64,000 nt of DNA, from assembly GCA_030692565.1 (NCBI GenBank), contig JAUYAO010000008.1, positions 1-64,000 on the forward strand. Direction: 5' to 3'. How positions within the stretch are numbered: position 1 is the stretch's first letter; every line of letters begins with the position of its first letter. A program made the translations under genes and the position numbers. This document shows positions 1 through 64,000 of this stretch, one piece after another. The notes below the pieces were generated by a model, which saw only the letters and a program-made list of their open reading frames with translations, was not told where the DNA came from and ran no database searches. Source of the DNA: Nitrospira sp. (lineage in GTDB: Bacteria > Nitrospirota > Nitrospiria > Nitrospirales > Nitrospiraceae).

Positions 1-345
1 CCCCCCAAACCGATCACAATTCCACTCATTGGCACACGTATCGGCCACACCCTTCGGCGGCGGACCGAATCGCTGCTGGTCCTGCCGTGAATCTACGTCT
101 TGTCACGCATGGTCAGCCATTACTCGGACAGGCTCCTAGCTGGAAGGTATGAGGCATGAACGGTCGATTGATCCTGCCTATCCGCGATGCGCTGTGCCTG
201 CTGGCATAGTCACGGCTTATTATTTCGTGGACGTGCCCATTACTATGTGGCCCGAAAGTGAATCGAACCTTTGGAAAGAACCGCGTACTTTCTTGACTGG
301 TTCTAGGGCTTCTGCCATGTTGCTTGAGTATATTTTGGAGGGCGT
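1..345. other. Leading stretch without a recognised gene
   Basis: I see no convincing gene here; the short open frames on both strands carry no recognisable domain. The stretch ends in a purine-rich ribosome binding site (TTGGAGGG, 335-342) for the next gene. A TTGACT at 293-298 could be a -35 element, but the -10 at the proper spacing (CATGTT) is poor. Confidence 0.5.
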
Positions 346-1641
346 ATGGGTAAAGAGCAGACTCGTTCAATTGCTGTCGTAGGGCTGGGATATGTGGGCC
401 TTCCCATTGCCGTGGCGTTCGGCAAGCAAGGCCCCGTAGTTGGTTTCGATATTAACAAAGCCAAGATTGCGGAGCTGCGGCGCGGGGTCGATCGAACGGG
501 TGAAGTGTCAACCGCAGATCTCAAGGCTTCGCAGGTGCAGTATACGTGGGAACCGGCGGAGCTCAAGGCGGCTGATTTCATTATTGTTGCGGTGCCGACG
601 CCTATCAACGAGGCGCTTCAGCCTGATTTTACAGCCTTACAGAAGTCGTCCGAGCTGATCGGCTCGAACTTGGCTCCGGGCACCATTGTTGTTTATGAGT
701 CGACGGTCTATCCCGGTGCCACGGAGGAAGTGTGTTTGCCCATCCTCGAAAAGATGTCCGGGATGAAGGCCGGGGTCGATTTCAAGATCGGATATTCCCC
801 GGAGCGCATCAATCCAGGCGACAAGGAACATACACTTGAGAAAATCATCAAGGTCGTTTCAGCGCAGGATACTGAATCGCTGGAAATCGTTGCGAAGACC
901 TATGAGACAGTGGTGAAAGCCGGAATCCACCGTGCGTCCAGTATCAAGGTGGCTGAAGCGGCGAAGGTGATTGAGAATACGCAGCGCGATCTCAATATCG
1001 CGTTGATGAACGAGCTCGCATTGATTTTTCATCGGTTGGGAATCGATACGAAATCGGTCTTAGAAGCCGCAGGAACGAAATGGAATTTCCTGAGATTTTC
1101 GCCTGGCTTGGTCGGCGGCCATTGCATCGGGGTGGATCCCTATTACCTGACGGCGAAAGCCGAGTCGGTGGGGTACCATCCTCAAGTGATTCTTTCAGGC
1201 CGCCGGATCAACAATGGCATGGGAAAGTTCGTCGCTGAGCAGACGATGAAGCTCCTGAGCCGGCTTCCACGGCCGGTCAATGAACTCAAGATCGCGGTGC
1301 TCGGATTGACCTTCAAAGAGAATGTGCCTGATCTTCGCAATAGCAAAGTCCCGGATATCATCAACGAGCTTCTTGAGTATGGTGTGCAGGTGGTTGTGCA
1401 CGATCCGATCGCCGAATCGGAGGAAGCTGTGCATGAGTACGGGATCAAATTGGTTGATTTGAAACAGATCAAGGATGTTGACGGGGTGATCGTGGCGGTG
1501 GCTCACCGGAGTTTCCTTGAGATGGGGCTCAGTGAACTGTTAAAGCCCTTGCGTGATCAGAAGAGCGGAGTCCTGATCGATGTGAAAAGCATTTTTGACC
1601 CATCCAAAGTCCCTTCCTCAATAAAATATTGGCGTCTCTAG
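346..1641 (+). CDS. Nucleotide sugar dehydrogenase (TviB/WbpA type)
   Basis: A 431-residue UDP-sugar 6-dehydrogenase, the type that oxidises UDP-GlcNAc or UDP-GalNAc to the uronic acid for surface polysaccharide. The N-terminal Rossmann motif GLGYVGLPIAVAFG (about residues 13-26) binds NAD; the central catalytic stretch GLVGGHCIGVDPYY holds the active-site Cys; the C-terminal part (from about 315) is the UDP-binding domain, with NSKVPDIINEL. Length and motifs fit the TviB/WbpO/Ugd superfamily. The start is ATG at 346 behind TTGGAGGG. It stands alone, so the exact substrate cannot be read from neighbours; UDP-glucose as substrate is less likely given the TviB-like N-terminus. Confidence 0.88.
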   Translation: MGKEQTRSIAVVGLGYVGLPIAVAFGKQGPVVGFDINKAKIAELRRGVDRTGEVSTADLKASQVQYTWEPAELKAADFIIVAVPTPINEALQPDFTALQKSSELIGSNLAPGTIVVYESTVYPGATEEVCLPILEKMSGMKAGVDFKIGYSPERINPGDKEHTLEKIIKVVSAQDTESLEIVAKTYETVVKAGIHRASSIKVAEAAKVIENTQRDLNIALMNELALIFHRLGIDTKSVLEAAGTKWNFLRFSPGLVGGHCIGVDPYYLTAKAESVGYHPQVILSGRRINNGMGKFVAEQTMKLLSRLPRPVNELKIAVLGLTFKENVPDLRNSKVPDIINELLEYGVQVVVHDPIAESEEAVHEYGIKLVDLKQIKDVDGVIVAVAHRSFLEMGLSELLKPLRDQKSGVLIDVKSIFDPSKVPSSIKYWRL

Positions 1642-1648
1642 ATTAGTG

Positions 1649-1678
1649 GGGACGGCTGATACGGTTTTCAGCCGTCCC
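1649..1678. terminator. 11-bp inverted repeat after the dehydrogenase gene
   Basis: GGGACGGCTGA (1649-1659) and TCAGCCGTCCC (1668-1678) form a perfect 11-bp stem with an 8-nt loop, 7 nt after the stop codon. There is no T tract after it, so it may be a factor-dependent or bidirectional terminator or only an mRNA-end stabiliser. A related GTGGGGACGG occurs about 65 nt further on. Confidence 0.45.
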
Positions 1679-1770
1679 GTCCCTCTATCAGTGCTCGTAC
1701 GCTCTCAACTAACGAGTGGGGACGGACCTGTAGGCTCCAACCTTCACTGGGTTCCTCGTGCTACTGCCTA

Positions 1771-1799
1771 TTGACAAGTTCTTTCTGAACTTCTCAATA
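1771..1799 (+). promoter_or_regulatory. Candidate sigma-70 promoter of the pilus/secretion operon
   Basis: TTGACA (1771-1776), a 17-nt spacer and TCAATA (1794-1799) in the AT-rich stretch before the secretin gene. The -35 is consensus, the -10 weaker; an overlapping TATAGT lies just downstream. Confidence 0.5.
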
Positions 1800-1888
1800 T
1801 ATAGTATAAATAGCCTGGTATGTCTGGTATCAAACTTCCATCCTTCCGTGCTGTTCTTCTGCTGGTCTAAAGAAAGGCTGCTGGCATT

Positions 1889-4237
1889 GTGATGTGGAGT
1901 CTACTGATTCGCGTCGATAGGTTTTTCCCCCACTCAGGGCAAATTGCCCCGGTGCTTTTGTCTCTTGTTCTTCTCTCGGGTTGTCTCGCCTCTCAGGACG
2001 CGAAGCGCGGCGATCAGCATTTGGCAGCCGGGAATTGGGAGGAGGCTAGTCTCGCCTACAAGGAGGCCTTGAAGAATGATCCATTTGATCCAGGTCTCAC
2101 CAGCAAGTATGCGATGGCGCGAGAACGAGCTGCAGGCCTCTATCATGACCGCGGGCAGACGTTTCTCAAAGAACGGCAAATGGATCTGGCGATTGAGCAG
2201 TTCAAGCGGGCGCTGACGATTGAGCCTGCCAATCTCGCTCATCAGGCCAGTCTGGCGGAAGCGACCCGAATGAAAGAGTCTCGCTCGCATTTCCGTGAAG
2301 CCGATCGGTTGGCCCAGCTCGGCAGAACCGACGAGGCGATGGGAGGCTATACCAGGGCTGCGGAGCTTGACCCTACCTTCAAAGATCCTCTTGAAAGCAT
2401 CAGCCGATTGACGGAAGAGCAGCAGGCGGCCATGCGCGGCGACCGTCTGAAGCAGCCGGTGACGATGCGATTCAAGAACGCTGGGATTAAAGAGGTATTG
2501 GAGGGCGTGGCGAAGGTCGGCGGGTTCACCCTGATCTTCGATAAAGATGTCCGAAACGATCCGATTTCCATCGGGGTGCAGGATACGCCATTTGAGGACG
2601 CGCTGAACTTGATCTTGAACAGCAATAGTCTCTTTTCAAGGCAGGTCTCTTCCGGAGTTCTCATCATCAGTCCGAACACCAAACAGAAACAGGAACAGTA
2701 TCAGGATCTGATGATCCGCACATTTTATCTTTCGACAGCCAAGGCCAAGGATATGTTGGTGTTGCTCAAAAGCATGCTGGATTCCAAACGGATGCATGCC
2801 AATGAACAGCTCAATGCCATCGTGATCCGCGATCAACCGGAGAAGCTGGATCTCGCGGAGCGGATCATTCTTTCAAACGACCGGCAAGAGCCGGAAGTTC
2901 TGTTTGATCTTGAAGTGCTGGAAGTCAATCGCACCAAGAATCAAACGTACGGATTGAACTATCCCAAGCAGGCCGGCGCCGGACTCATTCCTCCCGGCTT
3001 TACGGGGGCGTTGGCGGCAGATCCTGTCCAAATGACGTATCGCCAACTGACGAGTCTTGGGCCGGACAGTTATCTGTTTCGTCTTCCAACGAGTGTTTTG
3101 CTCGATTTCTTTAAGCAGGAGTCTGATGCTAAGACGCTGGCTGCGCCAAAAGTGCGGGTGGTGAACAATAAGAAGGCCGAGATTAATATCGGAGACAAGC
3201 AGCCGATCCTCTTGTCGACCACCAATGTGTTGCCTGGGCAGGCGGCAACCGGGGCTGTGCCGACGACCTCAACCGTCACGTCGATTGAGTTTCGGGACAC
3301 CGGAGTCAAGCTTACGGTGGAGCCATCCATTCGATTGGGCAACGAACTTTCCTTGAAGATGAAAGTTGAAGTGATTCGCATCGGCGACCAGGTGACCTTA
3401 CAGGCCTCGCCGCCAATCCAGCAGTTCCGTTTCGGCAATCGATCTGCGGAAACGACACTCAATATGCGTGACGGGGAGACCATCGTGCTCGGCGGTTTGA
3501 TTCAGGAGGAGGATCGCAAGACTCGCGTGACCATGCCGTGGATCGGCGATCTGCCTCTCATCGGGAATTGGCTCAGCTCATTCAAAACGGAACGGGTGAC
3601 GACCGAAGTCATCTTGACGATTACCCCTCGTATCATGCAATCCCCGTTGGCACCCGGATCAACCAACCAGGCTTTCTGGTCCGGGACTGAGACAAGTTAT
3701 GCGACCACGCCGCTGTTCTCCAGTGCGCCGAAAAAAACGCTGGCCCATCTTTCCGGCAGTCAGACCGGACTCGGATCACTCGCTTCCAACGGCATACGGT
3801 CCAAGAGCGACAAAACGTCAGCTGCTTCTCTGATGAAGGCCGCAGTCAGTGGCCCGATCCTTTCTATTCAGCCAGGCGATACTGCGGTCCAAGTCGGAAA
3901 AGAGATCAAGCTTTCGATCTTGGATGGGCGTCTTCAGGCATCGGCCGATGGTGTCTTCCTGCTGGAATACGATCCGCTGGTGTTGCACTTCAAGCGAATC
4001 GGCGATGCGGAGCTGCTCGATGCCGCGGCCTTTGGAAACGATGGTGGGGGTGAAGACGCGGGGAAGTTGGCGTTCCGTCTGTCAAAAACGGACAGCCGCG
4101 CCCCTCGATCAGTGACGGTCATCTTTACGGCTGCTGCCGTGGGTGTTTCTCCGGTGAGGGTCGAGCTCGCTGCGGCTGATCGGGACGGTGGGGCGCAAGC
4201 GACCGAAGTCGGGACGGGGGTCGTGAGGGTCCGGTGA
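1889..4237 (+). CDS. Secretin lipoprotein with TPR and cohesin-like domains (GspD/MshL/PilQ family)
   Basis: A 782-residue outer-membrane secretin, first gene of an eleven-gene pilus/secretion operon. Residues 1-32 are a lipoprotein signal (lipobox LSGC, Cys32). TPR-like helices span roughly 35-160, secretin N-domains about 190-340 (STN-like, beginning PVTMRFKNAGIKEVL), and the beta-barrel secretin domain about 440-600 with VVNNKKAEINIGDKQPI and GETIVLGGLIQEED. The last ~120 residues (from about 655) look like a cohesin-type beta-sandwich of the kind that follows some secretins. GTG 1889 or ATG 1892 are both possible starts; AGAAAGG lies upstream. The stop overlaps the next start (GTGA). Confidence 0.88.
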   Translation: MMWSLLIRVDRFFPHSGQIAPVLLSLVLLSGCLASQDAKRGDQHLAAGNWEEASLAYKEALKNDPFDPGLTSKYAMARERAAGLYHDRGQTFLKERQMDLAIEQFKRALTIEPANLAHQASLAEATRMKESRSHFREADRLAQLGRTDEAMGGYTRAAELDPTFKDPLESISRLTEEQQAAMRGDRLKQPVTMRFKNAGIKEVLEGVAKVGGFTLIFDKDVRNDPISIGVQDTPFEDALNLILNSNSLFSRQVSSGVLIISPNTKQKQEQYQDLMIRTFYLSTAKAKDMLVLLKSMLDSKRMHANEQLNAIVIRDQPEKLDLAERIILSNDRQEPEVLFDLEVLEVNRTKNQTYGLNYPKQAGAGLIPPGFTGALAADPVQMTYRQLTSLGPDSYLFRLPTSVLLDFFKQESDAKTLAAPKVRVVNNKKAEINIGDKQPILLSTTNVLPGQAATGAVPTTSTVTSIEFRDTGVKLTVEPSIRLGNELSLKMKVEVIRIGDQVTLQASPPIQQFRFGNRSAETTLNMRDGETIVLGGLIQEEDRKTRVTMPWIGDLPLIGNWLSSFKTERVTTEVILTITPRIMQSPLAPGSTNQAFWSGTETSYATTPLFSSAPKKTLAHLSGSQTGLGSLASNGIRSKSDKTSAASLMKAAVSGPILSIQPGDTAVQVGKEIKLSILDGRLQASADGVFLLEYDPLVLHFKRIGDAELLDAAAFGNDGGGEDAGKLAFRLSKTDSRAPRSVTVIFTAAAVGVSPVRVELAAADRDGGAQATEVGTGVVRVR

Positions 4238-4740
4238 AAGAGTCGGGAGTCACGCTTCTTGAGCTCCTTGTCACCATGACGATCGTCGTGATTCTCGCAT
4301 CAATTGCGATGCCCCTGAGCAAGGTCACGACGCAACGACGGCAGGAAATCGAATTGCGCCAGCAATTGCGGACTATCCGAGCGGCCATTGATACCTTTAA
4401 GTTGGAATGGAATCGAGATGGCGATACGCTGCTCGGGCCTGTCTGTCTGAAGAACAAGCTGACCTGTAAAGATGTGACCAGCATCTATGGGTATCCCAAG
4501 ACGTTGGATGCGCTTCTCGGGGTCAAATTGACCGGGGAGGAAGCGACGGTTCGCGGGACGACGATGCGGCGATACCTTCGAGGAATGCCCGTCGACCCGC
4601 TCACCGGGAAGATCGACTGGATACTCCGTTGTTATAAAGACAGTCCGAAGCCGTCCAGTTGGTGTGGCGAGGATGTCTATGATGTGGTGACCCAAAGTGA
4701 GGCCGTAGCGCTGGATGGAACGAAGTATCGAGATTGGTAG
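4234..4740 (+). CDS. GspG-like pseudopilin
   Basis: A 168-residue type IV pilin-like protein. The N-terminus ESG|VTLLELLVTMTIVVILASIAMP has the prepilin peptidase site (Gly before the cut, Glu at mature position 5) and the hydrophobic assembly helix. The rest is a soluble pseudopilin domain with two Cys pairs around PVCLKNKLTC and LRCYKDSPKPSSWC. The GTG start at 4234 overlaps the secretin stop by four bases, so the two are probably translationally coupled. No prepilin peptidase gene is present in this window. Confidence 0.85.
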   Translation: MKESGVTLLELLVTMTIVVILASIAMPLSKVTTQRRQEIELRQQLRTIRAAIDTFKLEWNRDGDTLLGPVCLKNKLTCKDVTSIYGYPKTLDALLGVKLTGEEATVRGTTMRRYLRGMPVDPLTGKIDWILRCYKDSPKPSSWCGEDVYDVVTQSEAVALDGTKYRDW

Positions 4741-5116
4741 GCGCGGCGCACTCAACGCAAAGGGTTTTACCCTTATTGAGTTGATGATCGTGATTTCGAT
4801 TATCGGAATATTAGCCACGCTTGCGGTGCCGTCGTATCAGTCTTCGCTAATCAAGGCGAGGGAGACCGTGTTGCGGCAGGATCTGTTCACGATGCGGGAA
4901 CTCTTGGATCACCATCGGGCCGACCATGGGAAATATCCGACCAGTTTGGAAGGGCTTGTGGTGGCCGGATATCTGCGGTCGATTCCTAAGGACCCGTTTA
5001 CGAGTTCTTCCACGACGTGGCAGGAGATCATTGAGCCTACGGAGGGTGGCATCTTTGATGTCTATTCCGGGTCTGATCTTGTCGGAACAACCGGGACCGC
5101 CTACAATCAATGGTAA
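4715..5116 (+). CDS. Second pseudopilin (GspG/PilE type)
   Basis: A 133-residue prepilin. The leader ends AKG|FTLIELMIVISIIGILATLAVP, a canonical class III signal with Gly(-1) and Glu(+5). After the helix, TMRELLDHHRADHGKYPTSLEGLV and PFTSSSTTWQEI resemble the GspG body. The ATG start at 4715 lies inside the previous pseudopilin gene (26-bp overlap in another frame); no in-frame ATG lies between it and the prepilin cut site. It is a likely major pseudopilin of the same machine. Confidence 0.86.
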   Translation: MERSIEIGRRGALNAKGFTLIELMIVISIIGILATLAVPSYQSSLIKARETVLRQDLFTMRELLDHHRADHGKYPTSLEGLVVAGYLRSIPKDPFTSSSTTWQEIIEPTEGGIFDVYSGSDLVGTTGTAYNQW

Positions 5117-5970
5117 TGCTGTCTATGCGCACATGTTCACTTCATGAATCGCCTGTCCGGGTCCCTCGTCCTACGTGGCGGAGAGGACTGGGGGCATGGG
5201 CCATTTGGTTTCTGCTCGGGGGGACAGGTCTTGTCGGGTGTGGACCGCTTGAACCTATCGTTGAGCAGGAGGTATCGGACCTTCAGCTGACGGTGGATAC
5301 GCTGAAGACCTCGCTCCGTGATTCCCAGCGTACGATTGCGGAACTTCGTTCGGAGCTCGATTCTAGGCGGCAAGAGCTCGCGGATTCCCAGATTGCCCGC
5401 GCGCAGATGGAAGGACGAATTCGAGAAGCTGAACGGCGGTTGACGGAGGCGCGGCATATCATTGATCTTCAGCGTGAGGAGCTGACTTCATCCCGGACTG
5501 AGCGGCAACGGGTTTCCCAGGCCGGCACGGCATTGCAGAACCAGCTCAAACAACTCCAGAAGCAGTTGGCGAAGATGGGAAAGCAGTTTGAACGCGGTGG
5601 CGAAACCGGTGCCGCACCGGCCAACCTGTCTTCGACAAATACCCGCCCGTCTGCTGTGCATCCTGTCAACATGGATTCATCCCGTCATGGCGCTGAAAAG
5701 TCGCGCGTGGCGGTGGCTCCGGTTGAGCCACTGCCATCCGACGCGCTCATTGATGGCGGAGAGCGTTCTGTGGCGGCGGCCGACTATCCCGCCAGTCTCT
5801 CGGTGAAGCCGGGGGATACTCTGTGGAGCATTGCGCAGCGATTTCATACCACGGTACAGGAACTCATGGCGGCGAACGAGTTACAGGACAATCGGATTCT
5901 CATTGGGCAAGCCCTTCGGCTCCCCAGCCGTGTCGCATCCGGAACGTCTCCACTCGATAAGGCTGAGTAA
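5116..5970 (+). CDS. Lipoprotein with coiled coil and C-terminal LysM domain
   Basis: About 284 residues. The N-terminal signal ends in a lipobox (GLVGC). Residues about 50-165 form a long charged coiled coil (VSDLQLTVDTLKTSLRD...). A linker rich in Pro/Ser follows, then one LysM peptidoglycan-binding domain at the end (SVKPGDTLWSIAQRFHTTV ... ILIGQALRLPS). The ATG at 5116 overlaps the upstream stop as TAATG; an in-frame ATG at 5110 is the alternative. It lies inside the pilus/secretion operon, so it probably anchors the envelope-spanning machine to the cell wall; that role is inferred. Confidence 0.8.
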   Translation: MLSMRTCSLHESPVRVPRPTWRRGLGAWAIWFLLGGTGLVGCGPLEPIVEQEVSDLQLTVDTLKTSLRDSQRTIAELRSELDSRRQELADSQIARAQMEGRIREAERRLTEARHIIDLQREELTSSRTERQRVSQAGTALQNQLKQLQKQLAKMGKQFERGGETGAAPANLSSTNTRPSAVHPVNMDSSRHGAEKSRVAVAPVEPLPSDALIDGGERSVAAADYPASLSVKPGDTLWSIAQRFHTTVQELMAANELQDNRILIGQALRLPSRVASGTSPLDKAE

Positions 5971-6008
5971 CCAGACGCCCCATCTCCCGGGGACGCAGGT
6001 ACCTATTC

Positions 6009-7223
6009 ATGGCCATCTTCACCTACAGAGTCGCTCGGTCTGACGGCTCAATCGTCGACGGGCAGATCGAAGGGGTCGAAGAGGCGGCAGTGCGCGGCAA
6101 GCTAGAGTCTCAAGGCCTCTTGGTCTTTACTTTACATCAGCGAAGCGGTGTGGCCTCCGGCCATCCTGCCCCGAGTCGATCCTGGGGAAAGCTTCCTCTG
6201 GGAGAGTTTCTGATTTTCAACCAGGAGTTTTTGGCGCTGGTGAAGTCGGGATTGCCGGTGTTGCGAGTGTGGGAGTTGCTTATCGAGCGGGCTCAACACA
6301 CAGGGTTTCAGCAGGCGTTGCGGGATGTGCGGCAGGATATTCGAGGAGGGACGGCGTCGTCCGACGCGTTGGCCAAGCATTCAGCCTATTTCCCCGAGTT
6401 GTATATCGCGACGGTTAAGGCGGGAGAGCAATCGGGTAATCTTCCCGAGGTTCTGCAGCGATACATCGGCTACCTCAAGCTGATGATGGCACTGCGGCAA
6501 AAAGTGACGAAAGCCCTGTCCTATCCGCTGTTTCTGGTATTGATCGGAGTGGCCGTCATTGCTTTCTTGTTGACCTATGTGATGCCGACCTTTGTGTCCG
6601 TGTATGGGGAGAATGCAAAGACCCTCCCCTGGGCGACTCAATTGCTGATGGATCTTGTGCAGCATAGCGAGGCGCAAGTAATTCCGGGGTTGATACTGGT
6701 CGGTGTAGGCGGGGTGGCCTTGCGGGCCTACTATACGACTCCGGCCGGGCGATTCACGATGGATCGCCTTTTGCTCGCGCTCCCATTGATCGGGCCGATT
6801 ATGGTGAAGCATCACACGGTGCAGCTGACCAGAACCCTGGGGACCATTCTGGCCGGAGGTACGCCTCTGGTGGAGGCGTTGCACATCGCGCGCGGCGCGG
6901 TCTCCAATCGCTGGGTGCGGGCCGGTTTGGATGAGGCGGAAAGCGAGATTCGTGAAGGGGCCACGCTGGCGACTGCGCTCGAGCGTCCGCACATCTTGCC
7001 GAAGCTGGCGATCGAGATGGTGTCGGTCGGTGAGGAGACCGGTTCGTTGGAAAGCATGTTGCGAGATGTCGGAGATTTTTACGAGGCGGATCTCGATACA
7101 CGGTTGTCTCAATTGACCACGTGGATTGAGCCGGTCTTGTTGCTGGTGATGGGAGTCCTCGTCGGAGCGATCGTCATTGTTATGTACCTGCCGGTGTTTC
7201 AGATGGCCGGCACGATTGGGTAG
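6009..7223 (+). CDS. Type II secretion/type IV pilus platform protein F (GspF/PilC/MshG)
   Basis: A 404-residue inner-membrane platform protein. It has the two repeated GspF domains: the first around FNQEFLALVKSGLPVLRVWELL and the second around KHHTVQLTRTLGTILAGGTPLVEAL. Hydrophobic segments follow the first domain (SYPLFLVLIGVAVIAFLLTY) and close the protein (PVLLLVMGVLVGAIVIVMYL). The N-terminus (MAIFTYRVARSDGSIVDGQI) is typical of the family. It should work with the E ATPase encoded next. Confidence 0.93.
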   Translation: MAIFTYRVARSDGSIVDGQIEGVEEAAVRGKLESQGLLVFTLHQRSGVASGHPAPSRSWGKLPLGEFLIFNQEFLALVKSGLPVLRVWELLIERAQHTGFQQALRDVRQDIRGGTASSDALAKHSAYFPELYIATVKAGEQSGNLPEVLQRYIGYLKLMMALRQKVTKALSYPLFLVLIGVAVIAFLLTYVMPTFVSVYGENAKTLPWATQLLMDLVQHSEAQVIPGLILVGVGGVALRAYYTTPAGRFTMDRLLLALPLIGPIMVKHHTVQLTRTLGTILAGGTPLVEALHIARGAVSNRWVRAGLDEAESEIREGATLATALERPHILPKLAIEMVSVGEETGSLESMLRDVGDFYEADLDTRLSQLTTWIEPVLLLVMGVLVGAIVIVMYLPVFQMAGTIG

Positions 7224-7284
7224 GCCGTCATGAAGATCGTTTCTACAGGCGCGGCGAACGGTGTCCGGAGGCGTGAGGTGTGTA

Positions 7285-9009
7285 GTGGCTCGTAGTGTGG
7301 CCCGTCCCACGTTGTTGGAGGTCTTGGTTCGCCATGGCCTTGCTCGTGAGCCGATTGAACAGGCGCTTCGCCGCTTAGGTGGAGTATCTCTGGCGCTCGG
7401 TCAAACGCTGGTGAGCGAAGGAGTGCTTTCGGAAGAGCAGCTTGCCAAGGCTCTGGCCGAGCAGTACGGACTTCCCTACGAACCGCTCACCGATTATCGC
7501 GTCGATCCGCAGTTCTATGAATCCATCTCCGTGAAGCTCATGCAGCGCCATCCGTTTGTGCCGATGGGGGAGCGGGCCGGGGTTCTGACCATTGCCATTG
7601 CGGATCCGCAGAATGTGCTGGGATTTGATGAGCTGGAATTGCTGATCGGCAAGCCCCTCGCGCGTGTGGTGAGTTCGCGGAGCGCGATTCTCTCCGCGCT
7701 TGAGCGAAGTGAAGGTTCGAGCCAGGCGTTGCGGGAATTGGAAGCGGAATACCGGTCCGTTCTGGTCAAGGAGGACGACCGCGGGGAAGAAGTGCTCACC
7801 GTCAATCATGTGGCCGAGGATCAAAGCCCGGCCGTGAAATTGTTGGATTCGATCCTGCTCAGCGCGATGCAGCGTCGCGCGAGCGATATTCATATCGAAG
7901 CGTCGGATCGAGCCACGAAGGTGAAGTTGCGTGTGGACGGCATTCTCGTTCCGGCCATGGAACCGTTGGACGTCCGCTTGCATGCGCCGCTGGTGTCGCG
8001 GCTGAAGGTCATGTCCGAACTGGATATTGCCGAGCGGCGCGTGCCGCAAGACGGCAGTTTTCGTATGCGGTTGGATCGGAAGACCGTCGACTTTCGCGTG
8101 TCTATTCTCCCCAGCGTATTCGGTGAGTCCGTCGTCGTCCGCATCTTGGACCGGGAGGCGATTACTACCGGGGTCTCGGCCCTCCGCCTGGAGCGGTTGG
8201 GTTTCAACCCTGAAGATCTGAAGCGGTTTCGTCGGGCGATCGTCAGGCCTTACGGGATGGTCTTGGTGACCGGGCCGACCGGAAGCGGAAAAACGACGAC
8301 ATTGTATGCCGCGATTTCAGAAATGAATACAGCGGAAGACAAGCTGATTACCATTGAAGATCCTGTCGAGTATCAGCTGGCTGGGGTCGTGCAAATTCCG
8401 GTCAATGAAAAGAAAGGGCTGACGTTCGCGCGAGGGCTCCGATCCATTCTTCGTCATGACCCGGACAAGATCATGGTCGGAGAAATTCGTGATGCGGAGA
8501 CCGCGCAGATTGCGATTCAGTCGGCGCTGACCGGACATTTGGTGCTGACGACGGTCCATGCGAATAATGTGTTCGATGTCATCGGCCGGTTCGCCTCCAT
8601 GGGCATCGATGCCTACAACTTTCTCGCGGCGTTGAATTGCGTGTTGGCGCAACGGCTGGTGCGGATCCTCTGTCCCTCGTGCCGGGTGCCGGTTGTGGCT
8701 GAACAATCGCTCTTGGAGGATTCGGGCCTCGACTATGAACAATATAAAGATACCCCCTTCTATCAGGGGAAGGGGTGCTCGAATTGCATGGGGACCGGGT
8801 ATCGCGGACGGAAGTGTATTACGGAATTTCTGGATCTGACGGATGAGATCAAGGAAATGATCTTGGCGGAACGGCCCCTGTCAGAAATCCGGTATCGTGC
8901 CGTGACGGACGGGATGATTACGCTGCGTCAATCCGCCATCAAGAAAGTATTGCAGGGAGAGACCTCGCTGCGTGAGATCAATCGTGTGACCTTCAGCGAG
9001 GAGGGGTGA
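7285..9009 (+). CDS. Type II secretion/type IV pilus assembly ATPase E (GspE/PilB/MshE)
   Basis: A hexameric ATPase of about 574 residues that drives pilin assembly. An N-terminal MshEN-type domain (VLSEEQLAKALAEQYGLPY) precedes the core: Walker A GPTGSGKTTT, Asp box ITIEDPVEYQ, Walker B IMVGEIRDAETA, His box TGHLVLTTVHAN, and a tetra-Cys zinc site (CPSC ... CSNCMGTGYRGRK). I chose GTG 7285 because a GAGG lies 7 nt before it; GTG 7261 would add eight residues. Being an extension-type rather than retraction-type ATPase, it fits an assembly or secretion role. Confidence 0.92.
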   Translation: MARSVARPTLLEVLVRHGLAREPIEQALRRLGGVSLALGQTLVSEGVLSEEQLAKALAEQYGLPYEPLTDYRVDPQFYESISVKLMQRHPFVPMGERAGVLTIAIADPQNVLGFDELELLIGKPLARVVSSRSAILSALERSEGSSQALRELEAEYRSVLVKEDDRGEEVLTVNHVAEDQSPAVKLLDSILLSAMQRRASDIHIEASDRATKVKLRVDGILVPAMEPLDVRLHAPLVSRLKVMSELDIAERRVPQDGSFRMRLDRKTVDFRVSILPSVFGESVVVRILDREAITTGVSALRLERLGFNPEDLKRFRRAIVRPYGMVLVTGPTGSGKTTTLYAAISEMNTAEDKLITIEDPVEYQLAGVVQIPVNEKKGLTFARGLRSILRHDPDKIMVGEIRDAETAQIAIQSALTGHLVLTTVHANNVFDVIGRFASMGIDAYNFLAALNCVLAQRLVRILCPSCRVPVVAEQSLLEDSGLDYEQYKDTPFYQGKGCSNCMGTGYRGRKCITEFLDLTDEIKEMILAERPLSEIRYRAVTDGMITLRQSAIKKVLQGETSLREINRVTFSEEG

Positions 9010-9012
9010 GGG

Positions 9013-10002
9013 ATGTGGGGATGGATGAGCGGTCGGCCGCGACAGTGTCTCAAGATCGGTGTGGAGTCTGTGGCATGGGCGGAGGCGCAGCCGGATTGGC
9101 GTGGCAGGCGTGGACATCGATGCGTCACCTCCCCGCTTCCTGAGGGAGCGGTCAAGCCGTCGCCGGCTGAACCGAATCTCGCTCAGCTGACTGTTGTGGA
9201 AGCGAAGATTCACGCCTTGGTCGGTCCTCCCCATGACGTTCGGATCCTGGGGCATGCGGTGATGGCCAACTGCCCTCGTCCAGTGACCTTATTGCTCCCG
9301 GATGCGGCGGTGCGTGCCGTGGTGCTGCATCTGGACCAACTGCCTGCTCGCGCGGATGAGCGCGACGCGTTGATTCGCTGGCGATTCGGGCAGGAACAGC
9401 TGTTCCCACTCACCGGAACGACGATGGTCTCTCAAGTATTTAGCGGACCCCCACGTGCCGCTGGCGCGGCGCAGTCTGTCCTGGCCGTGGCGGTCCATCA
9501 ATCCGTCTTGCGTCAGTATGAGTCTGTGTGTGAAAGCGTCGGTTTGGTCCCACGGGATGTGGGGCTCACGAGCCTGCGTCTCTTTGATCTATGGGCCAAG
9601 ATGGCGGGGCGGAGCGGATGGGAAGGCGATGATCTTCTGTGGATCAGCCTGCTGGATCGAGCGTTGACGGCTATGGTGTTTCAGCAGGGTCGCCTGTTGT
9701 TCTATCGCTGCAAGTTATTGACCGCTGATGCGCTGAGCGGCGCCGATGCCGGATTGCAGAAGATCGCGGAAGAATGTGCCGCTTCGGTGGAAATGTGCCA
9801 GCAGCGCCATTCGGGAGTGTCGGTGAAGCGCGCCGTGCTGTGTGCCGATGATATGGTGCCCTTGCATGAAAAGCTCGAAGAGCATCTGGCGCTGTCCGTT
9901 GAGTCCCTGGGCTGGGAAGATATTGAATCGCGTGGATGGGGGAGCGGGGACCATCGTCAAGGCGTGGATTCCCTGGCCGCGCTGGCGGGAGTGTTGTCAT
10001 GA
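9013..10002 (+). CDS. PilM/GspL-like actin-fold protein
   Basis: A 329-residue cytoplasmic protein in the position of pilM, 3 nt after the ATPase gene and behind a strong GAGGGGTGAGGG ribosome site. It begins with LKIGVESVAWAEA, the first strand of the PilM/GspL actin-like fold, and the LLPDAAVRAVVLHLDQLPARADERDALIRWRF segment matches the PilM pattern. No transmembrane segment is visible, as expected for PilM, with PilN encoded next. The family call rests on weak motifs plus gene order. Confidence 0.75.
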   Translation: MWGWMSGRPRQCLKIGVESVAWAEAQPDWRGRRGHRCVTSPLPEGAVKPSPAEPNLAQLTVVEAKIHALVGPPHDVRILGHAVMANCPRPVTLLLPDAAVRAVVLHLDQLPARADERDALIRWRFGQEQLFPLTGTTMVSQVFSGPPRAAGAAQSVLAVAVHQSVLRQYESVCESVGLVPRDVGLTSLRLFDLWAKMAGRSGWEGDDLLWISLLDRALTAMVFQQGRLLFYRCKLLTADALSGADAGLQKIAEECAASVEMCQQRHSGVSVKRAVLCADDMVPLHEKLEEHLALSVESLGWEDIESRGWGSGDHRQGVDSLAALAGVLS

Positions 10003-10622
10003 TGGCGGCCCTTCGAGACGGCGTGAGCCGCGTCGCCGATCGCGTTGCGCGTGTCATGGGCCTCCGTCGATATTTTCAGATTTCTCTCGCCACTCGATTT
10101 CGATGGTATTTGCTTCCGCTCCAACTTGGGCTGATGGCCGGTTGTTTGGGGCTCTGTGTGGCGATCGTGTGGAGTATCACCCGGACGGTTCTCGGGTACC
10201 AAGATGTCCGGCAAATGAGCGTAGAGCTGGAGCATGTGCGGCAGCAGGATCAGCAGCTCATGGCCGAGGCGACTCAAGAAGGGATCGATCTGTCCGAGCG
10301 GGCGCTGCAGCAGTTGCCTGCAGAAGTCGCATTGGCCAATCAGCTGCTTGAGAAGCGGACCTTTTCTTGGACGGCGTTTTTGGCGGGGTTGGAGCAAGCG
10401 ATTCCGCCACGGTTGGCGCTCACCAGTGTCCGGTTGGAGTCCGGAGGGTCTCTCGTGCATTTGACCGGCTCGGCGACGAGTTTGGAAGATCTCACGGCAT
10501 TTACCGTGGGGTTGCAAGACCATCCCAAATTCAAAGACCCGGTGCTAGCTCAGCATCGAGTCGGGCCGAGTGGTTTGGTGGAGTTCGACGTGACTGTGCG
10601 CTATCGGCGGGAGGGCGTGTAA
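9999..10622 (+). CDS. PilN-like inner-membrane assembly protein
   Basis: A 207-residue protein with one N-terminal transmembrane helix (LQLGLMAGCLGLCVAIVWSIT, about residues 44-64), a periplasmic coiled coil (VRQMSVELEHVRQQDQQLM) and a ferredoxin-like periplasmic domain, the PilN/GspL-C layout. ATG 9999 overlaps the pilM stop (ATGA). A longer reading to 9936 exists but would sit inside pilM. Part of the M-N-O-P alignment complex. Confidence 0.78.
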   Translation: MMAALRDGVSRVADRVARVMGLRRYFQISLATRFRWYLLPLQLGLMAGCLGLCVAIVWSITRTVLGYQDVRQMSVELEHVRQQDQQLMAEATQEGIDLSERALQQLPAEVALANQLLEKRTFSWTAFLAGLEQAIPPRLALTSVRLESGGSLVHLTGSATSLEDLTAFTVGLQDHPKFKDPVLAQHRVGPSGLVEFDVTVRYRREGV

Positions 10623-11192
10623 GTGACTGATCGGTTGCAGCGCATGTTGTCCGAACCCTATGCCCCGCTATTGCCGTGGGTTGGGCTGGCGGCATTGTTG
10701 CTGGCAGGGCTGATGGTGGTCAATGCGTTCGGCGTTCGGGGAGTCGAAGGCGATCGGATCCAAATAGAAAAAGAGTGGGTGTCCGCGCGCCAGGTGTTGG
10801 CCCAGCATCGGGAAGCCAGGAAAGCGCGAAAGGATGTGAGTCAGGTGTGGGCGGTCCTGCCGGTCGAGCGTGACTTTGCTCCGCTGGCCTTGGGGATATC
10901 CGAAGAGGCCAAACGCGACCATGTGACGCTGCCGGCGCTGTCCTACAAGACGGAGGCGACGGCCGTAGCGAACACGAGCAAAGGGGTGCTCCAGGGTTCC
11001 ATGACCGGCCGGTATGAGGATCTGAGGCGGTTTATCTACGATCTTGAAACAGCGGAGGAGCTGCTGTTCATAGAAGATCTGGAGCTTGCCGGTTCTTCTA
11101 GTCCGCGCGATCAACAGTTGACCTTTAACATTAAGATTGTGACCTATTTGCGTGGAGAATCAGTGAAGTCTCCATTGGGTGTACAGCAATAG
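10623..11192 (+). CDS. PilO/GspM-like inner-membrane assembly protein
   Basis: A 189-residue protein with one transmembrane helix near the N-terminus (VGLAALLLAGLMVVNAFGV), a coiled coil and a periplasmic domain (TGRYEDLRRFIYDLETAEELLFIEDLEL is typical of PilO/GspM). GTG 10623 directly follows the pilN-like stop. Partner of the preceding gene in the inner-membrane alignment complex. Confidence 0.76.
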   Translation: MTDRLQRMLSEPYAPLLPWVGLAALLLAGLMVVNAFGVRGVEGDRIQIEKEWVSARQVLAQHREARKARKDVSQVWAVLPVERDFAPLALGISEEAKRDHVTLPALSYKTEATAVANTSKGVLQGSMTGRYEDLRRFIYDLETAEELLFIEDLELAGSSSPRDQQLTFNIKIVTYLRGESVKSPLGVQQ

Positions 11193-11783
11193 ATGGATGC
11201 CAAGCGGAAAGCGCTCATCGCAATCGGACTGGTCGCGCTCTGGGGTGGAGTGGCCTATTGGCAGTGGGGCGCGTTGCCCGATCCGGTTCGCATGCCATTG
11301 GCCAATACCTCTGGCCCGGCGTCGTCGCTCGTGCGTCCGCTTTCCCGAACCGGTGGATTACGTGTCCACCTCGAGCAGCTGGCGTCCGCACGAACCCAGC
11401 GCGAGGCCACGTTTACTGCACCTCGAAATATCTTTGCGGCGTCTGGTTTAGATGGAACGACGTCAGCGGCCGGTGACGGATCGGATGGTGGTCAGTCGAC
11501 CCAAGTTTCTGAACAGGCATTGCAGCAGCAGGCGGCGTCCTTAGAATTGGATCAATATCGGTATTTGGGATTTGTCCGGATGGGTGAGTCGGCCAAGGGC
11601 ACCGGCAATACGGCCGTGCTGAGCAAGAATGAAGAGGTGATGATCGGCCGGGTCGGCCAGCGTTTGGAGCGGCATCTGGTGGTGAAAGCCATCACTCCGG
11701 ACAGCGTGACGCTCCGAGATACTCAGGCGCGGGTCGACCACACGGTTCCCCTCACGGAGGATGCGGAACAACCGCAGCCATAG
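11193..11783 (+). CDS. PilP/GspC-like periplasmic protein
   Basis: A 196-residue protein with an N-terminal signal anchor (ALIAIGLVALWGGVAYW), a low-complexity linker, and a small C-terminal beta domain (YRYLGFVRMGESAKGTGNTAVLSKNEEVMIGRVGQ) resembling the HR domain of PilP/GspC, which contacts the secretin. ATG 11193 abuts the previous stop. Position after the N and O homologues supports the call; the sequence alone is weak. Confidence 0.62.
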   Translation: MDAKRKALIAIGLVALWGGVAYWQWGALPDPVRMPLANTSGPASSLVRPLSRTGGLRVHLEQLASARTQREATFTAPRNIFAASGLDGTTSAAGDGSDGGQSTQVSEQALQQQAASLELDQYRYLGFVRMGESAKGTGNTAVLSKNEEVMIGRVGQRLERHLVVKAITPDSVTLRDTQARVDHTVPLTEDAEQPQP

Positions 11784-11786
11784 CCC

Positions 11787-12416
11787 ATGAGAGGGTTTGT
11801 CTTCAATGGCAGAGAATCTGAGCGTGGATTTTCCTATGTCGTCTTGATGTTTGCCATCGTGCTCATCGGCCTCGGGATGACCGTGGCCGCACGGCAGTGG
11901 AAAGTAATGATACAGCGCGAGCTGGAGGCGGATCTCATTTCTAAAGGCATTGAGATTCAGAACGCGTTGGCGTTCTATTCGGCCAGCATGAAAGCGGGAC
12001 GAGTGGTTCCGGGAGAAGTGTATCCGCAAACACTGGCCGAGCTCACTCGATTGCCCAAGCCTTTTCTGCGCAAGGTCTATGGAGATCCTGTGGGGCATGG
12101 CGACTGGGAGCTGGTTCGTGCCCCGACCGGTGGAATCATGGGAGTGAGGAGCAAGAGCAAGAGCCTGCCGATCTGGCAACACAACTTTCCTCCTGCGGTC
12201 AGGCATTTTGACGGGCGCAAATCATATTATGACTGGGTGTTTCAGCATCCGAATCCCTCCATGATATTGATGGGGATGACTGGGATGGGGGCCCCGGGAC
12301 CAGGTTCAGCCGGGCAGCAGGGCGCGTTCCCGGGAATGGCTCCGATGTCCCCTCAGAACCCCGTCGGCACGACCCCTCCTCAGTTAGGACCTCCAGTCGC
12401 CCCGCCCGCTCCCTAA
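11787..12416 (+). CDS. Atypical pseudopilin with Pro/Gly-rich tail
   Basis: A 209-residue last gene of the operon. The N-terminus SERG|FSYVVLMFAIVLIGLGMTVA looks like a class III signal, but mature position 5 is Val rather than Glu, as in GspK-type tip pseudopilins. The body (IEIQNALAFYSASMKAG, LPKPFLRKVYGDPV) resembles pseudopilin-like secretion proteins. The last ~50 residues are Met/Gly/Pro-rich (GMTGMGAPGPGSAGQQG) and probably disordered. It may be a minor pseudopilin capping the fibre. Confidence 0.72.
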   Translation: MRGFVFNGRESERGFSYVVLMFAIVLIGLGMTVAARQWKVMIQRELEADLISKGIEIQNALAFYSASMKAGRVVPGEVYPQTLAELTRLPKPFLRKVYGDPVGHGDWELVRAPTGGIMGVRSKSKSLPIWQHNFPPAVRHFDGRKSYYDWVFQHPNPSMILMGMTGMGAPGPGSAGQQGAFPGMAPMSPQNPVGTTPPQLGPPVAPPAP

Positions 12417-12497
12417 GTCGGCAGGTGAGTCATTGCCAGTCTTCCATTGAACCCTGACACTGCCTGCATTGGGATCTCAATGGCGGAGGATGGTGCC

Positions 12498-12527
12498 TTG
12501 ACCGCCTTCAAACGCGCGCGGTATCCT
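12498..12527 (+). promoter_or_regulatory. Candidate proA promoter
   Basis: TTGACC (12498-12503), an 18-nt spacer and TATCCT (12522-12527), about 30 nt before the proA start, in the only sizeable gap between the pilus operon and proA. Confidence 0.4.
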
Positions 12528-12564
12528 GTCGCCCGTTCACTTTTACACAGAGAAGGCGATGCGC

Positions 12565-13899
12565 ATGATCTCCGACGAGGAACAGCAGGAATTAGCCCCC
12601 GTTGATGCTCCCGAGACGAAGGACGTTCAGGAAGTCCCGCCGCTCTCTATCCCGGATTATGTACATGAGCTGGTCACGCGGGCGAGGCAGGCCGCCGGTC
12701 GTCTGGCGACGCTCTCCACGGTCATAAAAAATAACGCATTGATCGCCATGGCCGATGCGCTGGATGAGAAACAGGCCCTGCTCATCGAAGCCAATGAAAA
12801 AGATATCGAGGCCTTCGGGACTGACCCGGACAAGGCTGCGATGGCCGATCGGCTCCGGCTCACGGAGCAGCGGATCGCCGACATGTCGGCCGGGATTCGG
12901 GAAGTCGCCAAGCTGCCGGATCCGTTAGGCGATATGCCGAAGATGTGGACCAGGCCGAACGGGATGCAGGTAGGCCGGGTGCGTGTGCCCATCGGTGTGA
13001 TCGGCATCATTTACGAATCCCGTCCGAATGTCACCGCCGATTCTGCCGCACTTTGCTTGAAGTCCGGTAATGCCTGTGTGTTGCGCGGCGGGAGCGAGGC
13101 CATTCATTCGAATACCGCCATTGCCGCTGTGTTGGCCGAAGCCGCCGAGAAGGCAGGGATTCCCCCCGGCGCCATCAGTTTTGTCGAGCGTCCGGATCGG
13201 GAACTTGTGCCGGTCCTGCTCAAGCAGGATCGCTATATCGACCTGATTATCCCGCGGGGCGGTCCGTCACTCATGAAGACCATCGCCGAGCACGCCACCA
13301 TTCCGGTCGTCAAGCACGATGCGGGGATCTGTCACATCTACGTGGATGCGGATGCCGATCAGGCGATGGCCGAGACAATCTGTGTGAATGCCAAAGCCCA
13401 GCGGCCCTCGACCTGTAATGCGATGGAAACGTTGCTCGTCCATCAAACGATCGCGCGGACGTTTCTCCCGCGTCTCATGGAAAAGCTCCAGGCGGCGAAG
13501 GTGGAAGTGCGCGGTTGTCCCAGGACTTGCCAGTTGCTGCCGGACGCGAAGCCGGCGGCCGACGATGACTTTGGAAAAGAGTTCTTAGAGTTGGTCCTTG
13601 CCGTGAGGGTCGTGAAGAACATGGACGAGGCAATGGAGCACATCGCCAAGTACGGGTCCCAGCACACCGAAGCCATCATCACAACCAACTATCAGCGGGC
13701 TATGCGGTTCCTGCGGGAAGTCGATGCGGGGGCGGTGCTGGTGAATGCGTCCACGCGGCTCAATGACGGCTATCAATTCGGACTCGGGGCGGAGATTGGC
13801 ATCAGCACCTCTCGGATCCATGCCCGTGGTCCCATGGGGTTGGAAGAGCTCACCTGTTCGAAGTTCATTGTCCTGGGGAGCGGCCAGATCCGCGAGTAA
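12565..13899 (+). CDS. proA: Gamma-glutamyl phosphate reductase
   Basis: The second enzyme of proline synthesis, reducing gamma-glutamyl phosphate to glutamate semialdehyde with NADPH. About 444 residues with the ALDH-like fold; VRVPIGVIGIIYESRPNVT and the catalytic-Cys stretch KAQRPSTCNAMETLLVH are diagnostic. The C-terminus (GPMGLEELTCSKFIVLG) is also typical. An N-terminal extension of about 25 acidic residues precedes the usual start. ATG 12565 has AGAAGG at good spacing; ATG 12559 is an in-frame alternative. No proB is present nearby. Confidence 0.95.
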   Translation: MISDEEQQELAPVDAPETKDVQEVPPLSIPDYVHELVTRARQAAGRLATLSTVIKNNALIAMADALDEKQALLIEANEKDIEAFGTDPDKAAMADRLRLTEQRIADMSAGIREVAKLPDPLGDMPKMWTRPNGMQVGRVRVPIGVIGIIYESRPNVTADSAALCLKSGNACVLRGGSEAIHSNTAIAAVLAEAAEKAGIPPGAISFVERPDRELVPVLLKQDRYIDLIIPRGGPSLMKTIAEHATIPVVKHDAGICHIYVDADADQAMAETICVNAKAQRPSTCNAMETLLVHQTIARTFLPRLMEKLQAAKVEVRGCPRTCQLLPDAKPAADDDFGKEFLELVLAVRVVKNMDEAMEHIAKYGSQHTEAIITTNYQRAMRFLREVDAGAVLVNASTRLNDGYQFGLGAEIGISTSRIHARGPMGLEELTCSKFIVLGSGQIRE

Positions 13900-15672
13900 A
13901 TGGCTGGCGACCCTGTTCGTACCGCACTAGCGTCTTCCGACTCTCTCCGGTTTTCTGCCAATCAGACCTTGGCTCATCAATTCGACCAATCCGGCGGACG
14001 CGTCGTTCGCCAAGCCACCGGCCATCTGGTCTTCTATCGCCCCGATGGTCGGAGAATGCTTGCCACCGATCCTGACGGCCATCCGCTGCATGAATGCGAG
14101 TGGGGTGTCGATCCTCGCGGGAGAACGGTCTTGGTTCGTGCGCGCCTGCGGCTGGACTGGGGGCGATGGGTCGGGCTGAAACCTGGCGGACTGGTCAATG
14201 AAACCCGTCTCAACCTGGCAACGAAGCCGGGCTGGCAGCGCCTGAAAGCGGAAGATCTTCGCCATATGGCGGCGCAGGCGATGCGGGTGCCGATCGAAGA
14301 GGTCCGTTTCTTCTACGGCGACGAAGATCTGGTCATCGATGCGCATGGCCAGGCGACGATCCGGCATCGGAAAGATGCGTTTTATGTGCTGGAAGACGGC
14401 TCGTTTGCGTCGGCTCGTTTCATGTCCTGCATGGGGGCGATGCACTGGGACCAGATCGATTTTCTACCCGTCGTCGAACTTTTCAAATCGCTCCTGCCGG
14501 GCACCGGGTCGGCGGCATTTGAGCTGATTCGCGGGCTCTACGACGACCAGAACGGGGGACCATCCAGTCCGCGCCCCTTGCGCTATCGCGGCATTCCGAC
14601 CTATCCATCCGAAGCGGCCTTTCGGCTCTTCAGCAGTTTCTTCACGCCGCAGGCCGATGCCGGCGGCGATCCGGTCGCGCTGTTCATGGACCCCTCCCGC
14701 TCTCATCGGGTCACGTGGCTCCCGGCACCGGCGCCTCCGCTACGCTATTTCGATGAGGCCCAGTCTGTCTGTCTCACGGTGCAGGGAGATGAATTGCTGA
14801 AGGCGACCTGCGCCGACGATGGGATGGGCTTGTCGTACGTGAATCCCAAGGGACGGCGGATGGTGGCCTGGGATCGATCGGCCGTCATCGTCGACGGTGA
14901 GCTGCAGTTGAACGATCGAGATCACCGGAGGGCGATATCGCTCACGAATGGTCTGGCAAGGGTACGGTCTTCATCTTCAGTGCCTTCTTCCAGTCCCGTC
15001 GATTGGCGCTCGGTATTTCAGTCTGGCCTTCCCGCTGTCCAATCCGGAGAAGTGTTTGGCGCGGTGCTCTTGTATCCAGGGGATGAGACGCCGGTCGGAG
15101 AATTGGCGGCCCAGCCGTTTGTGGCGGACTATCTGCAAGACCTTGCCGAGCAGGATCGCGAGATCGGGCAGATACTCATGAGAGCAGAGCGCATCCTAAT
15201 CGACAACGGGGATGCGGTGATCTCAACCTGTGTACCATTCGATCGCCCGCGCGAGGTCGTCGCGCACATCTCGCACCCGCCCTTTGCCTACAAACAGGCG
15301 CAGCAGCTTTGGACCGTGTGCGCTGAATTGCAGCGATGGGAGTGGTTGCAGCGAACCAGATTCATGCTCTCTCCCGTCACATCCCAAGCCGAATCCTATG
15401 ATCTGGTCTATGCCTGGCTTCCCTATGCCGAGTTTGAACAGGCAAGCGCCCTCACGGCGCGGGTACGTGCGCTCACGCTGCAAGTCAAAACGGGTGGCAA
15501 TGCGTTTATCGTAGGGTCGGCACGAACGGGCGATGAGTTGAGCCGAGCCGGCTTGCAGCGTTGCTGGGAGGAAGCAGTTGAGCGACTCCCGACATTTGCG
15601 ATGCATAAGACGATTCTGCCGAAGGCCAAGCTCCGGAGCGGGCTGACGCTGTTTCATGTACGCCGAGGTTAG
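13900..15672 (+). CDS. Hypothetical protein, possible degenerate methyltransferase-like C-terminus
   Basis: A 590-residue soluble protein that I do not recognise. ATG 13900 follows the proA stop directly, so it is probably coupled to proA. The first ~350 residues contain several DGR/DPDG-type beta segments (FYRPDGRRMLATDPDGHPL). The last ~120 residues (AESYDLVYAWLPYAEFEQA, then a hydrophobic strand and GGNAFIVG) resemble the late strands of a class I SAM methyltransferase fold, without a visible SAM-binding glycine motif. No signal peptide or membrane helix. Confidence 0.6.
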   Translation: MAGDPVRTALASSDSLRFSANQTLAHQFDQSGGRVVRQATGHLVFYRPDGRRMLATDPDGHPLHECEWGVDPRGRTVLVRARLRLDWGRWVGLKPGGLVNETRLNLATKPGWQRLKAEDLRHMAAQAMRVPIEEVRFFYGDEDLVIDAHGQATIRHRKDAFYVLEDGSFASARFMSCMGAMHWDQIDFLPVVELFKSLLPGTGSAAFELIRGLYDDQNGGPSSPRPLRYRGIPTYPSEAAFRLFSSFFTPQADAGGDPVALFMDPSRSHRVTWLPAPAPPLRYFDEAQSVCLTVQGDELLKATCADDGMGLSYVNPKGRRMVAWDRSAVIVDGELQLNDRDHRRAISLTNGLARVRSSSSVPSSSPVDWRSVFQSGLPAVQSGEVFGAVLLYPGDETPVGELAAQPFVADYLQDLAEQDREIGQILMRAERILIDNGDAVISTCVPFDRPREVVAHISHPPFAYKQAQQLWTVCAELQRWEWLQRTRFMLSPVTSQAESYDLVYAWLPYAEFEQASALTARVRALTLQVKTGGNAFIVGSARTGDELSRAGLQRCWEEAVERLPTFAMHKTILPKAKLRSGLTLFHVRRG

Positions 15673-15720
15673 CCGCTTTCCCCTTGCGCCGATCCGTCTT
15701 CTTCGATTACTGTCAGGCCT

Positions 15721-16413
15721 ATGAGTGAGCCAACTACAGAGCCGGTGTCTGTCGAGGAGAGCGGCGACAAGGTCGTCATCTACTGGGAGCGGGAGTATTC
15801 GACCGCGTTTCCACCGGAGCGGCTGAAGCTGGATTTCAATCCGCACCGTCCGATGTTGAACAACATGACGCTCGATGAACAGCGAGGGCTCGCCGCCGGC
15901 GGGTATAAGGTGTTGCCGGACGACTGCGGCCCGGTCCGCACGGTCGGCAGCTATGGCTGGCTGATCCGGTGCCCGGCGGATGTCAAACTGCGCCGGACGG
16001 CCGATGGGGTCAGATGGCAATCGCCGCCCATCCAGCCGGAAGAGCGGTTGCTCGGATACAAATCGTTTTCCGGGACGTACGTCGATCTGATCCTCAACAG
16101 CGGCTATCCCAAGCTCTGCTGCGGGATTCGCTTTTACTATCCCAAGCATGTCGGGCTGATGATGAAGGACATTCCCAATCACTTCTATCATTACCCTGAG
16201 CGCACTTATGCCATCTGGGAAGGCATTAAGACCCAGGAATATAAGCGCACCCCGAATCAGTACGACTGGCTGCCGGACTATGAGGCCTTCACGGCCAATT
16301 TCCTGCTCCAACTTCACAAGCCCACGACCATCAAGCGTGGCGATCCCATCGGATTAGTGCTTCCTGTCATGCTGCCGAAGCAGTTCTCCCTCGAAGAAAT
16401 CAAGCGCCCCTAG
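15721..16413 (+). CDS. Hypothetical protein (possibly DUF6065-like)
   Basis: A 230-residue soluble protein, starting at ATG 15721 with only a short gap after the previous gene. Many aromatic residues and the segments GSYGWLIRCPADV, KLCCGIRFYYPKHVGLMMKDIPNH and IKRGDPIGLVLPVMLP suggest a compact all-beta enzyme-like fold. The overall pattern reminds me of DUF6065, but I cannot confirm that. Function unknown. A palindromic repeat starts at the very next base after the stop. Confidence 0.65.
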   Translation: MSEPTTEPVSVEESGDKVVIYWEREYSTAFPPERLKLDFNPHRPMLNNMTLDEQRGLAAGGYKVLPDDCGPVRTVGSYGWLIRCPADVKLRRTADGVRWQSPPIQPEERLLGYKSFSGTYVDLILNSGYPKLCCGIRFYYPKHVGLMMKDIPNHFYHYPERTYAIWEGIKTQEYKRTPNQYDWLPDYEAFTANFLLQLHKPTTIKRGDPIGLVLPVMLPKQFSLEEIKRP

Positions 16414-16587
16414 CAGGATGCTCAAAAAGTCCGCCAGCGGCGTTCTCGCGTCGCTCAGAGGCTCAACGTACGGAAAGGCAACCGGAGGCAATGGACCTCT
16501 CCGCTCGCTGCGCCTTGCCCGCGGAACGGCGCGTCTCGGCGCGCCGGGGTTGGGCGGGTGAGAACGGTGGCCTTTTTGAGCATCCTG
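16414..16587. repeat. Gene-end palindromic repeat, copy A (174 bp)
   Basis: Perfect 16-bp terminal inverted repeats: CAGGATGCTCAAAAAG (16414-16429) and CTTTTTGAGCATCCTG (16572-16587). The interior contains CAGCGGCGTTCTCGC and GGAACGGCGCGTCTCGGCGCGCCGGG, shared with copy B. It begins at the base after the stop codon of the upstream gene. It probably folds into a long hairpin that ends transcripts. Confidence 0.88.
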
Positions 16588-16703
16588 CCGTGATTGATGG
16601 ATTCAATCCTGTCCTCTAGGTTCTCGACATCGTTTGTCCCTCAAGTGTTTTTGCCATAAACCGATACAGGTAGTGGTTCCGCATGCCGGGAGGGGGAGGG
16701 GCT

Positions 16704-17900
16704 ATGCGAAAAGTCTTGTTCGTAGATGACATGCCGGAAGTCCTGCGCATGTTGAAGCGCACGCTCGACCCGATCAAGGGCGAGTGGGACATGCGTTTTG
16801 TGGAAAGCGCGCCGGAGGCCCTGGCCGTAATGGAACAGGATGCGTTCGACGTGCTGGCGACCGACATGATCATGCCGGGGATGGACGGGTTCCAACTGTT
16901 GAAGGAAGCCAAGGCCCGGTATCCGCAGATGGTGCGCATCGCCTTCTCCGGCCAGCAGGGGCAGAGCCTGGGCCTGCGCTCGACCGATCTGGCGCATCAG
17001 TTTCTTGAAAAGCCCATCGATGCGCAACTCTTGCGGTCGATCATGATCCGCGCCTGCGGGCTGCGGGCGCTGTTGTCCGACGACAACGTGCGCAAGATTG
17101 TCACCAATCTCAAGTGCCTCCCCAGCCTTCCGGTGCTCTATAAAGAATTGATGGATGAAATCCATTCCGGCGATGCCTCGCTCAAGAAGATCGCCAAGAT
17201 CATCTCCAAAGATATGGCGATGGTGACGAAGATTCTCCAACTGGTGAACTCCGCCTTTTTCGGATTGCGCACGACGGTGTCGAATCCCGAGCAGGCGGTG
17301 GCCTTGCTCGGCAGCGACACGATCCGGTCTCTCGTGCTGTCTATGCAGGCCTTCTCCCAGTTTGATGCCAAGGCGTTGCCGGGCTTTTCACTCGAGGCCT
17401 TGTGGCAACACGGGCTGAAAACCAGCGGCTATGCGAAAGCGATCGCAAAGGAAGAGCGCGTCCCTCAGGCCATGATCGACGATGCCTTCACGGCGGGACT
17501 ATTGCACGATATCGGCATGCTGGTGTTGGCGAGTAACATGCCTGACGGGTACAAACAGGTATTGGGACTTCAGAAGGATAAGGGCCTGCTCGACTGGCAG
17601 GCGGAGCAGGAGGTGTTCGGCGTCACCCATGCTGAAGTCGGGGCCTATCTGTTGGGACTGTGGGGAGTCGGCGAAGCGATCGTCGAAGCCGTCGCCTATC
17701 ACCATCGGCCATCCGTCTGCGACGAGCTGGCGTTCAGTCCGCTCACCGCCGTGCATGTGGCCAATGTGCTGGCTGAGAGTGAGCAGCCTATGGGAGAGAG
17801 CGGCACATCTCTTTCAATAGATGAAGCCTACCTGACCAAGCTGGGGAAATTGGATCAGCTTGCAGCGTGGAAAGAAGCCTGTCAGCCGGACGAAGAGTAA
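16704..17900 (+). CDS. Response regulator with HDOD output domain
   Basis: A 398-residue protein: an N-terminal receiver domain (MRKVLFVDDMPEVLRML; phosphoacceptor Asp in VLATDMIMPGMDG; conserved Lys in FLEKPID), then an HDOD domain from about residue 135 (LPSLPVLYKELMDEI ... LLHDIGMLVLASNMPDGY). REC-HDOD proteins regulate stress, motility or cyclic-nucleotide signalling by protein contacts rather than DNA binding. ATG 16704 is preferred over 16683 because GGGAGGGG lies just before it. No partner kinase is adjacent. Confidence 0.88.
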   Translation: MRKVLFVDDMPEVLRMLKRTLDPIKGEWDMRFVESAPEALAVMEQDAFDVLATDMIMPGMDGFQLLKEAKARYPQMVRIAFSGQQGQSLGLRSTDLAHQFLEKPIDAQLLRSIMIRACGLRALLSDDNVRKIVTNLKCLPSLPVLYKELMDEIHSGDASLKKIAKIISKDMAMVTKILQLVNSAFFGLRTTVSNPEQAVALLGSDTIRSLVLSMQAFSQFDAKALPGFSLEALWQHGLKTSGYAKAIAKEERVPQAMIDDAFTAGLLHDIGMLVLASNMPDGYKQVLGLQKDKGLLDWQAEQEVFGVTHAEVGAYLLGLWGVGEAIVEAVAYHHRPSVCDELAFSPLTAVHVANVLAESEQPMGESGTSLSIDEAYLTKLGKLDQLAAWKEACQPDEE

Positions 17901-18111
17901 GACCGCCCTTTCTTCATTGCCCCGTCGAAACTAATCCTAGATCAATCAAGTCAGCTGCCCTTCGGCTCTGTGGAAGCCGGATGGAGTGCTGGCTGTCCAT
18001 CTATCGAACAGGTAAGATGCCAGCGTAGGAAGATGGATGCCGCAGCAATCCGTGGGTGAGGTTGGTGCAATGAGTATCATGTGGGCCATCTACGCAGTGC
18101 GAAATAAAGTT

Positions 18112-18393
18112 GGCGCTTCCGGAAATCGAGTGGGTCAAGAGCCTGGCGCTCGGTCTACGGCGTCGCGTTCCCTTTCCGATGCCTCCCCTTCGTAAGGGGA
18201 GGGGAGGTGGGGTCGAGTCGAGTCTCCGCAGGCTGGCGCGCGCTCATGTGTGCCAGGCAGGTCCGTCCGCATGGCCCCGCGTCTTCGACCTCCCCTGGCC
18301 CCTCCTTACGAAGGAGGGGAGTGGCGGGGCGTGGATAGCGTCAAGCCGATGGTGCGAGATCGTGCTCTTCCCCACAGGGAACCCGGAAGCGCC
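18112..18393. mobile_element. 282-bp MITE-like insertion with 11-bp TIRs and 8-bp TSD
   Basis: Ends are a perfect inverted repeat: GGCGCTTCCGG (18112-18122) and CCGGAAGCGCC (18383-18393). Both flanks carry ATAAAGTT (18104-18111 and 18394-18401), an 8-bp target duplication. It is too short for a transposase, so it is non-autonomous. Ends starting GGC.CTTC together with 8-bp duplications resemble the ISL3 family; that assignment is inferred. It carries the paired-hairpin repeat at 18182-18319. Confidence 0.88.
18182..18319. repeat. Paired-hairpin repeat, copy 1
   Basis: Two small perfect hairpins in opposite layout bracket a spacer: CCTCCCCTT-CGT-AAGGGGAGG (18182-18202) and CCCCTCCTT-ACG-AAGGAGGGG (18299-18319). 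Just inside lie GGGGAGGTGGGGTCGA and TCGACCTCCCC. The same plan recurs at 52441-52569. Confidence 0.8.
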
Positions 18394-19023
18394 ATAAAGT
18401 TAATGGGAAGCAGTATGTGGGGCAGACGAAGCAGGACCCCGAGGTGAGATGGCGTCGCCATCGGTCTACGGCTAAGCAGTTCGAGTTACACCGTGATATG
18501 GCGCTCTTCGGGAAGCAGCAGTTCAGCATGCGCGTGCTTCAGTATTGCACGACGCAGGACGTGGCAAATGCAGCGGAGGTTCGATGGATCAAGAAGCTGC
18601 GCACGATGGTCCCGATGGGCTACAACATGATTGAGCCGCCGTTGTCGGAGAAGGCGCAGGCGGAGAAAGGTCGTCTCCTAATGGCGTCGTTTCGGAGGCG
18701 GCGCATGACAGGACTGTTTATGTGCGAGGGGTATGAGCGACAGATGATTAACGGGAAGTGGCAAGGGCCGTGGCGGAGATCTATCTCCAAGGCGCGGAAG
18801 GGCAAAGGGTGAGCGGAGAGAGTGAGTTCAACGGGAGGGTAAGAAAAGAAGGCGAGAGTCTGCCCTTGGTAATGCCTACGTGGGTTCAGTTGAAGCGCGC
18901 CATGCCCCGCCGCTCGCGCCAGGCCAGTGATGGAGGTCTGTCACGTCTTTGGCGAATGGGTTTCGTTGCCCGGTTACGCACGAACGTGAGGTGGATTCGA
19001 CAGTCGGATTGGAATTGCGGAGC

Positions 19024-19052
19024 TTGACAGTCGGGGCGCGCCCCAGTAAGAT
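19024..19052 (+). promoter_or_regulatory. Promoter of the pyr operon
   Basis: TTGACA (19024-19029), a 17-nt spacer and TAAGAT (19047-19052). Transcription should begin near 19059, about 10 nt before the PyrR-binding hairpin, leaving a ~150-nt leader. Confidence 0.75.
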
Positions 19053-19068
19053 CCAGATGCCTTTAATG

Positions 19069-19751
<683 letters not shown>

Positions 19752-19764
19752 TGCGGAGGATGCC

Positions 19765-20685
19765 ATGAGTCTCAAACATAAAAATCTGCTCAGTCTGGCA
19801 CCCTTGTCGGTGGAGGATATCCAGCTCATTCTTGAGACGGCCGATTCGTTCAAGGAAGTGAGCGGCCGCGAGATCAAGAAAGTGCCGGCGCTGCGGGGGC
19901 GGACGGTCGTGAATCTTTTCTTCGAGCCGAGCACGAGAACGCGCACATCATTTGAATTAGCGGCCAAGCGGCTGAGTGCCGATGTCATTAATTTTTCTCC
20001 TTCGTCGAGCAGCGTCGTCAAAGGGGAAACCTTGCTCGATACAGCGCGCAACATTGAGGCCATGCAGGCGGATATTATCGTGCTTCGCCATTCGTCGGCG
20101 GGGGCGGCCGAGACCTTGGCGCGCGGGGTGAAGTCTTCGGTGATCAATGCCGGAGACGGCTGGCACGAGCATCCGACCCAGGCGCTGCTCGATCTCTATA
20201 CGATTCGAGAGCGGGGGATGGCGTTCAAGGGATTGCGCGTGGCCATTGTGGGGGATGTGGCGCATAGCCGGGTGGCTCGGTCCAATATACTGGCCTTAAC
20301 CAAGCTGGGCGCGGAAGTCCGTGTGGTGGGGCCGCCGACCATGATTCCTTTGGGCATTGAAAAGATGGGTGTGCGCGTCTTCCACCATCTCGACGAGGGC
20401 CTGCGGGATGTGCAGGTCATCATGATGTTGCGGCTCCAGCTCGAGCGGCAGGGACGGGCGCTGTTCCCGACCATTCGAGAGTATGCGCGTCTGTACGGAC
20501 TGACGGCGGAGCGGGTGAAGCTGGCGGATCCGAAGGCGATTGTCATGCATCCCGGTCCGATCAATCGAGGGGTCGAGATCGCGCCGGAAGTCGCGGACAG
20601 TTTGTCGTCGGTGATCTTGGATCAAGTCGCGAACGGTGTGGCCGTTCGTATGGGTGTCCTTTACCTGATGTCAGGAGCGAACTAA
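19765..20685 (+). CDS. pyrB: Aspartate carbamoyltransferase catalytic chain
   Basis: A 306-residue enzyme making carbamoyl-aspartate from carbamoyl phosphate and aspartate. The carbamoyl phosphate motif [18 protein letters not shown], the [12 protein letters not shown] segment and [13 protein letters not shown] are diagnostic. ATG 19765 follows GCGGAGGA and lies 13 nt after pyrR. No pyrI regulatory chain is present; control is probably at the RNA level by PyrR. The last ~25 codons are duplicated downstream. Confidence 0.97.
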
Positions 20686-20802
20686 ATCCTAGCGATAGTG
20701 ACTCAGGGCGGACGGGTGATCGATCACGGGATCTTGGATCCAGCGGCGAACGGCGTGGCCGTTCGCATGGGCGGCCATCTCATATTAGGAGCAAACTAAA
20801 TC
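20686..20802 (+). pseudogene. Duplicated pyrB-end/pyrC-start junction
   Basis: The gap repeats the junction around it. Bases from about 20686 resemble the first ~15 codons of pyrC (GGGCGGACGGGTGATCGATC) with CTA in place of the GTG start; from 20730 the sequence resembles the last ~24 codons of pyrB ([14 protein letters not shown] ... LGAN stop, 20797-20799). The two parts are joined in frame. Offsets to the real copies are 114-117 bp, differing by one 3-bp indel. Confidence 0.8.
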
Positions 20803-22089
20803 GTGGCGATACTGATTAAGGGCGGACAGGTGATCGATCCGGGGCGCGTCAATGGAGCAGCGGATGTCTTGATCGATCAGGGCAAGATTGCGGCGGTGGG
20901 GGCGAACCTGAAGGCTCCCGCCGGCTGTACGGTCATTGAGGCCAAGGGGCTGTTGGTGTTGCCTGGGTTCGTGGATTTGCATGTGCATTTTCGCGAGCCG
21001 GGGTTTGAGTATAAGGAAACGATTCAGAGCGGCAGCGCGGCGGCGGTGGCCGGCGGCTTTACCACGGTGTGTGCCATGCCGAATACGAAGCCGGTGAACG
21101 ATAATCAAGCAGTGACGGAATTCATGATCGATCGGGCGCGCACGGCGGGGTTGGCGAATGTCTTGCCCATCGGAGCGATCACGAAGGGTTCAGAAGGCAA
21201 GGAGTTGGCGGAGATCGGCGATCTGCACCGCTCCGGCTGCGTGGCCATTTCCGACGACGGCAAGCCGGTCATGAACAGTCTCGTGATGCGGCGGGCGATG
21301 GAATATGCGGTGGCCTTTGACATCCCGGTGGTGGATCATTGCGAAGATCTGCATCTCGCCGAGGGCGGCTGCATGAATGAAGGGTTGATCTCCACCGAGT
21401 TGGGCTTGCCGGGGATTCCGGCCGCCGCGGAAGACGTGATGGTCGCACGCAATCTGTCCTTGTCGGAACTCACCGGGGCACGCTTGCATCTGGCCCATAT
21501 CAGCACGGCGGGATCGGTGCGGATGGTGCGCGAAGCGAAAGCGCGCGGGATCAAGGTGACGGCAGAGGCGTGCCCCCACCATTTCACGCTCACGGAAGAT
21601 GTCGTGCGTGGGTACAACACGCTGGCGAAAATGAATCCTCCGCTCAGAACCGGCGAGGATGTGCAGGCGATTAAAGAAGGGTTACGGGACGGGACGATCG
21701 ACGTCATCGCCACAGACCATGCGCCTCATGCTACGCAGGAAAAACAGCAGGACTTTACTGAAGCCCCATTCGGCATTGTCGGCTTGGAAACGGCGCTCTC
21801 GTTGACGCTGGCGCTGGTGGATGAAGGCGTGCTGACGCTGGAGCAGGCGGTTGATAAATTGGCGACCGCGCCGGCTGTGGCGTTCGGACTTAAGAAGGGC
21901 ACGCTAGCCGTCGGGGTGGATGCGGACGTCGCGATCGTCGATCCCAACGAACAGTGGCAGGTCGATCCCAGCAAGTTCAAGTCGAAGAGCCGGAACACGC
22001 CGTTTGCCGGATGGAAGGTGAAGGGGCGGGTCAGAACGACGATCGTCGGCGGGCGGGTGGTGTTTGAAGCGACTCCAGCGGAGCGGTAG
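20803..22089 (+). CDS. pyrC: Dihydroorotase (class I, PyrC)
   Basis: A 428-residue zinc amidohydrolase closing carbamoyl-aspartate to dihydroorotate. The metal motif GFVDLHVHFREPGFEYKET, CAMPNTKPVNDN, the His ligand in LHLAHISTAGSVRMV and the Asp in DVIATDHAPHA are all present, so it should be catalytically active rather than a non-catalytic PyrB partner. GTG 20803 lies behind AGGAGC. Its first codons exist in a second, decayed copy just upstream. Confidence 0.97.
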   Translation: MAILIKGGQVIDPGRVNGAADVLIDQGKIAAVGANLKAPAGCTVIEAKGLLVLPGFVDLHVHFREPGFEYKETIQSGSAAAVAGGFTTVCAMPNTKPVNDNQAVTEFMIDRARTAGLANVLPIGAITKGSEGKELAEIGDLHRSGCVAISDDGKPVMNSLVMRRAMEYAVAFDIPVVDHCEDLHLAEGGCMNEGLISTELGLPGIPAAAEDVMVARNLSLSELTGARLHLAHISTAGSVRMVREAKARGIKVTAEACPHHFTLTEDVVRGYNTLAKMNPPLRTGEDVQAIKEGLRDGTIDVIATDHAPHATQEKQQDFTEAPFGIVGLETALSLTLALVDEGVLTLEQAVDKLATAPAVAFGLKKGTLAVGVDADVAIVDPNEQWQVDPSKFKSKSRNTPFAGWKVKGRVRTTIVGGRVVFEATPAER

Positions 22090-22092
22090 TCT

Positions 22093-22629
22093 ATGATGGA
22101 GTCTCGGGCGCGCTTGTGGATCTCACGTATCGGTCTGACGCTCGAATGGGTGGCCTTGGGAGTCTGGGTGGGCGGGTTGGTGATTCTGGTGGCCGCCGTG
22201 ATTCCGGCGGTGTTTAACACGTTCGGCGGGCAGGATAGCGGGGGATTTTTTCTGACGAGAGCCTTTGAAGGATTCAATCGAGCGGTGATGGTGGTGATGG
22301 TGGTGATGATAGCCGGGATGGTCTGGCGCCGGTGGGTTCAGCATCCTGTGATGGCTCCCACTACTCTTGAAATGGTCCTGCTCGGGGTGATGGTACTTAT
22401 TGCGGGGATCATTATCGGGTTCTTGCACCCTCAGGCAGCAGCACTGCAAGCCGAGGCGTTTGCGATCAAAGATGACGCGGCAAGGAAGGCGGCGTTTGAA
22501 GCCTTTTTTAAGCTCCATATGCCGGTGCGCGCGCTCTATATGGTGAATCTCTTTTTGGGTATTGCGTTGATGGGCGTGCGGGTCAATCATACGTTGCACA
22601 CATTGCGAGTGAGTAAGGGGCAGGCATGA
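22093..22629 (+). CDS. DUF4149 membrane protein
   Basis: A 178-residue protein with four predicted membrane helices (about 18-40, 64-82, 92-110 and 147-165). The N-terminal [24 protein letters not shown] matches the DUF4149 pattern. Function unknown. It lies between pyrC and carA in the pyr operon, and its last codons ([13 protein letters not shown]) recur before carA. The repeated GTGATGGTGATG around 22290 encodes VVMVVM. Confidence 0.82.
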
Positions 22630-22793
22630 AGAAGGCGCTCTTGGCATTGGCCGATGGAACGATTTTCGCGGGGCGCGCTCTTGGCCACGCAGGCGAAGCT
22701 GTCTCTGAAGTACTGTTCAACACGGCCATGACCGGGTCTCAACTGGGCGTTCGCGTCAATCACACATTGCGACTGAGTAAGGGGCAGGCATGA
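22626..22793 (+). pseudogene. Duplicated carA start fused to DUF4149 gene end (55-aa mini-ORF)
   Basis: An intact 55-codon frame: 37 residues like the CarA N-terminus ([14 protein letters not shown] ... FNTAMTG) continue in frame into 18 residues like the end of the DUF4149 protein ([18 protein letters not shown]). Its ATG overlaps the DUF4149 stop (ATGA) and its own TGA overlaps the real carA ATG at 22790. The repeat offset is 164 bp. It is either a remnant or a translated coupling peptide. Confidence 0.82.
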
Positions 22794-23968
22794 AGAAGGC
22801 GCTCTTGGCATTGGCCGATGGAACGATTTTCGAGGGGCGTGCCCTTGGGCATGTAGGCGAAGCCATCGGTGAAGTGGTCTTCAATACGGCCATGACCGGG
22901 TACCAAGAGGTGCTGACCGATCCCTCTTATAAAGGACAGATCATTACGATGACCTGTCCCCATATCGGAAACTACGGGGTGACGCCGGAGGATAGCGAGT
23001 CTCGGAAAGTCTGGGCCGAGGGATTCGTGGTGATGGAGGCCAGCCGGCTGGTGAGCAATTGGCGAGGGAAAGACTGTATTCAGGATTATCTGGCCAAAGC
23101 CAAGATCGTCGCGATCGAGGGGTTGGACACACGTGCGCTGACGCGTCATCTGAGGGAGAAGGGCTCGCAACAGGCGGTGATTACACATGTAGATGCCGAT
23201 CGAGAATCTGTCGTCAAGAAGGCCAAGCAGGCGCCGAGCATTCTCGGCCGCGATCTCGTCGCCGAGGTCACCTCGAAGCGTTCCTATGAATGGGACAAGG
23301 GTTCGGGGGAATGGATGCCGGATGTGGTGCCGGTGCGGGCGCGATCCGATCGACGAAAGCCCTGGCGGGTCGTGGCCTATGATTTCGGCGTGAAGGAAAA
23401 TATCCTGCGACGGCTGGTCGATGTGGGGTGCCATGTGACGGTGGTGCCGGCGTCGACGTCGGCTGCCGAGGTGCAGGCGTTGAAGCCGGACGGGGTGTTT
23501 CTCTCGAACGGTCCGGGCGATCCCGAGGGTGTGCCCTATGCGATAGAAGCGGTGCGTGCGTTGATCGGTCGTTATCCGATCTTTGGCATTTGCCTGGGCC
23601 ATCAGATCATTGGATTGGCCTTAGGTCTTAAGACCTACAAGCTGAAATTCGGGCATCACGGGTCGAACCATCCGGTCATCGATATCAGGACACGCAAGGT
23701 CGAGATCACCTCGCAGAATCACAATTTCGCCGTGCAGAGCCCGACCCCGATCGCTGGCGTGCCGGATCGTCCGATGACGATCGAGACCAAGCTCGGCAAG
23801 GTGTCGATTACCCACCTGAGCCTGAACGATCAGTCGATTGAGGGGATGGTCTGTCTGGACCAGCCGGTCTTTTCGGTGCAATATCATCCCGAGGCCTCGC
23901 CGGGCCCGCATGACTCGGCGTACCTGTTCGAGGAGTTTGTGCAGCTCATGGAGAAACATCATGGATAG
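22790..23968 (+). CDS. carA: Carbamoyl phosphate synthase small (glutaminase) subunit
   Basis: A 392-residue subunit that hydrolyses glutamine and passes ammonia to CarB. The N-terminal CPSase_sm domain ([46 protein letters not shown]) is followed by a class I GATase with the catalytic Cys in [15 protein letters not shown] and His/Glu in [13 protein letters not shown]. Start ATG 22790 overlaps the stop of the upstream mini-ORF. It serves both pyrimidine and arginine synthesis. Confidence 0.97.
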
Positions 23969-24926
23969 ATTCCGTCAATCCGTCGCCGGTGTGTTCGTCG
24001 TGGTTTTGAGCGCGTTACACACGGGCTGCGTCAATATTCAGATCCCGCCTCCGCCCGCTCCGCTGGAGGAACGGCAGGTCAGCGGAACCGGCAAGGACAA
24101 GATTCTGCTCGTGGATGTGTCCGGGATGATCAGTTCGGAAGAGAAGTCGAGTTTCTATACCCATCCCAGCATGATCGCGACGATCAAGGAAGAACTGACG
24201 CGGGCCTCACGTGATGAGTCGGTCAAGGCGCTGGTGTTGCGGATCAATACGCCTGGCGGGACCGTCACGGCGTCGGATATCATTCATCATGAACTCAAAC
24301 TCTTCAAGGCGTCCCGCAAGATTCCGGTCATTGCTTCGATCATGGACGTGGGGGCCTCGGGCGGCTATTACATCGCCTCAGCCGCAGACCGGATCATGGC
24401 CCATCCCTCGACGGTGACGGGAAGTATCGGCGTGATCATGCTCACGGTGAATACTCACGGACTGTTGGAGAAAGTGGGGGTAGAGGCCACCGCGATCACG
24501 TCCGGCCCCCGGAAGGATATGGGGTCACCGTTTCGCGCGATGACTCCGGAAGAGCGGGGCATTTTCCAAGGGTTGATCGATTCGTTCTATCAGCGGTTCC
24601 TGACCGTTGTGCAGGAGGGCAGGCCGAATCTCCAGATGGAGCAGATCAAGAAGCTGGCCGACGGTCGGATCTATACCGGCGATCAAGCGAAAGCGGCGGG
24701 ACTGGTTGATGAGATCGGCTATCTGGAAGAAGCCATTGAGGCAGCCAAGAAGAAAGCGGGACTGACCGAGGCGAAGGTGGTGACCTATCACCGCCCGGGC
24801 GATTATTCGAATAATGTGTACACCAAGCTCATGGCGCCAGGTCCGCTGGCGGCGCTGGGCAATCTCGACGTGATGTCGTTTGTCAGAGGCGGGACGCCGC
24901 AATTCATGTATTTGTGGATGCCCTAG
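23961..24926 (+). CDS. sppA: Signal peptide peptidase SppA (S49), lipoprotein form
   Basis: A 321-residue single-domain SppA-like protease that degrades cleaved signal peptides. The N-terminal signal ends in a lipobox (LHTGC). The catalytic Ser lies in [10 protein letters not shown] and the general-base Lys in [17 protein letters not shown] 23961 overlaps the end of carA by 8 bp; longer upstream readings run through carA and are ignored. Its place in the pyr operon has no obvious functional link. Confidence 0.9.
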
Positions 24927-24969
24927 GCCAGGCTGAAATCGTTCCGGGCCGGTTCGATTGGGTGACGTC

Positions 24970-25932
24970 ATGGCAGAACAGGTTGATCATAACGTGGACC
25001 AGTTTCTCGCTACCCCTGTCGGGCGTCGCGCAGTACTGGCGTTTGGGGCGCGAGGAGTGGCCGGAATTTATGCGGCACTTGGGGCTTGCACGGCTCTGGG
25101 ACTATTGTCGTCGTTGACCGGCTGTTATCGCGCACCGGGAACCGCCCGCGATCAGCTCATTTTCTTTTCGGAAGAAAAGGAAATGGAGTTTGGTCTTGGC
25201 GCGTACCGCGAGGTGTTGCGGCAGGCGACGCTGAGCGACAATGCGGAAATCAATGAGCTGGTTCAGAAGGTGGGGCAGCGGATTGCCAAGGCGGCGAATA
25301 AGCCGGAGTATCAGTGGGAGTTTGCGGTCATCGAAGATGACAAGATGGTGAACGCGTTTTGTCTGCCCGGCGGCAAAGTCGCGATCTTTACGGGCATCCT
25401 CAAGACGACGAAGAGCGAAGCAGGATTGGCGACAGTCATGGGGCATGAGGTTGCTCATGCGCTCCAGCGGCATGGCGTCGAACGGATGAGCCGCAGTATT
25501 ATCGATCAAATCGCCCAATTGGGTGCGATCGGGGCGGCAGCGGCCGGGCATGCCGGAGGCGGAGCGATGCAGGGGTTGCTCGGAGCCTACGGCGTGAATG
25601 TATCGTTGCCGTTCAACCGGAAGCAGGAGTCGGAAGCGGACTATATCGGCCTGCGCCTCATGGCTGAAGCAGGATTCGACCCGCGGGAAGCGGTGCCGTT
25701 CTGGGAGCGCATGAGCGGCTGTCCCCGGCAGATGATCGGGAAGGTGTGCTTTCGGTCGCAGCAGGCGGTTCCGGAGTTTCTCTCGACGCATCCCTCGGAC
25801 CTTACCCGTATCAATCAAATCGAGGCCTGGTTGCCTGACGCGATGCAACATTATCATGGGGCCAATGCCCCGACGGCTCCGCCTCCGGCACCCTATCGTC
25901 CCCTGATCGGGCCGATGCCGCAAATGAGCTAG
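24970..25932 (+). CDS. M48-family metalloprotease (OMA1/LoiP-like)
   Basis: A 320-residue zinc protease. An N-terminal RR-containing hydrophobic segment (GRRAVLAFGARGVAGIYAALGACTALGLL region, ending near LTGC) acts as signal or anchor. The zinc motif is HEVAH in VMGHEVAHALQRHG, with the third ligand Glu in ESEADYIGLRLM. Family members handle envelope protein quality control. ATG 24970 is preferred over TTG 24958. Confidence 0.88.
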   Translation: MAEQVDHNVDQFLATPVGRRAVLAFGARGVAGIYAALGACTALGLLSSLTGCYRAPGTARDQLIFFSEEKEMEFGLGAYREVLRQATLSDNAEINELVQKVGQRIAKAANKPEYQWEFAVIEDDKMVNAFCLPGGKVAIFTGILKTTKSEAGLATVMGHEVAHALQRHGVERMSRSIIDQIAQLGAIGAAAAGHAGGGAMQGLLGAYGVNVSLPFNRKQESEADYIGLRLMAEAGFDPREAVPFWERMSGCPRQMIGKVCFRSQQAVPEFLSTHPSDLTRINQIEAWLPDAMQHYHGANAPTAPPPAPYRPLIGPMPQMS

Positions 25933-25952
25933 TTTTTTACTGTCGAGAACGC

Positions 25953-26051
25953 ATGCCGAAACGCACTGATACCAAGTCGATGTTGTTCGGTGGATCCGGT
26001 CCGATCGTCATCGGTCAGTATGTTGCACGTGAGCTAGGTTTCACACTGTAG
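25953..26051 (+). pseudogene. Duplicated carB start (32-aa mini-ORF)
   Basis: ATG 25953 opens a 32-codon frame that begins like CarB (MPKRTDTKSMLFGGSGPIVI) and then diverges, ending at TAG 26049-26051, 7 nt before the true carB ATG. The upstream context (TGAGCTAG ... GAACGC) is repeated too, at an offset of 106 bp. The CTAG there echoes the stop region of the protease gene. Confidence 0.8.
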
Positions 26052-26058
26052 AGGACGC

Positions 26059-29000
26059 ATGCCGAAACGCACTGACATCAAGTCGATTCTGTTAATTGGA
26101 TCCGGGCCGATCGTGATCGGCCAGGCTTGTGAGTTTGACTACTCCGGCACGCAAGCCTGCAAAGCGCTGCGGGAAGAGGGATTCAAGGTCATTCTCATCA
26201 ACAGCAACCCTGCAACGATTATGACCGATCCTGAGCTGGCCGATCGCACGTACATTGAGCCGATCACGCTGGAGGTGGTGGAAAAAGTCATTGAACGTGA
26301 GCGCCCCGATGCGCTCTTGCCGACGATGGGCGGGCAAACGGCGTTGAATGCGACGATGGGGTTGGTGAAGCGTGGTGTGCTGGAGAAGTACGGCGTCAAG
26401 CTGATCGGGGCCTCGGCGGAAGCCATTCACAAGGCCGAAGATCGGGAGGCGTTCAAACAGGCGATGCAGCGGATCGGTTTGAAGGTGCCGGAGAGCGGGA
26501 CGGCGCACAACCGCGATGAGGCGGCCAGGATTCTTGAGAAAGTCGGATTTCCCGCCATCATCAGGCCTTCGTTTACGATGGGCGGAACCGGCGGCAACAT
26601 TGCCTACAACCGGGAGGAGTTCGAAAAGCTCATCGACTGGGCGCTGGCCATGAGCCCGACCAGTCAGGTGCTGATCGAGCGGTCGTTGATCGGATGGAAA
26701 GAATACGAGTTGGAGGTCATGCGGGATCTCAAGGACAACGTGGTCATCGTTTGTCCGATTGAGAATCTGGACCCGATGGGCGTGCATACCGGGGACAGCA
26801 TCACCGTCGCACCGGCCATGACCCTGACCGACAAGGAATATCAGCGTATGCGTGACGCGGCTTTGCGGATCATTCGCGAGATCGGCGTCGATACAGGTGG
26901 CTCGAACATTCAATTCGGTCTGAACCCCGAGAATGGGGAGATGATCATCATCGAGATGAACCCGCGCGTGTCGCGGAGCTCGGCTTTGGCTTCGAAGGCT
27001 ACCGGCTTTCCGATTGCAAAGATCGCGGCGAAGCTGGCGATCGGCTATACGTTGGACGAGATCACCAATGACATCACCGGCGTGACCAAGGCGTCATTCG
27101 AACCCACGATCGACTATGTCGTGGTCAAGATTCCTCGCTTCGCGTTTCAGAAATTCAAAGGAGCCGATCCGACGCTCACGACGCAGATGAAGTCCGTGGG
27201 CGAAGTGATGGCGATTGGTCGGACGTTCAAGGAGTCGCTGCAAAAGGCGATTCGCTCGTTGGAGCTGGACTTGAACGGACTGGCCTCACGGGTCGGCATC
27301 GATCGGGGGATTCCTGCCGAGTTCAATCGTGCCGAGGCGGTCGAGAAGATCCGGCGTACCCTGAAAACCCCATTACCTGAGCGGCTCTGGTATCTGGCCG
27401 ACGGGATGAGGCTTGGCCTTACGAATGACGAATTGTTCGCGATTACCAAGATCGATCCCTGGTTTTTGGAGCAGGTTCGCGAGCTGATCCAGTGTGAGCA
27501 GTTGTTAATCGGCAAGGCTGACAAAGCCGCTGCGGTTCTCGCCGGCGATCTGTTGTGGGAGGCCAAGGAGTTGGGATTCTCCGATGACCGGATCGGTCAA
27601 TTGCTCGGCGTCGAGGGGGCCGTTGTTCGCAAGGCACGCATGGGAACCGGCAAGTCTGCCAAGCCGGCCAGGGCCGTGACGTATAAGCGGGTCGACACCT
27701 GTGCGGCGGAGTTTGAAGCCAATACGCCCTATCTCTATTCGACCTACGGCAGTGAATGCGAATCGCGTCCCTCCGATCGCACCAAGGTGGTCATTCTCGG
27801 CGGCGGCCCCAACCGGATCGGGCAGGGGATCGAATTCGACTACTGCTGTGTACATGCGGCGATGGCGCTGCGCGAAGAGGGCGTCGAAACGATTATGGTG
27901 AACTGCAATCCGGAAACGGTGAGTACCGACTATGACACCTCGGACCGTCTCTACTTTGAGCCGCTCACGGAGGAGGATGTGCTGAACATCATCCATCGGG
28001 AGCAACCGCTCGGAGTGGTGCTGCAGTTCGGCGGGCAAACGCCATTGAAATTGGCGTTGCCGCTGTCCAAGGCCGGGGTGAAAATTCTCGGGACCAGCCC
28101 GGAGGCTATCGATCGAGCGGAGGATCGGGAACGGTTCCGCGACTTGCTGGACAAGCTTGGATTGCGTCAGGCCGAGAGCGGCATGGCGCGCTCTGTCGAT
28201 GAAGCGGTGCGGATTGCCGGGAAGATCACCTATCCCGTGATGGTGCGTCCTTCTTATGTTCTGGGCGGGCGGTCGATGCAGATTGTTTATGAAGAAGCCG
28301 ATTTGCTGGAGTACATGCGTTCGGCAGTGAAGGCGTCGCCTAAACATCCGGTGTTGATCGACAAGTATCTCTCGGACGCGATCGAGATCGATGCCGATGC
28401 CATTTCTGACGGGAAGACGGTAGTGGTGGCCGGCATCATGGAACATATTGAAGAAGCCGGGGTGCACTCGGGTGATTCGGCCTGTTCGCTTCCGCCGTAC
28501 ACCTTGGATAAGGCCCTCGTTCGAGAAATTGAACGCCAGATGAAGGCCTTGGCGTTGGAGTTAGGCGTGGTGGGTTTGATGAATGCGCAGTTCGCCGTGA
28601 AGGACAAAACGGTGTATGTGCTGGAGGTGAATCCGCGGGGCTCGCGCACGGTGCCGTTCGTCAGCAAAGCGATCGGTGTTCCGCTGGCCAAGCTGGCCAT
28701 GAAGGTCATGCTGGGGAAATCGCTCCAGGAGCTTGGTTTTACGAAAGCGCCGCAGCCTGCGCACTTGTCGGTGAAAGAAGCGGTATTCCCGTTCAATAAA
28801 TTTCCGGGGGTCGACGTGTTGTTGGGGCCGGAAATGAAATCGACGGGAGAAGTCATGGGCATCGACAGCGATTTCGGCTGGGCATTTGCCAAGTCCCAGG
28901 CTGGAGCAGGAGCCACCTTGCCCCAATCAGGGACGGCCTTTATCAGCGTCAAAGAATCCGATCAGTCGTCGGCGTGGGGTGTGGCAAAACGGTTGCACGG

Positions 29001-29331
29001 CCTGGGGTTTAAGATTCAGGCGACCAGCGGGACGGCCAGTTTCTTGAAAGATAAAGGGGTTGAGGTGGAGATCGTCAATAAAGTAAAAGAGGGGCGTCCC
29101 CATATCGTTGACCATATTAAAAACGGGGCCGTCGCGCTAGTCGTGAATACCGTGCGGACGGCCTCCGCCCATACGGACTCACTGTCTATTCGTCGGGAGG
29201 CCCTGCAGAGGGGCGTGCCCTACTATACGACGATGCGAGGAGCGCTAGCGGCTGTGATGGGGATCGAAGCCCTGGCGAAGAAAAAATTGTCGATTCGATC
29301 TCTGCAAGAGTATCATCGAGCTCAGGTGTAA
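26059..29331 (+). CDS. carB: Carbamoyl phosphate synthase large subunit
   Basis: A full-length 1090-residue subunit making carbamoyl phosphate from bicarbonate, ammonia and two ATP. Two homologous ATP-grasp halves are seen ([20 protein letters not shown] at the start; [20 protein letters not shown] from about 576), with an oligomerisation domain between and a C-terminal MGS-like allosteric domain ([18 protein letters not shown] ... [17 protein letters not shown]). GAGGACGC precedes ATG 26059. All parts look intact. Confidence 0.97.
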
Positions 29332-29345
29332 AAGGAGTCTGCGGG

Positions 29346-29822
29346 ATGCCGACACCCATTACTAAAAAAGGTTATGAGGCGCTCAAGGCCGAACTTGATC
29401 GCTTACGCAAGGTCGAACGACCGAAGAATATCGAAGCGATTGCCGAAGCTCGTGCGCATGGCGATTTGAGCGAGAATGCCGAGTATGACGCGGCCAAGGA
29501 GCGGCAGGGATTCATAGCGTCGCGTATGGCTGAGCTCGAAACCAAAATTGCTGAGGCCCGGGTGGTGGATACGACCGGCCGCACGACGGACACCGCGGTG
29601 TTCGGCGCAACGGTGCTGGTGATCGAGCAGGAATCGCAGTCGAAAAAAACGTACACACTGGTCGGCCAGGACGAAGCCGATATGAAGGTCAACAGAATCT
29701 CCGTGCAGTCGCCGGTCGGCCGCGCGCTCATCGGGAAGCGGGTCGGAGATTTTGTCGAGGTGACGACGCCCACGAAGGTCATGGAATACGAAGTCGTGGA
29801 GATCAAGTTCGAGGAACTGTGA
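29346..29822 (+). CDS. greA: Transcription elongation factor GreA
   Basis: A 158-residue factor that stimulates RNA cleavage by backtracked RNA polymerase. The N-terminal coiled coil carries the acidic tip (HGDLSENAEYDAAKERQ), and the C-terminal globular domain ends ISVQSPVGRALIGKRVGDFVEV. AAGGAG lies upstream of ATG 29346, 14 nt after carB. Confidence 0.96.
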   Translation: MPTPITKKGYEALKAELDRLRKVERPKNIEAIAEARAHGDLSENAEYDAAKERQGFIASRMAELETKIAEARVVDTTGRTTDTAVFGATVLVIEQESQSKKTYTLVGQDEADMKVNRISVQSPVGRALIGKRVGDFVEVTTPTKVMEYEVVEIKFEEL

Positions 29823-29823
29823 C

Positions 29824-30615
29824 GTGCCTCCAGCCCTCCCGCTCATCACTCTCCTGACCGATTTCGGCTCCAAAGATTATTTTGTGGCCAGTATGAAAGG
29901 GGTAATCCTGACAATCCACCCCGCTGCCCGCATTGAAGACGTGTCCCATCACATCACGCCGCATCGAATCGACGAAGCCGCCTACTGTCTCCAGTCCTGC
30001 TACCGGACGTTTCCCGAAGGCACCGTACACGTTGTTGTGGTCGATCCCGGTGTCGGCAGCAACCGACGGCCGATTCTGGTCAAAACGGGTCGCTATTTCT
30101 TCGTGGCGCCGGACAATGGTGTGCTCTCGCCGGTCTTGAATTTGGAAGAGAATGTTGAGATCCGGGAAATTGAACAGCAACAGTATCAATTGCAGTCCCC
30201 CGGAGCGACCTTCCACGGCCGGGATGTGTTTGCCCCGGCGGCAGCCTGGCTGACCAAAGGCACGGCGCTGTCATCGTTCGGCCGATTGGTCTCTGATCCG
30301 GTCAGAATGAACTGGCCTCAACCCCAGGTGACAGCGCGAACGATTGTCGGAGAGATCGTCTACATCGACCATTTCGGCAATCTGATCTCGAACATTTCCC
30401 ACACTCAGATTGAAGCCGGCAAGCTCGGCAGGGCGGAGATTCGGGTGGGGGAGCATCGCATCGGGAACTTGGTGGGGAGCTATAGTGAAGGGAAGGCCGA
30501 CGCTCTCCATGCTTTGATCAATAGCAATGGGATGCTGGAGCTATTTCTCAAGGAACGATCGGCAAGCGAATGCTTGAAGATTGGCGTCGGAGCCGGCGTC
30601 GAGATGAATGGGTAA
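29824..30615 (+). CDS. SAM hydroxide adenosyltransferase (DUF62/duf-62 family)
   Basis: A 263-residue protein of the family that splits S-adenosylmethionine with hydroxide to adenosine and methionine. LITLLTDFGSKDYFVASMKG at the N-terminus, VVVVDPGVGSNRRPI and the FHGRDVFAPAAA segment are family signatures. GTG 29824 starts right after greA, which suggests co-transcription. The biological role in bacteria is not settled. Confidence 0.88.
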   Translation: MPPALPLITLLTDFGSKDYFVASMKGVILTIHPAARIEDVSHHITPHRIDEAAYCLQSCYRTFPEGTVHVVVVDPGVGSNRRPILVKTGRYFFVAPDNGVLSPVLNLEENVEIREIEQQQYQLQSPGATFHGRDVFAPAAAWLTKGTALSSFGRLVSDPVRMNWPQPQVTARTIVGEIVYIDHFGNLISNISHTQIEAGKLGRAEIRVGEHRIGNLVGSYSEGKADALHALINSNGMLELFLKERSASECLKIGVGAGVEMNG

Positions 30616-30622
30616 TGGAAGG

Positions 30623-31822
30623 TTATCGTAGACGTTGGTCGATCTGATCGCACACATGAGCGGCGAAGGGCAGTGAACAGGTGAAGGCGGGCGAGACCGC
30701 ATTGAGGACATGCATCGAGCCGCGGTCTCCTTCCAAGACGAAGTCCATTTCAAGTTTCTTTTTCGTGATGTCGAGGAGTTGCGCCCTGATGCCGGGCCGT
30801 CCCCACTTCTGATAGTTCGATTCCTGTACCCCTTCGGCGAGCACCGAGGCGAGTTCGACCATCTTGCTGCGGGAGTATTTGGCAATCTCTTCCATGGCGA
30901 GGCGACGGTAGTCGAACTGCGCATTGGTCAGCAGGCCGAGTCCACGGCCCGCGACCTCCATCATCTCACCCAGTTTGAAATTGCTGAGGCCCTCGTAATT
31001 CTCGCGCCAGAAGGCCGGAATGGCCGTGGGGCCGATTTTAGCCTTTCCGTCAGCGGTGATGGTGAAGTGCACACCGAGAAACGGATTTCTCAGGTCAGGC
31101 ACCGGGTAGATATTCGTGCGGATCGCGCCCGGCGGCTCGTTTGAATAGAGATAGAGCCCTTTGAAGGGCAGGATCCGATACTTTTCCGAGAAGCCATACG
31201 CCATCGCGATTTTGTCCGCGTACAATCCCGCGGCGTTGACGACATATCCGGCGGTAATCGTGTCGGAGTTGGTCCGGACTCCTTGATCGGTTCGGCTGAT
31301 ATATGCGGTGTCGAATCGTATCTCGATACCTTCTTGGATGGCATCGCGTTGCATGGCGTCGACGACGTGCAAGGGGTTCACGGTCGAGGTGCGGGGTGAG
31401 AACAGGGCGCGCTGGTAGGTTTTGACGCGAGGCTCGATCCGTTTGGCTTCCGCTTCGGTCAGCTCCTGAATTTCAATCGCGTTCGCTCGGCCGCGCTTTA
31501 TAAGCTCGTCGAGGGAGGCAAGATCGCCGGCATCTTTGGCCACGACGAGTTTGCCGCAGCGATTGAGCGGGATGCCTTTCTGCTCACAATAGGCGGTCAT
31601 CCGCTCGTTCCCGAGCTTGGTGAATTTCGCCTTTAGGCTATCGGGGGAATAGTAGAATCCTGCATGGAGCACACCGCTGTTGCGGCCGCTGGCGTGGGCT
31701 CCGCAAGCGGACTCTTTCTCGATCAAGAGAATGCGGGCATCGGCATGGCGTGACTTGAGTTCTCTGGCGATACTCAGTCCAATGACTCCGCCGCCGATCA
31801 CGAGAAAATCACAGATCCGCAT
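30623..31822 (-). CDS. lhgO: L-2-hydroxyglutarate oxidase / dehydrogenase
   Basis: A 399-residue FAD oxidoreductase of the DAO family that oxidises L-2-hydroxyglutarate to 2-oxoglutarate. The N-terminal dinucleotide motif DFLVIGGGVIGLSIAREL, the GRNSGVLHAGFYYSPDSLKA segment and ...PFLGVHFTITADGKAKIGPTA match LhgO. It converges on the preceding + strand gene and its start overlaps the bioA end by 14 bp, so the two form one minus-strand operon. Confidence 0.9.
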   Translation of the reverse strand: MRICDFLVIGGGVIGLSIARELKSRHADARILLIEKESACGAHASGRNSGVLHAGFYYSPDSLKAKFTKLGNERMTAYCEQKGIPLNRCGKLVVAKDAGDLASLDELIKRGRANAIEIQELTEAEAKRIEPRVKTYQRALFSPRTSTVNPLHVVDAMQRDAIQEGIEIRFDTAYISRTDQGVRTNSDTITAGYVVNAAGLYADKIAMAYGFSEKYRILPFKGLYLYSNEPPGAIRTNIYPVPDLRNPFLGVHFTITADGKAKIGPTAIPAFWRENYEGLSNFKLGEMMEVAGRGLGLLTNAQFDYRRLAMEEIAKYSRSKMVELASVLAEGVQESNYQKWGRPGIRAQLLDITKKKLEMDFVLEGDRGSMHVLNAVSPAFTCSLPFAAHVCDQIDQRLR

Positions 31823-33179
31823 GGACCCTCATGATGGCTTCTTGAAGGATCGTTGTCATGCGTTGGAGTTCCCGTGGTGTCACGGAGAGCGGCGGCATCA
31901 GGACGATCACATTGCCGATCGGGCGGAGCAAGAGTCCGCGACGGCGTGCCTCCATGGCGATCCGATGGCCGATTCTAGCCTGCAGGGGGATGGCTTCGCG
32001 GCTGGTCTTGTTCCGAACGAGTTCGATGCTCACCATCATGCCGCGCTGGCGGATCTCTCCCACGAACGGCAGGTTGGCAAGGGGCTTGAGCAGGCGTTTC
32101 AAGAGGGCGATCTTCGGGCGTAGTCCCGCCAGGGTTTTTTCTTTGCGGAAGACTTCAAGGTTTGCCAGTGCCACCGCGCAGCCCAGGGGGTTGCCGGTAT
32201 AGCTATGGCCGTGAAAGAACGTCTTGAACTCTTCGTATTGCCCCAGAAACGCGTTGTAGATGTCTTCAGTCGTCAGCGTAGCGGCTAAGGGCATATATCC
32301 GCCGGTCAATCCCTTGCTGATGGCCATCAGATCCGGGGTGACGCCCTCATGCTGGCAGGCAAACATCTTTCCCGTGCGGCCGAATCCTGTCGCCACTTCA
32401 TCGGCGATGAGTAATACATTATGTTGAGTGCAGAGTTCGCGGATGCGCTTCAAGTAGCCGGGCGGAGACATGATCATGCCGGCCGCGGCTTGCACCAACG
32501 GTTCGATGACGAATCCGGCGATCTCGCGATGCCGGGTTTTGAGCAGCTGTTCGATCGGATCGAGGCAGGCCATCCGGCAGGAGGGATAGGTGAGTTTGAG
32601 CGGACAGCGGTAACAGTAGGGAGGCTCGGCGTCGAGGGTTGGAAACAGAAGTGGTTTGAATCGGCCGTGAAACAGCTCGATATTCCCGATGCTGATGGCC
32701 CCGATCGTGTCGCCGTGATAGGCCAGCTTGAGATGCAGAAAGATATGTTTGGGTCCGGCCTTCGGACGGTGTTGCTGCCAATATTGGACCGCCATCTTGA
32801 GCGCGACTTCCACGGCCGTTGACCCGTTGTCGGAATAAAACACTCGTGTGAGTCCTTTGGGTACGATTCGGATCAGCTCGCGCGCGAGGCGAATAGCCGG
32901 CGGGTTTGAGAGGCCCAGAAAAGTCGAGTGGGCAATCTTGTCGAGTTGGTTTTTAATGGCGCGATCGAGCGTCGGATGCCGATGCCCATGGAGATTCACC
33001 CAGATAGACGAGGTTCCGTCGAGGTACTTCTTGCCCTGAGTATCGACCAGGTAGGCGCCCTTTCCCCGTTCGATAATGAGGGGGGCCTCCTGTTCCCATT
33101 CCTGCATCTGTGTAAAGGGATGCCAGAGATATTTCCGGTCCCAATCCGCGAGTGTGTCTGAGGGGGTGCGTGACGCCAT
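31809..33179 (-). CDS. bioA: Adenosylmethionine-8-amino-7-oxononanoate aminotransferase
   Basis: A 456-residue PLP enzyme converting KAPA to DAPA in biotin synthesis, using SAM as amino donor. WDRKYLWHPFTQMQEWEQE near the start, the PLP aspartate in LLIADEVATGFGRTGKMFAC and the Schiff-base Lys in LMAISKGLTGGYMPL are characteristic. No other bio genes are nearby. Transcription should start at the minus-strand promoter shared in part with lepA. Confidence 0.95.
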   Translation of the reverse strand: MASRTPSDTLADWDRKYLWHPFTQMQEWEQEAPLIIERGKGAYLVDTQGKKYLDGTSSIWVNLHGHRHPTLDRAIKNQLDKIAHSTFLGLSNPPAIRLARELIRIVPKGLTRVFYSDNGSTAVEVALKMAVQYWQQHRPKAGPKHIFLHLKLAYHGDTIGAISIGNIELFHGRFKPLLFPTLDAEPPYCYRCPLKLTYPSCRMACLDPIEQLLKTRHREIAGFVIEPLVQAAAGMIMSPPGYLKRIRELCTQHNVLLIADEVATGFGRTGKMFACQHEGVTPDLMAISKGLTGGYMPLAATLTTEDIYNAFLGQYEEFKTFFHGHSYTGNPLGCAVALANLEVFRKEKTLAGLRPKIALLKRLLKPLANLPFVGEIRQRGMMVSIELVRNKTSREAIPLQARIGHRIAMEARRRGLLLRPIGNVIVLMPPLSVTPRELQRMTTILQEAIMRVHADL

Positions 33180-33253
33180 GCGATTCAGAGTTCCTGCGAA
33201 GTCGGGCGGAGTTGAGATGCGTAGAAAGGCTCGAAAATCACTGTGCGGCGGCG

Positions 33254-33282
33254 ATTATACGAGTGAGTCCTGACTTTGACAA
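33254..33282 (-). promoter_or_regulatory. bioA-lhgO promoter
   Basis: Read on the minus strand: TTGTCA (33282-33277), a 17-nt spacer and a perfect TATAAT (33259-33254). The 5' leader to bioA would be about 70 nt. Its -35 shares five bases with that of the divergent lepA promoter. Confidence 0.78.
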
Positions 33283-33304
33283 CCCAGGGGGCAGTTACTA
33301 TAAT
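33276..33304 (+). promoter_or_regulatory. lepA promoter, full sigma-70 consensus
   Basis: TTGACA (33276-33281), a 17-nt spacer and TATAAT (33299-33304): both boxes and the spacing match the consensus exactly. Transcription should start near 33311, about 25 nt before lepA. Confidence 0.88.
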
Positions 33305-33335
33305 GAACCGATTTTTTTCTGAAAAGAGCTAGGAT

Positions 33336-35135
33336 TTGCAAAGCCTTATACGAAACTTCTCGATTATCGCCCATATCGATCACGGTAAATCGACCCTCGC
33401 TGACCGGCTCTTGGATGCGACCGGCGCGGTGACCGCCCGCGAGGCCAAGGAGCAGATCCTTGATGCCATGGATCTTGAGCGGGAACGTGGCATTACGATC
33501 AAGGCCCATGCGGTCGCCATCCGGTACAAGGCCAAGGATGGGAAGACCTACGATTTGCACTTGATCGATACGCCGGGGCACGTCGATTTCACCTATGAAG
33601 TCTCCCGGAGTCTCGCGGCGTGCGAGGGTGCGCTCTTGCTTGTGGATGCCACGCAGGGGGTGCAGGCGCAGACCATCGCCAACGTGAATCTGGCTATGGC
33701 GAACAATCTGACCATTATCCCCGTCATCAATAAGATCGATTTGGCCAGTGCGGACGTCGAGGGCACCAAGAATTCCATTTCAGAAGTGTTGCAGCTGGAT
33801 GCCAGCGATGCGATGCCCATCAGTGCGAAAGAGGGCAAGGGAGTACCGGCAGTGCTCGAAGCGATCATCGAGCGGATTCCGCCGCCGTCCGGTGATCCCA
33901 AGGCCCCGCTAAAAGCCCTCATTTTCGATTCCTGGTTTGATAACTACCAGGGGGTGATCGTCCTCATCCGCATCGTGGACGGCGAAGTCCGTCCGGGGAT
34001 GAAGATTAAAGTCATGTCCAATGACCGGACATTTGAAGTGATGGAAGTCGGGAAGTTTATTCCCAAGCGGTCGAAGACGACCCAGTTGCTGACCGGTGAG
34101 GTCGGCTATCTCTGTGCGAACATGCGTGAAGTGGCGGACGTCAAGATCGGTGACACGCTGACCGATGCCGTGCACCCGACGGCTACGCCGTTCCCGGGAT
34201 ATAAAGAAGTGAAGCCGCTGGTCTTTTGTGGACTCTATTCGACCGACACGGCGAAGTATGAAGACCTGCGGGATGCGCTCGTCAAATTGCGATTGAACGA
34301 TTCCTCTTTCGTCTATGAGCCGGAGAGTTCCTTGGCCTTGGGCTTTGGCTTTCGTTGCGGCTTCCTGGGTTTGCTGCATATGGAAATCATCCAGGAGCGC
34401 CTGGAGCGGGAATACGGCCTGACGTTGATTACGACCGCCCCCACCGTCGTTTATCGCGTGATGACGACCAAAGGCGAGGTGCTGGAGATCGACAATCCCG
34501 CCGAGCTGCCGGAGCCCAGCAGTATCGAGTCATTTGAGGAGCCCTTTATCCTGGCGACCGTCATTACGCCGGAACGCTACATGGGGGCGATCCTCAAGCT
34601 CTGTCAGGAACGCCGTGGCATTCAGCGGGATATCCACTTTCTCGATCCGACGCGTGTCGTCATCAGCTATGAGATGCCGCTCAACGAAGTCATCCTGGAT
34701 TTTTATGACAAGCTCAAGTCGCGCACGCAAGGCTACGCGTCGCTGGATTATGAATTGCTCGGCTATCGCGAATCCGATCTGGTGAAGCTGGATATTCTGC
34801 TGAATGGCGAGGCGGTGGATGCGTTGTCGTTCATTACGCATAAAGAGCGATCGGTCCATCGCGGGCGGCAGATGGCGGAAAAGATGAAAGAGCTGATCCC
34901 TCGCCAGATGTTTGAAATTGCCATCCAGGCGGCGATCGGGACGAAGATCATTGCCCGCGAGTCGATCGGCGCGATGAAGAAGAACGTCATCGCGAAGTGC
35001 TATGGCGGCGATATCTCACGCAAGCGGAAGCTCTTAGAAAAACAGAAAGAGGGTAAGAAGCGGATGAAGTCGGTGGGGAGCGTGGAAGTGCCGCAAGAGG
35101 CCTTCCTGGCGCTGTTGAAAGTGGGGGATGAATGA
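33336..35135 (+). CDS. lepA: Elongation factor 4 (LepA)
   Basis: A 599-residue translational GTPase that acts on the ribosome in initiation and back-translocation. The G motifs are AHIDHGKST (G1), DTPGHVDF (G3) and NKIDLA (G4); the LepA-specific C-terminal domain ends [16 protein letters not shown] see no in-frame ATG or GTG at the right place; TTG 33336 gives the normal N-terminus ([18 protein letters not shown]), with AAAAGAG 7 nt before it. The ATG at 33303 opens a ten-codon frame that stops at once. Confidence 0.95.
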
Positions 35136-35890
35136 GTGTCGAACCGACTCCGCCTAATCTTGAGGACGTGTCAGGGGGCGCCCCGGTCACGGTTCCGACC
35201 GAAGCCCCGACGGCGGGCGAGGCTCGTCAGAGCGGGAAGTCTATTGTTCGGGAGTATGCCGAAGCCATCGTTGTCGCGATGTTGCTGGCTTTCGCCATTC
35301 GGGTGTTCGTTGTGCAGGCGTTTAAAATTCCCTCCGGATCCATGATTCCCACACTGTTGATCGGGGATCACATTCTGGTCAGCAAGTTGTCCTACGGGTT
35401 GCAATGGCCGACCGACTGCAAGCTGCAATGGAATTTTCCTCCGGTGAATTGCTACACGTCCTCCAACGTGATGCCGTTCGGCAAGCCGCAGCGGGGTGAT
35501 GTCATCGTCTTTCGCTTTCCGGAAGATGAAGAAAAAGACTTTATCAAGCGCATCGTCGGCACCCCCGGAGACACGGTGCAGATCCATAATAAGCAGGTGC
35601 TCGTCAACGGCCAGGTACTCGACGATCGGGCTTTTACGCAACGGATTGACCCGGGCATCATCGATAGCACGATCAATCCCCGCGACAATTTCGGCCCGGT
35701 GACGGTGCCGGAGGGAGCCTATTTTGTCATGGGCGACAATCGCGACCAGAGCCTCGATAGCCGGTTCTGGGGCTATGTGCGGGAAGAGAAGATCCGCGGG
35801 AAGGCGTTCCGAATCTACTGGTCCTGGAGCGGCCAGGGGCAATGGACTGAGTGGGTTCGATGGGATCGGTTCGGTAAAGCCATTCAATAG
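35132..35890 (+). CDS. lepB: Signal peptidase I
   Basis: A 252-residue membrane serine protease that removes Sec signal peptides. One N-terminal membrane anchor ([21 protein letters not shown]) is followed by the catalytic Ser in [11 protein letters not shown] and the catalytic Lys in [29 protein letters not shown] is box E. ATG 35132 overlaps the lepA stop (ATGA), the classic lepA-lepB arrangement. Confidence 0.96.
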
Positions 35891-35905
35891 AAGGACGCGC
35901 ACGGC

Positions 35906-36916
35906 ATGGCTTCGCAAACCACGCAGAATCAATCCGTCTCACAGAAGGCGCTTCGCCAGTATCTCCAGCGATTCCCTCAGGCCAGCCTGCTGGTCATCGG
36001 GGATTTGATTCTTGACCACTATGTGATGGGACGGGTGAGCCGGATTTCTCCGGAGGCTCCGGTGCCGGTCGTGCATGTTGAGTCCGAGACTCTCCGATTG
36101 GGCGGGGCGGCCAATGTCTTCAACAACATTCTCGCGCTCGGCGGGAAAGCGGACTTATGCGGTGTCATCGGCGCCGACGAGAGTGGACGGCTGCTGCTGA
36201 AGGAATTGGGCAAGTCGCGCTCCGGGCGGGGTGGGGTGATTATCGATCATGATCGTCCGACCACCAGGAAGAGCCGGGTGATCGCCCACAATCAGCAGAT
36301 CGTGCGCTATGACATGGAGGGGCGACAGGAACTGAAAGGAACGCTTCAGAAACGGTTGCTGCGCTATGTCGAATCGCGGATTCGCGAGTTGTCCTGCATT
36401 GTTGTCTCAGATTACGCCAAAGGCGTCGTGTCGGCGGCCCTCATGACCGAATTGACGCGGATGGCGGCCTTGCGCAAGATCCCGATCATCGTCGATCCGA
36501 AGGTCGAGCATTTCAGCTACTACAAGGGCGTGACGGTCATGACGCCGAATCATCTGGAAGCCACCCAGGCGGCCGGCTTGCATGGCGATGATGATCAGAC
36601 CATCAATCAGGCCGGCGCCGTGATTCGCCAGCGGCTGGGGTGCCAATCCGTACTGATCACACGCGGTGAGAAAGGCATGAGCCTGTACGAGGGCGAGGGC
36701 ACGTCCTGGCATCTTCCGACGCAGGCCCGGCAAGTCTACGATGTGACGGGGGCCGGCGATACGGTCATCGGGACCTTGGCCTTGGCGCTGGCAACCGGCG
36801 CGAACATGCGGGAAGCCGCGACGCTGGCCAATCATGCGGCCGGCATCGTCGTGGGGATGGTCGGCACGGCGACGGTCTCGCCTAAGCAGCTCCTGGAGGC
36901 GGTCGGCAATGGCTAA
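35906..36916 (+). CDS. rfaE1: D-glycero-beta-D-manno-heptose-7-phosphate kinase (RfaE domain I)
   Basis: A 336-residue PfkB-family kinase that adds the 1-phosphate to heptose-7-phosphate for LPS core synthesis. VIGDLILDHYVMGRVSRISPEAPVPVV and DVTGAGDTVIGTLALALA are the family signatures. It corresponds only to the kinase half of HldE; the adenylyltransferase half must be elsewhere. It overlaps kdsB by 8 bp and heads a Kdo/heptose gene run. Confidence 0.92.
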   Translation: MASQTTQNQSVSQKALRQYLQRFPQASLLVIGDLILDHYVMGRVSRISPEAPVPVVHVESETLRLGGAANVFNNILALGGKADLCGVIGADESGRLLLKELGKSRSGRGGVIIDHDRPTTRKSRVIAHNQQIVRYDMEGRQELKGTLQKRLLRYVESRIRELSCIVVSDYAKGVVSAALMTELTRMAALRKIPIIVDPKVEHFSYYKGVTVMTPNHLEATQAAGLHGDDDQTINQAGAVIRQRLGCQSVLITRGEKGMSLYEGEGTSWHLPTQARQVYDVTGAGDTVIGTLALALATGANMREAATLANHAAGIVVGMVGTATVSPKQLLEAVGNG

Positions 36917-37709
36917 ATCATTGTCGTCGGTCATCGTGGTGATTCCGGCACGGTACGGCTCGTCGCGGTTTCCCGGGAAACCGTTGGTGAAGTTGGCCGG
37001 CAAACCGATGGTCCAGCATGTGTACGAACGGGCGCGAGCCTGTCGGTCCGTGAACGACGTGTTGGTGGCGACGGATGATGAGCGCATCAAGCAGGCCGTC
37101 GAGCAGTTCGGCGGTCGGGCCATCATGATGGGCGGCGAGTACCGGACGGGGACTGATCGTGTGGCGGCGGTGGCGCGGATGTTTGCGGGGGACTGTTTTC
37201 TGGACTTGCAGGGTGACGAGATTCCGCTGAACCCCGAGCTGCTGTCGGATCTCATCGACCCGTTTCTCCAGAGCGGCGCCGAAATGGGCACATTGAAGCG
37301 CAAGATGGATGCGACCGACGATCTGCAGAATCCGGCGATCGTGAAGGTGGCGACGGATACCAAAGGCTATGCGCTGTATTTCTCGCGCGCGCCGATCCCG
37401 TTGGTCCGCGACGATCCGAGCCGGCGTGTGGTGAGCGGGCTGCATTACATACATCTCGGGGTCTATATCTATACCAAGGAAACCCTGCTGCGCTTCGCCG
37501 GGATGAAGACGGGCCTGTTGGAAGATGCGGAAAAGCTGGAGCAGTTACGCGCGCTCGAAAACGGCGTCCGTGTGCGTGTCTGGGAGACGCCCTATGCCTC
37601 GCTGCGCATCGATACGCCGGAGGATGTTCCGGAGGCCGAAGAGAAATTGCGGCAGTACGAATCCCTGAAGCAGGAACTCAACCTCAAACGGACCGCACCG
37701 AGCCGATGA
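36909..37709 (+). CDS. kdsB: 3-deoxy-manno-octulosonate cytidylyltransferase (CMP-Kdo synthetase)
   Basis: A 266-residue nucleotidyltransferase joining CTP and Kdo to CMP-Kdo. [37 protein letters not shown], and [16 protein letters not shown] are typical. ATG 36909 lies inside the rfaE1 end (8-bp overlap). It uses the CTP made by PyrG, encoded next. Confidence 0.95.
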
Positions 37710-37720
37710 TGGGGGCAGCC

Positions 37721-37816
37721 ATGAGCAAGTTTATTTTCGTCACGGGTGGAGTGGTCTCGTTGCTGGAGAAAGACTTGGCCTCGGCGTCGATCGGCACTGC
37801 ATGGGGGCAGCCATGA
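37721..37816 (+). pseudogene. Duplicated pyrG start (31-aa mini-ORF)
   Basis: ATG 37721 opens a 31-codon frame starting like PyrG ([25 protein letters not shown] in two parts) and then running into TAWGQP and TGA 37814-37816, which overlaps the real pyrG ATG at 37813 as ATGA. The repeat offset is 92 bp, and GGGGGCAGCC before both ATGs is identical. Several differences are at third codon positions (TTC/TTT, GTC/GTT, ACG/ACA). Confidence 0.82.
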
Positions 37817-39414
37817 GCAAGTTTATTTTTGTTACAGGTGGAGTGGTCTCGTCTTTGGGAAAGGGGTTGGCCTCGGCGTCGATCGGCAATCTCCTGGAGA
37901 GCCGCGGGCTCAAGATCACGTTCTTGAAGCTCGACCCCTACATCAACGTCGATCCGGGCACGATGAACCCCTATCAACACGGCGAAGTCTTCGTCACCGA
38001 AGATGGGGCCGAAACGGATCTCGACCTGGGGCACTACGAGCGGTTCACCTCGCTGTCGCTGACGAAGGAAAGTAATTACACGACCGGGCGGATTTACCAT
38101 TCCGTCATCACGAAAGAACGCCGGGGCGACTATCTCGGCGGCACCGTCCAGGTCGTGCCGCACATCACCGACGAGATCAAGCAATGCATCATGCGGATCT
38201 CGCAGGGAATCGATGTCACCATCGTCGAGATCGGCGGGACCGTCGGCGATATTGAAAGTCTGCCGTTCCTCGAAGCCATCCGCCAGATGCCCTACGACGT
38301 GGGCCGCGACAATGTGTTGTATGTTCATCTGACGCTGGTGCCCTACATCGGCGCCGCCGGTGAATTGAAGACCAAGCCCACACAGCATTCGGTGAACAAG
38401 CTTCGCGAGATCGGTATCCAGCCGCATATTCTGCTGTGCCGTACGGATCGCTACATTCCGCCGGAGATGAAGGCCAAGATCGCGATGTTTTGCAACGTCG
38501 AGAAGGATGCCGTCATTACTGCGAAAGATGTGGAGACGATCTATGAAGTGCCGATTGTCTTTCGGAAGGAAGGCCTGGATGAATTGATCGTCCGGCTGTT
38601 GCACATCGAGACCGGTCCGCCCAATCTTCGTGAATGGGATGCGATGGTGCAGAAGATCAAGCATCCGAAGCACGAGATTTCCGTCGCGCTGGTGGGGAAA
38701 TATGCGGGGCTGAAGGAGTGTTACAAGAGTCTGGCCGAAGCGCTGGTGCATGGCGGGATCGATCATGAGACGAAGGTCAACATTACCTGGATCGAGTCCG
38801 AGGATGTCGAACGCCAAGGAACCGAGCGGATTTTGCGCGAGGCGGACGGGATTCTGATTCCCGGCGGGTTCGGGACACGCGGGGTCGAAGGGAAAATCCT
38901 CACCATCAAGTATGCGAGAGAGCGCGAAATGCCGTTCCTCGGGCTGTGCCTGGGTATGCAATGCGCCACGATCGAGTTTGCGCGGAACGTGGCGGGCCTG
39001 GCGGGAGCCAACAGTTCGGAGTTCGACGAGCAATCGCCGCACCCCGTCATCCATTTGATGTCAGACCAGCAGTCCGTGAGCGACAAGGGCGGAACCATGC
39101 GGCTGGGCTCCTATCTGTGCAAACTCGGAGAGGGGACGCTGGCCCAGAAGATGTACGGCGTCAACGAGATCGGTGAACGGCATCGGCATCGATACGAATT
39201 CAACAACGCCTATCGCGAGCAACTTACGGCCAAGGGATTGGTGCTGAGCGGCCTGTCGCCCGACGGGCGGCTGGTTGAGATCGTCGAGCTGAAGAAACAC
39301 CCCTGGTTTCTCGCGACGCAGTTCCATCCTGAGTATCGTTCGCGCCCGCATCATCCGCATCCTCTTTTTAGTGGATTCGTTGGCGCAGCATTACGCAAAA
39401 AACTCGGGCACTAA
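37813..39414 (+). CDS. pyrG: CTP synthase
   Basis: A 533-residue glutamine amidotransferase making CTP from UTP. The synthase domain begins [22 protein letters not shown] and contains [30 protein letters not shown]; the GATase domain has the nucleophile in [18 protein letters not shown] and the His/Glu in [12 protein letters not shown] choose ATG 37813; ATG 37801 adds four residues. It sits among Kdo genes, a known arrangement since KdsB needs CTP. Confidence 0.97.
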
Positions 39415-39426
39415 TCGAAGGACACT

Positions 39427-40254
39427 ATGGCGCACGAAGTCCAGATCGGTTCGTTCAAAGTCGGCGCGGGGAATCGTCCATTCCTCATAGCCGGCCCCTG
39501 TGTCATCGAGAGTGAACAGCTCGTGCTGGATACGGCCGGGAAGATTGCCGAGATCGCCAAGGCGCTGGGTATTCCCTATGTCTTCAAGTCATCGTTCGAC
39601 AAGGCCAACCGGACTTCGATCAAGTCGTACCGTGGCCCTGGCATCGTGAATGGCTTGGCGGTGTTGAAGAAGGTGAAGGAGCAACTAGGACTCCCAGTTC
39701 TGACCGACGTCCACACAGAAGAGCAGGCGACGGAAGCGGGCAAAGTGGTTGATGTCTTGCAGATCCCGGCGTTTCTCTGTCGTCAGACTGATCTGCTCAT
39801 CGCCGCGGCGAAGACCGGCAAAGTCGTCAATGTGAAAAAAGGACAATTCCTCTCGCCGCCTGAAATGGCCAACGCCGTGAAGAAGGTGGAAGAGTGCGGG
39901 AGTCAGCGGATTGTGCTCACGGAACGTGGATCGTCGTTCGGCTACAACAACCTCGTCGTCGATATGCGCTCGTTTCCCATTATGCGAAGTTTTGGTTACC
40001 CGGTCGTCTTTGACGCAACGCATAGCGTGCAATTACCCGGCGGCGGAGGCACGAAGTCCAGCGGACAGCGGGAGTTCGTCGAGCCGCTGGCTTGTGCGGC
40101 AGCCGGCGCCGGTGTGGACGGGTTTTTCATGGAAGTGCACCCCAACCCGGACGAGGCCCTTTCTGATGGTCCCAACATGGTGCCGCTGCATCAACTGAAA
40201 GCTTTGCTCGAACGGGTCATGCGGATCTGTGAGGCAGCCAAGCCGCGAAGCTGA
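39427..40254 (+). CDS. kdsA: 3-deoxy-8-phosphooctulonate synthase (Kdo-8-P synthase)
   Basis: A 275-residue aldolase condensing arabinose-5-phosphate with [42 protein letters not shown], and [13 protein letters not shown] are family motifs. The end ([20 protein letters not shown]) is present a second time just downstream. Follows pyrG by 12 nt. Confidence 0.97.
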
Positions 40255-40262
40255 CTTGGGAG

Positions 40263-40403
40263 GTGGACCGCTTTATCATGGAAGTTCATACCAATCTGGA
40301 TCAAGCATTGTCCGACGGTCCGAACATGGTGCCGCTGCATCAATTGAAATCTTTGCTCGAACGGGTCATGCGGATATGCGACGCAGCAAAACCACGAAGC
40401 TAA
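40263..40403 (+). pseudogene. Duplicated 3' end of kdsA
   Basis: A 46-codon copy of the kdsA C-terminus (VDRFIMEVHTNLDQALSDG ... AAKPRS, TAA 40401-40403), offset 149 bp from the real end. By my alignment about 15 codons differ synonymously and 7 change the residue, a pattern of coding divergence. The kdsD start lies inside this copy in another frame. Confidence 0.85.
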
Positions 40404-41410
40404 AGCCAAAGCCGAAGCGTTCTCCCGCGCCCAAGGGAGTGAAGAGCCTGGGGAGTCTGGGTGACGGGAAGCGTGTGCTCGAGATCGAAGCGCGCGCGGT
40501 GTTGGCGCTCGTCGATCGGATGGACAGCAAGTTCGAAAAGGCTGTGGACTTGCTGGCTCAGTGCAAGGGGAAGGTCGTCGTCTCCGGTATGGGCAAGTCG
40601 GGGCTAATCGGTCAGAAGATCGCCGCGACGCTGGCCAGCACCGGTACCTCCTCATTCTTTCTTCATCCCGCAGAAGGCGTGCATGGCGATTTAGGTATGC
40701 TGGCCCGTCGCGATGCGTTGATCGCCATTTCCAACAGCGGCGAGACGGCGGAGTTGCTGCAGATCCTGCCCTATGTCGAGCGCATGGGCATTCCGGTTAT
40801 TGGGCTCACGGGTCGTATGACATCGACTTTGGCGAAGCAAAGCGATGTCATACTGGACGTTTCGGTGTCGGAGGAGGCCTGTCCCATGGGGCTCGCGCCG
40901 ACGGCCAGCACGACGGCAACCTTGGCGTTGGGGGATGCGCTGGCCGTGGCGCTGTTGCAGAAGCGCGGATTCAAAGAAGAAGACTTTGCGCAGTTTCATC
41001 CGGGCGGCACGCTCGGGCGACGGTTGTTGGTCCGGGTGAAGGATCTCATGCATGCGGGGGCCGATTTACCCAAGGTCGATGAGTCGGTGGCCGGCACGAC
41101 GGCGATGTTGGAAATGACGGCGAAGAAGCTCGGGATGACGACGGTCGTGGATCAGGCGGGGAAACTGGCCGGGATCATCACCGATGGAGACTTGCGGCGG
41201 TTCATTCAGGGCGGCGGAGACTTCACGAAGGCGACGGCGAGCGTGCTCGCGTCGAGACAGCCACGGACCATCGGACCAGACGATCTGGCGGCCAAAGCGG
41301 TCGAAATGATGGAACGATTTTCCATTACGACGCTCGTGGTGAGCGAAGGCGATCGGAGTATCCGCGGTGTCATTCATTTGCATGATCTGTTGAAGAGCGG
41401 CATCGTTTAG
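40376..41410 (+). CDS. kdsD: Arabinose-5-phosphate isomerase (KdsD/KpsF)
   Basis: A 344-residue sugar isomerase giving arabinose-5-phosphate for KdsA. The SIS domain (VVSGMGKSGLIGQKIAATLASTG, HPAEGVHGDLGM, ISNSGETAELLQILPY) is followed by two CBS motifs (LMHAGADLPKV ... GIITDGDLRRFI). ATG 40376 lies within the duplicated kdsA end; the longer frame from 40229 would read through the duplication and is unlikely. The basic Lys/Pro-rich N-terminal ~20 residues precede the usual start region. Confidence 0.93.
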   Translation: MRRSKTTKLKPKPKRSPAPKGVKSLGSLGDGKRVLEIEARAVLALVDRMDSKFEKAVDLLAQCKGKVVVSGMGKSGLIGQKIAATLASTGTSSFFLHPAEGVHGDLGMLARRDALIAISNSGETAELLQILPYVERMGIPVIGLTGRMTSTLAKQSDVILDVSVSEEACPMGLAPTASTTATLALGDALAVALLQKRGFKEEDFAQFHPGGTLGRRLLVRVKDLMHAGADLPKVDESVAGTTAMLEMTAKKLGMTTVVDQAGKLAGIITDGDLRRFIQGGGDFTKATASVLASRQPRTIGPDDLAAKAVEMMERFSITTLVVSEGDRSIRGVIHLHDLLKSGIV

Positions 41411-41411
41411 T

Positions 41412-41581
41412 CAGGATGCTGAAAAAGTCGCCCAGCGGCGTTCTCCCCTCGAACGCATCCTCAACGTAGCCGAGAGGCTACGCCTCCGGTGCCTTCTCGG
41501 CTGCGGCCTTGCTCGCGGAACGGCGCGTCTCGGCGCGCCGGGGTTGGGTGGGTGAGAACAGCGAGCTTTTTGAGCATCCTG
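41412..41581. repeat. Gene-end palindromic repeat, copy B (170 bp)
   Basis: CAGGATGCTGAAAAAG (41412-41427) and CTTTTTGAGCATCCTG (41566-41581) are inverted with one mismatch. The interior shares CAGCGGCGTTCTC, TCAACGTAGCC.AGAGGCTACGCC and the GCGCGTCTCGGCGCGCC palindrome with other copies. Starts 1 nt after the kdsD stop. Confidence 0.87.
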
Positions 41582-41676
41582 CAAATTAATATCTTGTTGT
41601 TCCAGGCGCGGAGTGATATCAAATTCGAGGGGACCTAGTCGGTTCTTTGTAGTTTGAAAGAGGATCGCAATTAGCT

Positions 41677-42273
41677 ATGAATCGTGTCTTAGCAGCATGG
41701 CGGGAAATCGGACAGGATTCGTTGAATCTGCCCAACCTGCTCACGCTTACCCGCATTCTCTTGATTCCAGTGTTCGTCGTGTTGTTTGTCACGCCGGATC
41801 CGGATCGCTCGCTCATGGCCGCCATCGTGTTTGTCGTGGCCGCCGTGACGGATATGCTGGATGGCTATCTGGCGAGACGGTCGGGTCAGGTCACCAAGCT
41901 TGGGAAGTTGCTCGATCCCATCGCCGACAAACTGTTGGTGTTGTCCGCGCTGATTCTGCTCGTGAACGTGGACCGGGTCAGCGCTCTAGTGGCTATTTTG
42001 ATCATTGCCCGGGAGCTGGGAGTGACCGGTATACGAGCGATTGCCGCCAGTGAAGGATTCATCATTGCCGCGGAGACGACGGGCAAGTACAAGATGGCCT
42101 TGCAGGTTGTAGCCATCGTCATGCTGATTCTCGAAGGAACCAGCCTGGCCGCGCTGGGGAATTTGCACCTGGCCGGCATCGTGACGCTCTATCTGTCGCT
42201 GGTGCTGGGCTATATATCCGGCGGTCAGTATGTGTGGAGCTTTTGGAAGCAGGTGGTGGAAAAAGGTCTGTAG
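41677..42273 (+). CDS. pgsA: CDP-diacylglycerol-glycerol-3-phosphate 3-phosphatidyltransferase
   Basis: A 198-residue membrane enzyme making phosphatidylglycerol phosphate. The CDP-alcohol phosphotransferase motif D-x2-DG-x2-AR-x8-G-x3-D-x3-D is complete in DMLDGYLARRSGQVTKLG then KLLDPIADK. Several hydrophobic helices surround it. It is bracketed by repeat copies B and C. Confidence 0.94.
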   Translation: MNRVLAAWREIGQDSLNLPNLLTLTRILLIPVFVVLFVTPDPDRSLMAAIVFVVAAVTDMLDGYLARRSGQVTKLGKLLDPIADKLLVLSALILLVNVDRVSALVAILIIARELGVTGIRAIAASEGFIIAAETTGKYKMALQVVAIVMLILEGTSLAALGNLHLAGIVTLYLSLVLGYISGGQYVWSFWKQVVEKGL

Positions 42274-42281
42274 GCCCACGG

Positions 42282-42406
42282 CAGGATGCTGAAAAAGTCC
42301 TCCAGCGGCGTTCTCGCCTCGAACGCGTCCTCAACGTAGCCCAGAGGCTACGCCTCCGGTGCCTTCTCGGCTGCGGCCTTGCTGGACGAGCTTTTTGAGC
42401 ATCCTG
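42282..42406. repeat. Gene-end palindromic repeat, copy C (125 bp)
   Basis: CAGGATGCTGAAAAAG (42282-42297) and CTTTTTGAGCATCCTG (42391-42406). It is nearly identical to copy B in its left 80 bp but lacks the central block with GCGCGTCTCGGCGCGCC. Starts 8 nt after the pgsA stop. Confidence 0.87.
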
Positions 42407-42464
42407 CTGAACTCGAAGGCGTTCACTCGTTACGCCCCATTCTCCTTGTTTCTATTTCTGAACT

Positions 42465-43073
42465 ATGAATCAAGAAATTCTCTGGGTTCTCATGGCAATG
42501 GCCGGCTATCTGCTGGGGGCTATTCCATTTGGCATCGTCGTGTCCAAAGCGATGGGGTTGCCCGATCCGAGAACGGTCGGCAGCAAGAACGTCGGCTTCA
42601 CCAACGTCTTGCGGGTTTCCGGCAAGAAGGCCGGCATCCTCACGTTGATCGGAGACATGGGCAAAGGATGGGTGATGGGATTTGCGGCAACGCAGATGCT
42701 TCAGCAGGAGTGGATGATTCTCATCGTCGCGCTGGCCCCGTTTCTCGGTCACCTCTTCTCGCCGTTTCTCGGATTCAAAGGGGGCAAAGGCGTGGCGACT
42801 GCGCTCGGCTCCGTCCTGGGCGTGGAGCCGGCCATCGGATTTCTGCTTTTATTGGCCTGGCTCGGCGCGGTCGCCCTGTGGCGCTATTCATCCGGCGGCG
42901 CGCTCACCGCGTTCGGTCTTTTCCCGCTGATTGCTTCGTTGGCCAGGCCTACCGTTGAATTCGTACTCTTCTCCGTGATCGTCAGCGGCCTCATCGTGCT
43001 GAAGCACAAGGGGAATATTGAGCGCCTCTGGAATGGGGCAGAGAGTAAGATCGGACAGAAGAAGGCAAGGTAG
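42465..43073 (+). CDS. plsY: Acyl-phosphate glycerol-3-phosphate acyltransferase
   Basis: A 202-residue integral membrane acyltransferase for the first step of phospholipid synthesis. The motifs GSKNVGFTNVLRVSGKKAG (family: GSGNxGATNxxR) and LGFKGGKGVATALG are present, with about five hydrophobic segments. Follows pgsA, matching its pathway. Its final codons are present in a second copy at 43853-43918. Confidence 0.93.
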   Translation: MNQEILWVLMAMAGYLLGAIPFGIVVSKAMGLPDPRTVGSKNVGFTNVLRVSGKKAGILTLIGDMGKGWVMGFAATQMLQQEWMILIVALAPFLGHLFSPFLGFKGGKGVATALGSVLGVEPAIGFLLLLAWLGAVALWRYSSGGALTAFGLFPLIASLARPTVEFVLFSVIVSGLIVLKHKGNIERLWNGAESKIGQKKAR

Positions 43074-43110
43074 AGCCAGTCTTGGTGGGCCGCGCCGAAC
43101 GCGCGCCGGC

Positions 43111-43139
43111 TTGCACCGGCGGAACTTTTATACTACATT
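43111..43139 (+). promoter_or_regulatory. Candidate promoter of the RHH-PIN pair
   Basis: TTGCAC (43111-43116), 17-nt spacer, TACATT (43134-43139). Transcription would start about at the ATG (43147), so the antitoxin mRNA may be almost leaderless; no ribosome site is visible. Confidence 0.4.
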
Positions 43140-43146
43140 GTCATAC

Positions 43147-43365
43147 ATGAAGAGTGCGGTCACCATTCGCCTGGATCAAGACCTTGAGCGCATGCTTGAC
43201 AAGTTTTGCCGCCGATCCAAGCGGAAGCGCAGTGATGTGGTGCGCGATGCTCTCCGCAGGCAGCTCTCCCTCATGACCTTCGAGCAACTTCGCCACAAAG
43301 CGATGCCCTTCGCCGAAGCACGCGGGTTTCTCACGGATGAGGACGTCTTCAAAGCGGTATCGTGA
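43147..43365 (+). CDS. Ribbon-helix-helix antitoxin
   Basis: A 72-residue protein with an N-terminal RHH DNA-binding domain (SAVTIRLDQDLERMLDKFCRR, then RKRSDVVRDALRRQL). It precedes and overlaps (GTGA) a PIN-domain gene, the usual antitoxin-toxin order, so it probably neutralises that protein and represses its own promoter. ATG 43147 is chosen; a longer frame to 43018 runs back into plsY. Confidence 0.82.
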   Translation: MKSAVTIRLDQDLERMLDKFCRRSKRKRSDVVRDALRRQLSLMTFEQLRHKAMPFAEARGFLTDEDVFKAVS

Positions 43366-43772
43366 AGGTCTTTCTCGACACCAATGTCTTGGTGAGCGGT
43401 TTCGCCACACGCGGTCTCTGTGCGGATGTTATCCGACTTGTCCTCGCCGAACATGAGTTCATCACGGGCGAAGTCGTGCTCAAGGAGCTTGAACGAGTCC
43501 TCAAACAGAAAATAGCGCTTCCGACTGAACAGATCCAAGAAATTCTGGCCTTCCTCGAAACTCAAACCATCCAGCCCCAGCCTAAAGTACCGCCTTCGAT
43601 TTCCGTTCGTGATGAAGAGGATGAGTGGGTGCTAGCCTCAGCGGTGGCGGCTCAAGCCGACGTTTTGGTGACCGGGGACAAAGATCTGTTGGATATTGCG
43701 GCACAGGTACGGGATCTGGTGATTACCGATCCTCGCGGGTTCTGGACCCTTGCAAAGAAACGGTCAAAATAG
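43362..43772 (+). CDS. PIN-domain toxin (VapC-like, COG1569 type)
   Basis: A 136-residue putative RNase. The acidic PIN residues are in KVFLDTNVLVSGF, EVVLKELERVL, and RDEEDEWVLASAVAAQADVLVTGDKDLL. GTG 43362 overlaps the antitoxin stop. Toxins of this class cut tRNA or rRNA; the target here is unknown. The pair sits between the two plsY end copies. Confidence 0.85.
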   Translation: MKVFLDTNVLVSGFATRGLCADVIRLVLAEHEFITGEVVLKELERVLKQKIALPTEQIQEILAFLETQTIQPQPKVPPSISVRDEEDEWVLASAVAAQADVLVTGDKDLLDIAAQVRDLVITDPRGFWTLAKKRSK

Positions 43773-43852
43773 TAGGGGCATCTCGCATGTGAGAAGCAGA
43801 GGAATTGAATTCTAATGTCTTTTTTCGACCTTCTCCGCCGTCGTCAGCAGCC

Positions 43853-43918
43853 AAGCACAAGGGGAACATTGAACGTTTGTGGAGCGGCACAGAGAGTCGG
43901 ATCGGGCAGCGCGGTTGA
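43853..43918 (+). pseudogene. Second copy of the plsY 3' end
   Basis: Encodes KHKGNIERLWSGTESRIGQ RG stop, close to the PlsY C-terminus KHKGNIERLWNGAESKIGQ. Differences are largely synonymous (AAT/AAC, GAG/GAA, CGC/CGT, CTC/TTG). A shorter match with a 12-nt gap extends upstream to about 43832. It is about 850 bp from the real end, with the RHH-PIN pair between. Confidence 0.8.
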
Positions 43919-44033
43919 TTCTTGATTCTGATACGAGGCTCGGCCTTTTCAGGACTACCGCCTGGTGAAGGCGTCGGAATGCCGTGATCTCCTGCACATT
44001 GAGAGGCATAGTTAACACCTATACGTTCCTGGG

Positions 44034-45254
44034 TTATTGCAGGCCTTCGAGGAATTGAGTCTGCTTCTCGGCCACAAATTCAAACCCTAAATTATCGAAT
44101 GGTTCGGCGTACCATTTGCCCTGAGAAGTGGTTTTGTTGATGCGAACATACCCTTCACGCTCAAGACAATTTAACGTAAATTCGGCCTGGGCTATGCGTT
44201 CCTTCATGAAAGGACCTTCTCTAGGCGAACCACCAGATTTTTGCATGACCAATTGCAGATCTGGATTTTTATAACCTCTGATACTGAAAATCACTTGCAT
44301 CCAATATCGGATAAACCTCTCAGGAGGTTCTCTTATTACTGGATTTGTTATGGGATACGTTTTGATCAAAAGATCAGAAAGGGCTTTTGGTTTTGAACCA
44401 AGATTTTGGAAGCTTAGAGAAGGAAGCTCTTTGAGCGCATTTCGTACAATGATGTGGGATAGATCTCTTTGGCTATTTGGCTTCACGGCATTTGAGTGAT
44501 TCGTCGGGAGCGCTTCTGGATCCTTTGTGCACAGCAAAGTTGCACTACTTCGATCGACGGTAAGTGAGCCTTCCGATGTTTGCGTCTCAAACGCGCAGTA
44601 ACTAACCACACGTTCCTGAAGGCCTCCGCTTAGCCAATCGCTTTGCTGTGATTTCAGATAAGAGTTCACATCCATTTTTCGCAAATCATCGACCTGTGAA
44701 CAAGTAGACAGCAAACTGGCAGCATTTGCTTTCCAGGAGCCTCCCGTAGGGGTTGCAAAGAACATTACTAGCGGGACTTTATTTACCATTTCTCTGTTTC
44801 GGAGAAGGAATTGTCGCGTAACTAAGCCTCCCATGCTGTGAGCCAAGAAGACGACTTGGTCATGTTCGGAAAATATTCCATCGTTCTTTAGATGAGTGCG
44901 CATATGGTTCGCAAGATCTGTTATGGGCAGGCACTGGCCAAATGCGCTAGTTGGATATTGATATGCATATATATCGAAGTCGTTAAAGGCAGGGTCGTCT
45001 TTCATTATGTCTGGCCAATAAGTATCGCTTTGATTAGTCCAGCTCGAATAACCATCACCTGTAATTCCGTGTACGAGAATCAAAGCACGTGGGACTTTAT
45101 CTTTTCGCCTTACGACATATCCTGGCAATGTTGGTCTGGAAGTTTCAGCCGATTCTATAGAAAGCGTAGGGGCAGAGAGAGGCGAGCTTGTGGCACAGGC
45201 TGTAATAAGTTGATACGCTACTAGCAGCAAAATGACTGACCGAATGATAGTCAT
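44034..45254 (-). CDS. Alpha/beta-hydrolase (lipase/esterase-like) lipoprotein
   Basis: A 406-residue protein with a lipoprotein signal (LITAC). The oxyanion-region ALILVHGITGDGYSSW and the nucleophile elbow VVFLAHSMGGLVTRQFL (Ser in AHSMGG) place it near PGAP1/DUF676-type esterases. The C-terminal ~100 residues look like an extra helical, winged-helix-like domain. Base composition is visibly more AT-rich than in neighbours and the strand is opposite, suggesting recent acquisition. Substrate unknown. Confidence 0.78.
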   Translation of the reverse strand: MTIIRSVILLLVAYQLITACATSSPLSAPTLSIESAETSRPTLPGYVVRRKDKVPRALILVHGITGDGYSSWTNQSDTYWPDIMKDDPAFNDFDIYAYQYPTSAFGQCLPITDLANHMRTHLKNDGIFSEHDQVVFLAHSMGGLVTRQFLLRNREMVNKVPLVMFFATPTGGSWKANAASLLSTCSQVDDLRKMDVNSYLKSQQSDWLSGGLQERVVSYCAFETQTSEGSLTVDRSSATLLCTKDPEALPTNHSNAVKPNSQRDLSHIIVRNALKELPSLSFQNLGSKPKALSDLLIKTYPITNPVIREPPERFIRYWMQVIFSIRGYKNPDLQLVMQKSGGSPREGPFMKERIAQAEFTLNCLEREGYVRINKTTSQGKWYAEPFDNLGFEFVAEKQTQFLEGLQ

Positions 45255-45315
45255 AGTAACGTCCTGAAATATAAGTGCCTCTCTTGTTTCATGAATCTAT
45301 TAGAACCATAGTTTC

Positions 45316-45682
45316 CTAATCGGCCGGTTCTCCTCCATGAATTCTCACCGCTACTTCATCGACGATCCATAGTCGGCCTTCGACAGATTCTTGGGACAGA
45401 ATAGAAATCAGATTCTGTAGAATTCGCAAAACGTGGGCGCGGCTTTGACTGCTGAGGCGTAAGACAATGAGACCTGGTATTGATCTGGCGGGTAAGTTCG
45501 GATATCCGCAAAGTCGAGGTCGAGGGTCATGAAGGCCCGGTTCTCTTTCTGGCAGATAGCGGCGATAGAGACGTCAGGCTGTCCTTGAAGCCCCTGGTCC
45601 CAAACCGTAAGCGCGTCATGTCCGTGATTTCGGAGGAGGGCAGAAGCCTCAGGCGGGAGATTTTCGTCAATCTTGAAGCGCA

Positions 45683-45683
<1 letters not shown>
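45316..45683 (-). pseudogene. DUF5615 PIN-like toxin gene, frameshifted
   Basis: The N-terminal frame (MRFKIDENLPPEASALLRNHG ... AFMTLDLDFADIRTYPPDQY, GTG start at 45683) is a clear DUF5615 protein, but after DQY the frame runs into an early stop at 45408. One missing base near 45476 explains this: the -1 frame continues PGLIVLRLSSQSRAHVLRIL and ends at 45316, giving the usual ~122 residues. The truncated product lacks the last ~45 residues. Confidence 0.8.
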
Positions 45684-46025
<342 letters not shown>

Positions 46026-46064
46026 GCCTTTCCATAACTGTTTTGACTGCCTTTCCACACACTT

Positions 46065-46436
46065 ATGGCGTCCTTCACCAAGGTTTCTCTGACGGAAAAG
46101 TGGAAACAGGTCCGTGCGGGACTGTCCCATGCGTTTTCCACTCGATCTGAAGCCGAGTTTTTTACGATTGAAGATCTGGAGTTGCTTCAGCGGGTGGCCG
46201 ATGCGGTGGTGAAGCGTGGCATGGCTGCTCCGGCTGTCGTGTTTCTGGAATCGCTCGGGCCGATGAGTTTTCTTGGCAGCCAGGCGCTGCATTTCTTTGC
46301 ACCCATTATCGAGCTCGCGTTCAGCGCCCATGAAGTGTCGCAAGTCGCAGCGCTTCTTGAGCGCCGGGATACGACCGTTCGCCTGATTGCGTTGATCGAG
46401 GCGGCTTCAGCTCCTCAGGGAGCGCCGGCCCGATGA
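46065..46436 (+). CDS. Hypothetical protein, first gene of the MutL-like module
   Basis: A 123-residue soluble, mostly helical protein that I do not recognise. The middle (LELLQRVADAVVKRGMAAPAVVFLESLGPMSFLGSQALHFFAPI) has an amphipathic, membrane-associating look (it recurs next to membrane modules in my memory, unverified). Its stop overlaps the next start (ATGA), so it should be co-translated with the MutL-like ATPase. No obvious ribosome site precedes ATG 46065. Confidence 0.65.
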   Translation: MASFTKVSLTEKWKQVRAGLSHAFSTRSEAEFFTIEDLELLQRVADAVVKRGMAAPAVVFLESLGPMSFLGSQALHFFAPIIELAFSAHEVSQVAALLERRDTTVRLIALIEAASAPQGAPAR

Positions 46437-48268
46437 GCGCATCTACGCACGTTTCCGAGAAGCCGGCCATCGACCGTCTGCTGAATGTCATTGTTGCCAC
46501 GGACTGCGGCAGCACCACTACCAAAGCCATTCTCATTGAAAAAGTCGGCGATGAATACCGCCAGACGTTTCGCGGCGAAGCGCCGACGACTGTGGAGGCG
46601 CCGTTCGAAGACGTGACGCGCGGGGTGCTCAACGCGATTGCTGAAATTGAAGAGCTGTCTGGCCGGAAGATTCTGGACGGCGAGACGATCATCACGCCGT
46701 GTCGTGATGCCAAGACCGGCGTCGACATCTACATTTCCACGAGCAGCGCCGGCGGCGGTTTGCAGATGATGGTGACGGGTGTTGTGCAGAACATGACGGG
46801 CGAGAGTGCGCAGCGAGCGGCGCTCGGCGCCGGCGCGATTGTGATCGACGTATTGGCCTCGAATGATGGCCGGCTGCCCCACGAAAAGATCGAACGGATC
46901 CGGACGATGCGGCCCGACATGATTCTGATGTCCGGCGGAACGGATGGCGGGGCGGTTACGCATGTCGTCGAAATGGCGGAATACATTGCGGCGGCGGAGC
47001 CGCGTCCGCGGTTCGGCGCAACGTACAAGTTGCCGTTGATCTACGCCGGCAACAGAGAAGCCCAGCCGCAGGTGCGGAAGATATTAGGCGAGAAGGCGGC
47101 TCTTGAAGTGACGGATAACATCCGCCCGGTGTTGGAAAAGGAAAATCTTGCGCCGGCTCGCAATAAGATCCACGATCTGTTTCTTGAACATGTGATGCAG
47201 CAGGCGCCGGGATATAAAAAGCTCATCGAGATGACCGGGGCGCCGATCATGCCGACACCGGCGGCGGTCGGTCTTATCATGGAAGCCATCGCCAAACGGG
47301 AGCATCTGAATCTGATCGGCGTGGATATCGGGGGCGCGACGACCGACGTGTTCTCAGTATTTGAAAGCGTCTTCAATCGGACGGTCAGCGCCAATCTCGG
47401 GATGTCTTATAGCATTTCCAATGTGCTGGCGGAGGCAGGGCTGGCGAACATCATGCGCTGGGTGCCGTTCAACATCGATGAACAGACGCTTCGTAATCGC
47501 ATTAAGAATAAGATGGTCCGGCCCACGACGATTCCGCAGACGCTCGACGAATTGCAGATTGAACAGGCCATTGCCCGTGAAGCGCTGCGGTTGGCATTGA
47601 TCCACCATAAGTCGCTCGCGACCGGTCTCAAGGGCATTCAGCAGGAGCGCACGATCTCCGACGTGTTCGAGCAGCAGACATCCGGCAAGAGTCTCGTGGA
47701 CATGCTCAAGCTGGATCTGATCGTCGGGAGCGGCGGGATTTTGTCGCATGCCCCGCGCCGCATCCAGTCGATGCTGATGATGGTCGATGCCTATGAGCCG
47801 CTCGGGTTTACGATGCTCTCAGTGGACAGCATCTTCATGATGCCGCATCTGGGCGTGCTCTCGACGATCAATGAGAAGGCGGCGACAGATGTCTTTGTGC
47901 GCGATTGCATGGTCTATCTCGGCACCTGTGTCGCGCCGATCGGGCAGCTGAAAGACGGCGAACGGTTAGCGGACTACGAGATCATGTTTTCAGACGGGCG
48001 CGTCGTGAAGGATCAGTTGAAGATGGGTGAGTTGCGACTCTTCCCGCTCGGGCCGAATCAGAAGGCCAAGCTGACGATGCAACCGGCGAAGACGGTCAAC
48101 CTTGGCCAGGGCGCCGGCGTGCCGGTCAGCCGCGAGGTGCAGGGCGGTGTCGTCGGCCTCTTGCTGGATGGCCGTGGCCGGCCGCTGCAGCTACCGGCCG
48201 ATGAACCGGCTCGCGTTGCGGCGCTGACGAAATGGTTCAACGCTGTGGATCTGTATCCGAGGGCCTAG
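46433..48268 (+). CDS. Glutamate mutase MutL-family ATPase
   Basis: A 611-residue protein of the MutL (glutamate mutase L) family with an actin/hexokinase-like ATPase fold: phosphate loop ATDCGSTTTKAILIEK near the N-terminus, second loop LIGVDIGGATTDVFSVF near 290-305. In glutamate fermenters MutL is thought to reactivate a B12 mutase, but no mutase (mutE/mutS) is here; the neighbours are membrane proteins. A chaperone-like role for that membrane complex is inference. Intact and full length. Confidence 0.85.
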   Translation: MSASTHVSEKPAIDRLLNVIVATDCGSTTTKAILIEKVGDEYRQTFRGEAPTTVEAPFEDVTRGVLNAIAEIEELSGRKILDGETIITPCRDAKTGVDIYISTSSAGGGLQMMVTGVVQNMTGESAQRAALGAGAIVIDVLASNDGRLPHEKIERIRTMRPDMILMSGGTDGGAVTHVVEMAEYIAAAEPRPRFGATYKLPLIYAGNREAQPQVRKILGEKAALEVTDNIRPVLEKENLAPARNKIHDLFLEHVMQQAPGYKKLIEMTGAPIMPTPAAVGLIMEAIAKREHLNLIGVDIGGATTDVFSVFESVFNRTVSANLGMSYSISNVLAEAGLANIMRWVPFNIDEQTLRNRIKNKMVRPTTIPQTLDELQIEQAIAREALRLALIHHKSLATGLKGIQQERTISDVFEQQTSGKSLVDMLKLDLIVGSGGILSHAPRRIQSMLMMVDAYEPLGFTMLSVDSIFMMPHLGVLSTINEKAATDVFVRDCMVYLGTCVAPIGQLKDGERLADYEIMFSDGRVVKDQLKMGELRLFPLGPNQKAKLTMQPAKTVNLGQGAGVPVSREVQGGVVGLLLDGRGRPLQLPADEPARVAALTKWFNAVDLYPRA

Positions 48269-48293
48269 GGGTGATACCGTTGTTCTGCTTGCT

Positions 48294-48416
48294 CAGGTTG
48301 CTCAAAATGGCCTCCGGCGAGGCCGCAAGGAGCGAGCATCCCGAGGCGTACCGGTTCTGTACGTCGAGGGAGCAGAGCGACTGAGAACGAAGCTGGAAGG
48401 CTTTTTCAGCAACCTG
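48294..48416. repeat. Gene-end palindromic repeat, copy D (123 bp, inverted)
   Basis: CAGGTTGCTCAAAATG (48294-48309) and CTTTTTCAGCAACCTG (48401-48416) are imperfect inverted ends. The interior read on the minus strand has CAGCTTCGTTCTCAG, so this copy is reversed relative to A-C. It ends 2 nt before the ATG of the next gene. Confidence 0.78.
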
Positions 48417-48418
48417 TT

Positions 48419-49546
48419 ATGGCGCATTCATATACACCAGGGCTGACAGTGACCGAACAGACCGTCGTGCGGCGGCGGCGGCAGTTGCCGTTGCCCGGCA
48501 CCGTGCTGGTCGCGGTCGGTGATCTCGTGCAATCCAGTCAGCCGGTGGCCAGAGCCGAGTTGCCGGGCAAGGTCTATCCATTGAATCTGGCGAATCAACT
48601 GGGTGTCGCGCCGGACGAGATCAAAGAATATTTGATCAAAAAAGAGGGCGAACCGGTTCAGAAGGATGAAATTCTGGCCGAGAACAAGCCGCTGATCAAA
48701 TGGTTCAAGACGGAGATCAAGTCTCCGATCACCGGCACGGTGGAATCGCTCTCGACCATCACCGGCCAGGTGCTATTGCGTGAGCCGCCGCGCGTGCTGG
48801 AGTTGCTGGCGTATGTGGATGGGACGGTCGTGGAGGTGCATCCGCGTCAGGGTGTGACGGTCGAGGCGCGCTGCAGTCTGGTTCAGGGGATCTTTGGCAT
48901 CGGCGGCGAGACCTCCGGTGTTTTGGCAATCGCCGTCGCGAAGCCGGACGAACCCCTGACCCCGGCTCATATCAACGCCGATATGAAGGGGAAGATTGTC
49001 GTCGGCGGGTCGTTTCTCTCCGCTGAGACGATGGCCAAGGCGAAAGAAGTCGGCGTTGCCGGGTTAGTCGTCGGCGGGATTCATGATAAGGATCTCCGGG
49101 CCTTGTTGGGATACGATTTGGGAGTGGCTATTACCGGAACCGAGCAAGTGGGGTTTACGCTGATCCTTACAGAGGGGTTCGGGACGATCCCCATGGCGCA
49201 GAAGACCTTTACGCTGCTCTCCGCCCATGCCGGGGAAAAGGCGGCGATTTCCGGGGCCACGCAGATTCGCGCCGGGGTCATCCGGCCCGAGATCATCATC
49301 GCGAAGCCTGCCGGTGTGGCACAGACCGGAGCGACGGCAGCGCCGCAGCGCGAGGGCATCCGGATCGGCGATCCGGTGCGCATCATTCGCGACCCGCTGT
49401 TCGGCAAGATTGGAGAGGTCTCGGCGTTGCCCACCGATCTGCAGAAAATCCCCACAGAAAGTGACGCGCGCGTGTTGGAAGTGCGATTCCCGGACGGGCA
49501 GGTTGCCGTCATACCGCGAACCAATATCGAAGTCATCGAAGGCTGA
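48419..49546 (+). CDS. Barrel-sandwich (biotinyl/lipoyl-like) protein with KOW-like end
   Basis: A 375-residue soluble protein. The N-terminal third (LPLPGTVLVAVGDLVQSSQPVA, EIKSPITGTVESLSTITGQVL) has the paired strands and turns of a barrel-sandwich hybrid, without a biotin/lipoyl Lys motif. The middle (GKIVVGGSFLSAETMAKAKEVGVAGLVVGGI) is alpha/beta. The end (IRIGDPVRIIRDPLFGKIGEV ... ARVLEVRFPDGQVAVIPRTNIEVI) is KOW-like. ATG 48419 lies right after repeat D; GTG 48449 is an alternative with a ribosome site. Function unknown. Confidence 0.72.
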   Translation: MAHSYTPGLTVTEQTVVRRRRQLPLPGTVLVAVGDLVQSSQPVARAELPGKVYPLNLANQLGVAPDEIKEYLIKKEGEPVQKDEILAENKPLIKWFKTEIKSPITGTVESLSTITGQVLLREPPRVLELLAYVDGTVVEVHPRQGVTVEARCSLVQGIFGIGGETSGVLAIAVAKPDEPLTPAHINADMKGKIVVGGSFLSAETMAKAKEVGVAGLVVGGIHDKDLRALLGYDLGVAITGTEQVGFTLILTEGFGTIPMAQKTFTLLSAHAGEKAAISGATQIRAGVIRPEIIIAKPAGVAQTGATAAPQREGIRIGDPVRIIRDPLFGKIGEVSALPTDLQKIPTESDARVLEVRFPDGQVAVIPRTNIEVIEG

Positions 49547-49551
49547 AGCCC

Positions 49552-50832
49552 GTGAAATGTGAAACGTCAAACGTAAAACGTGTGAAGACTTGGTCGGCAA
49601 GCTTGGTCGTCATCGCCTGTGCCGTGGCGTTTAGTTGGTGCTCGGCTGCGGTTTACGCGGAAGATCAGCTGGCAGCTCCGGCTAATCTACAGGTGTTCGA
49701 TACGCCGAATGATGGAGGCGAAAGTCTCACAATACAGTGGGCGCCGAGTCCTTTGGATGGCCCTGAGGCCCGCTATCAGGTGTTGCTCGGCGATGCCGGG
49801 GCCTCGGATGCGGCTTCACTGAAAGTCATCGCCGAGTTCCCGGCCCAGACTCGCTTGGTGAAAGACCTCAAGGGACCTTGGTGGACGAGAACGGCAGAGC
49901 GGAATTGGCATCAGTTCGTGATCCGGAACGCAAAGGGTGTCGAGCTGAAAGATGGGACTGCGTGTACGGTGACCGTGGCGATGCTCAAAGGCGAGGACCG
50001 AACGGTCGGTCCTTTGCTTCATGCGACCCCGGCTCCCAACTGGTTCAACTGGAACTCGGTGAACAACCTGGTCTTGACGCTCCTCTTCGGGGGCGTCGTG
50101 TTTTACTCCATTGCGCAAGCGAAGCGCCGCGAGATCTTTCTACGGCGGATTCCCGGTCTCGATGCGGTGGACGAAGCGATCGGCCGGGCGACCGAGTTGG
50201 GGAAGCCGATTCTCTATCTGACCGGTGCACACGATATGCACGATCCCTCGACGATTGCCGCGGCGGTGATTCTCGGACGGGTGGCGAAAAAGACGGCGGC
50301 CTATGAAACGGAGCTGCTTGTGCCGCACCGCGATCCCATTACCATGGCGGTCTGCCAGGAAATCACCAAACAAGCGTATTTGGAAGCGGGGAAGCCGGAT
50401 CTGTTCAAGGAGGATTCGAATTTTTTCATTACGAGCGATCAGTTCAGCTATACCGCCGCGGTCGACGGTATCATGCTGCGCAAAAAGCCGGCGGCGAATT
50501 TCTTCATGGGGTCGTATTTTGCCGAGGCGCTGTTGCTCACGGAAACCGGTGCCAGTACCGGGGCCATTCAGATTGCGGGAACCGACTCGGATCACCAGTT
50601 GCCGTTCTTTGTGACCACCTGTGACTACACGCTGATCGGGGAGGAGCTGTATGCGGCGAGCGCCTATTTGTCGCGCGAGCCGGTTCAGCTGGGGACCCTG
50701 CGCGGGCAGGATATCGGGAAGGCCATTATCCTCTCGGTGATCGGAATCGGAGTGCTGTTGGCGACACTGGGCGTTGTGACGCAGGCCACCTGGCCACAGG
50801 ACGTGCTCGACTTCTTCAAGGATGTGAAATGA
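49552..50832 (+). CDS. DUF6754 membrane protein with Fn3-like domain
   Basis: A 426-residue protein: Sec signal peptide (SLVVIACAVAFSWCSAAVYA), a fibronectin III-like extracytoplasmic domain (APANLQVFDTPNDGGESLTIQWAPSP), one membrane helix (about 165-185), a cytoplasmic DUF6754 domain (RRIPGLDAVDEAIGRATELGKPILYLTG ... FFMGSYFAEALLLTETG), and a final membrane helix (IILSVIGIGVLLATLGVV). The first ten codons lie in a degenerate GTGAAACGT-type repeat, so GTG 49582 is a plausible start. Function unknown. Confidence 0.78.
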   Translation: MKCETSNVKRVKTWSASLVVIACAVAFSWCSAAVYAEDQLAAPANLQVFDTPNDGGESLTIQWAPSPLDGPEARYQVLLGDAGASDAASLKVIAEFPAQTRLVKDLKGPWWTRTAERNWHQFVIRNAKGVELKDGTACTVTVAMLKGEDRTVGPLLHATPAPNWFNWNSVNNLVLTLLFGGVVFYSIAQAKRREIFLRRIPGLDAVDEAIGRATELGKPILYLTGAHDMHDPSTIAAAVILGRVAKKTAAYETELLVPHRDPITMAVCQEITKQAYLEAGKPDLFKEDSNFFITSDQFSYTAAVDGIMLRKKPAANFFMGSYFAEALLLTETGASTGAIQIAGTDSDHQLPFFVTTCDYTLIGEELYAASAYLSREPVQLGTLRGQDIGKAIILSVIGIGVLLATLGVVTQATWPQDVLDFFKDVK

Positions 50833-51479
50833 TCTTTCTTCGCCGGCAGATGCCGCTGCTGATTACGATGATTACCGGGCTGATCTTTGCGGCTCAGTAT
50901 TATGTGCCGCATCCCGCCTCCGAGCAGTTGCTCACCTCCGCCACGAAGTGGCTCCAGATTATCGGCGGTTTTGCCCTCGTGCTGGGCGTGACCAGTCTGT
51001 TCCATGTGCATGCGGCCAAGATTCGCCGGAAAGAGGCGGGTTGGGGCTACAGCGTAGTCCTCTATGCCGGCATGTTGGGCACGATAGCCGTCGGTCTGTG
51101 GGCCAACGGCAAAGAGAGTGTCGAGGGTGTCTCAACGGCATTCGGCTGGGTGTACAACTTTATGATGGTCCCGTTGCAAGGGACCATGTTTGCCATCCTG
51201 GCGTTCTTCATCGCCTCGGCGGCCTATCGCTCGTTCCGCGCCAGAAGCCGGGAAGCCGCCGTGCTGCTGATCGCGGCCGTGATCGTCATGATGGGCCGCG
51301 TTCCGCTGGGTGAATATCTGGTGCCGATCAGCGGGGATATCTCCCAGTGGATTCTGAATGTGCTGAACGCCTCCGTACGCCGTGCCATTTTGATCGGCGT
51401 CAGCCTGGGGGCCGTGGCGCTGTCGTTTAAAATCATCTTCGGCATAGAGCGATCGTATCTGGGCGGGGGGAAAGAGTGA
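50829..51479 (+). CDS. Multi-pass membrane protein of the MutL/DUF6754 module
   Basis: A 216-residue protein with about six hydrophobic segments (MPLLITMITGLIFAAQYYV, WLQIIGGFALVLGVTSLF, VVLYAGMLGTIAVGLW, MMVPLQGTMFAILAFFIAS, AVLLIAAVIVMMGRV, AILIGVSLGAVALSF). It overlaps the previous gene by 4 bp (ATGA). I know no family for it; tight coupling argues for one complex with the DUF6754 protein. Confidence 0.75.
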   Translation: MIFLRRQMPLLITMITGLIFAAQYYVPHPASEQLLTSATKWLQIIGGFALVLGVTSLFHVHAAKIRRKEAGWGYSVVLYAGMLGTIAVGLWANGKESVEGVSTAFGWVYNFMMVPLQGTMFAILAFFIASAAYRSFRARSREAAVLLIAAVIVMMGRVPLGEYLVPISGDISQWILNVLNASVRRAILIGVSLGAVALSFKIIFGIERSYLGGGKE

Positions 51480-51566
51480 CAGGTGACGCGTGACATGTGA
51501 CGAGCGCAGAAACAGGCCGGTCCAAGTAAATCTTCTACGCGTCACGCGTCACGCGTTACGTGTCAC
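51476..51566. repeat. 29-bp imperfect inverted repeat of GTGACG units
   Basis: Arms 51476-51504 (GTGACAGGTGACGCGTGAC...) and 51538-51566 (...CGCGTTACGTGTCAC) pair over about 24 of 29 positions around a 33-nt loop. Each arm is itself built of GTGAC(G/A)YGT-type repeats. The left arm includes the stop codon of the upstream gene. Confidence 0.78.
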
Positions 51567-51575
51567 GGTGGTGCC

Positions 51576-52418
51576 ATGACCTTCGCGGAACGCATGCTCA
51601 ATATCGACCGGCGGATCATCTTTGTGGTGATCGGGCTGTGCACCCTCTTGCCGCTGCTCTATCCGGTCGGCCTGCCCATCAAGATTTCGCAGGAAGTGCG
51701 GGGGGTCTACGATCACATCGAAAGCCTGCCCGAACGTTCGGTACTGCTCCTCTCCCTCGATTTCGATCCCGCCTCAAAGCCGGAACTCTATCCGCAGGCC
51801 GTGGCCATTCTCCGCCATGCGTTCAAGAAGAATCTCCGGGTGATTGCAATGACCCTGTGGGTCTCCGGTACGGGCATGGCCGACGAGCTGTTGACCAAGG
51901 TGGCGACCGAATCGGGTAAACAGCGCGGCGCCGACTATGTCTTTCTTGGGTGGAGCCCGGGAGGGACGGCCGTCATCATCAACATGGGGCAGGATCTCTA
52001 CAACGCATTTCCCAGCGATTATGGCGGTAAGCCAACCAAAGGACAGCCGGTGCTGGAGGGGGTCAACAGTCTGAAGGACGTCACGTATGCGATCAGTCTG
52101 GGGGCGGGGAATCCCGGCGTCGAGGCCTGGTATGTCTTCGGGAAGGACAAGTACAAATTCGAGTTGGGCGGCGGTTGCACGGGGGTGATTGCCCCGGGCT
52201 TGTACCCCTTGCTGCGCAGCGGCCAGATCAACGGGTTGATCGGCGGGCTGCGGGGCGCGGCGGAATACGAAAGTCTGATCGGACAAAAGGGCCGGGCTGT
52301 GGCGGGGATGGATGCGCAATCGGCCACTCACGTTGCGATTATCGTCCTGGTAGGGCTCTGTAACATCTTTTATTTCTCGCTAAGGCGGCAGTCGCGGCAG
52401 CAAGGCTCGCAGGTATAG
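51576..52418 (+). CDS. Membrane-anchored protein of the MutL/DUF6754 module
   Basis: A 280-residue protein with an N-terminal membrane helix (RRIIFVVIGLCTLLPLLYPVGL), a large extracytoplasmic alpha/beta domain (SVLLLSLDFDPASKPELYPQA ... GADYVFLGWSPGGTAVIINMGQDL) and a C-terminal helix (ATHVAIIVLVGLCNIFYFSL). The domain keeps the look of a Rossmann-like or solute-binding fold. No family recognised. ATG 51576 follows the inverted repeat. Confidence 0.74.
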   Translation: MTFAERMLNIDRRIIFVVIGLCTLLPLLYPVGLPIKISQEVRGVYDHIESLPERSVLLLSLDFDPASKPELYPQAVAILRHAFKKNLRVIAMTLWVSGTGMADELLTKVATESGKQRGADYVFLGWSPGGTAVIINMGQDLYNAFPSDYGGKPTKGQPVLEGVNSLKDVTYAISLGAGNPGVEAWYVFGKDKYKFELGGGCTGVIAPGLYPLLRSGQINGLIGGLRGAAEYESLIGQKGRAVAGMDAQSATHVAIIVLVGLCNIFYFSLRRQSRQQGSQV

Positions 52419-52440
52419 AAGATGCGAGAAGTCTGTTGTT

Positions 52441-52569
52441 CCCCTCCTTCGTAAGGAGGGGCCAGGGGAGGTCGAGTCTGACGGCTGGCATATCGGGTGA
52501 GGCGGGATCTTACAACCCAGCGGCCCGAGATCTTCTACCCCTCCTTGCCTCCCCTTACAAAGGGGAGGA
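52441..52569. repeat. Paired-hairpin repeat, copy 2
   Basis: CCCCTCCTT-CGT-AAGGAGGGG (52441-52461) and CCTCCCCTT-ACA-AAGGGGAGG (52549-52569) bracket a spacer that starts GGGGAGGTCGAGTC. The hairpin order is the mirror of copy 1. It fills most of the gap between two module genes; no TIR or target duplication is seen here. Confidence 0.78.
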
Positions 52570-52683
52570 AGTGTGAAGGGAGCGCAGGCATGAGGACACT
52601 CCGAACGGCTGGGCGTTTGGTGTTCTCGATGGCCTGAAGTACCAACGGGATCGTTCCCGTCTTTGAGAGGATCGATCAAGGCA

Positions 52684-53433
52684 ATGGATGCAACGATCAT
52701 CGGGGCGTGGGTAGCAACAGGGTTAACTCTGTTTATCTTCTCCTTTTTGTATAAGGATAATCCGCTCTTTAAACTGGCGGAGAATCTCTATGTCGGGGTG
52801 TCCGTCGGCTACACGATCGTAAAGACCTACGACACGGTGATCCTGCATCTGATTTGGAAACCCATCGTCGAAAATCAGGAATGGACGCTGCTGATTCCCG
52901 TGACCATCGGCATGCTCATGCTCACGCGCTATGTGCCGAAAGCTGCCTGGCTATCGCGCTATGCGTTTGCCTTTATCGTCGGGGTGGGGACGGGGCTGGC
53001 GATTCCGCGCACCGTGTCATCGTTTATTCTGAAGCAGATCGAGGACACGGTCCGGCCGTTGCTGATGCTCGTGCCGGGGGATGGCGTGACCTTCTCCTGG
53101 AATCTGCTGAATCCGGCCAGCAGTATCAATGTCATCATCGTGCTGCTCGGCGTGAGTTCGGTGCTGTTTTACTTCTTCTTCTCAGTGGAGCACAGCGGGC
53201 CGGGAAAGGCGGTGGCCAGGACGGGCGTCCTGTTCCTGATGATCGCGTTCGGCGCGGCCTTCGGCTATACGGTCATGGCTCGCATGTCGCTGTTGATTGG
53301 CCGGTTGACGGACTTAATCGAGTATTCCGATCCCTCCTATGGGCGGCCGACGCTGTGGCTGGCACTCGTGACCGTCGGGACCCTGATCGTACTCAGCCGG
53401 CGGAGTCGAAGCGAGCCGCCGGAGGGGGGATAG
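52684..53433 (+). CDS. Multi-pass membrane protein, end of the MutL/DUF6754 module
   Basis: A 249-residue protein with about seven hydrophobic segments (IIGAWVATGLTLFIFSFLY at the start, LLIPVTIGMLMLTRYV, YAFAFIVGVGTGLAIP, INVIIVLLGVSSVLFYFFF, TGVLFLMIAFGAAFGYTVM, LWLALVTVGTLIVL). The VGVSVGYTIVKTYDTVILHLIWKPI loop is distinctive. ATG 52684 is chosen; TTG 52663 is possible. Function unknown. Confidence 0.74.
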   Translation: MDATIIGAWVATGLTLFIFSFLYKDNPLFKLAENLYVGVSVGYTIVKTYDTVILHLIWKPIVENQEWTLLIPVTIGMLMLTRYVPKAAWLSRYAFAFIVGVGTGLAIPRTVSSFILKQIEDTVRPLLMLVPGDGVTFSWNLLNPASSINVIIVLLGVSSVLFYFFFSVEHSGPGKAVARTGVLFLMIAFGAAFGYTVMARMSLLIGRLTDLIEYSDPSYGRPTLWLALVTVGTLIVLSRRSRSEPPEGG

Positions 53434-53542
53434 GTCTGTCTGGTCTCTCTGGTCTATTCGGTCTGTTCTGTCTGTCTGGTCTATCAGGTCGAACGAGACC
53501 AACCAGATAGACGAGATAGACCGAACGGACTAGACCGACCAA
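53433..53542. repeat. GGTCTGTCT-rich imperfect inverted repeat
   Basis: Left part is built of GGTCT/GTCTGTCT units (53433-53490), right part of the complementary AGACC/AGATAGAC units (53494-53540), so the RNA can fold back on itself in several registers. It fills the gap before the MEMO-like gene. Confidence 0.65.
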
Positions 53543-53601
53543 ACCCCCGGTTGCAGCTTCTTCTTTCCCTCCTTTACAATGACGCTCGACCAAGGAGCAT
53601 T

Positions 53602-54843
53602 ATGACTACCACGACTGCCAAAGACCCCAAGCACTATCCAGCCCTGCGGAATCTCCAGTTCTCCCCCATTAAGGAAGGAGAAGAGCAGTACATCGTGTTG
53701 TGGGATCCGACCGGCCTGAGCAAGGAACGGCTGGTGCTTCCGCTCAACTACTTTTTCATCATTCAGCATTTCGACGGCGAGCATTCTCTCCAGCAAGTGG
53801 GGGCCCTCTATCTGAAACGGTTCGGTGAATTCCTGATGCCGGATAAGGTTGAGCAGTTGGTAACCGACCTCGATCAGAAACTGTTTCTGGAAGGGGAACG
53901 GGCAGAAGAAGCCCGCAGAGAGCAGCGCGCTCAATATCGCGAAAGCCCGCTTCGCCAGGCGGCGTTTGCCGGCCGCGCCTACGAGGCGGACGGCGTGAAA
54001 TTGAAGAAGCAGATCGACGGATTTTTTACGTCGAAAGAAGGCCCGGATTTTAAACCCTCAGAGAATGCCGGCAAACCCATCAAGGGGCTTGTCGCACCGA
54101 CCTACGATCTGAAACAGGCCGGTCCGATCTACGCATGGGCGTACAAAGAGCTGCAAGAAGCCACGCAGCCGGATGTGTATGTCATCATCGGGACAGCCTA
54201 CGCCGGTCTCGATAATCTCTTTGCCGTCACGGACAAGGATTTTGAAACACCGGTGGGTGTTGTAAAAGCCGATCAGCCCTTGTTGGCGAAGATCAAAGAA
54301 CGGTTCCCGGTGGCGTTCGAAGAGGATCTCTGCCACCAAGCCGAGCATGCGATTGAATTCCAATTGCCGTTTCTCCAGCAGGTCGTCGGAGCCAAGAAGC
54401 CCTTTACCATCGTGCCGATCCTATGTTCATTTTCCGCGCTGAGTATGGCCGAAGCCCCGGTGCAACAATCGGTCGAAGTGTTTCTGGCCGGGCTGCGCGA
54501 TATTCTCAAATCCTCCAACCGCAGCTATTGTGTCATGGCAGCGGCAGAGTTGGCGCATCTCGGGATGCGCTACGGGGATAAAGAGCCGCCGACCGACTTT
54601 TCGTTCCATCGATCGATGCAGCATGATTTGGAAATGTTGAAGCCGGTGGAAGAACGAAAGCCGGAAGAATTCACCAAGTACATCATCACGGAGAACGACA
54701 AGCGCCGCATCTCCGGGTTCGCGCCCATCTATGCTCTCTTGCGCCTCATCGAAGCCGAATCAGGCCAAGTCCTCCGCTACGACCGCGGCATCACCGATCA
54801 ATACAACTCGACCGTCACCTACGCCAGCATGGCGTTCTTCTAG
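53602..54843 (+). CDS. MEMO-family protein (AmmeMemoRadiSam B type) with lost metal ligands
   Basis: A 413-residue protein. Residues about 15-105 resemble a PqqD-like small domain (YIVLWDPTGLSKERLVLPLNY). The rest is MEMO-like, with EHAIEFQLPFLQ intact. Compared with MEMO1, the first His (PHAGY) is Thr167 in APTYDL, the second (GPSHH) is Tyr200/Ala201 in IIGTAYAG, the Cys (CG) is Ser in RISGFAP; only the His in AAELAHLGM (H319) remains. It is probably not a metal enzyme. AAGGAG precedes ATG 53602. It follows the membrane module. Confidence 0.85.
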   Translation: MTTTTAKDPKHYPALRNLQFSPIKEGEEQYIVLWDPTGLSKERLVLPLNYFFIIQHFDGEHSLQQVGALYLKRFGEFLMPDKVEQLVTDLDQKLFLEGERAEEARREQRAQYRESPLRQAAFAGRAYEADGVKLKKQIDGFFTSKEGPDFKPSENAGKPIKGLVAPTYDLKQAGPIYAWAYKELQEATQPDVYVIIGTAYAGLDNLFAVTDKDFETPVGVVKADQPLLAKIKERFPVAFEEDLCHQAEHAIEFQLPFLQQVVGAKKPFTIVPILCSFSALSMAEAPVQQSVEVFLAGLRDILKSSNRSYCVMAAAELAHLGMRYGDKEPPTDFSFHRSMQHDLEMLKPVEERKPEEFTKYIITENDKRRISGFAPIYALLRLIEAESGQVLRYDRGITDQYNSTVTYASMAFF

Positions 54844-54844
54844 T

Positions 54845-55011
54845 CAGGCTGCTGAAACAGATCCCCAACTTCGTTCTCGGCTCGACAGAATTCTCAACGT
54901 ACCCCACCGGGGAAGAGCTGCTTTGGCAGCGCGGGGTTGGGTGGGTGATGAAAGCTACGCCTCCGGTTCTGCCTTGCCTGCGGCTTTGCTGGATAGTTTT
55001 TTGAGCAGCCG
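54845..55011. repeat. Gene-end palindromic repeat, copy E (divergent)
   Basis: CAGGCTGCTGAAACAG (from 54845) and GTTTTTTGAGCAGCCG (to 55011) are imperfect inverted ends. The interior shares CTTCGTTCTCGGCTCG, GCGGGGTTGGGTGGGTGA and GCTACGCCTCCGGT with copies A-C, partly in a different order. Starts 1 nt after the MEMO-like gene. Confidence 0.75.
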
Positions 55012-55083
55012 TCCCTTGCACCCGTCTCCTCTCGATTTCTTGGGCTAGAGTTTTCCCTGGTGTGGTGATTACAATATCCCGCA

Positions 55084-57114
55084 ATGAGAATCCGAACCAT
55101 TCGAGGACGTATCGTATTAGCCATTGTGCTGGTGGGTTGTATCCCCCTGCTGATCGGTCTTGTGCTGGCCTATGTGTCGGGCATGCGTTCGTTGCGGGAC
55201 GTCATCGGTGGCAATCTTGAGGCCGTGGCGGTTCAGGCGGCCGATCGCGTCACAATGTTGGTTCAGAGCGAAGTGCAGGGTGTGCGGTTGCTTGGCACGG
55301 CGCCGTTGCGAGTGCGTCAGCCGGTCGAGACGGCCAATAATTCGTATCCGGAGGATCGTGCGAAGGCGCAGGCGCTGATCACGGAGCGGATGCAGGTGTG
55401 GGAAAAAGGCGGGGACGGTGTCAGGCGGCTGTTGAATGCCGAACTGTCGCGATTCCTCCTGGAAACCAAAGTGCGCGACGGGGATAAAGTCGTCGGCCTA
55501 TTGATCGCCGATCAACACGGGGCGCTGGTGGCGGCGAGTTCAGAGCCCGACCACTACTCATTTGAAAAAGAGACCTGGTGGACGGCCATTCATGCGGGGG
55601 GCGTCGATCAGGTCTACGTCAGCGGGCTGATTCCCGCGCAGGAAGGATCCTTCAGGACGCCCGAGGAAACCATCGACATTGCCGTGCCGATTCTCGACGA
55701 CCGGCAGCACACCATCATCGGGGCGGTGAAGGCCTCCTATCGGTTCGACAGTCTCTTCGCGATGATCAATCAGATCCGGATCGGGCAGACCGGCCACGCG
55801 ATGCTCTTCGATGCGGCGGGCAATCCGCTCGTCTGTCCCATCCTGCCCCGGCAGGCCCATCGTATTCCCGCTCAATTGATGACGATGATCGTGTCTTCGC
55901 AGCCGGGATGGGGCAATGCGGAGGATGACGGGCATGGGGCGACGGATACGGTCGTAGGGTTTGCGCCGGTTACCGGTCTCCCCCTGCCGGACAATTCCTG
56001 GCATATCTTTGTGCGGCAACAGCCGGGAGAGAGTTACGCGCCGATTCGGGATCAAATACGGAACCTGGCAGCGATCGGCCTGGTGATGCTGGGGCTGCTT
56101 TGGGCGATGGGGCGCTATGTGGCCGCGAGGATTGCCCGTCCGATTCAGATTCTCCAGACCGGTGTGGAAGCGATTAGCCAGGGCACCTACGACCGCCCGT
56201 TGAACATCCAAACAGGGGATGAATTCGAGGAACTGGCCGCCGCCGTCCATCGGATGGCCGACCGGCTGAAGGCGTCGCGTGTGGAGCTGGAGGCGTTGAA
56301 TGCCGATCTGGCCAGGCGCGTCGAGGAAAAAACCGCCGAAGTGACGGAGCAAATGAAAAAGCTGCAGTTCGCCGAACGGCTCGCGACTCTCGGGAAAGTG
56401 GCCAGCGGGATCGCTCATGAAATCAATAATCCGCTGGGGATCATTCTGAACCGGATCGAGTGTATGGAGTTGGAGGCGGCACAGCTGCGCCTGTCGGACG
56501 AGCAGCAACGGGACCTGCTGGCGATCCGGACCCAGGCCGACCGTATTTCCCGGGTCACCAAGAGTATGTTGGCCTTGTCCCGGGGATCGGCCACCGTGTT
56601 GAAACCCATGGACCTGAATTGCGTGCTTCGGGCCTGTGTGGAGGCGTCGAAGGATCGGGCTGCGGTGAAAGGCGTGCGTATCGAAACGGCGTTGTCCCGG
56701 GACGTGTTGCCGATCATGGGCGATCGAGACCGGATTGAAACGGTGATGTTGAACTTGATCAACAACGCGCTCGATGCAGCCCAGGAAGGCGTGCCGCCCG
56801 GCCTTGTGACCGTTGAGTCTGAAGGCTGTCCGGGCAAAGAGGGTGATCTGGCAGTGGTGCGGATCAGCGATACGGGGCCGGGCATCCCTCAGGAGATGCT
56901 GGGACGCATCTTCGACCCGTTCTTTACGACGAAGGATGAGGGGCAGGGCACCGGCCTGGGGTTATTCCTCAGTTACGGCATTGTGGCCGATCATCGTGGA
57001 CGTCTTGAAATCGACAACGGCCGGCGCGGGGCCGTGGCGACGGTATCTCTTCCCGCGCTGGTGTCGGTTACGGAATCGCAGCAGGAGGCCGGATGGGAGC
57101 AGGTAAGATACTAA
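55084..57114 (+). CDS. Membrane sensor histidine kinase (Cache-HAMP-HisKA-HATPase)
   Basis: A 676-residue NtrB-like kinase. Membrane helix about 9-29, a large periplasmic Cache-like sensor domain to about 325, second helix (AAIGLVMLGLLWAMGRYVAA), HAMP, a coiled coil, then the H-box GKVASGIAHEINNPLGIIL with His445, N-box LINNALDAAQEG and G-boxes SDTGPGIP and GQGTGLGLFLSYGI. It overlaps the next response regulator by 22 bp, so that protein is its likely partner. The signal is unknown; a periplasmic one fits the downstream oxidase. Confidence 0.92.
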   Translation: MRIRTIRGRIVLAIVLVGCIPLLIGLVLAYVSGMRSLRDVIGGNLEAVAVQAADRVTMLVQSEVQGVRLLGTAPLRVRQPVETANNSYPEDRAKAQALITERMQVWEKGGDGVRRLLNAELSRFLLETKVRDGDKVVGLLIADQHGALVAASSEPDHYSFEKETWWTAIHAGGVDQVYVSGLIPAQEGSFRTPEETIDIAVPILDDRQHTIIGAVKASYRFDSLFAMINQIRIGQTGHAMLFDAAGNPLVCPILPRQAHRIPAQLMTMIVSSQPGWGNAEDDGHGATDTVVGFAPVTGLPLPDNSWHIFVRQQPGESYAPIRDQIRNLAAIGLVMLGLLWAMGRYVAARIARPIQILQTGVEAISQGTYDRPLNIQTGDEFEELAAAVHRMADRLKASRVELEALNADLARRVEEKTAEVTEQMKKLQFAERLATLGKVASGIAHEINNPLGIILNRIECMELEAAQLRLSDEQQRDLLAIRTQADRISRVTKSMLALSRGSATVLKPMDLNCVLRACVEASKDRAAVKGVRIETALSRDVLPIMGDRDRIETVMLNLINNALDAAQEGVPPGLVTVESEGCPGKEGDLAVVRISDTGPGIPQEMLGRIFDPFFTTKDEGQGTGLGLFLSYGIVADHRGRLEIDNGRRGAVATVSLPALVSVTESQQEAGWEQVRY

Positions 57115-58508
57115 TCGTCGATGATGAAGTCGATGCGCTGGACAACTGTCGCCGCATCTTGAGCCGGTTGGGGTATGACTGTTCGACGGAGCACGATCCG
57201 TTGCGCGCCGTGCAACGGATACAGCTGGAGCGTCCCGATCTGGTCTTTACGGATTTGCGCATGCCGGGCCTTGACGGGATCGGCCTGTTGGTTGAGGCAA
57301 AACGGGTGGATCCCAGGATCAACGTGGTCTTGATGACCGCCTATGCCACCGTGCAGACCGCGGTAGCCTCCATGCGGTATGGCGCCTTGGACTATGTGCT
57401 GAAGCCCTATACCAGTCAGATTTTGGAAGCGGTGGCCAGACGGGCGTTTGAACAGACCGGATCGGCACCCGCCGGCGCTCTCTCCTGGGCCGGTCTCGAC
57501 GGACCGGCGGGGATTTCTGGCACCGGCGATATGAGCGCCATCGGGCGCATTCTTGGGCGGAGCCTGGCGATTCAAGAGGTGAAGGATCTCATCAAGAAAG
57601 TTGCGCGGACGGACGCCAATATTTTGATCTATGGCGAAAGCGGGACGGGTAAGGAATTGGTGGCTCGGGCCATTCATGATGAAAGTGAGCGGACCCGCCA
57701 GCCGTTCATTCCCCTCGATTGTGTCGCCATGCCGGATACGTTGCTTGAATCGGAGTTATTCGGCCATGAGAAGGGGGCGTTTACCGGGGCGCATGCGGCG
57801 AAGGTCGGCCTCTTCGAAATGGCCAATCACGGCACGGTCTTTCTGGACGAAGTCAGCGGAATGAGTCAGGCCCTCCAATCGCGACTGCTTCGCGTGTTGC
57901 AGGAGCGCCATGTGCGTCGTGTGGGCGGGACACGCTATGCGGACATCGACGTCCGGGTGATTGCCGCGTCCAATCGCGATTTGGAAGAAGCCTGCCGAAA
58001 GGGCGAGTTCCGGGAGGATCTGTATTATCGGCTGAACGTGATTCCCATTCTGCTGCCGCCGTTGCGGGAACGTAACGGGGATGTTCAGGTGTTGGCGCAG
58101 GAGTTTCTCACGCGCTATCGCGGGCGGGGGAGCGCCGGGTCAGAAGCTCAGCCGGCGTTCGACCCGGCGGCCCTGGCCTGCTTGAAGGCCCATCCGTGGC
58201 CCGGCAATGTCCGGGAGCTCCAGAATGTGATCGAACGGGTGGCGGCGCTGGCCGATGGACCCACGATTCGGGCCGAGCATCTTCCCGAGCGGATTCGCGC
58301 GGCGCGCGCGGAGGAGTCGTCGGCTGAAGAGGCGGCATCGTACAAACATGCCAAGCAGGAAGTCGTCCGTTCGTTCGAACGCAGTTTTCTCCTGGAGCTT
58401 TTGAAACGCCATGACTGGCACATGAGCAATGCGGCGCAAGAGGCCGGTGTGGATCGTAAAACGATCGAGCGCATGGTCAAGCGGCATGGCCTTCGCGAGC
58501 CCGGTTAG
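57093..58508 (+). CDS. NtrC-family sigma-54 response regulator (complete)
   Basis: A 471-residue activator: receiver domain (ILIVDDEVDAL, Asp54 in VFTDLRMPGLDG, Lys in YVLKPYT), AAA+ domain with Walker A GESGTGKELVAR, the sigma-54 contact loop EKGAFTGAHAAK, Walker B TVFLDEVSGM and FREDLYYRLNVIPI, and a Fis-type HTH at the end (HMSNAAQEAGVDRKTIERMVKRHG). All parts for activating sigma-54 promoters are present. It probably acts at the palindromes at 58644 and 60177. Confidence 0.94.
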   Translation: MGAGKILIVDDEVDALDNCRRILSRLGYDCSTEHDPLRAVQRIQLERPDLVFTDLRMPGLDGIGLLVEAKRVDPRINVVLMTAYATVQTAVASMRYGALDYVLKPYTSQILEAVARRAFEQTGSAPAGALSWAGLDGPAGISGTGDMSAIGRILGRSLAIQEVKDLIKKVARTDANILIYGESGTGKELVARAIHDESERTRQPFIPLDCVAMPDTLLESELFGHEKGAFTGAHAAKVGLFEMANHGTVFLDEVSGMSQALQSRLLRVLQERHVRRVGGTRYADIDVRVIAASNRDLEEACRKGEFREDLYYRLNVIPILLPPLRERNGDVQVLAQEFLTRYRGRGSAGSEAQPAFDPAALACLKAHPWPGNVRELQNVIERVAALADGPTIRAEHLPERIRAARAEESSAEEAASYKHAKQEVVRSFERSFLLELLKRHDWHMSNAAQEAGVDRKTIERMVKRHGLREPG

Positions 58509-58643
58509 TGGAATGTGGGCCGCCAGCCGGGGTGAGGTGATCGAGGCTGATCTGGCGGATGTCGATGGATTTATGCTGGAGGCGTAACGCGTTTTCATCG
58601 TGCGGCTTCCTCCCTGTCCGGTATTTCGAGCCCCCCCTGCAAT

Positions 58644-58663
58644 ATGGGGCGTCGCAGTCCCAT
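58644..58663. promoter_or_regulatory. Candidate activator site (UAS) 1
   Basis: ATGGGGC-GTCGCA-GTCCCAT, a 7-6-7 palindrome with one mismatch. The same arrangement, ATGGGAC-N6-GTCCCAT, occurs before the multicopper oxidase promoter. It lies 38 nt before the sigma-54 candidate. Confidence 0.6.
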
Positions 58664-58701
58664 CAGTTTCCGTACCCATCGACATTTCACGTTCTTCTCA
58701 G

Positions 58702-58716
58702 CGGCATCGCAATTGC
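58702..58716 (+). promoter_or_regulatory. Candidate sigma-54 promoter of the second regulator
   Basis: CGGCATCGCAATTGC has the GG-N10-GC spacing and TTGC of the -24/-12 promoter, with mismatches at the first T and in CAC. About 100 nt before the next ATG. Confidence 0.5.
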
Positions 58717-58823
58717 TCTATTGCTCTATGGTTTGCAGTGGTCATTTGGAAGTACTTTTTTCGGGGAGTCGGACACAAGCTGATTTCGGCAGAGGGGCGG
58801 GCGGCTGAGGAGTGGGTCGGACG

Positions 58824-60029
58824 ATGGTAGCGGAAAAAATATTGATTGTGGACGATGAACCGGAGGCCATTGAAAATTGCCGCAGGATTCTGAGCCGGCA
58901 CCGGTACGAGTGCGTGGCGGAAGCCGATGCCCACCGGGCTCTGGAGATCATCGAGCGGGAACGGCCTCAGGTGTTGCTTACGGACATCCGGATGCCGGGT
59001 CTCGACGGCATCGAATTGTTGAAGGCTGCTAAGCGCATTGATCCCGCAATCAAAGTGGTGCTGGTGACCGCCTATGCGTCCCTTCAGACCGCGGTGGAGT
59101 CCATGCGCTTCGGGGCTTTCGATTACCTCGCCAAGCCGTTTACGGGCAAAGAACTGCGCGGAGTGATTCAGCGGGCGCTCGGGGAAGATTCAGTCCATGT
59201 GAATGAGGAGGAGCCGGCGACAGCTCCACCGGCCTCGCGCGTGAGTCAGATTGTAGCGGCAGAACCGGTACTGGCGGGCGACACTCCCTCGATCTGCGCG
59301 GTTCGCGGTGTGATTGAGCGCATCGCCCAAACGGAGGCTGCCGTGTGGCTGTTGGGTGAAAGCGGGACCGGAAAAGAGCGCATGGCCCGCGTGATTCATG
59401 CCGGCAGTCTTCGTCGGTCCAAACCCTTCATCTCGGTTGACTGTCAGGCCTCAGACGAAGCCCTCGTCGAATGGGAGTTGTTCGGCGGGCTCGCGTCGCA
59501 GGGTGTAAGAGCGGGTAGCGCCAGGACAGGGTTGTTGGAATCTGCGGATGGAGGGACCTTGTTCCTGGATGAAGTTGAGGCTCTGAGTGTGCGGCTCCAG
59601 GCCAAGCTCCTGCGGGTGTTGAAAGAGCGACGGGGACGCCGAGGAAACGGGGCCACCTTCTATCCGCTGGATGCGCGGGTCGTGGCCGCGTCCACGCATG
59701 ATCTTCGAAAGGCCTGCCATGCCGGGGAGTTTCGAGAGGATCTCTATCAATATCTGAGCATTGTGCCGATCGTGGTGCCGCCGTTGCGTCAACGTGTGGA
59801 GGATATCGATCTCCTGTCGCGTCGATTCATGGAGCCGCTGTGGCTCAGGAAACATCGGACGCTGCCTTCTGTATTCGGCTTTACTCCGGACGCGCTGGCC
59901 CGGTTGAGTGAGTATAGCTGGCCCGGCAACGTGCACGAACTGCAGCGCGTGGCAGAGCGCGCGGTCGTATTGGCCGATGGGCCGGTCATCGATCGCTCGT
60001 ACCTTCCCGATAATATTCAGGCTGAGTAA
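58824..60029 (+). CDS. NtrC-like response regulator lacking GAFTGA and HTH
   Basis: A 401-residue paralogue of the preceding regulator. The receiver domain is intact (ILIVDDEPEAI, Asp54 in LLTDIRMPGLDG, YLAKPF). The AAA+ domain keeps Walker A (GESGTGKERMAR) and Walker B (TLFLDEVEAL), but the sigma-54 loop GAFTGA is replaced by SQGVRA without a length change. The protein ends at SYLPDNIQAE, so the ~65-residue Fis-type HTH is absent. It probably cannot activate sigma-54 itself; it may compete for phosphate or oligomerise with the complete activator. ATG 58824 chosen; GTG 58812 possible. Confidence 0.88.
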   Translation: MVAEKILIVDDEPEAIENCRRILSRHRYECVAEADAHRALEIIERERPQVLLTDIRMPGLDGIELLKAAKRIDPAIKVVLVTAYASLQTAVESMRFGAFDYLAKPFTGKELRGVIQRALGEDSVHVNEEEPATAPPASRVSQIVAAEPVLAGDTPSICAVRGVIERIAQTEAAVWLLGESGTGKERMARVIHAGSLRRSKPFISVDCQASDEALVEWELFGGLASQGVRAGSARTGLLESADGGTLFLDEVEALSVRLQAKLLRVLKERRGRRGNGATFYPLDARVVAASTHDLRKACHAGEFREDLYQYLSIVPIVVPPLRQRVEDIDLLSRRFMEPLWLRKHRTLPSVFGFTPDALARLSEYSWPGNVHELQRVAERAVVLADGPVIDRSYLPDNIQAE

Positions 60030-60176
60030 TCCCCGTTTCCGCCTCCATGCCCGGTCTCTCGATCTGACGGTCATTTGTACCGCGCCGCCACAGTTCCACA
60101 CCGTCCTCTGCATAAAACGATGGACAGCGCTATCCGATTGATTTTATTTCGTGCTTTGCCGTTCACCCGTTTCGTG

Positions 60177-60196
60177 ATGGGACAGCGAAGTCCCAT
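60177..60196. promoter_or_regulatory. Candidate activator site (UAS) 2
   Basis: Perfect palindrome ATGGGAC-AGCGAA-GTCCCAT (7-6-7), 96 nt before the sigma-54 promoter, a usual distance for NtrC-type activators. Nearly identical to the site at 58644. Confidence 0.68.
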
Positions 60197-60292
60197 TCTC
60201 CGAAAAACTTCTTCATACGGGGCAGCATGGCCGAGAGCCTGGAAACCAGCATGGGCAGCGGGATTTGGCTGGTCGTCCTGTCCCAATGCGGA

Positions 60293-60307
60293 TGGCACTG
60301 TTATTGC
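60293..60307 (+). promoter_or_regulatory. Sigma-54 promoter of the multicopper oxidase gene
   Basis: TGGCACTGTTATTGC: TGGCAC and TTGC with exact GG-N10-GC spacing, matching the -24/-12 consensus except one base. About 210 nt of leader follow before the ATG. Confidence 0.78.
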
Positions 60308-60321
60308 GCTAGGAGTCTCAC

Positions 60322-60392
60322 GCTGGTGAAGGAGCAGTTGTTTGGACCGGCCTCCGAATAACCGGCATCTCTGGGAGATGCCCTTCACCAGC
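60322..60392 (+). promoter_or_regulatory. Nested hairpin in the oxidase leader (possible attenuator)
   Basis: GCTGGTGAAGG (60322-60332) pairs perfectly with CCTTCACCAGC (60382-60392); inside lies a second perfect hairpin GCATCTC-TGG-GAGATGC (60365-60381). TTATTGTTTTT follows a few bases later. It may be an attenuator, a processing site or an mRNA stabiliser. Confidence 0.6.
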
Positions 60393-60529
60393 CCTTATTG
60401 TTTTTGGAACGAAGCATGTTCGCCGGCAGCGGCGAGGCCGGCGAGAGTCGTGGACGATCGCAGCGGGGCAGGGTCAATCTCAGCCCGCCGTCCGGAAGAG
60501 GGGCGGCGGTGGAAGAAGGAGGCTGTAGT

Positions 60530-63500
60530 ATGAGAAAGGTATCGGGTTCGCGCAGTTGCCGCGCTCACCGCATGGCAGCAAGTCTGCCGGCAGCGCTGCT
60601 CGTCAGCAGTCTGCTGGCATCCCCGATGGGACTGGCCGCAGACCAGCATGGCCACCACGGCGACGTGGGGGAGGCATCGGCGGAGAAAGTGATTTATCGC
60701 GAGGGCGGATCGGTCTTGCATGACCGCATGATGGAGGAGGTCAAGCGTCAGCAGGAATCGATCGGTCAAAAAGGCGGCTACAGCACAGGCGCCAACAGTC
60801 ACATGTTGCAGCAGGGTGTCCTCCTGGTGACGGAGGATCCGGCGAAAGTCGCAGTGTCGGGCGGGCAGCGCTGTCCGGCTACCGCTCCAGTGAAAGACTA
60901 TCACGTCTCGGCGATCAACATCGAAATCACGCTGAGCCGGTTCCTCGACTATTTCCCCGGCTACATGTATGTGCTGACGGAGAACGTCGAGAAGGCCCGC
61001 GGTGAAGAATCCGTGAACAAGGCGGCGCGGGACAAGGACAACGATCCCGGCGCCTCGACGAACGGGTTGCAGGGCGACATCATCCAGCCCCTCGTGATCC
61101 GGGCCAACCAGGGCGATTGTCTCAAGCTCACGTTGCACAACGACATCAAGGAAGAGCCGACGAATCTCGTGATCAACGGCTCGTCGATGGTGGTGGCGGC
61201 GACCGGCAAGCCGGCGACGCCGTCAAATGCAGACGCCACTGTACAGCCGGGCGCCAGCCAGGCGTTCGAGTGGTACATCAAGCCGGACACCCAGGAGGGT
61301 GCTCGGTTCCTCCGGTCGCATGCGTCACGCGACCAGTTCAACCAGGGCTTGATCGGTATGCTCGTCGTGGAGCCGCGCGGCTCACGCTATCTCAGCCCGT
61401 TCGACGGCCAGCCGATGGCCAGCGGGTGGGAAGTCATGATCGAAGATCCGAACGGCGCGGACTTCCGCGAGTTCGCGATTTTCTATCATGAAGCCGGCGA
61501 CGAAGCGTTCCGCCTCTTGAACAAGAAGGGCGAAATGCTGCCCCAACGTGATCCCCACACCGACTCGTACCGCCCCGGTGCGAGGCTGCTGAACTATCGC
61601 AGTGAACCGCACGGGACGCGCATCGAGTTGCAGGCCCACATGGGCTTCTACGGCGATGAGTCCATGGCCTACGGGTCCTACACGTTCGGCGACCCGGCCA
61701 CGACCGTTCCTCGATCCTATCTCGGCGATCCGGCCAAGTTCCGGATGGCGGGCGGGTCGGAAATCGTGCACTCACACCATCTGCACGGCGGCTCCATCCG
61801 CTGGGCGCGCCAGCCGGGCAACAGCAATCTCGACTTCGCGGCCTCCAGCAACGGGCCGGTGAAGTTCCCGCTCATCAGCGACACCTCCGATCGGTTGGAC
61901 GTCCAATCCATCGGTCCGACGGAGATCTACGATCAGGTGATCGAAGGCGGATCGGGTGGCTTGCAGGCATTGGCCGGCGAGTTCGTGTTCCATTGCCACA
62001 TCCCGCAGCACTATGTGACGGGCATGTGGGGCTTCTGGCGCGTGTACAACACGCTGCAGCAGCCGGGCTTCCAGACCGACGTGATGAAGCCGTTGGTCGA
62101 ATTACCGGACCGGATCGGCCGCATGAAGGCGGGTCTGTCGAGCGACAAGCTCGTCGGGACCACGGTCGATTGGTACGGCGGCAAGAAGTTCGAAATCACC
62201 AAGGACAAGACCGATTGGAAGGCGACTCCGGCCAAGGTCTCGGTGAAGGATTGGGTTGAAATGCAGTTGCCGCCGCAAGGCAAGCCGGGTCACAAGAACA
62301 CCGAGAAGGAACAGACCTTGGCCTACGATTCGACGGTCAACGACTGGGGGTGGGACGGCGCCAAGGCGCTCACCGAGCCGGAGACCGGGTATGACTGGGT
62401 GAACTATAAGTCGCCGACACCGGGGAAGCGGACGGATATCCTGTTCGATCCGCGCAGCGGGAAGCTGTCCTGGCCGTGGCTGAGGCCGCATCTCGGACGG
62501 CGCGTGCCCTTCTCACCGAGCCACAGCGGCGCGCCGTGGCTGGAGCCGATCCATCGGCGCGAGGACGGCAGTAACTCGACGGAGCCGTCCAAGCCGGGGG
62601 AAAACGGGCCCTGGAGCTTGTGTCCGGAAGGGGCTCCTCTCAAGAAGTTCAACATCCACGCGATCACCTTGCCGATCACGTTGAAGCAGGCGACGGCCAA
62701 GACACCGGCGATCGTGGATCCGGATGGATTGCTCTATGTGCTGCATGAAGAAGAGCAGGAAGTCCGGAAGAATCCGGCCAAACAGATGCCGCTGGTGATC
62801 CGCGGCAACGTGCAAGATTGCATCGACGTCGTGTACAAGAGCGAGTTGAAAGATGATGCGCGGCAAGGGTTCTCCAGCAAGACGAACCTGCACCCGCACA
62901 TGTTCCAGTTCGACACGCAGGCGTCGGACGGTCCCATCATCGGCTTCTCCTATGAGATGTCGTTGCGGCCCTTCACGATTCTGAAGGACGAGCATCCTGG
63001 CAAAGGCATGCCGGTTCCGATGAACACGACGCTGGACGCGGATGCCGCGAAGGGCGCGACCAGCATCAAGGTGAAGGATGCCTCCCGGTTCCACGTCAAG
63101 ACCGAATTGGGCGTGGGCATGGACGAAGTGGAGGGATTCGAATCGGCCCGCATCAGCAAGATCGACGGCAACACCATCACCTTCGAGCGGCCGCTGAAGT
63201 ATGAGCACAAGAAAGGCGAGATTGCGTCCGTGGAATGGATCCGCGAGCGCTGGTATGTGGACGCCGATTTCGGCACCACCTTCTGGCACGACCATGTGTT
63301 CGGCCTGGACGGCTGGGGCCACGGCTTCTACTCCACCTTCATCGCCGAACCGCCGCGGTCCACCTATCATGACCCGGTGACCGGGAAAGAGCTGCGGAGC
63401 GGGCCGGTGGCGGACATTCACACTACCGAGCCGGTGTCCGCGCATATCCGGGGCTCCTTCCGTGAAATCGTGACGCAGGTCATGGATTCCAATCCCCGGA

Positions 63501-64000
63501 CCTCGGAGCTGATCACGGCCGATAATCCACAGGCGAGAGTGGGGGCCGTTTCGGTGGACGGGACTCCGTCCGCGGTCTATCCGGCCAAACTCAACCTGTC
63601 GCCGATGAAGTTTTTGAACGGCGGCGAAGCGACGACCGGGGGCGGCTTCAATATGCGCGTGGAGCCGTTGTCGGTGCGGTTAGCGAACAATCCCGATCCG
63701 TCGCAGCTGTTCAGCAGCCGGATCCACGGCGATCCCGAGACCCCGATGTTGCGGGCGTACCTGGGCGATCCGATCGTGGTCCGGTTGATCGAAGGATCGG
63801 CCAATGAAGTGCATTCCTGGCACATCAGCGGCCACTGGTTCCCGATGGAGCGGTACAGCAAGAACTCCATTCCCAGGAGTTCGCTGCACGTGGTGATCGG
63901 CGAGCGGTACGATGCGGCCATTCCGGCCGCAGGAGGACCGCAACAGATGGCGGGCGACTACCCCTACTACAGCGGTCGCGCGTCGCATTTCGTGGAAGGC
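60530..64000 (+). CDS. Very large multicopper oxidase (MnxG-like size), partial at window end
   Basis: At least 1157 residues, still open at the window edge. A Sec signal (LPAALLVSSLLASPMGLAA) implies periplasmic or exported location. Copper motifs: VHSHHLHG (H414-H419), HCHIPQHYVTGM (H488-C489-H490, H494, M499; the joint type 1/type 3 motif HCHxxxHxxxxM), HPHMF (H788/H790), WHDH (H920/H922) and HSWH (H1095/H1098). Several cupredoxin domains must be present. Size and layout recall Mn(II)-oxidising MnxG-like enzymes; copper, iron or nitrogen-related substrates are also possible. Start ATG 60530 behind AAGGAGG. Confidence 0.87.
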   Translation, partial: MRKVSGSRSCRAHRMAASLPAALLVSSLLASPMGLAADQHGHHGDVGEASAEKVIYREGGSVLHDRMMEEVKRQQESIGQKGGYSTGANSHMLQQGVLLVTEDPAKVAVSGGQRCPATAPVKDYHVSAINIEITLSRFLDYFPGYMYVLTENVEKARGEESVNKAARDKDNDPGASTNGLQGDIIQPLVIRANQGDCLKLTLHNDIKEEPTNLVINGSSMVVAATGKPATPSNADATVQPGASQAFEWYIKPDTQEGARFLRSHASRDQFNQGLIGMLVVEPRGSRYLSPFDGQPMASGWEVMIEDPNGADFREFAIFYHEAGDEAFRLLNKKGEMLPQRDPHTDSYRPGARLLNYRSEPHGTRIELQAHMGFYGDESMAYGSYTFGDPATTVPRSYLGDPAKFRMAGGSEIVHSHHLHGGSIRWARQPGNSNLDFAASSNGPVKFPLISDTSDRLDVQSIGPTEIYDQVIEGGSGGLQALAGEFVFHCHIPQHYVTGMWGFWRVYNTLQQPGFQTDVMKPLVELPDRIGRMKAGLSSDKLVGTTVDWYGGKKFEITKDKTDWKATPAKVSVKDWVEMQLPPQGKPGHKNTEKEQTLAYDSTVNDWGWDGAKALTEPETGYDWVNYKSPTPGKRTDILFDPRSGKLSWPWLRPHLGRRVPFSPSHSGAPWLEPIHRREDGSNSTEPSKPGENGPWSLCPEGAPLKKFNIHAITLPITLKQATAKTPAIVDPDGLLYVLHEEEQEVRKNPAKQMPLVIRGNVQDCIDVVYKSELKDDARQGFSSKTNLHPHMFQFDTQASDGPIIGFSYEMSLRPFTILKDEHPGKGMPVPMNTTLDADAAKGATSIKVKDASRFHVKTELGVGMDEVEGFESARISKIDGNTITFERPLKYEHKKGEIASVEWIRERWYVDADFGTTFWHDHVFGLDGWGHGFYSTFIAEPPRSTYHDPVTGKELRSGPVADIHTTEPVSAHIRGSFREIVTQVMDSNPRTSELITADNPQARVGAVSVDGTPSAVYPAKLNLSPMKFLNGGEATTGGGFNMRVEPLSVRLANNPDPSQLFSSRIHGDPETPMLRAYLGDPIVVRLIEGSANEVHSWHISGHWFPMERYSKNSIPRSSLHVVIGERYDAAIPAAGGPQQMAGDYPYYSGRASHFVEG

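Follow-up and report, generated by a model that had tools for sequence, protein, structure and literature searches.

We have identified in the genome of a Nitrospira species a giant gene (P0001) whose product, by our reading, is an exported six-cupredoxin copper oxidase built like MnxG that would reduce O2 with electrons from a metal ion, Mn(II) being favoured; we give this reading a probability of about one half. Metal-ion oxidation dependent on O2 is the likely function predicted from the sequence, because a complete set of copper ligands within an MnxG build is best read as an O2-reducing metal oxidase. Mn(II) is favoured because of the architecture, the link of subfamily A, to which P0001 belongs, with the Manganitrophaceae, and a sigma-54 regulation like that of Mn oxidation in Pseudomonas. 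That nitrite-oxidising bacteria possess MnxG-like oxidases is already known; relative to the literature that we found, the ligand map, the division into subfamilies A and B with their distribution, the sigma-54 sites and the cupredoxin companion appear to be new. A nearly class-wide family, with subfamily A linking Nitrospira to the Manganitrophaceae and usually lying by a blue-copper gene, offers concrete proteins to test for Mn.

The window, by which we mean the whole stretch of 64,000 nucleotides that was analysed (C8:1-64000 within a 4.17 Mb assembly), ends inside the gene (Table 1). From the ATG at 60530, with an in-frame TTG also at 60398, the frame remains open to the window edge with a codon-position GC of 0.60/0.45/0.82, as is usual for coding frames. 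It could be completed on the same contig as far as the stop at C8:65281, giving a protein of 1583 aa and confirming the giant oxidase gene of the preliminary description. Judged by eye, the N-terminus carries a hydrophobic stretch ending SPMGLAA, and the protein is probably exported. Three paralogues are encoded in the same genome: P0002, about 4.5 kb beyond P0001 on the same contig and 70% identical to it, and P0003 and P0004, which lie elsewhere and share 52% and 51% identity. The closest named relatives of P0001 come from Nitrospira MAGs, and kinship makes the host a likely nitrite oxidiser. A comammox host is unsupported, as a query that detected amoA in five relatives gave no hit in this assembly.

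Table 1. Coordinates of the oxidase gene, its copper sites and its regulatory and accessory neighbours (window positions unless a locus is named)
Feature	Position	Strand	Basis or remark
Giant six-cupredoxin multicopper oxidase, subfamily A (P0001)	60530..64000	+	residues 1-1157 of 1583
Probable signal peptide, residues 1-37	60530..60640	+	read by eye
Unit 1, domains 1-2, residues 112-560	60863..62209	+	internal repeat z 24-37; aligns to MnxG 3-377
HSHHLH, residues 414-419: type-1 H414, trinuclear H417, H419	61769..61786	+	invariant
HCHIPQHYVTGM, residues 488-499: trinuclear H488, H490; type-1 C489, H494, M499	61991..62026	+	
Unit 2, domains 3-4, residues 695-1180, cut by window edge	62612..64000	+	repeat; MnxG from 444
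HPH, residues 788-790: trinuclear ligands, domain 3	62891..62899	+	alignment, invariant
HDH, residues 920-922: trinuclear ligands, domain 3	63287..63295	+	alignment, invariant
Sigma-54 -24/-12 promoter-like site TGGCACtgttaTTGCG	60293..60308	+	enriched upstream of subfamily-A relatives
Sensor histidine kinase: dCache, HAMP, HisKA, HATPase	55084..57114	+	homologues upstream of several relatives
NtrC-type sigma-54 activator, intact GAFTGA, C-terminal HTH	57093..58508	+	
Degenerate NtrC-type regulator, GVRAGS for GAFTGA, without HTH	58812..60029	+	
Secreted plastocyanin-like and carboxypeptidase-regulatory-like protein	L007:7068-7841 and 15760-16614		

The full protein has six cupredoxin domains arranged as three two-domain units in tandem, at residues of about 112-560, 695-1180 and 1186-1583; the pairwise scores of these units lie 24-37 standard deviations above those of shuffled sequences. 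All type-1 copper ligands (H414, C489, H494 and M499) fall in domain 2, and the trinuclear histidines are divided between domain 2 (H417, H419, H488 and H490) and domain 3 (H788, H790, H920 and H922). By alignment, each of the twelve ligands has its one-to-one counterpart in the MnxG of Priestia, H414, H417 and H419 of the HSHHLH motif corresponding to H280, H283 and H285; none is missing, and all twelve are invariant across 14 diverse family members. The abundance of copper-type His motifs that had been claimed is borne out. The portion of P0001 within the window contains six HxH pairs against a shuffle mean of 1.57 (P 0.0035), one of which, HGH at residue 40, corresponds by alignment to no copper site. 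A single HCHxxxHxxxxM occurs in the same portion (P 5e-5 against shuffles); it had been placed in the first half of the protein and lies within the first third of the full sequence. A conventional three-domain oxidase such as laccase, CueO or CopA can accordingly be set aside, with HCH at residue 488 of 1583 rather than at the C-terminus and the domain-1 pairs lost. These pairs, HxHG and HSH, are kept in deep members of the class and in Manganitrophaceae, and each of the four copies in this genome is without one or both of them. Were the units to form a ring like those of ceruloplasmin, domains 1 and 6 would be brought together. The interface between these two domains carries the trinuclear cluster in ceruloplasmin; the C-terminal unit of P0001 contains neither HCH nor HxxHxH, and that placement of the cluster is not seen here.

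Among PDB sequences the best match to P0001 is MnxG, 9BXA (phmmer E 1.3e-98 against 7.8e-6 for the next), and the alignment spans the whole protein with the domains in the same order. This match, together with the correspondence of the ligands, bears out the MnxG-type layout first suggested from the size of the frame and the position of its motifs. In the 9BXA entry the type-1 histidine reads alanine, for which the H340A mutation named in its title would account. The Priestia megaterium protein used for the ligand map has 1228 residues, scores 1705 bits against 9BXA and is preceded by two small genes, as in mnxEFG. A structure model of 1045 residues of P0001 reached a mean pLDDT of 51, probably because the underlying alignment was shallow, and was used for fold ranking alone; with this low-confidence model Foldseek placed 9BXA on top (E 7e-30 against 1e-8 for the next). 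P0001 nevertheless scores 113 bits (E 5e-33) against the NCBIfam MnxG model NF041487, whose curated equivalog cut-off is 3100 bits, and the 6469 ORFs of the loci retrieved included no convincing homologue of mnxE or mnxF. P0001 may thus at most work like MnxG and should not be given that name.

Phylogenetic analysis placed the Nitrospiria proteins in one clade, with a Streptomyces protein adjoining and the MnxG and haloarchaeal proteins further off; since the long outgroup branches meet in this quick tree, we use only two of its results, the single Nitrospiria clade and its division into two subfamilies. The comparison with MnxG that had been proposed could be made, and it sets the Nitrospiria proteins apart; the other proposed reference, MopA, is a haem peroxidase (PMC6247904) and hence offers no meaningful phylogenetic comparison. 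Subfamily A, which includes P0001 and P0002, carries the motif HCHIPQH, and subfamily B mostly HCHVAHH. Across a sample of the phylum the family is present in 89 of 246 genomes, all of them from the same class or nearer, and the family-negative genomes among those printed all lie outside the class. Within the class it occurs in 96 of 98 sampled genomes (86 of the 87 good assemblies), including genomes of 1.7-1.8 Mb, subfamily B being the near-universal one. Beyond the host family, Nitrospiraceae, subfamily A was detected in Ca. Manganitrophaceae and in one other family; identity of at least 60% to P0001 was seen there, among the matches listed, only in family f8 and in one genome of family f41. 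Two Manganitrophaceae contigs, L121 and L122, bear subfamily-A copies that are 60-61% identical to P0001; as the copy on L121, so named, is 91% identical to that of f8, the latter is very likely Ca. Manganitrophaceae. The nearest relative found outside Nitrospirota is a 1772-aa protein encoded on a plasmid of Streptomyces sp. NBC_00335 (L140:7308-12626), which adjoins a copC gene. A gene for a PQQ-like repeat protein (L044:10934-12115) separates the A and B oxidase genes of a Manganitrophaceae-like genome.

Sigma-54 control, proposed in the preliminary description, is supported by a promoter-like site, by enrichment of such sites among relatives and by the adjacent NtrC-type activator. The single site TGGCACTGTTATTGCG at 60293-60308 is within chance for a window of 64 kb. 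Sites scoring at least 12 precede 48 of 61 A genes, against a frequency of 9% in mononucleotide shuffles; for B genes the count is 8 of 25, against 11%. Both counts come from related, non-independent genes. The genome has an RpoN gene, and subfamily A is probably switched on by sigma-54. The degenerate NtrC-type regulator is possibly a modulator. In Pseudomonas, Mn oxidation depends on sigma-54: an rpoN::Tn5 mutant is non-oxidising and can be complemented, and the regulator MnxR is itself predicted to be sigma-54-dependent (PMC11409713).

Downstream of both P0001 and P0002 lie genes for a secreted cupredoxin, a small protein and an SMBP-like small metal-binding protein, the last recognised by a match (E 7e-6) that falls slightly short of the Pfam cut-off. 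Where loci contain enough sequence, the cupredoxin gene follows in 44 of 57 A loci and 22 of 24 B loci, and all 101 of the family members aligned share its copper ligands H, C, H and M. The protein has no convincing PDB relative by sequence; its model (pLDDT 86) consists of a plastocyanin-like domain at residues of about 113-207 adjoining a carboxypeptidase-regulatory-like sandwich. The subfamily-A clusters also encode a conserved secreted protein of 167-176 aa that matches no family (L007:7828-8358 and 16618-17121). Genes of the FGE-sulfatase (formylglycine-generating-enzyme-like) type recur next to the oxidase clusters, at L007:9518-10438 on the minus strand and in many relatives.

By analogy with multicopper oxidase chemistry, a reductant would pass single electrons, one by one, to the type-1 copper, from which they would reach the trinuclear cluster over the His-Cys-His bridge and there reduce O2 to water. 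As the reductant we favour a metal ion, most probably Mn(II) followed by Mn(III); Fe(II) and Cu(I) are alternatives. Induction of expression would probably run from the upstream kinase via the NtrC-type regulator to RNA polymerase with sigma-54. Gene order and fold suggest that the plastocyanin-like protein is probably a redox partner or relay and that storage or delivery of copper may fall to the SMBP-like protein.

Other functions have to be weighed against this reading. A role in nitrogen-oxide chemistry, for example as a nitrite reductase, had been raised; it would suit a likely nitrite oxidiser, and the cupredoxin pairs give fold matches to NirK. We found no specific support for it and regard it as very improbable: the NirK match is far weaker than that to MnxG (1.7e-7 against 7e-30), and P0001 has the full set of eight trinuclear histidines known from oxidases that reduce O2, unlike the NirK layout of a two-domain subunit without the type-3 pair. 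More can be said for copper homeostasis, in which toxic periplasmic Cu(I) would be oxidised and the SMBP-like and cupredoxin proteins would act as copper buffers. Both genes are in the cluster, a two-component system governing a set of copper proteins is in keeping with copper stress, and some distant relatives adjoin copC genes. A Met-rich segment, the hallmark of CueO-type cuprous oxidases, is nonetheless not found in the part of P0001 within the window, and the parts of the cluster that were examined showed no recognisable copper-efflux gene; we consider this role unlikely.

Defence against oxidative stress, by making Mn(III) that destroys superoxide or by consuming O2 with cupredoxin electrons, is likewise, in our view, unlikely. 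The 2013 Nitrospina genome paper describes a periplasmic MnxG-like oxidase in Nitrospina gracilis, conserved in Ca. Nitrospira defluvii and similar to the Mn oxidase of Bacillus SG-1, for which Mn(III)-based protection against reactive oxygen was proposed (PMC3578206). Near-universal occurrence in the class, small genomes included, fits such a housekeeping role, which nevertheless leaves unexplained why A exists as an extra set with sigma-54 sites beside near-universal B. Oxidation of Fe(II), or electron transfer at the outer surface, would recall Geobacter OmpB and Leptothrix MofA, multicopper proteins of the outer membrane or the cell exterior to which roles in reducing Fe(III) oxides and oxidising Mn(II) have been ascribed (PMC5566968); with both the kinship of P0001 to these proteins and an outer-surface location putative, we think this improbable.

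Oxidation of Mn(II) with O2 remains our preferred reading for P0001. In the literature that we found, Nitrospira is nowhere described as oxidising Mn. This, together with the presence of the family in nearly all genomes of the class, suggests that the ancestral substrate may have been broader than, or other than, Mn; the near-universal occurrence of subfamily B in particular speaks against Mn in the ancestral role. It is tempting to go further and imagine subfamily A as the Mn(II)-oxidising component of Manganitrophaceae Mn lithotrophy, passing electrons to the plastocyanin-like partner, with the same sigma-54-controlled module operating in Nitrospira. Growth driven by Mn(II) has recently been shown in Ca. 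Manganitrophus, the enzymes being unproved, and oxidases serving it would need to hand their electrons to a carrier in the periplasm instead of straight to O2 (PMC9040806). We hold this extension to be a long shot; if true, some nitrite oxidisers could gain energy from manganese.

Several known systems provide points of comparison. Each Manganitrophaceae genome encodes two novel multicopper oxidases, and the leading hypothesis for Mn lithotrophy there assigns the main route not to these but to Cyc2 and PCC_1 (PMC9040806); linked by contig name, the A copies on L121 and L122 likely correspond to these oxidases. The MnxG-like oxidase of Nitrospina and Ca. Nitrospira defluvii, matched by its description, very probably belongs to the P0001 family, and its account in the accessible text of PMC3578206 is without subfamilies, ligand map, partner protein or regulator. 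Human ceruloplasmin (PDB 2J5W) shares the three tandem two-domain units, whereas the cluster ligands of P0001 reside in domains 2 and 3 and not in the first and last domains. The closest parallel is MnxG itself (Bacillus sp. PL-12, 9BXA; the plasmid mnx operon of Priestia megaterium), which shares with P0001 the order of its six cupredoxin domains, an aligned set of four type-1 and eight trinuclear ligands, and a cluster whose ligands are split between domains 2 and 3. Unlike MnxG, of about 1220 aa, P0001 extends to 1583 aa with about 20% identity to 9BXA in the fold alignment; it has a sigma-54 promoter-like site, and its loci carry cupredoxin and SMBP-like genes where the mnx operon has mnxE and mnxF.
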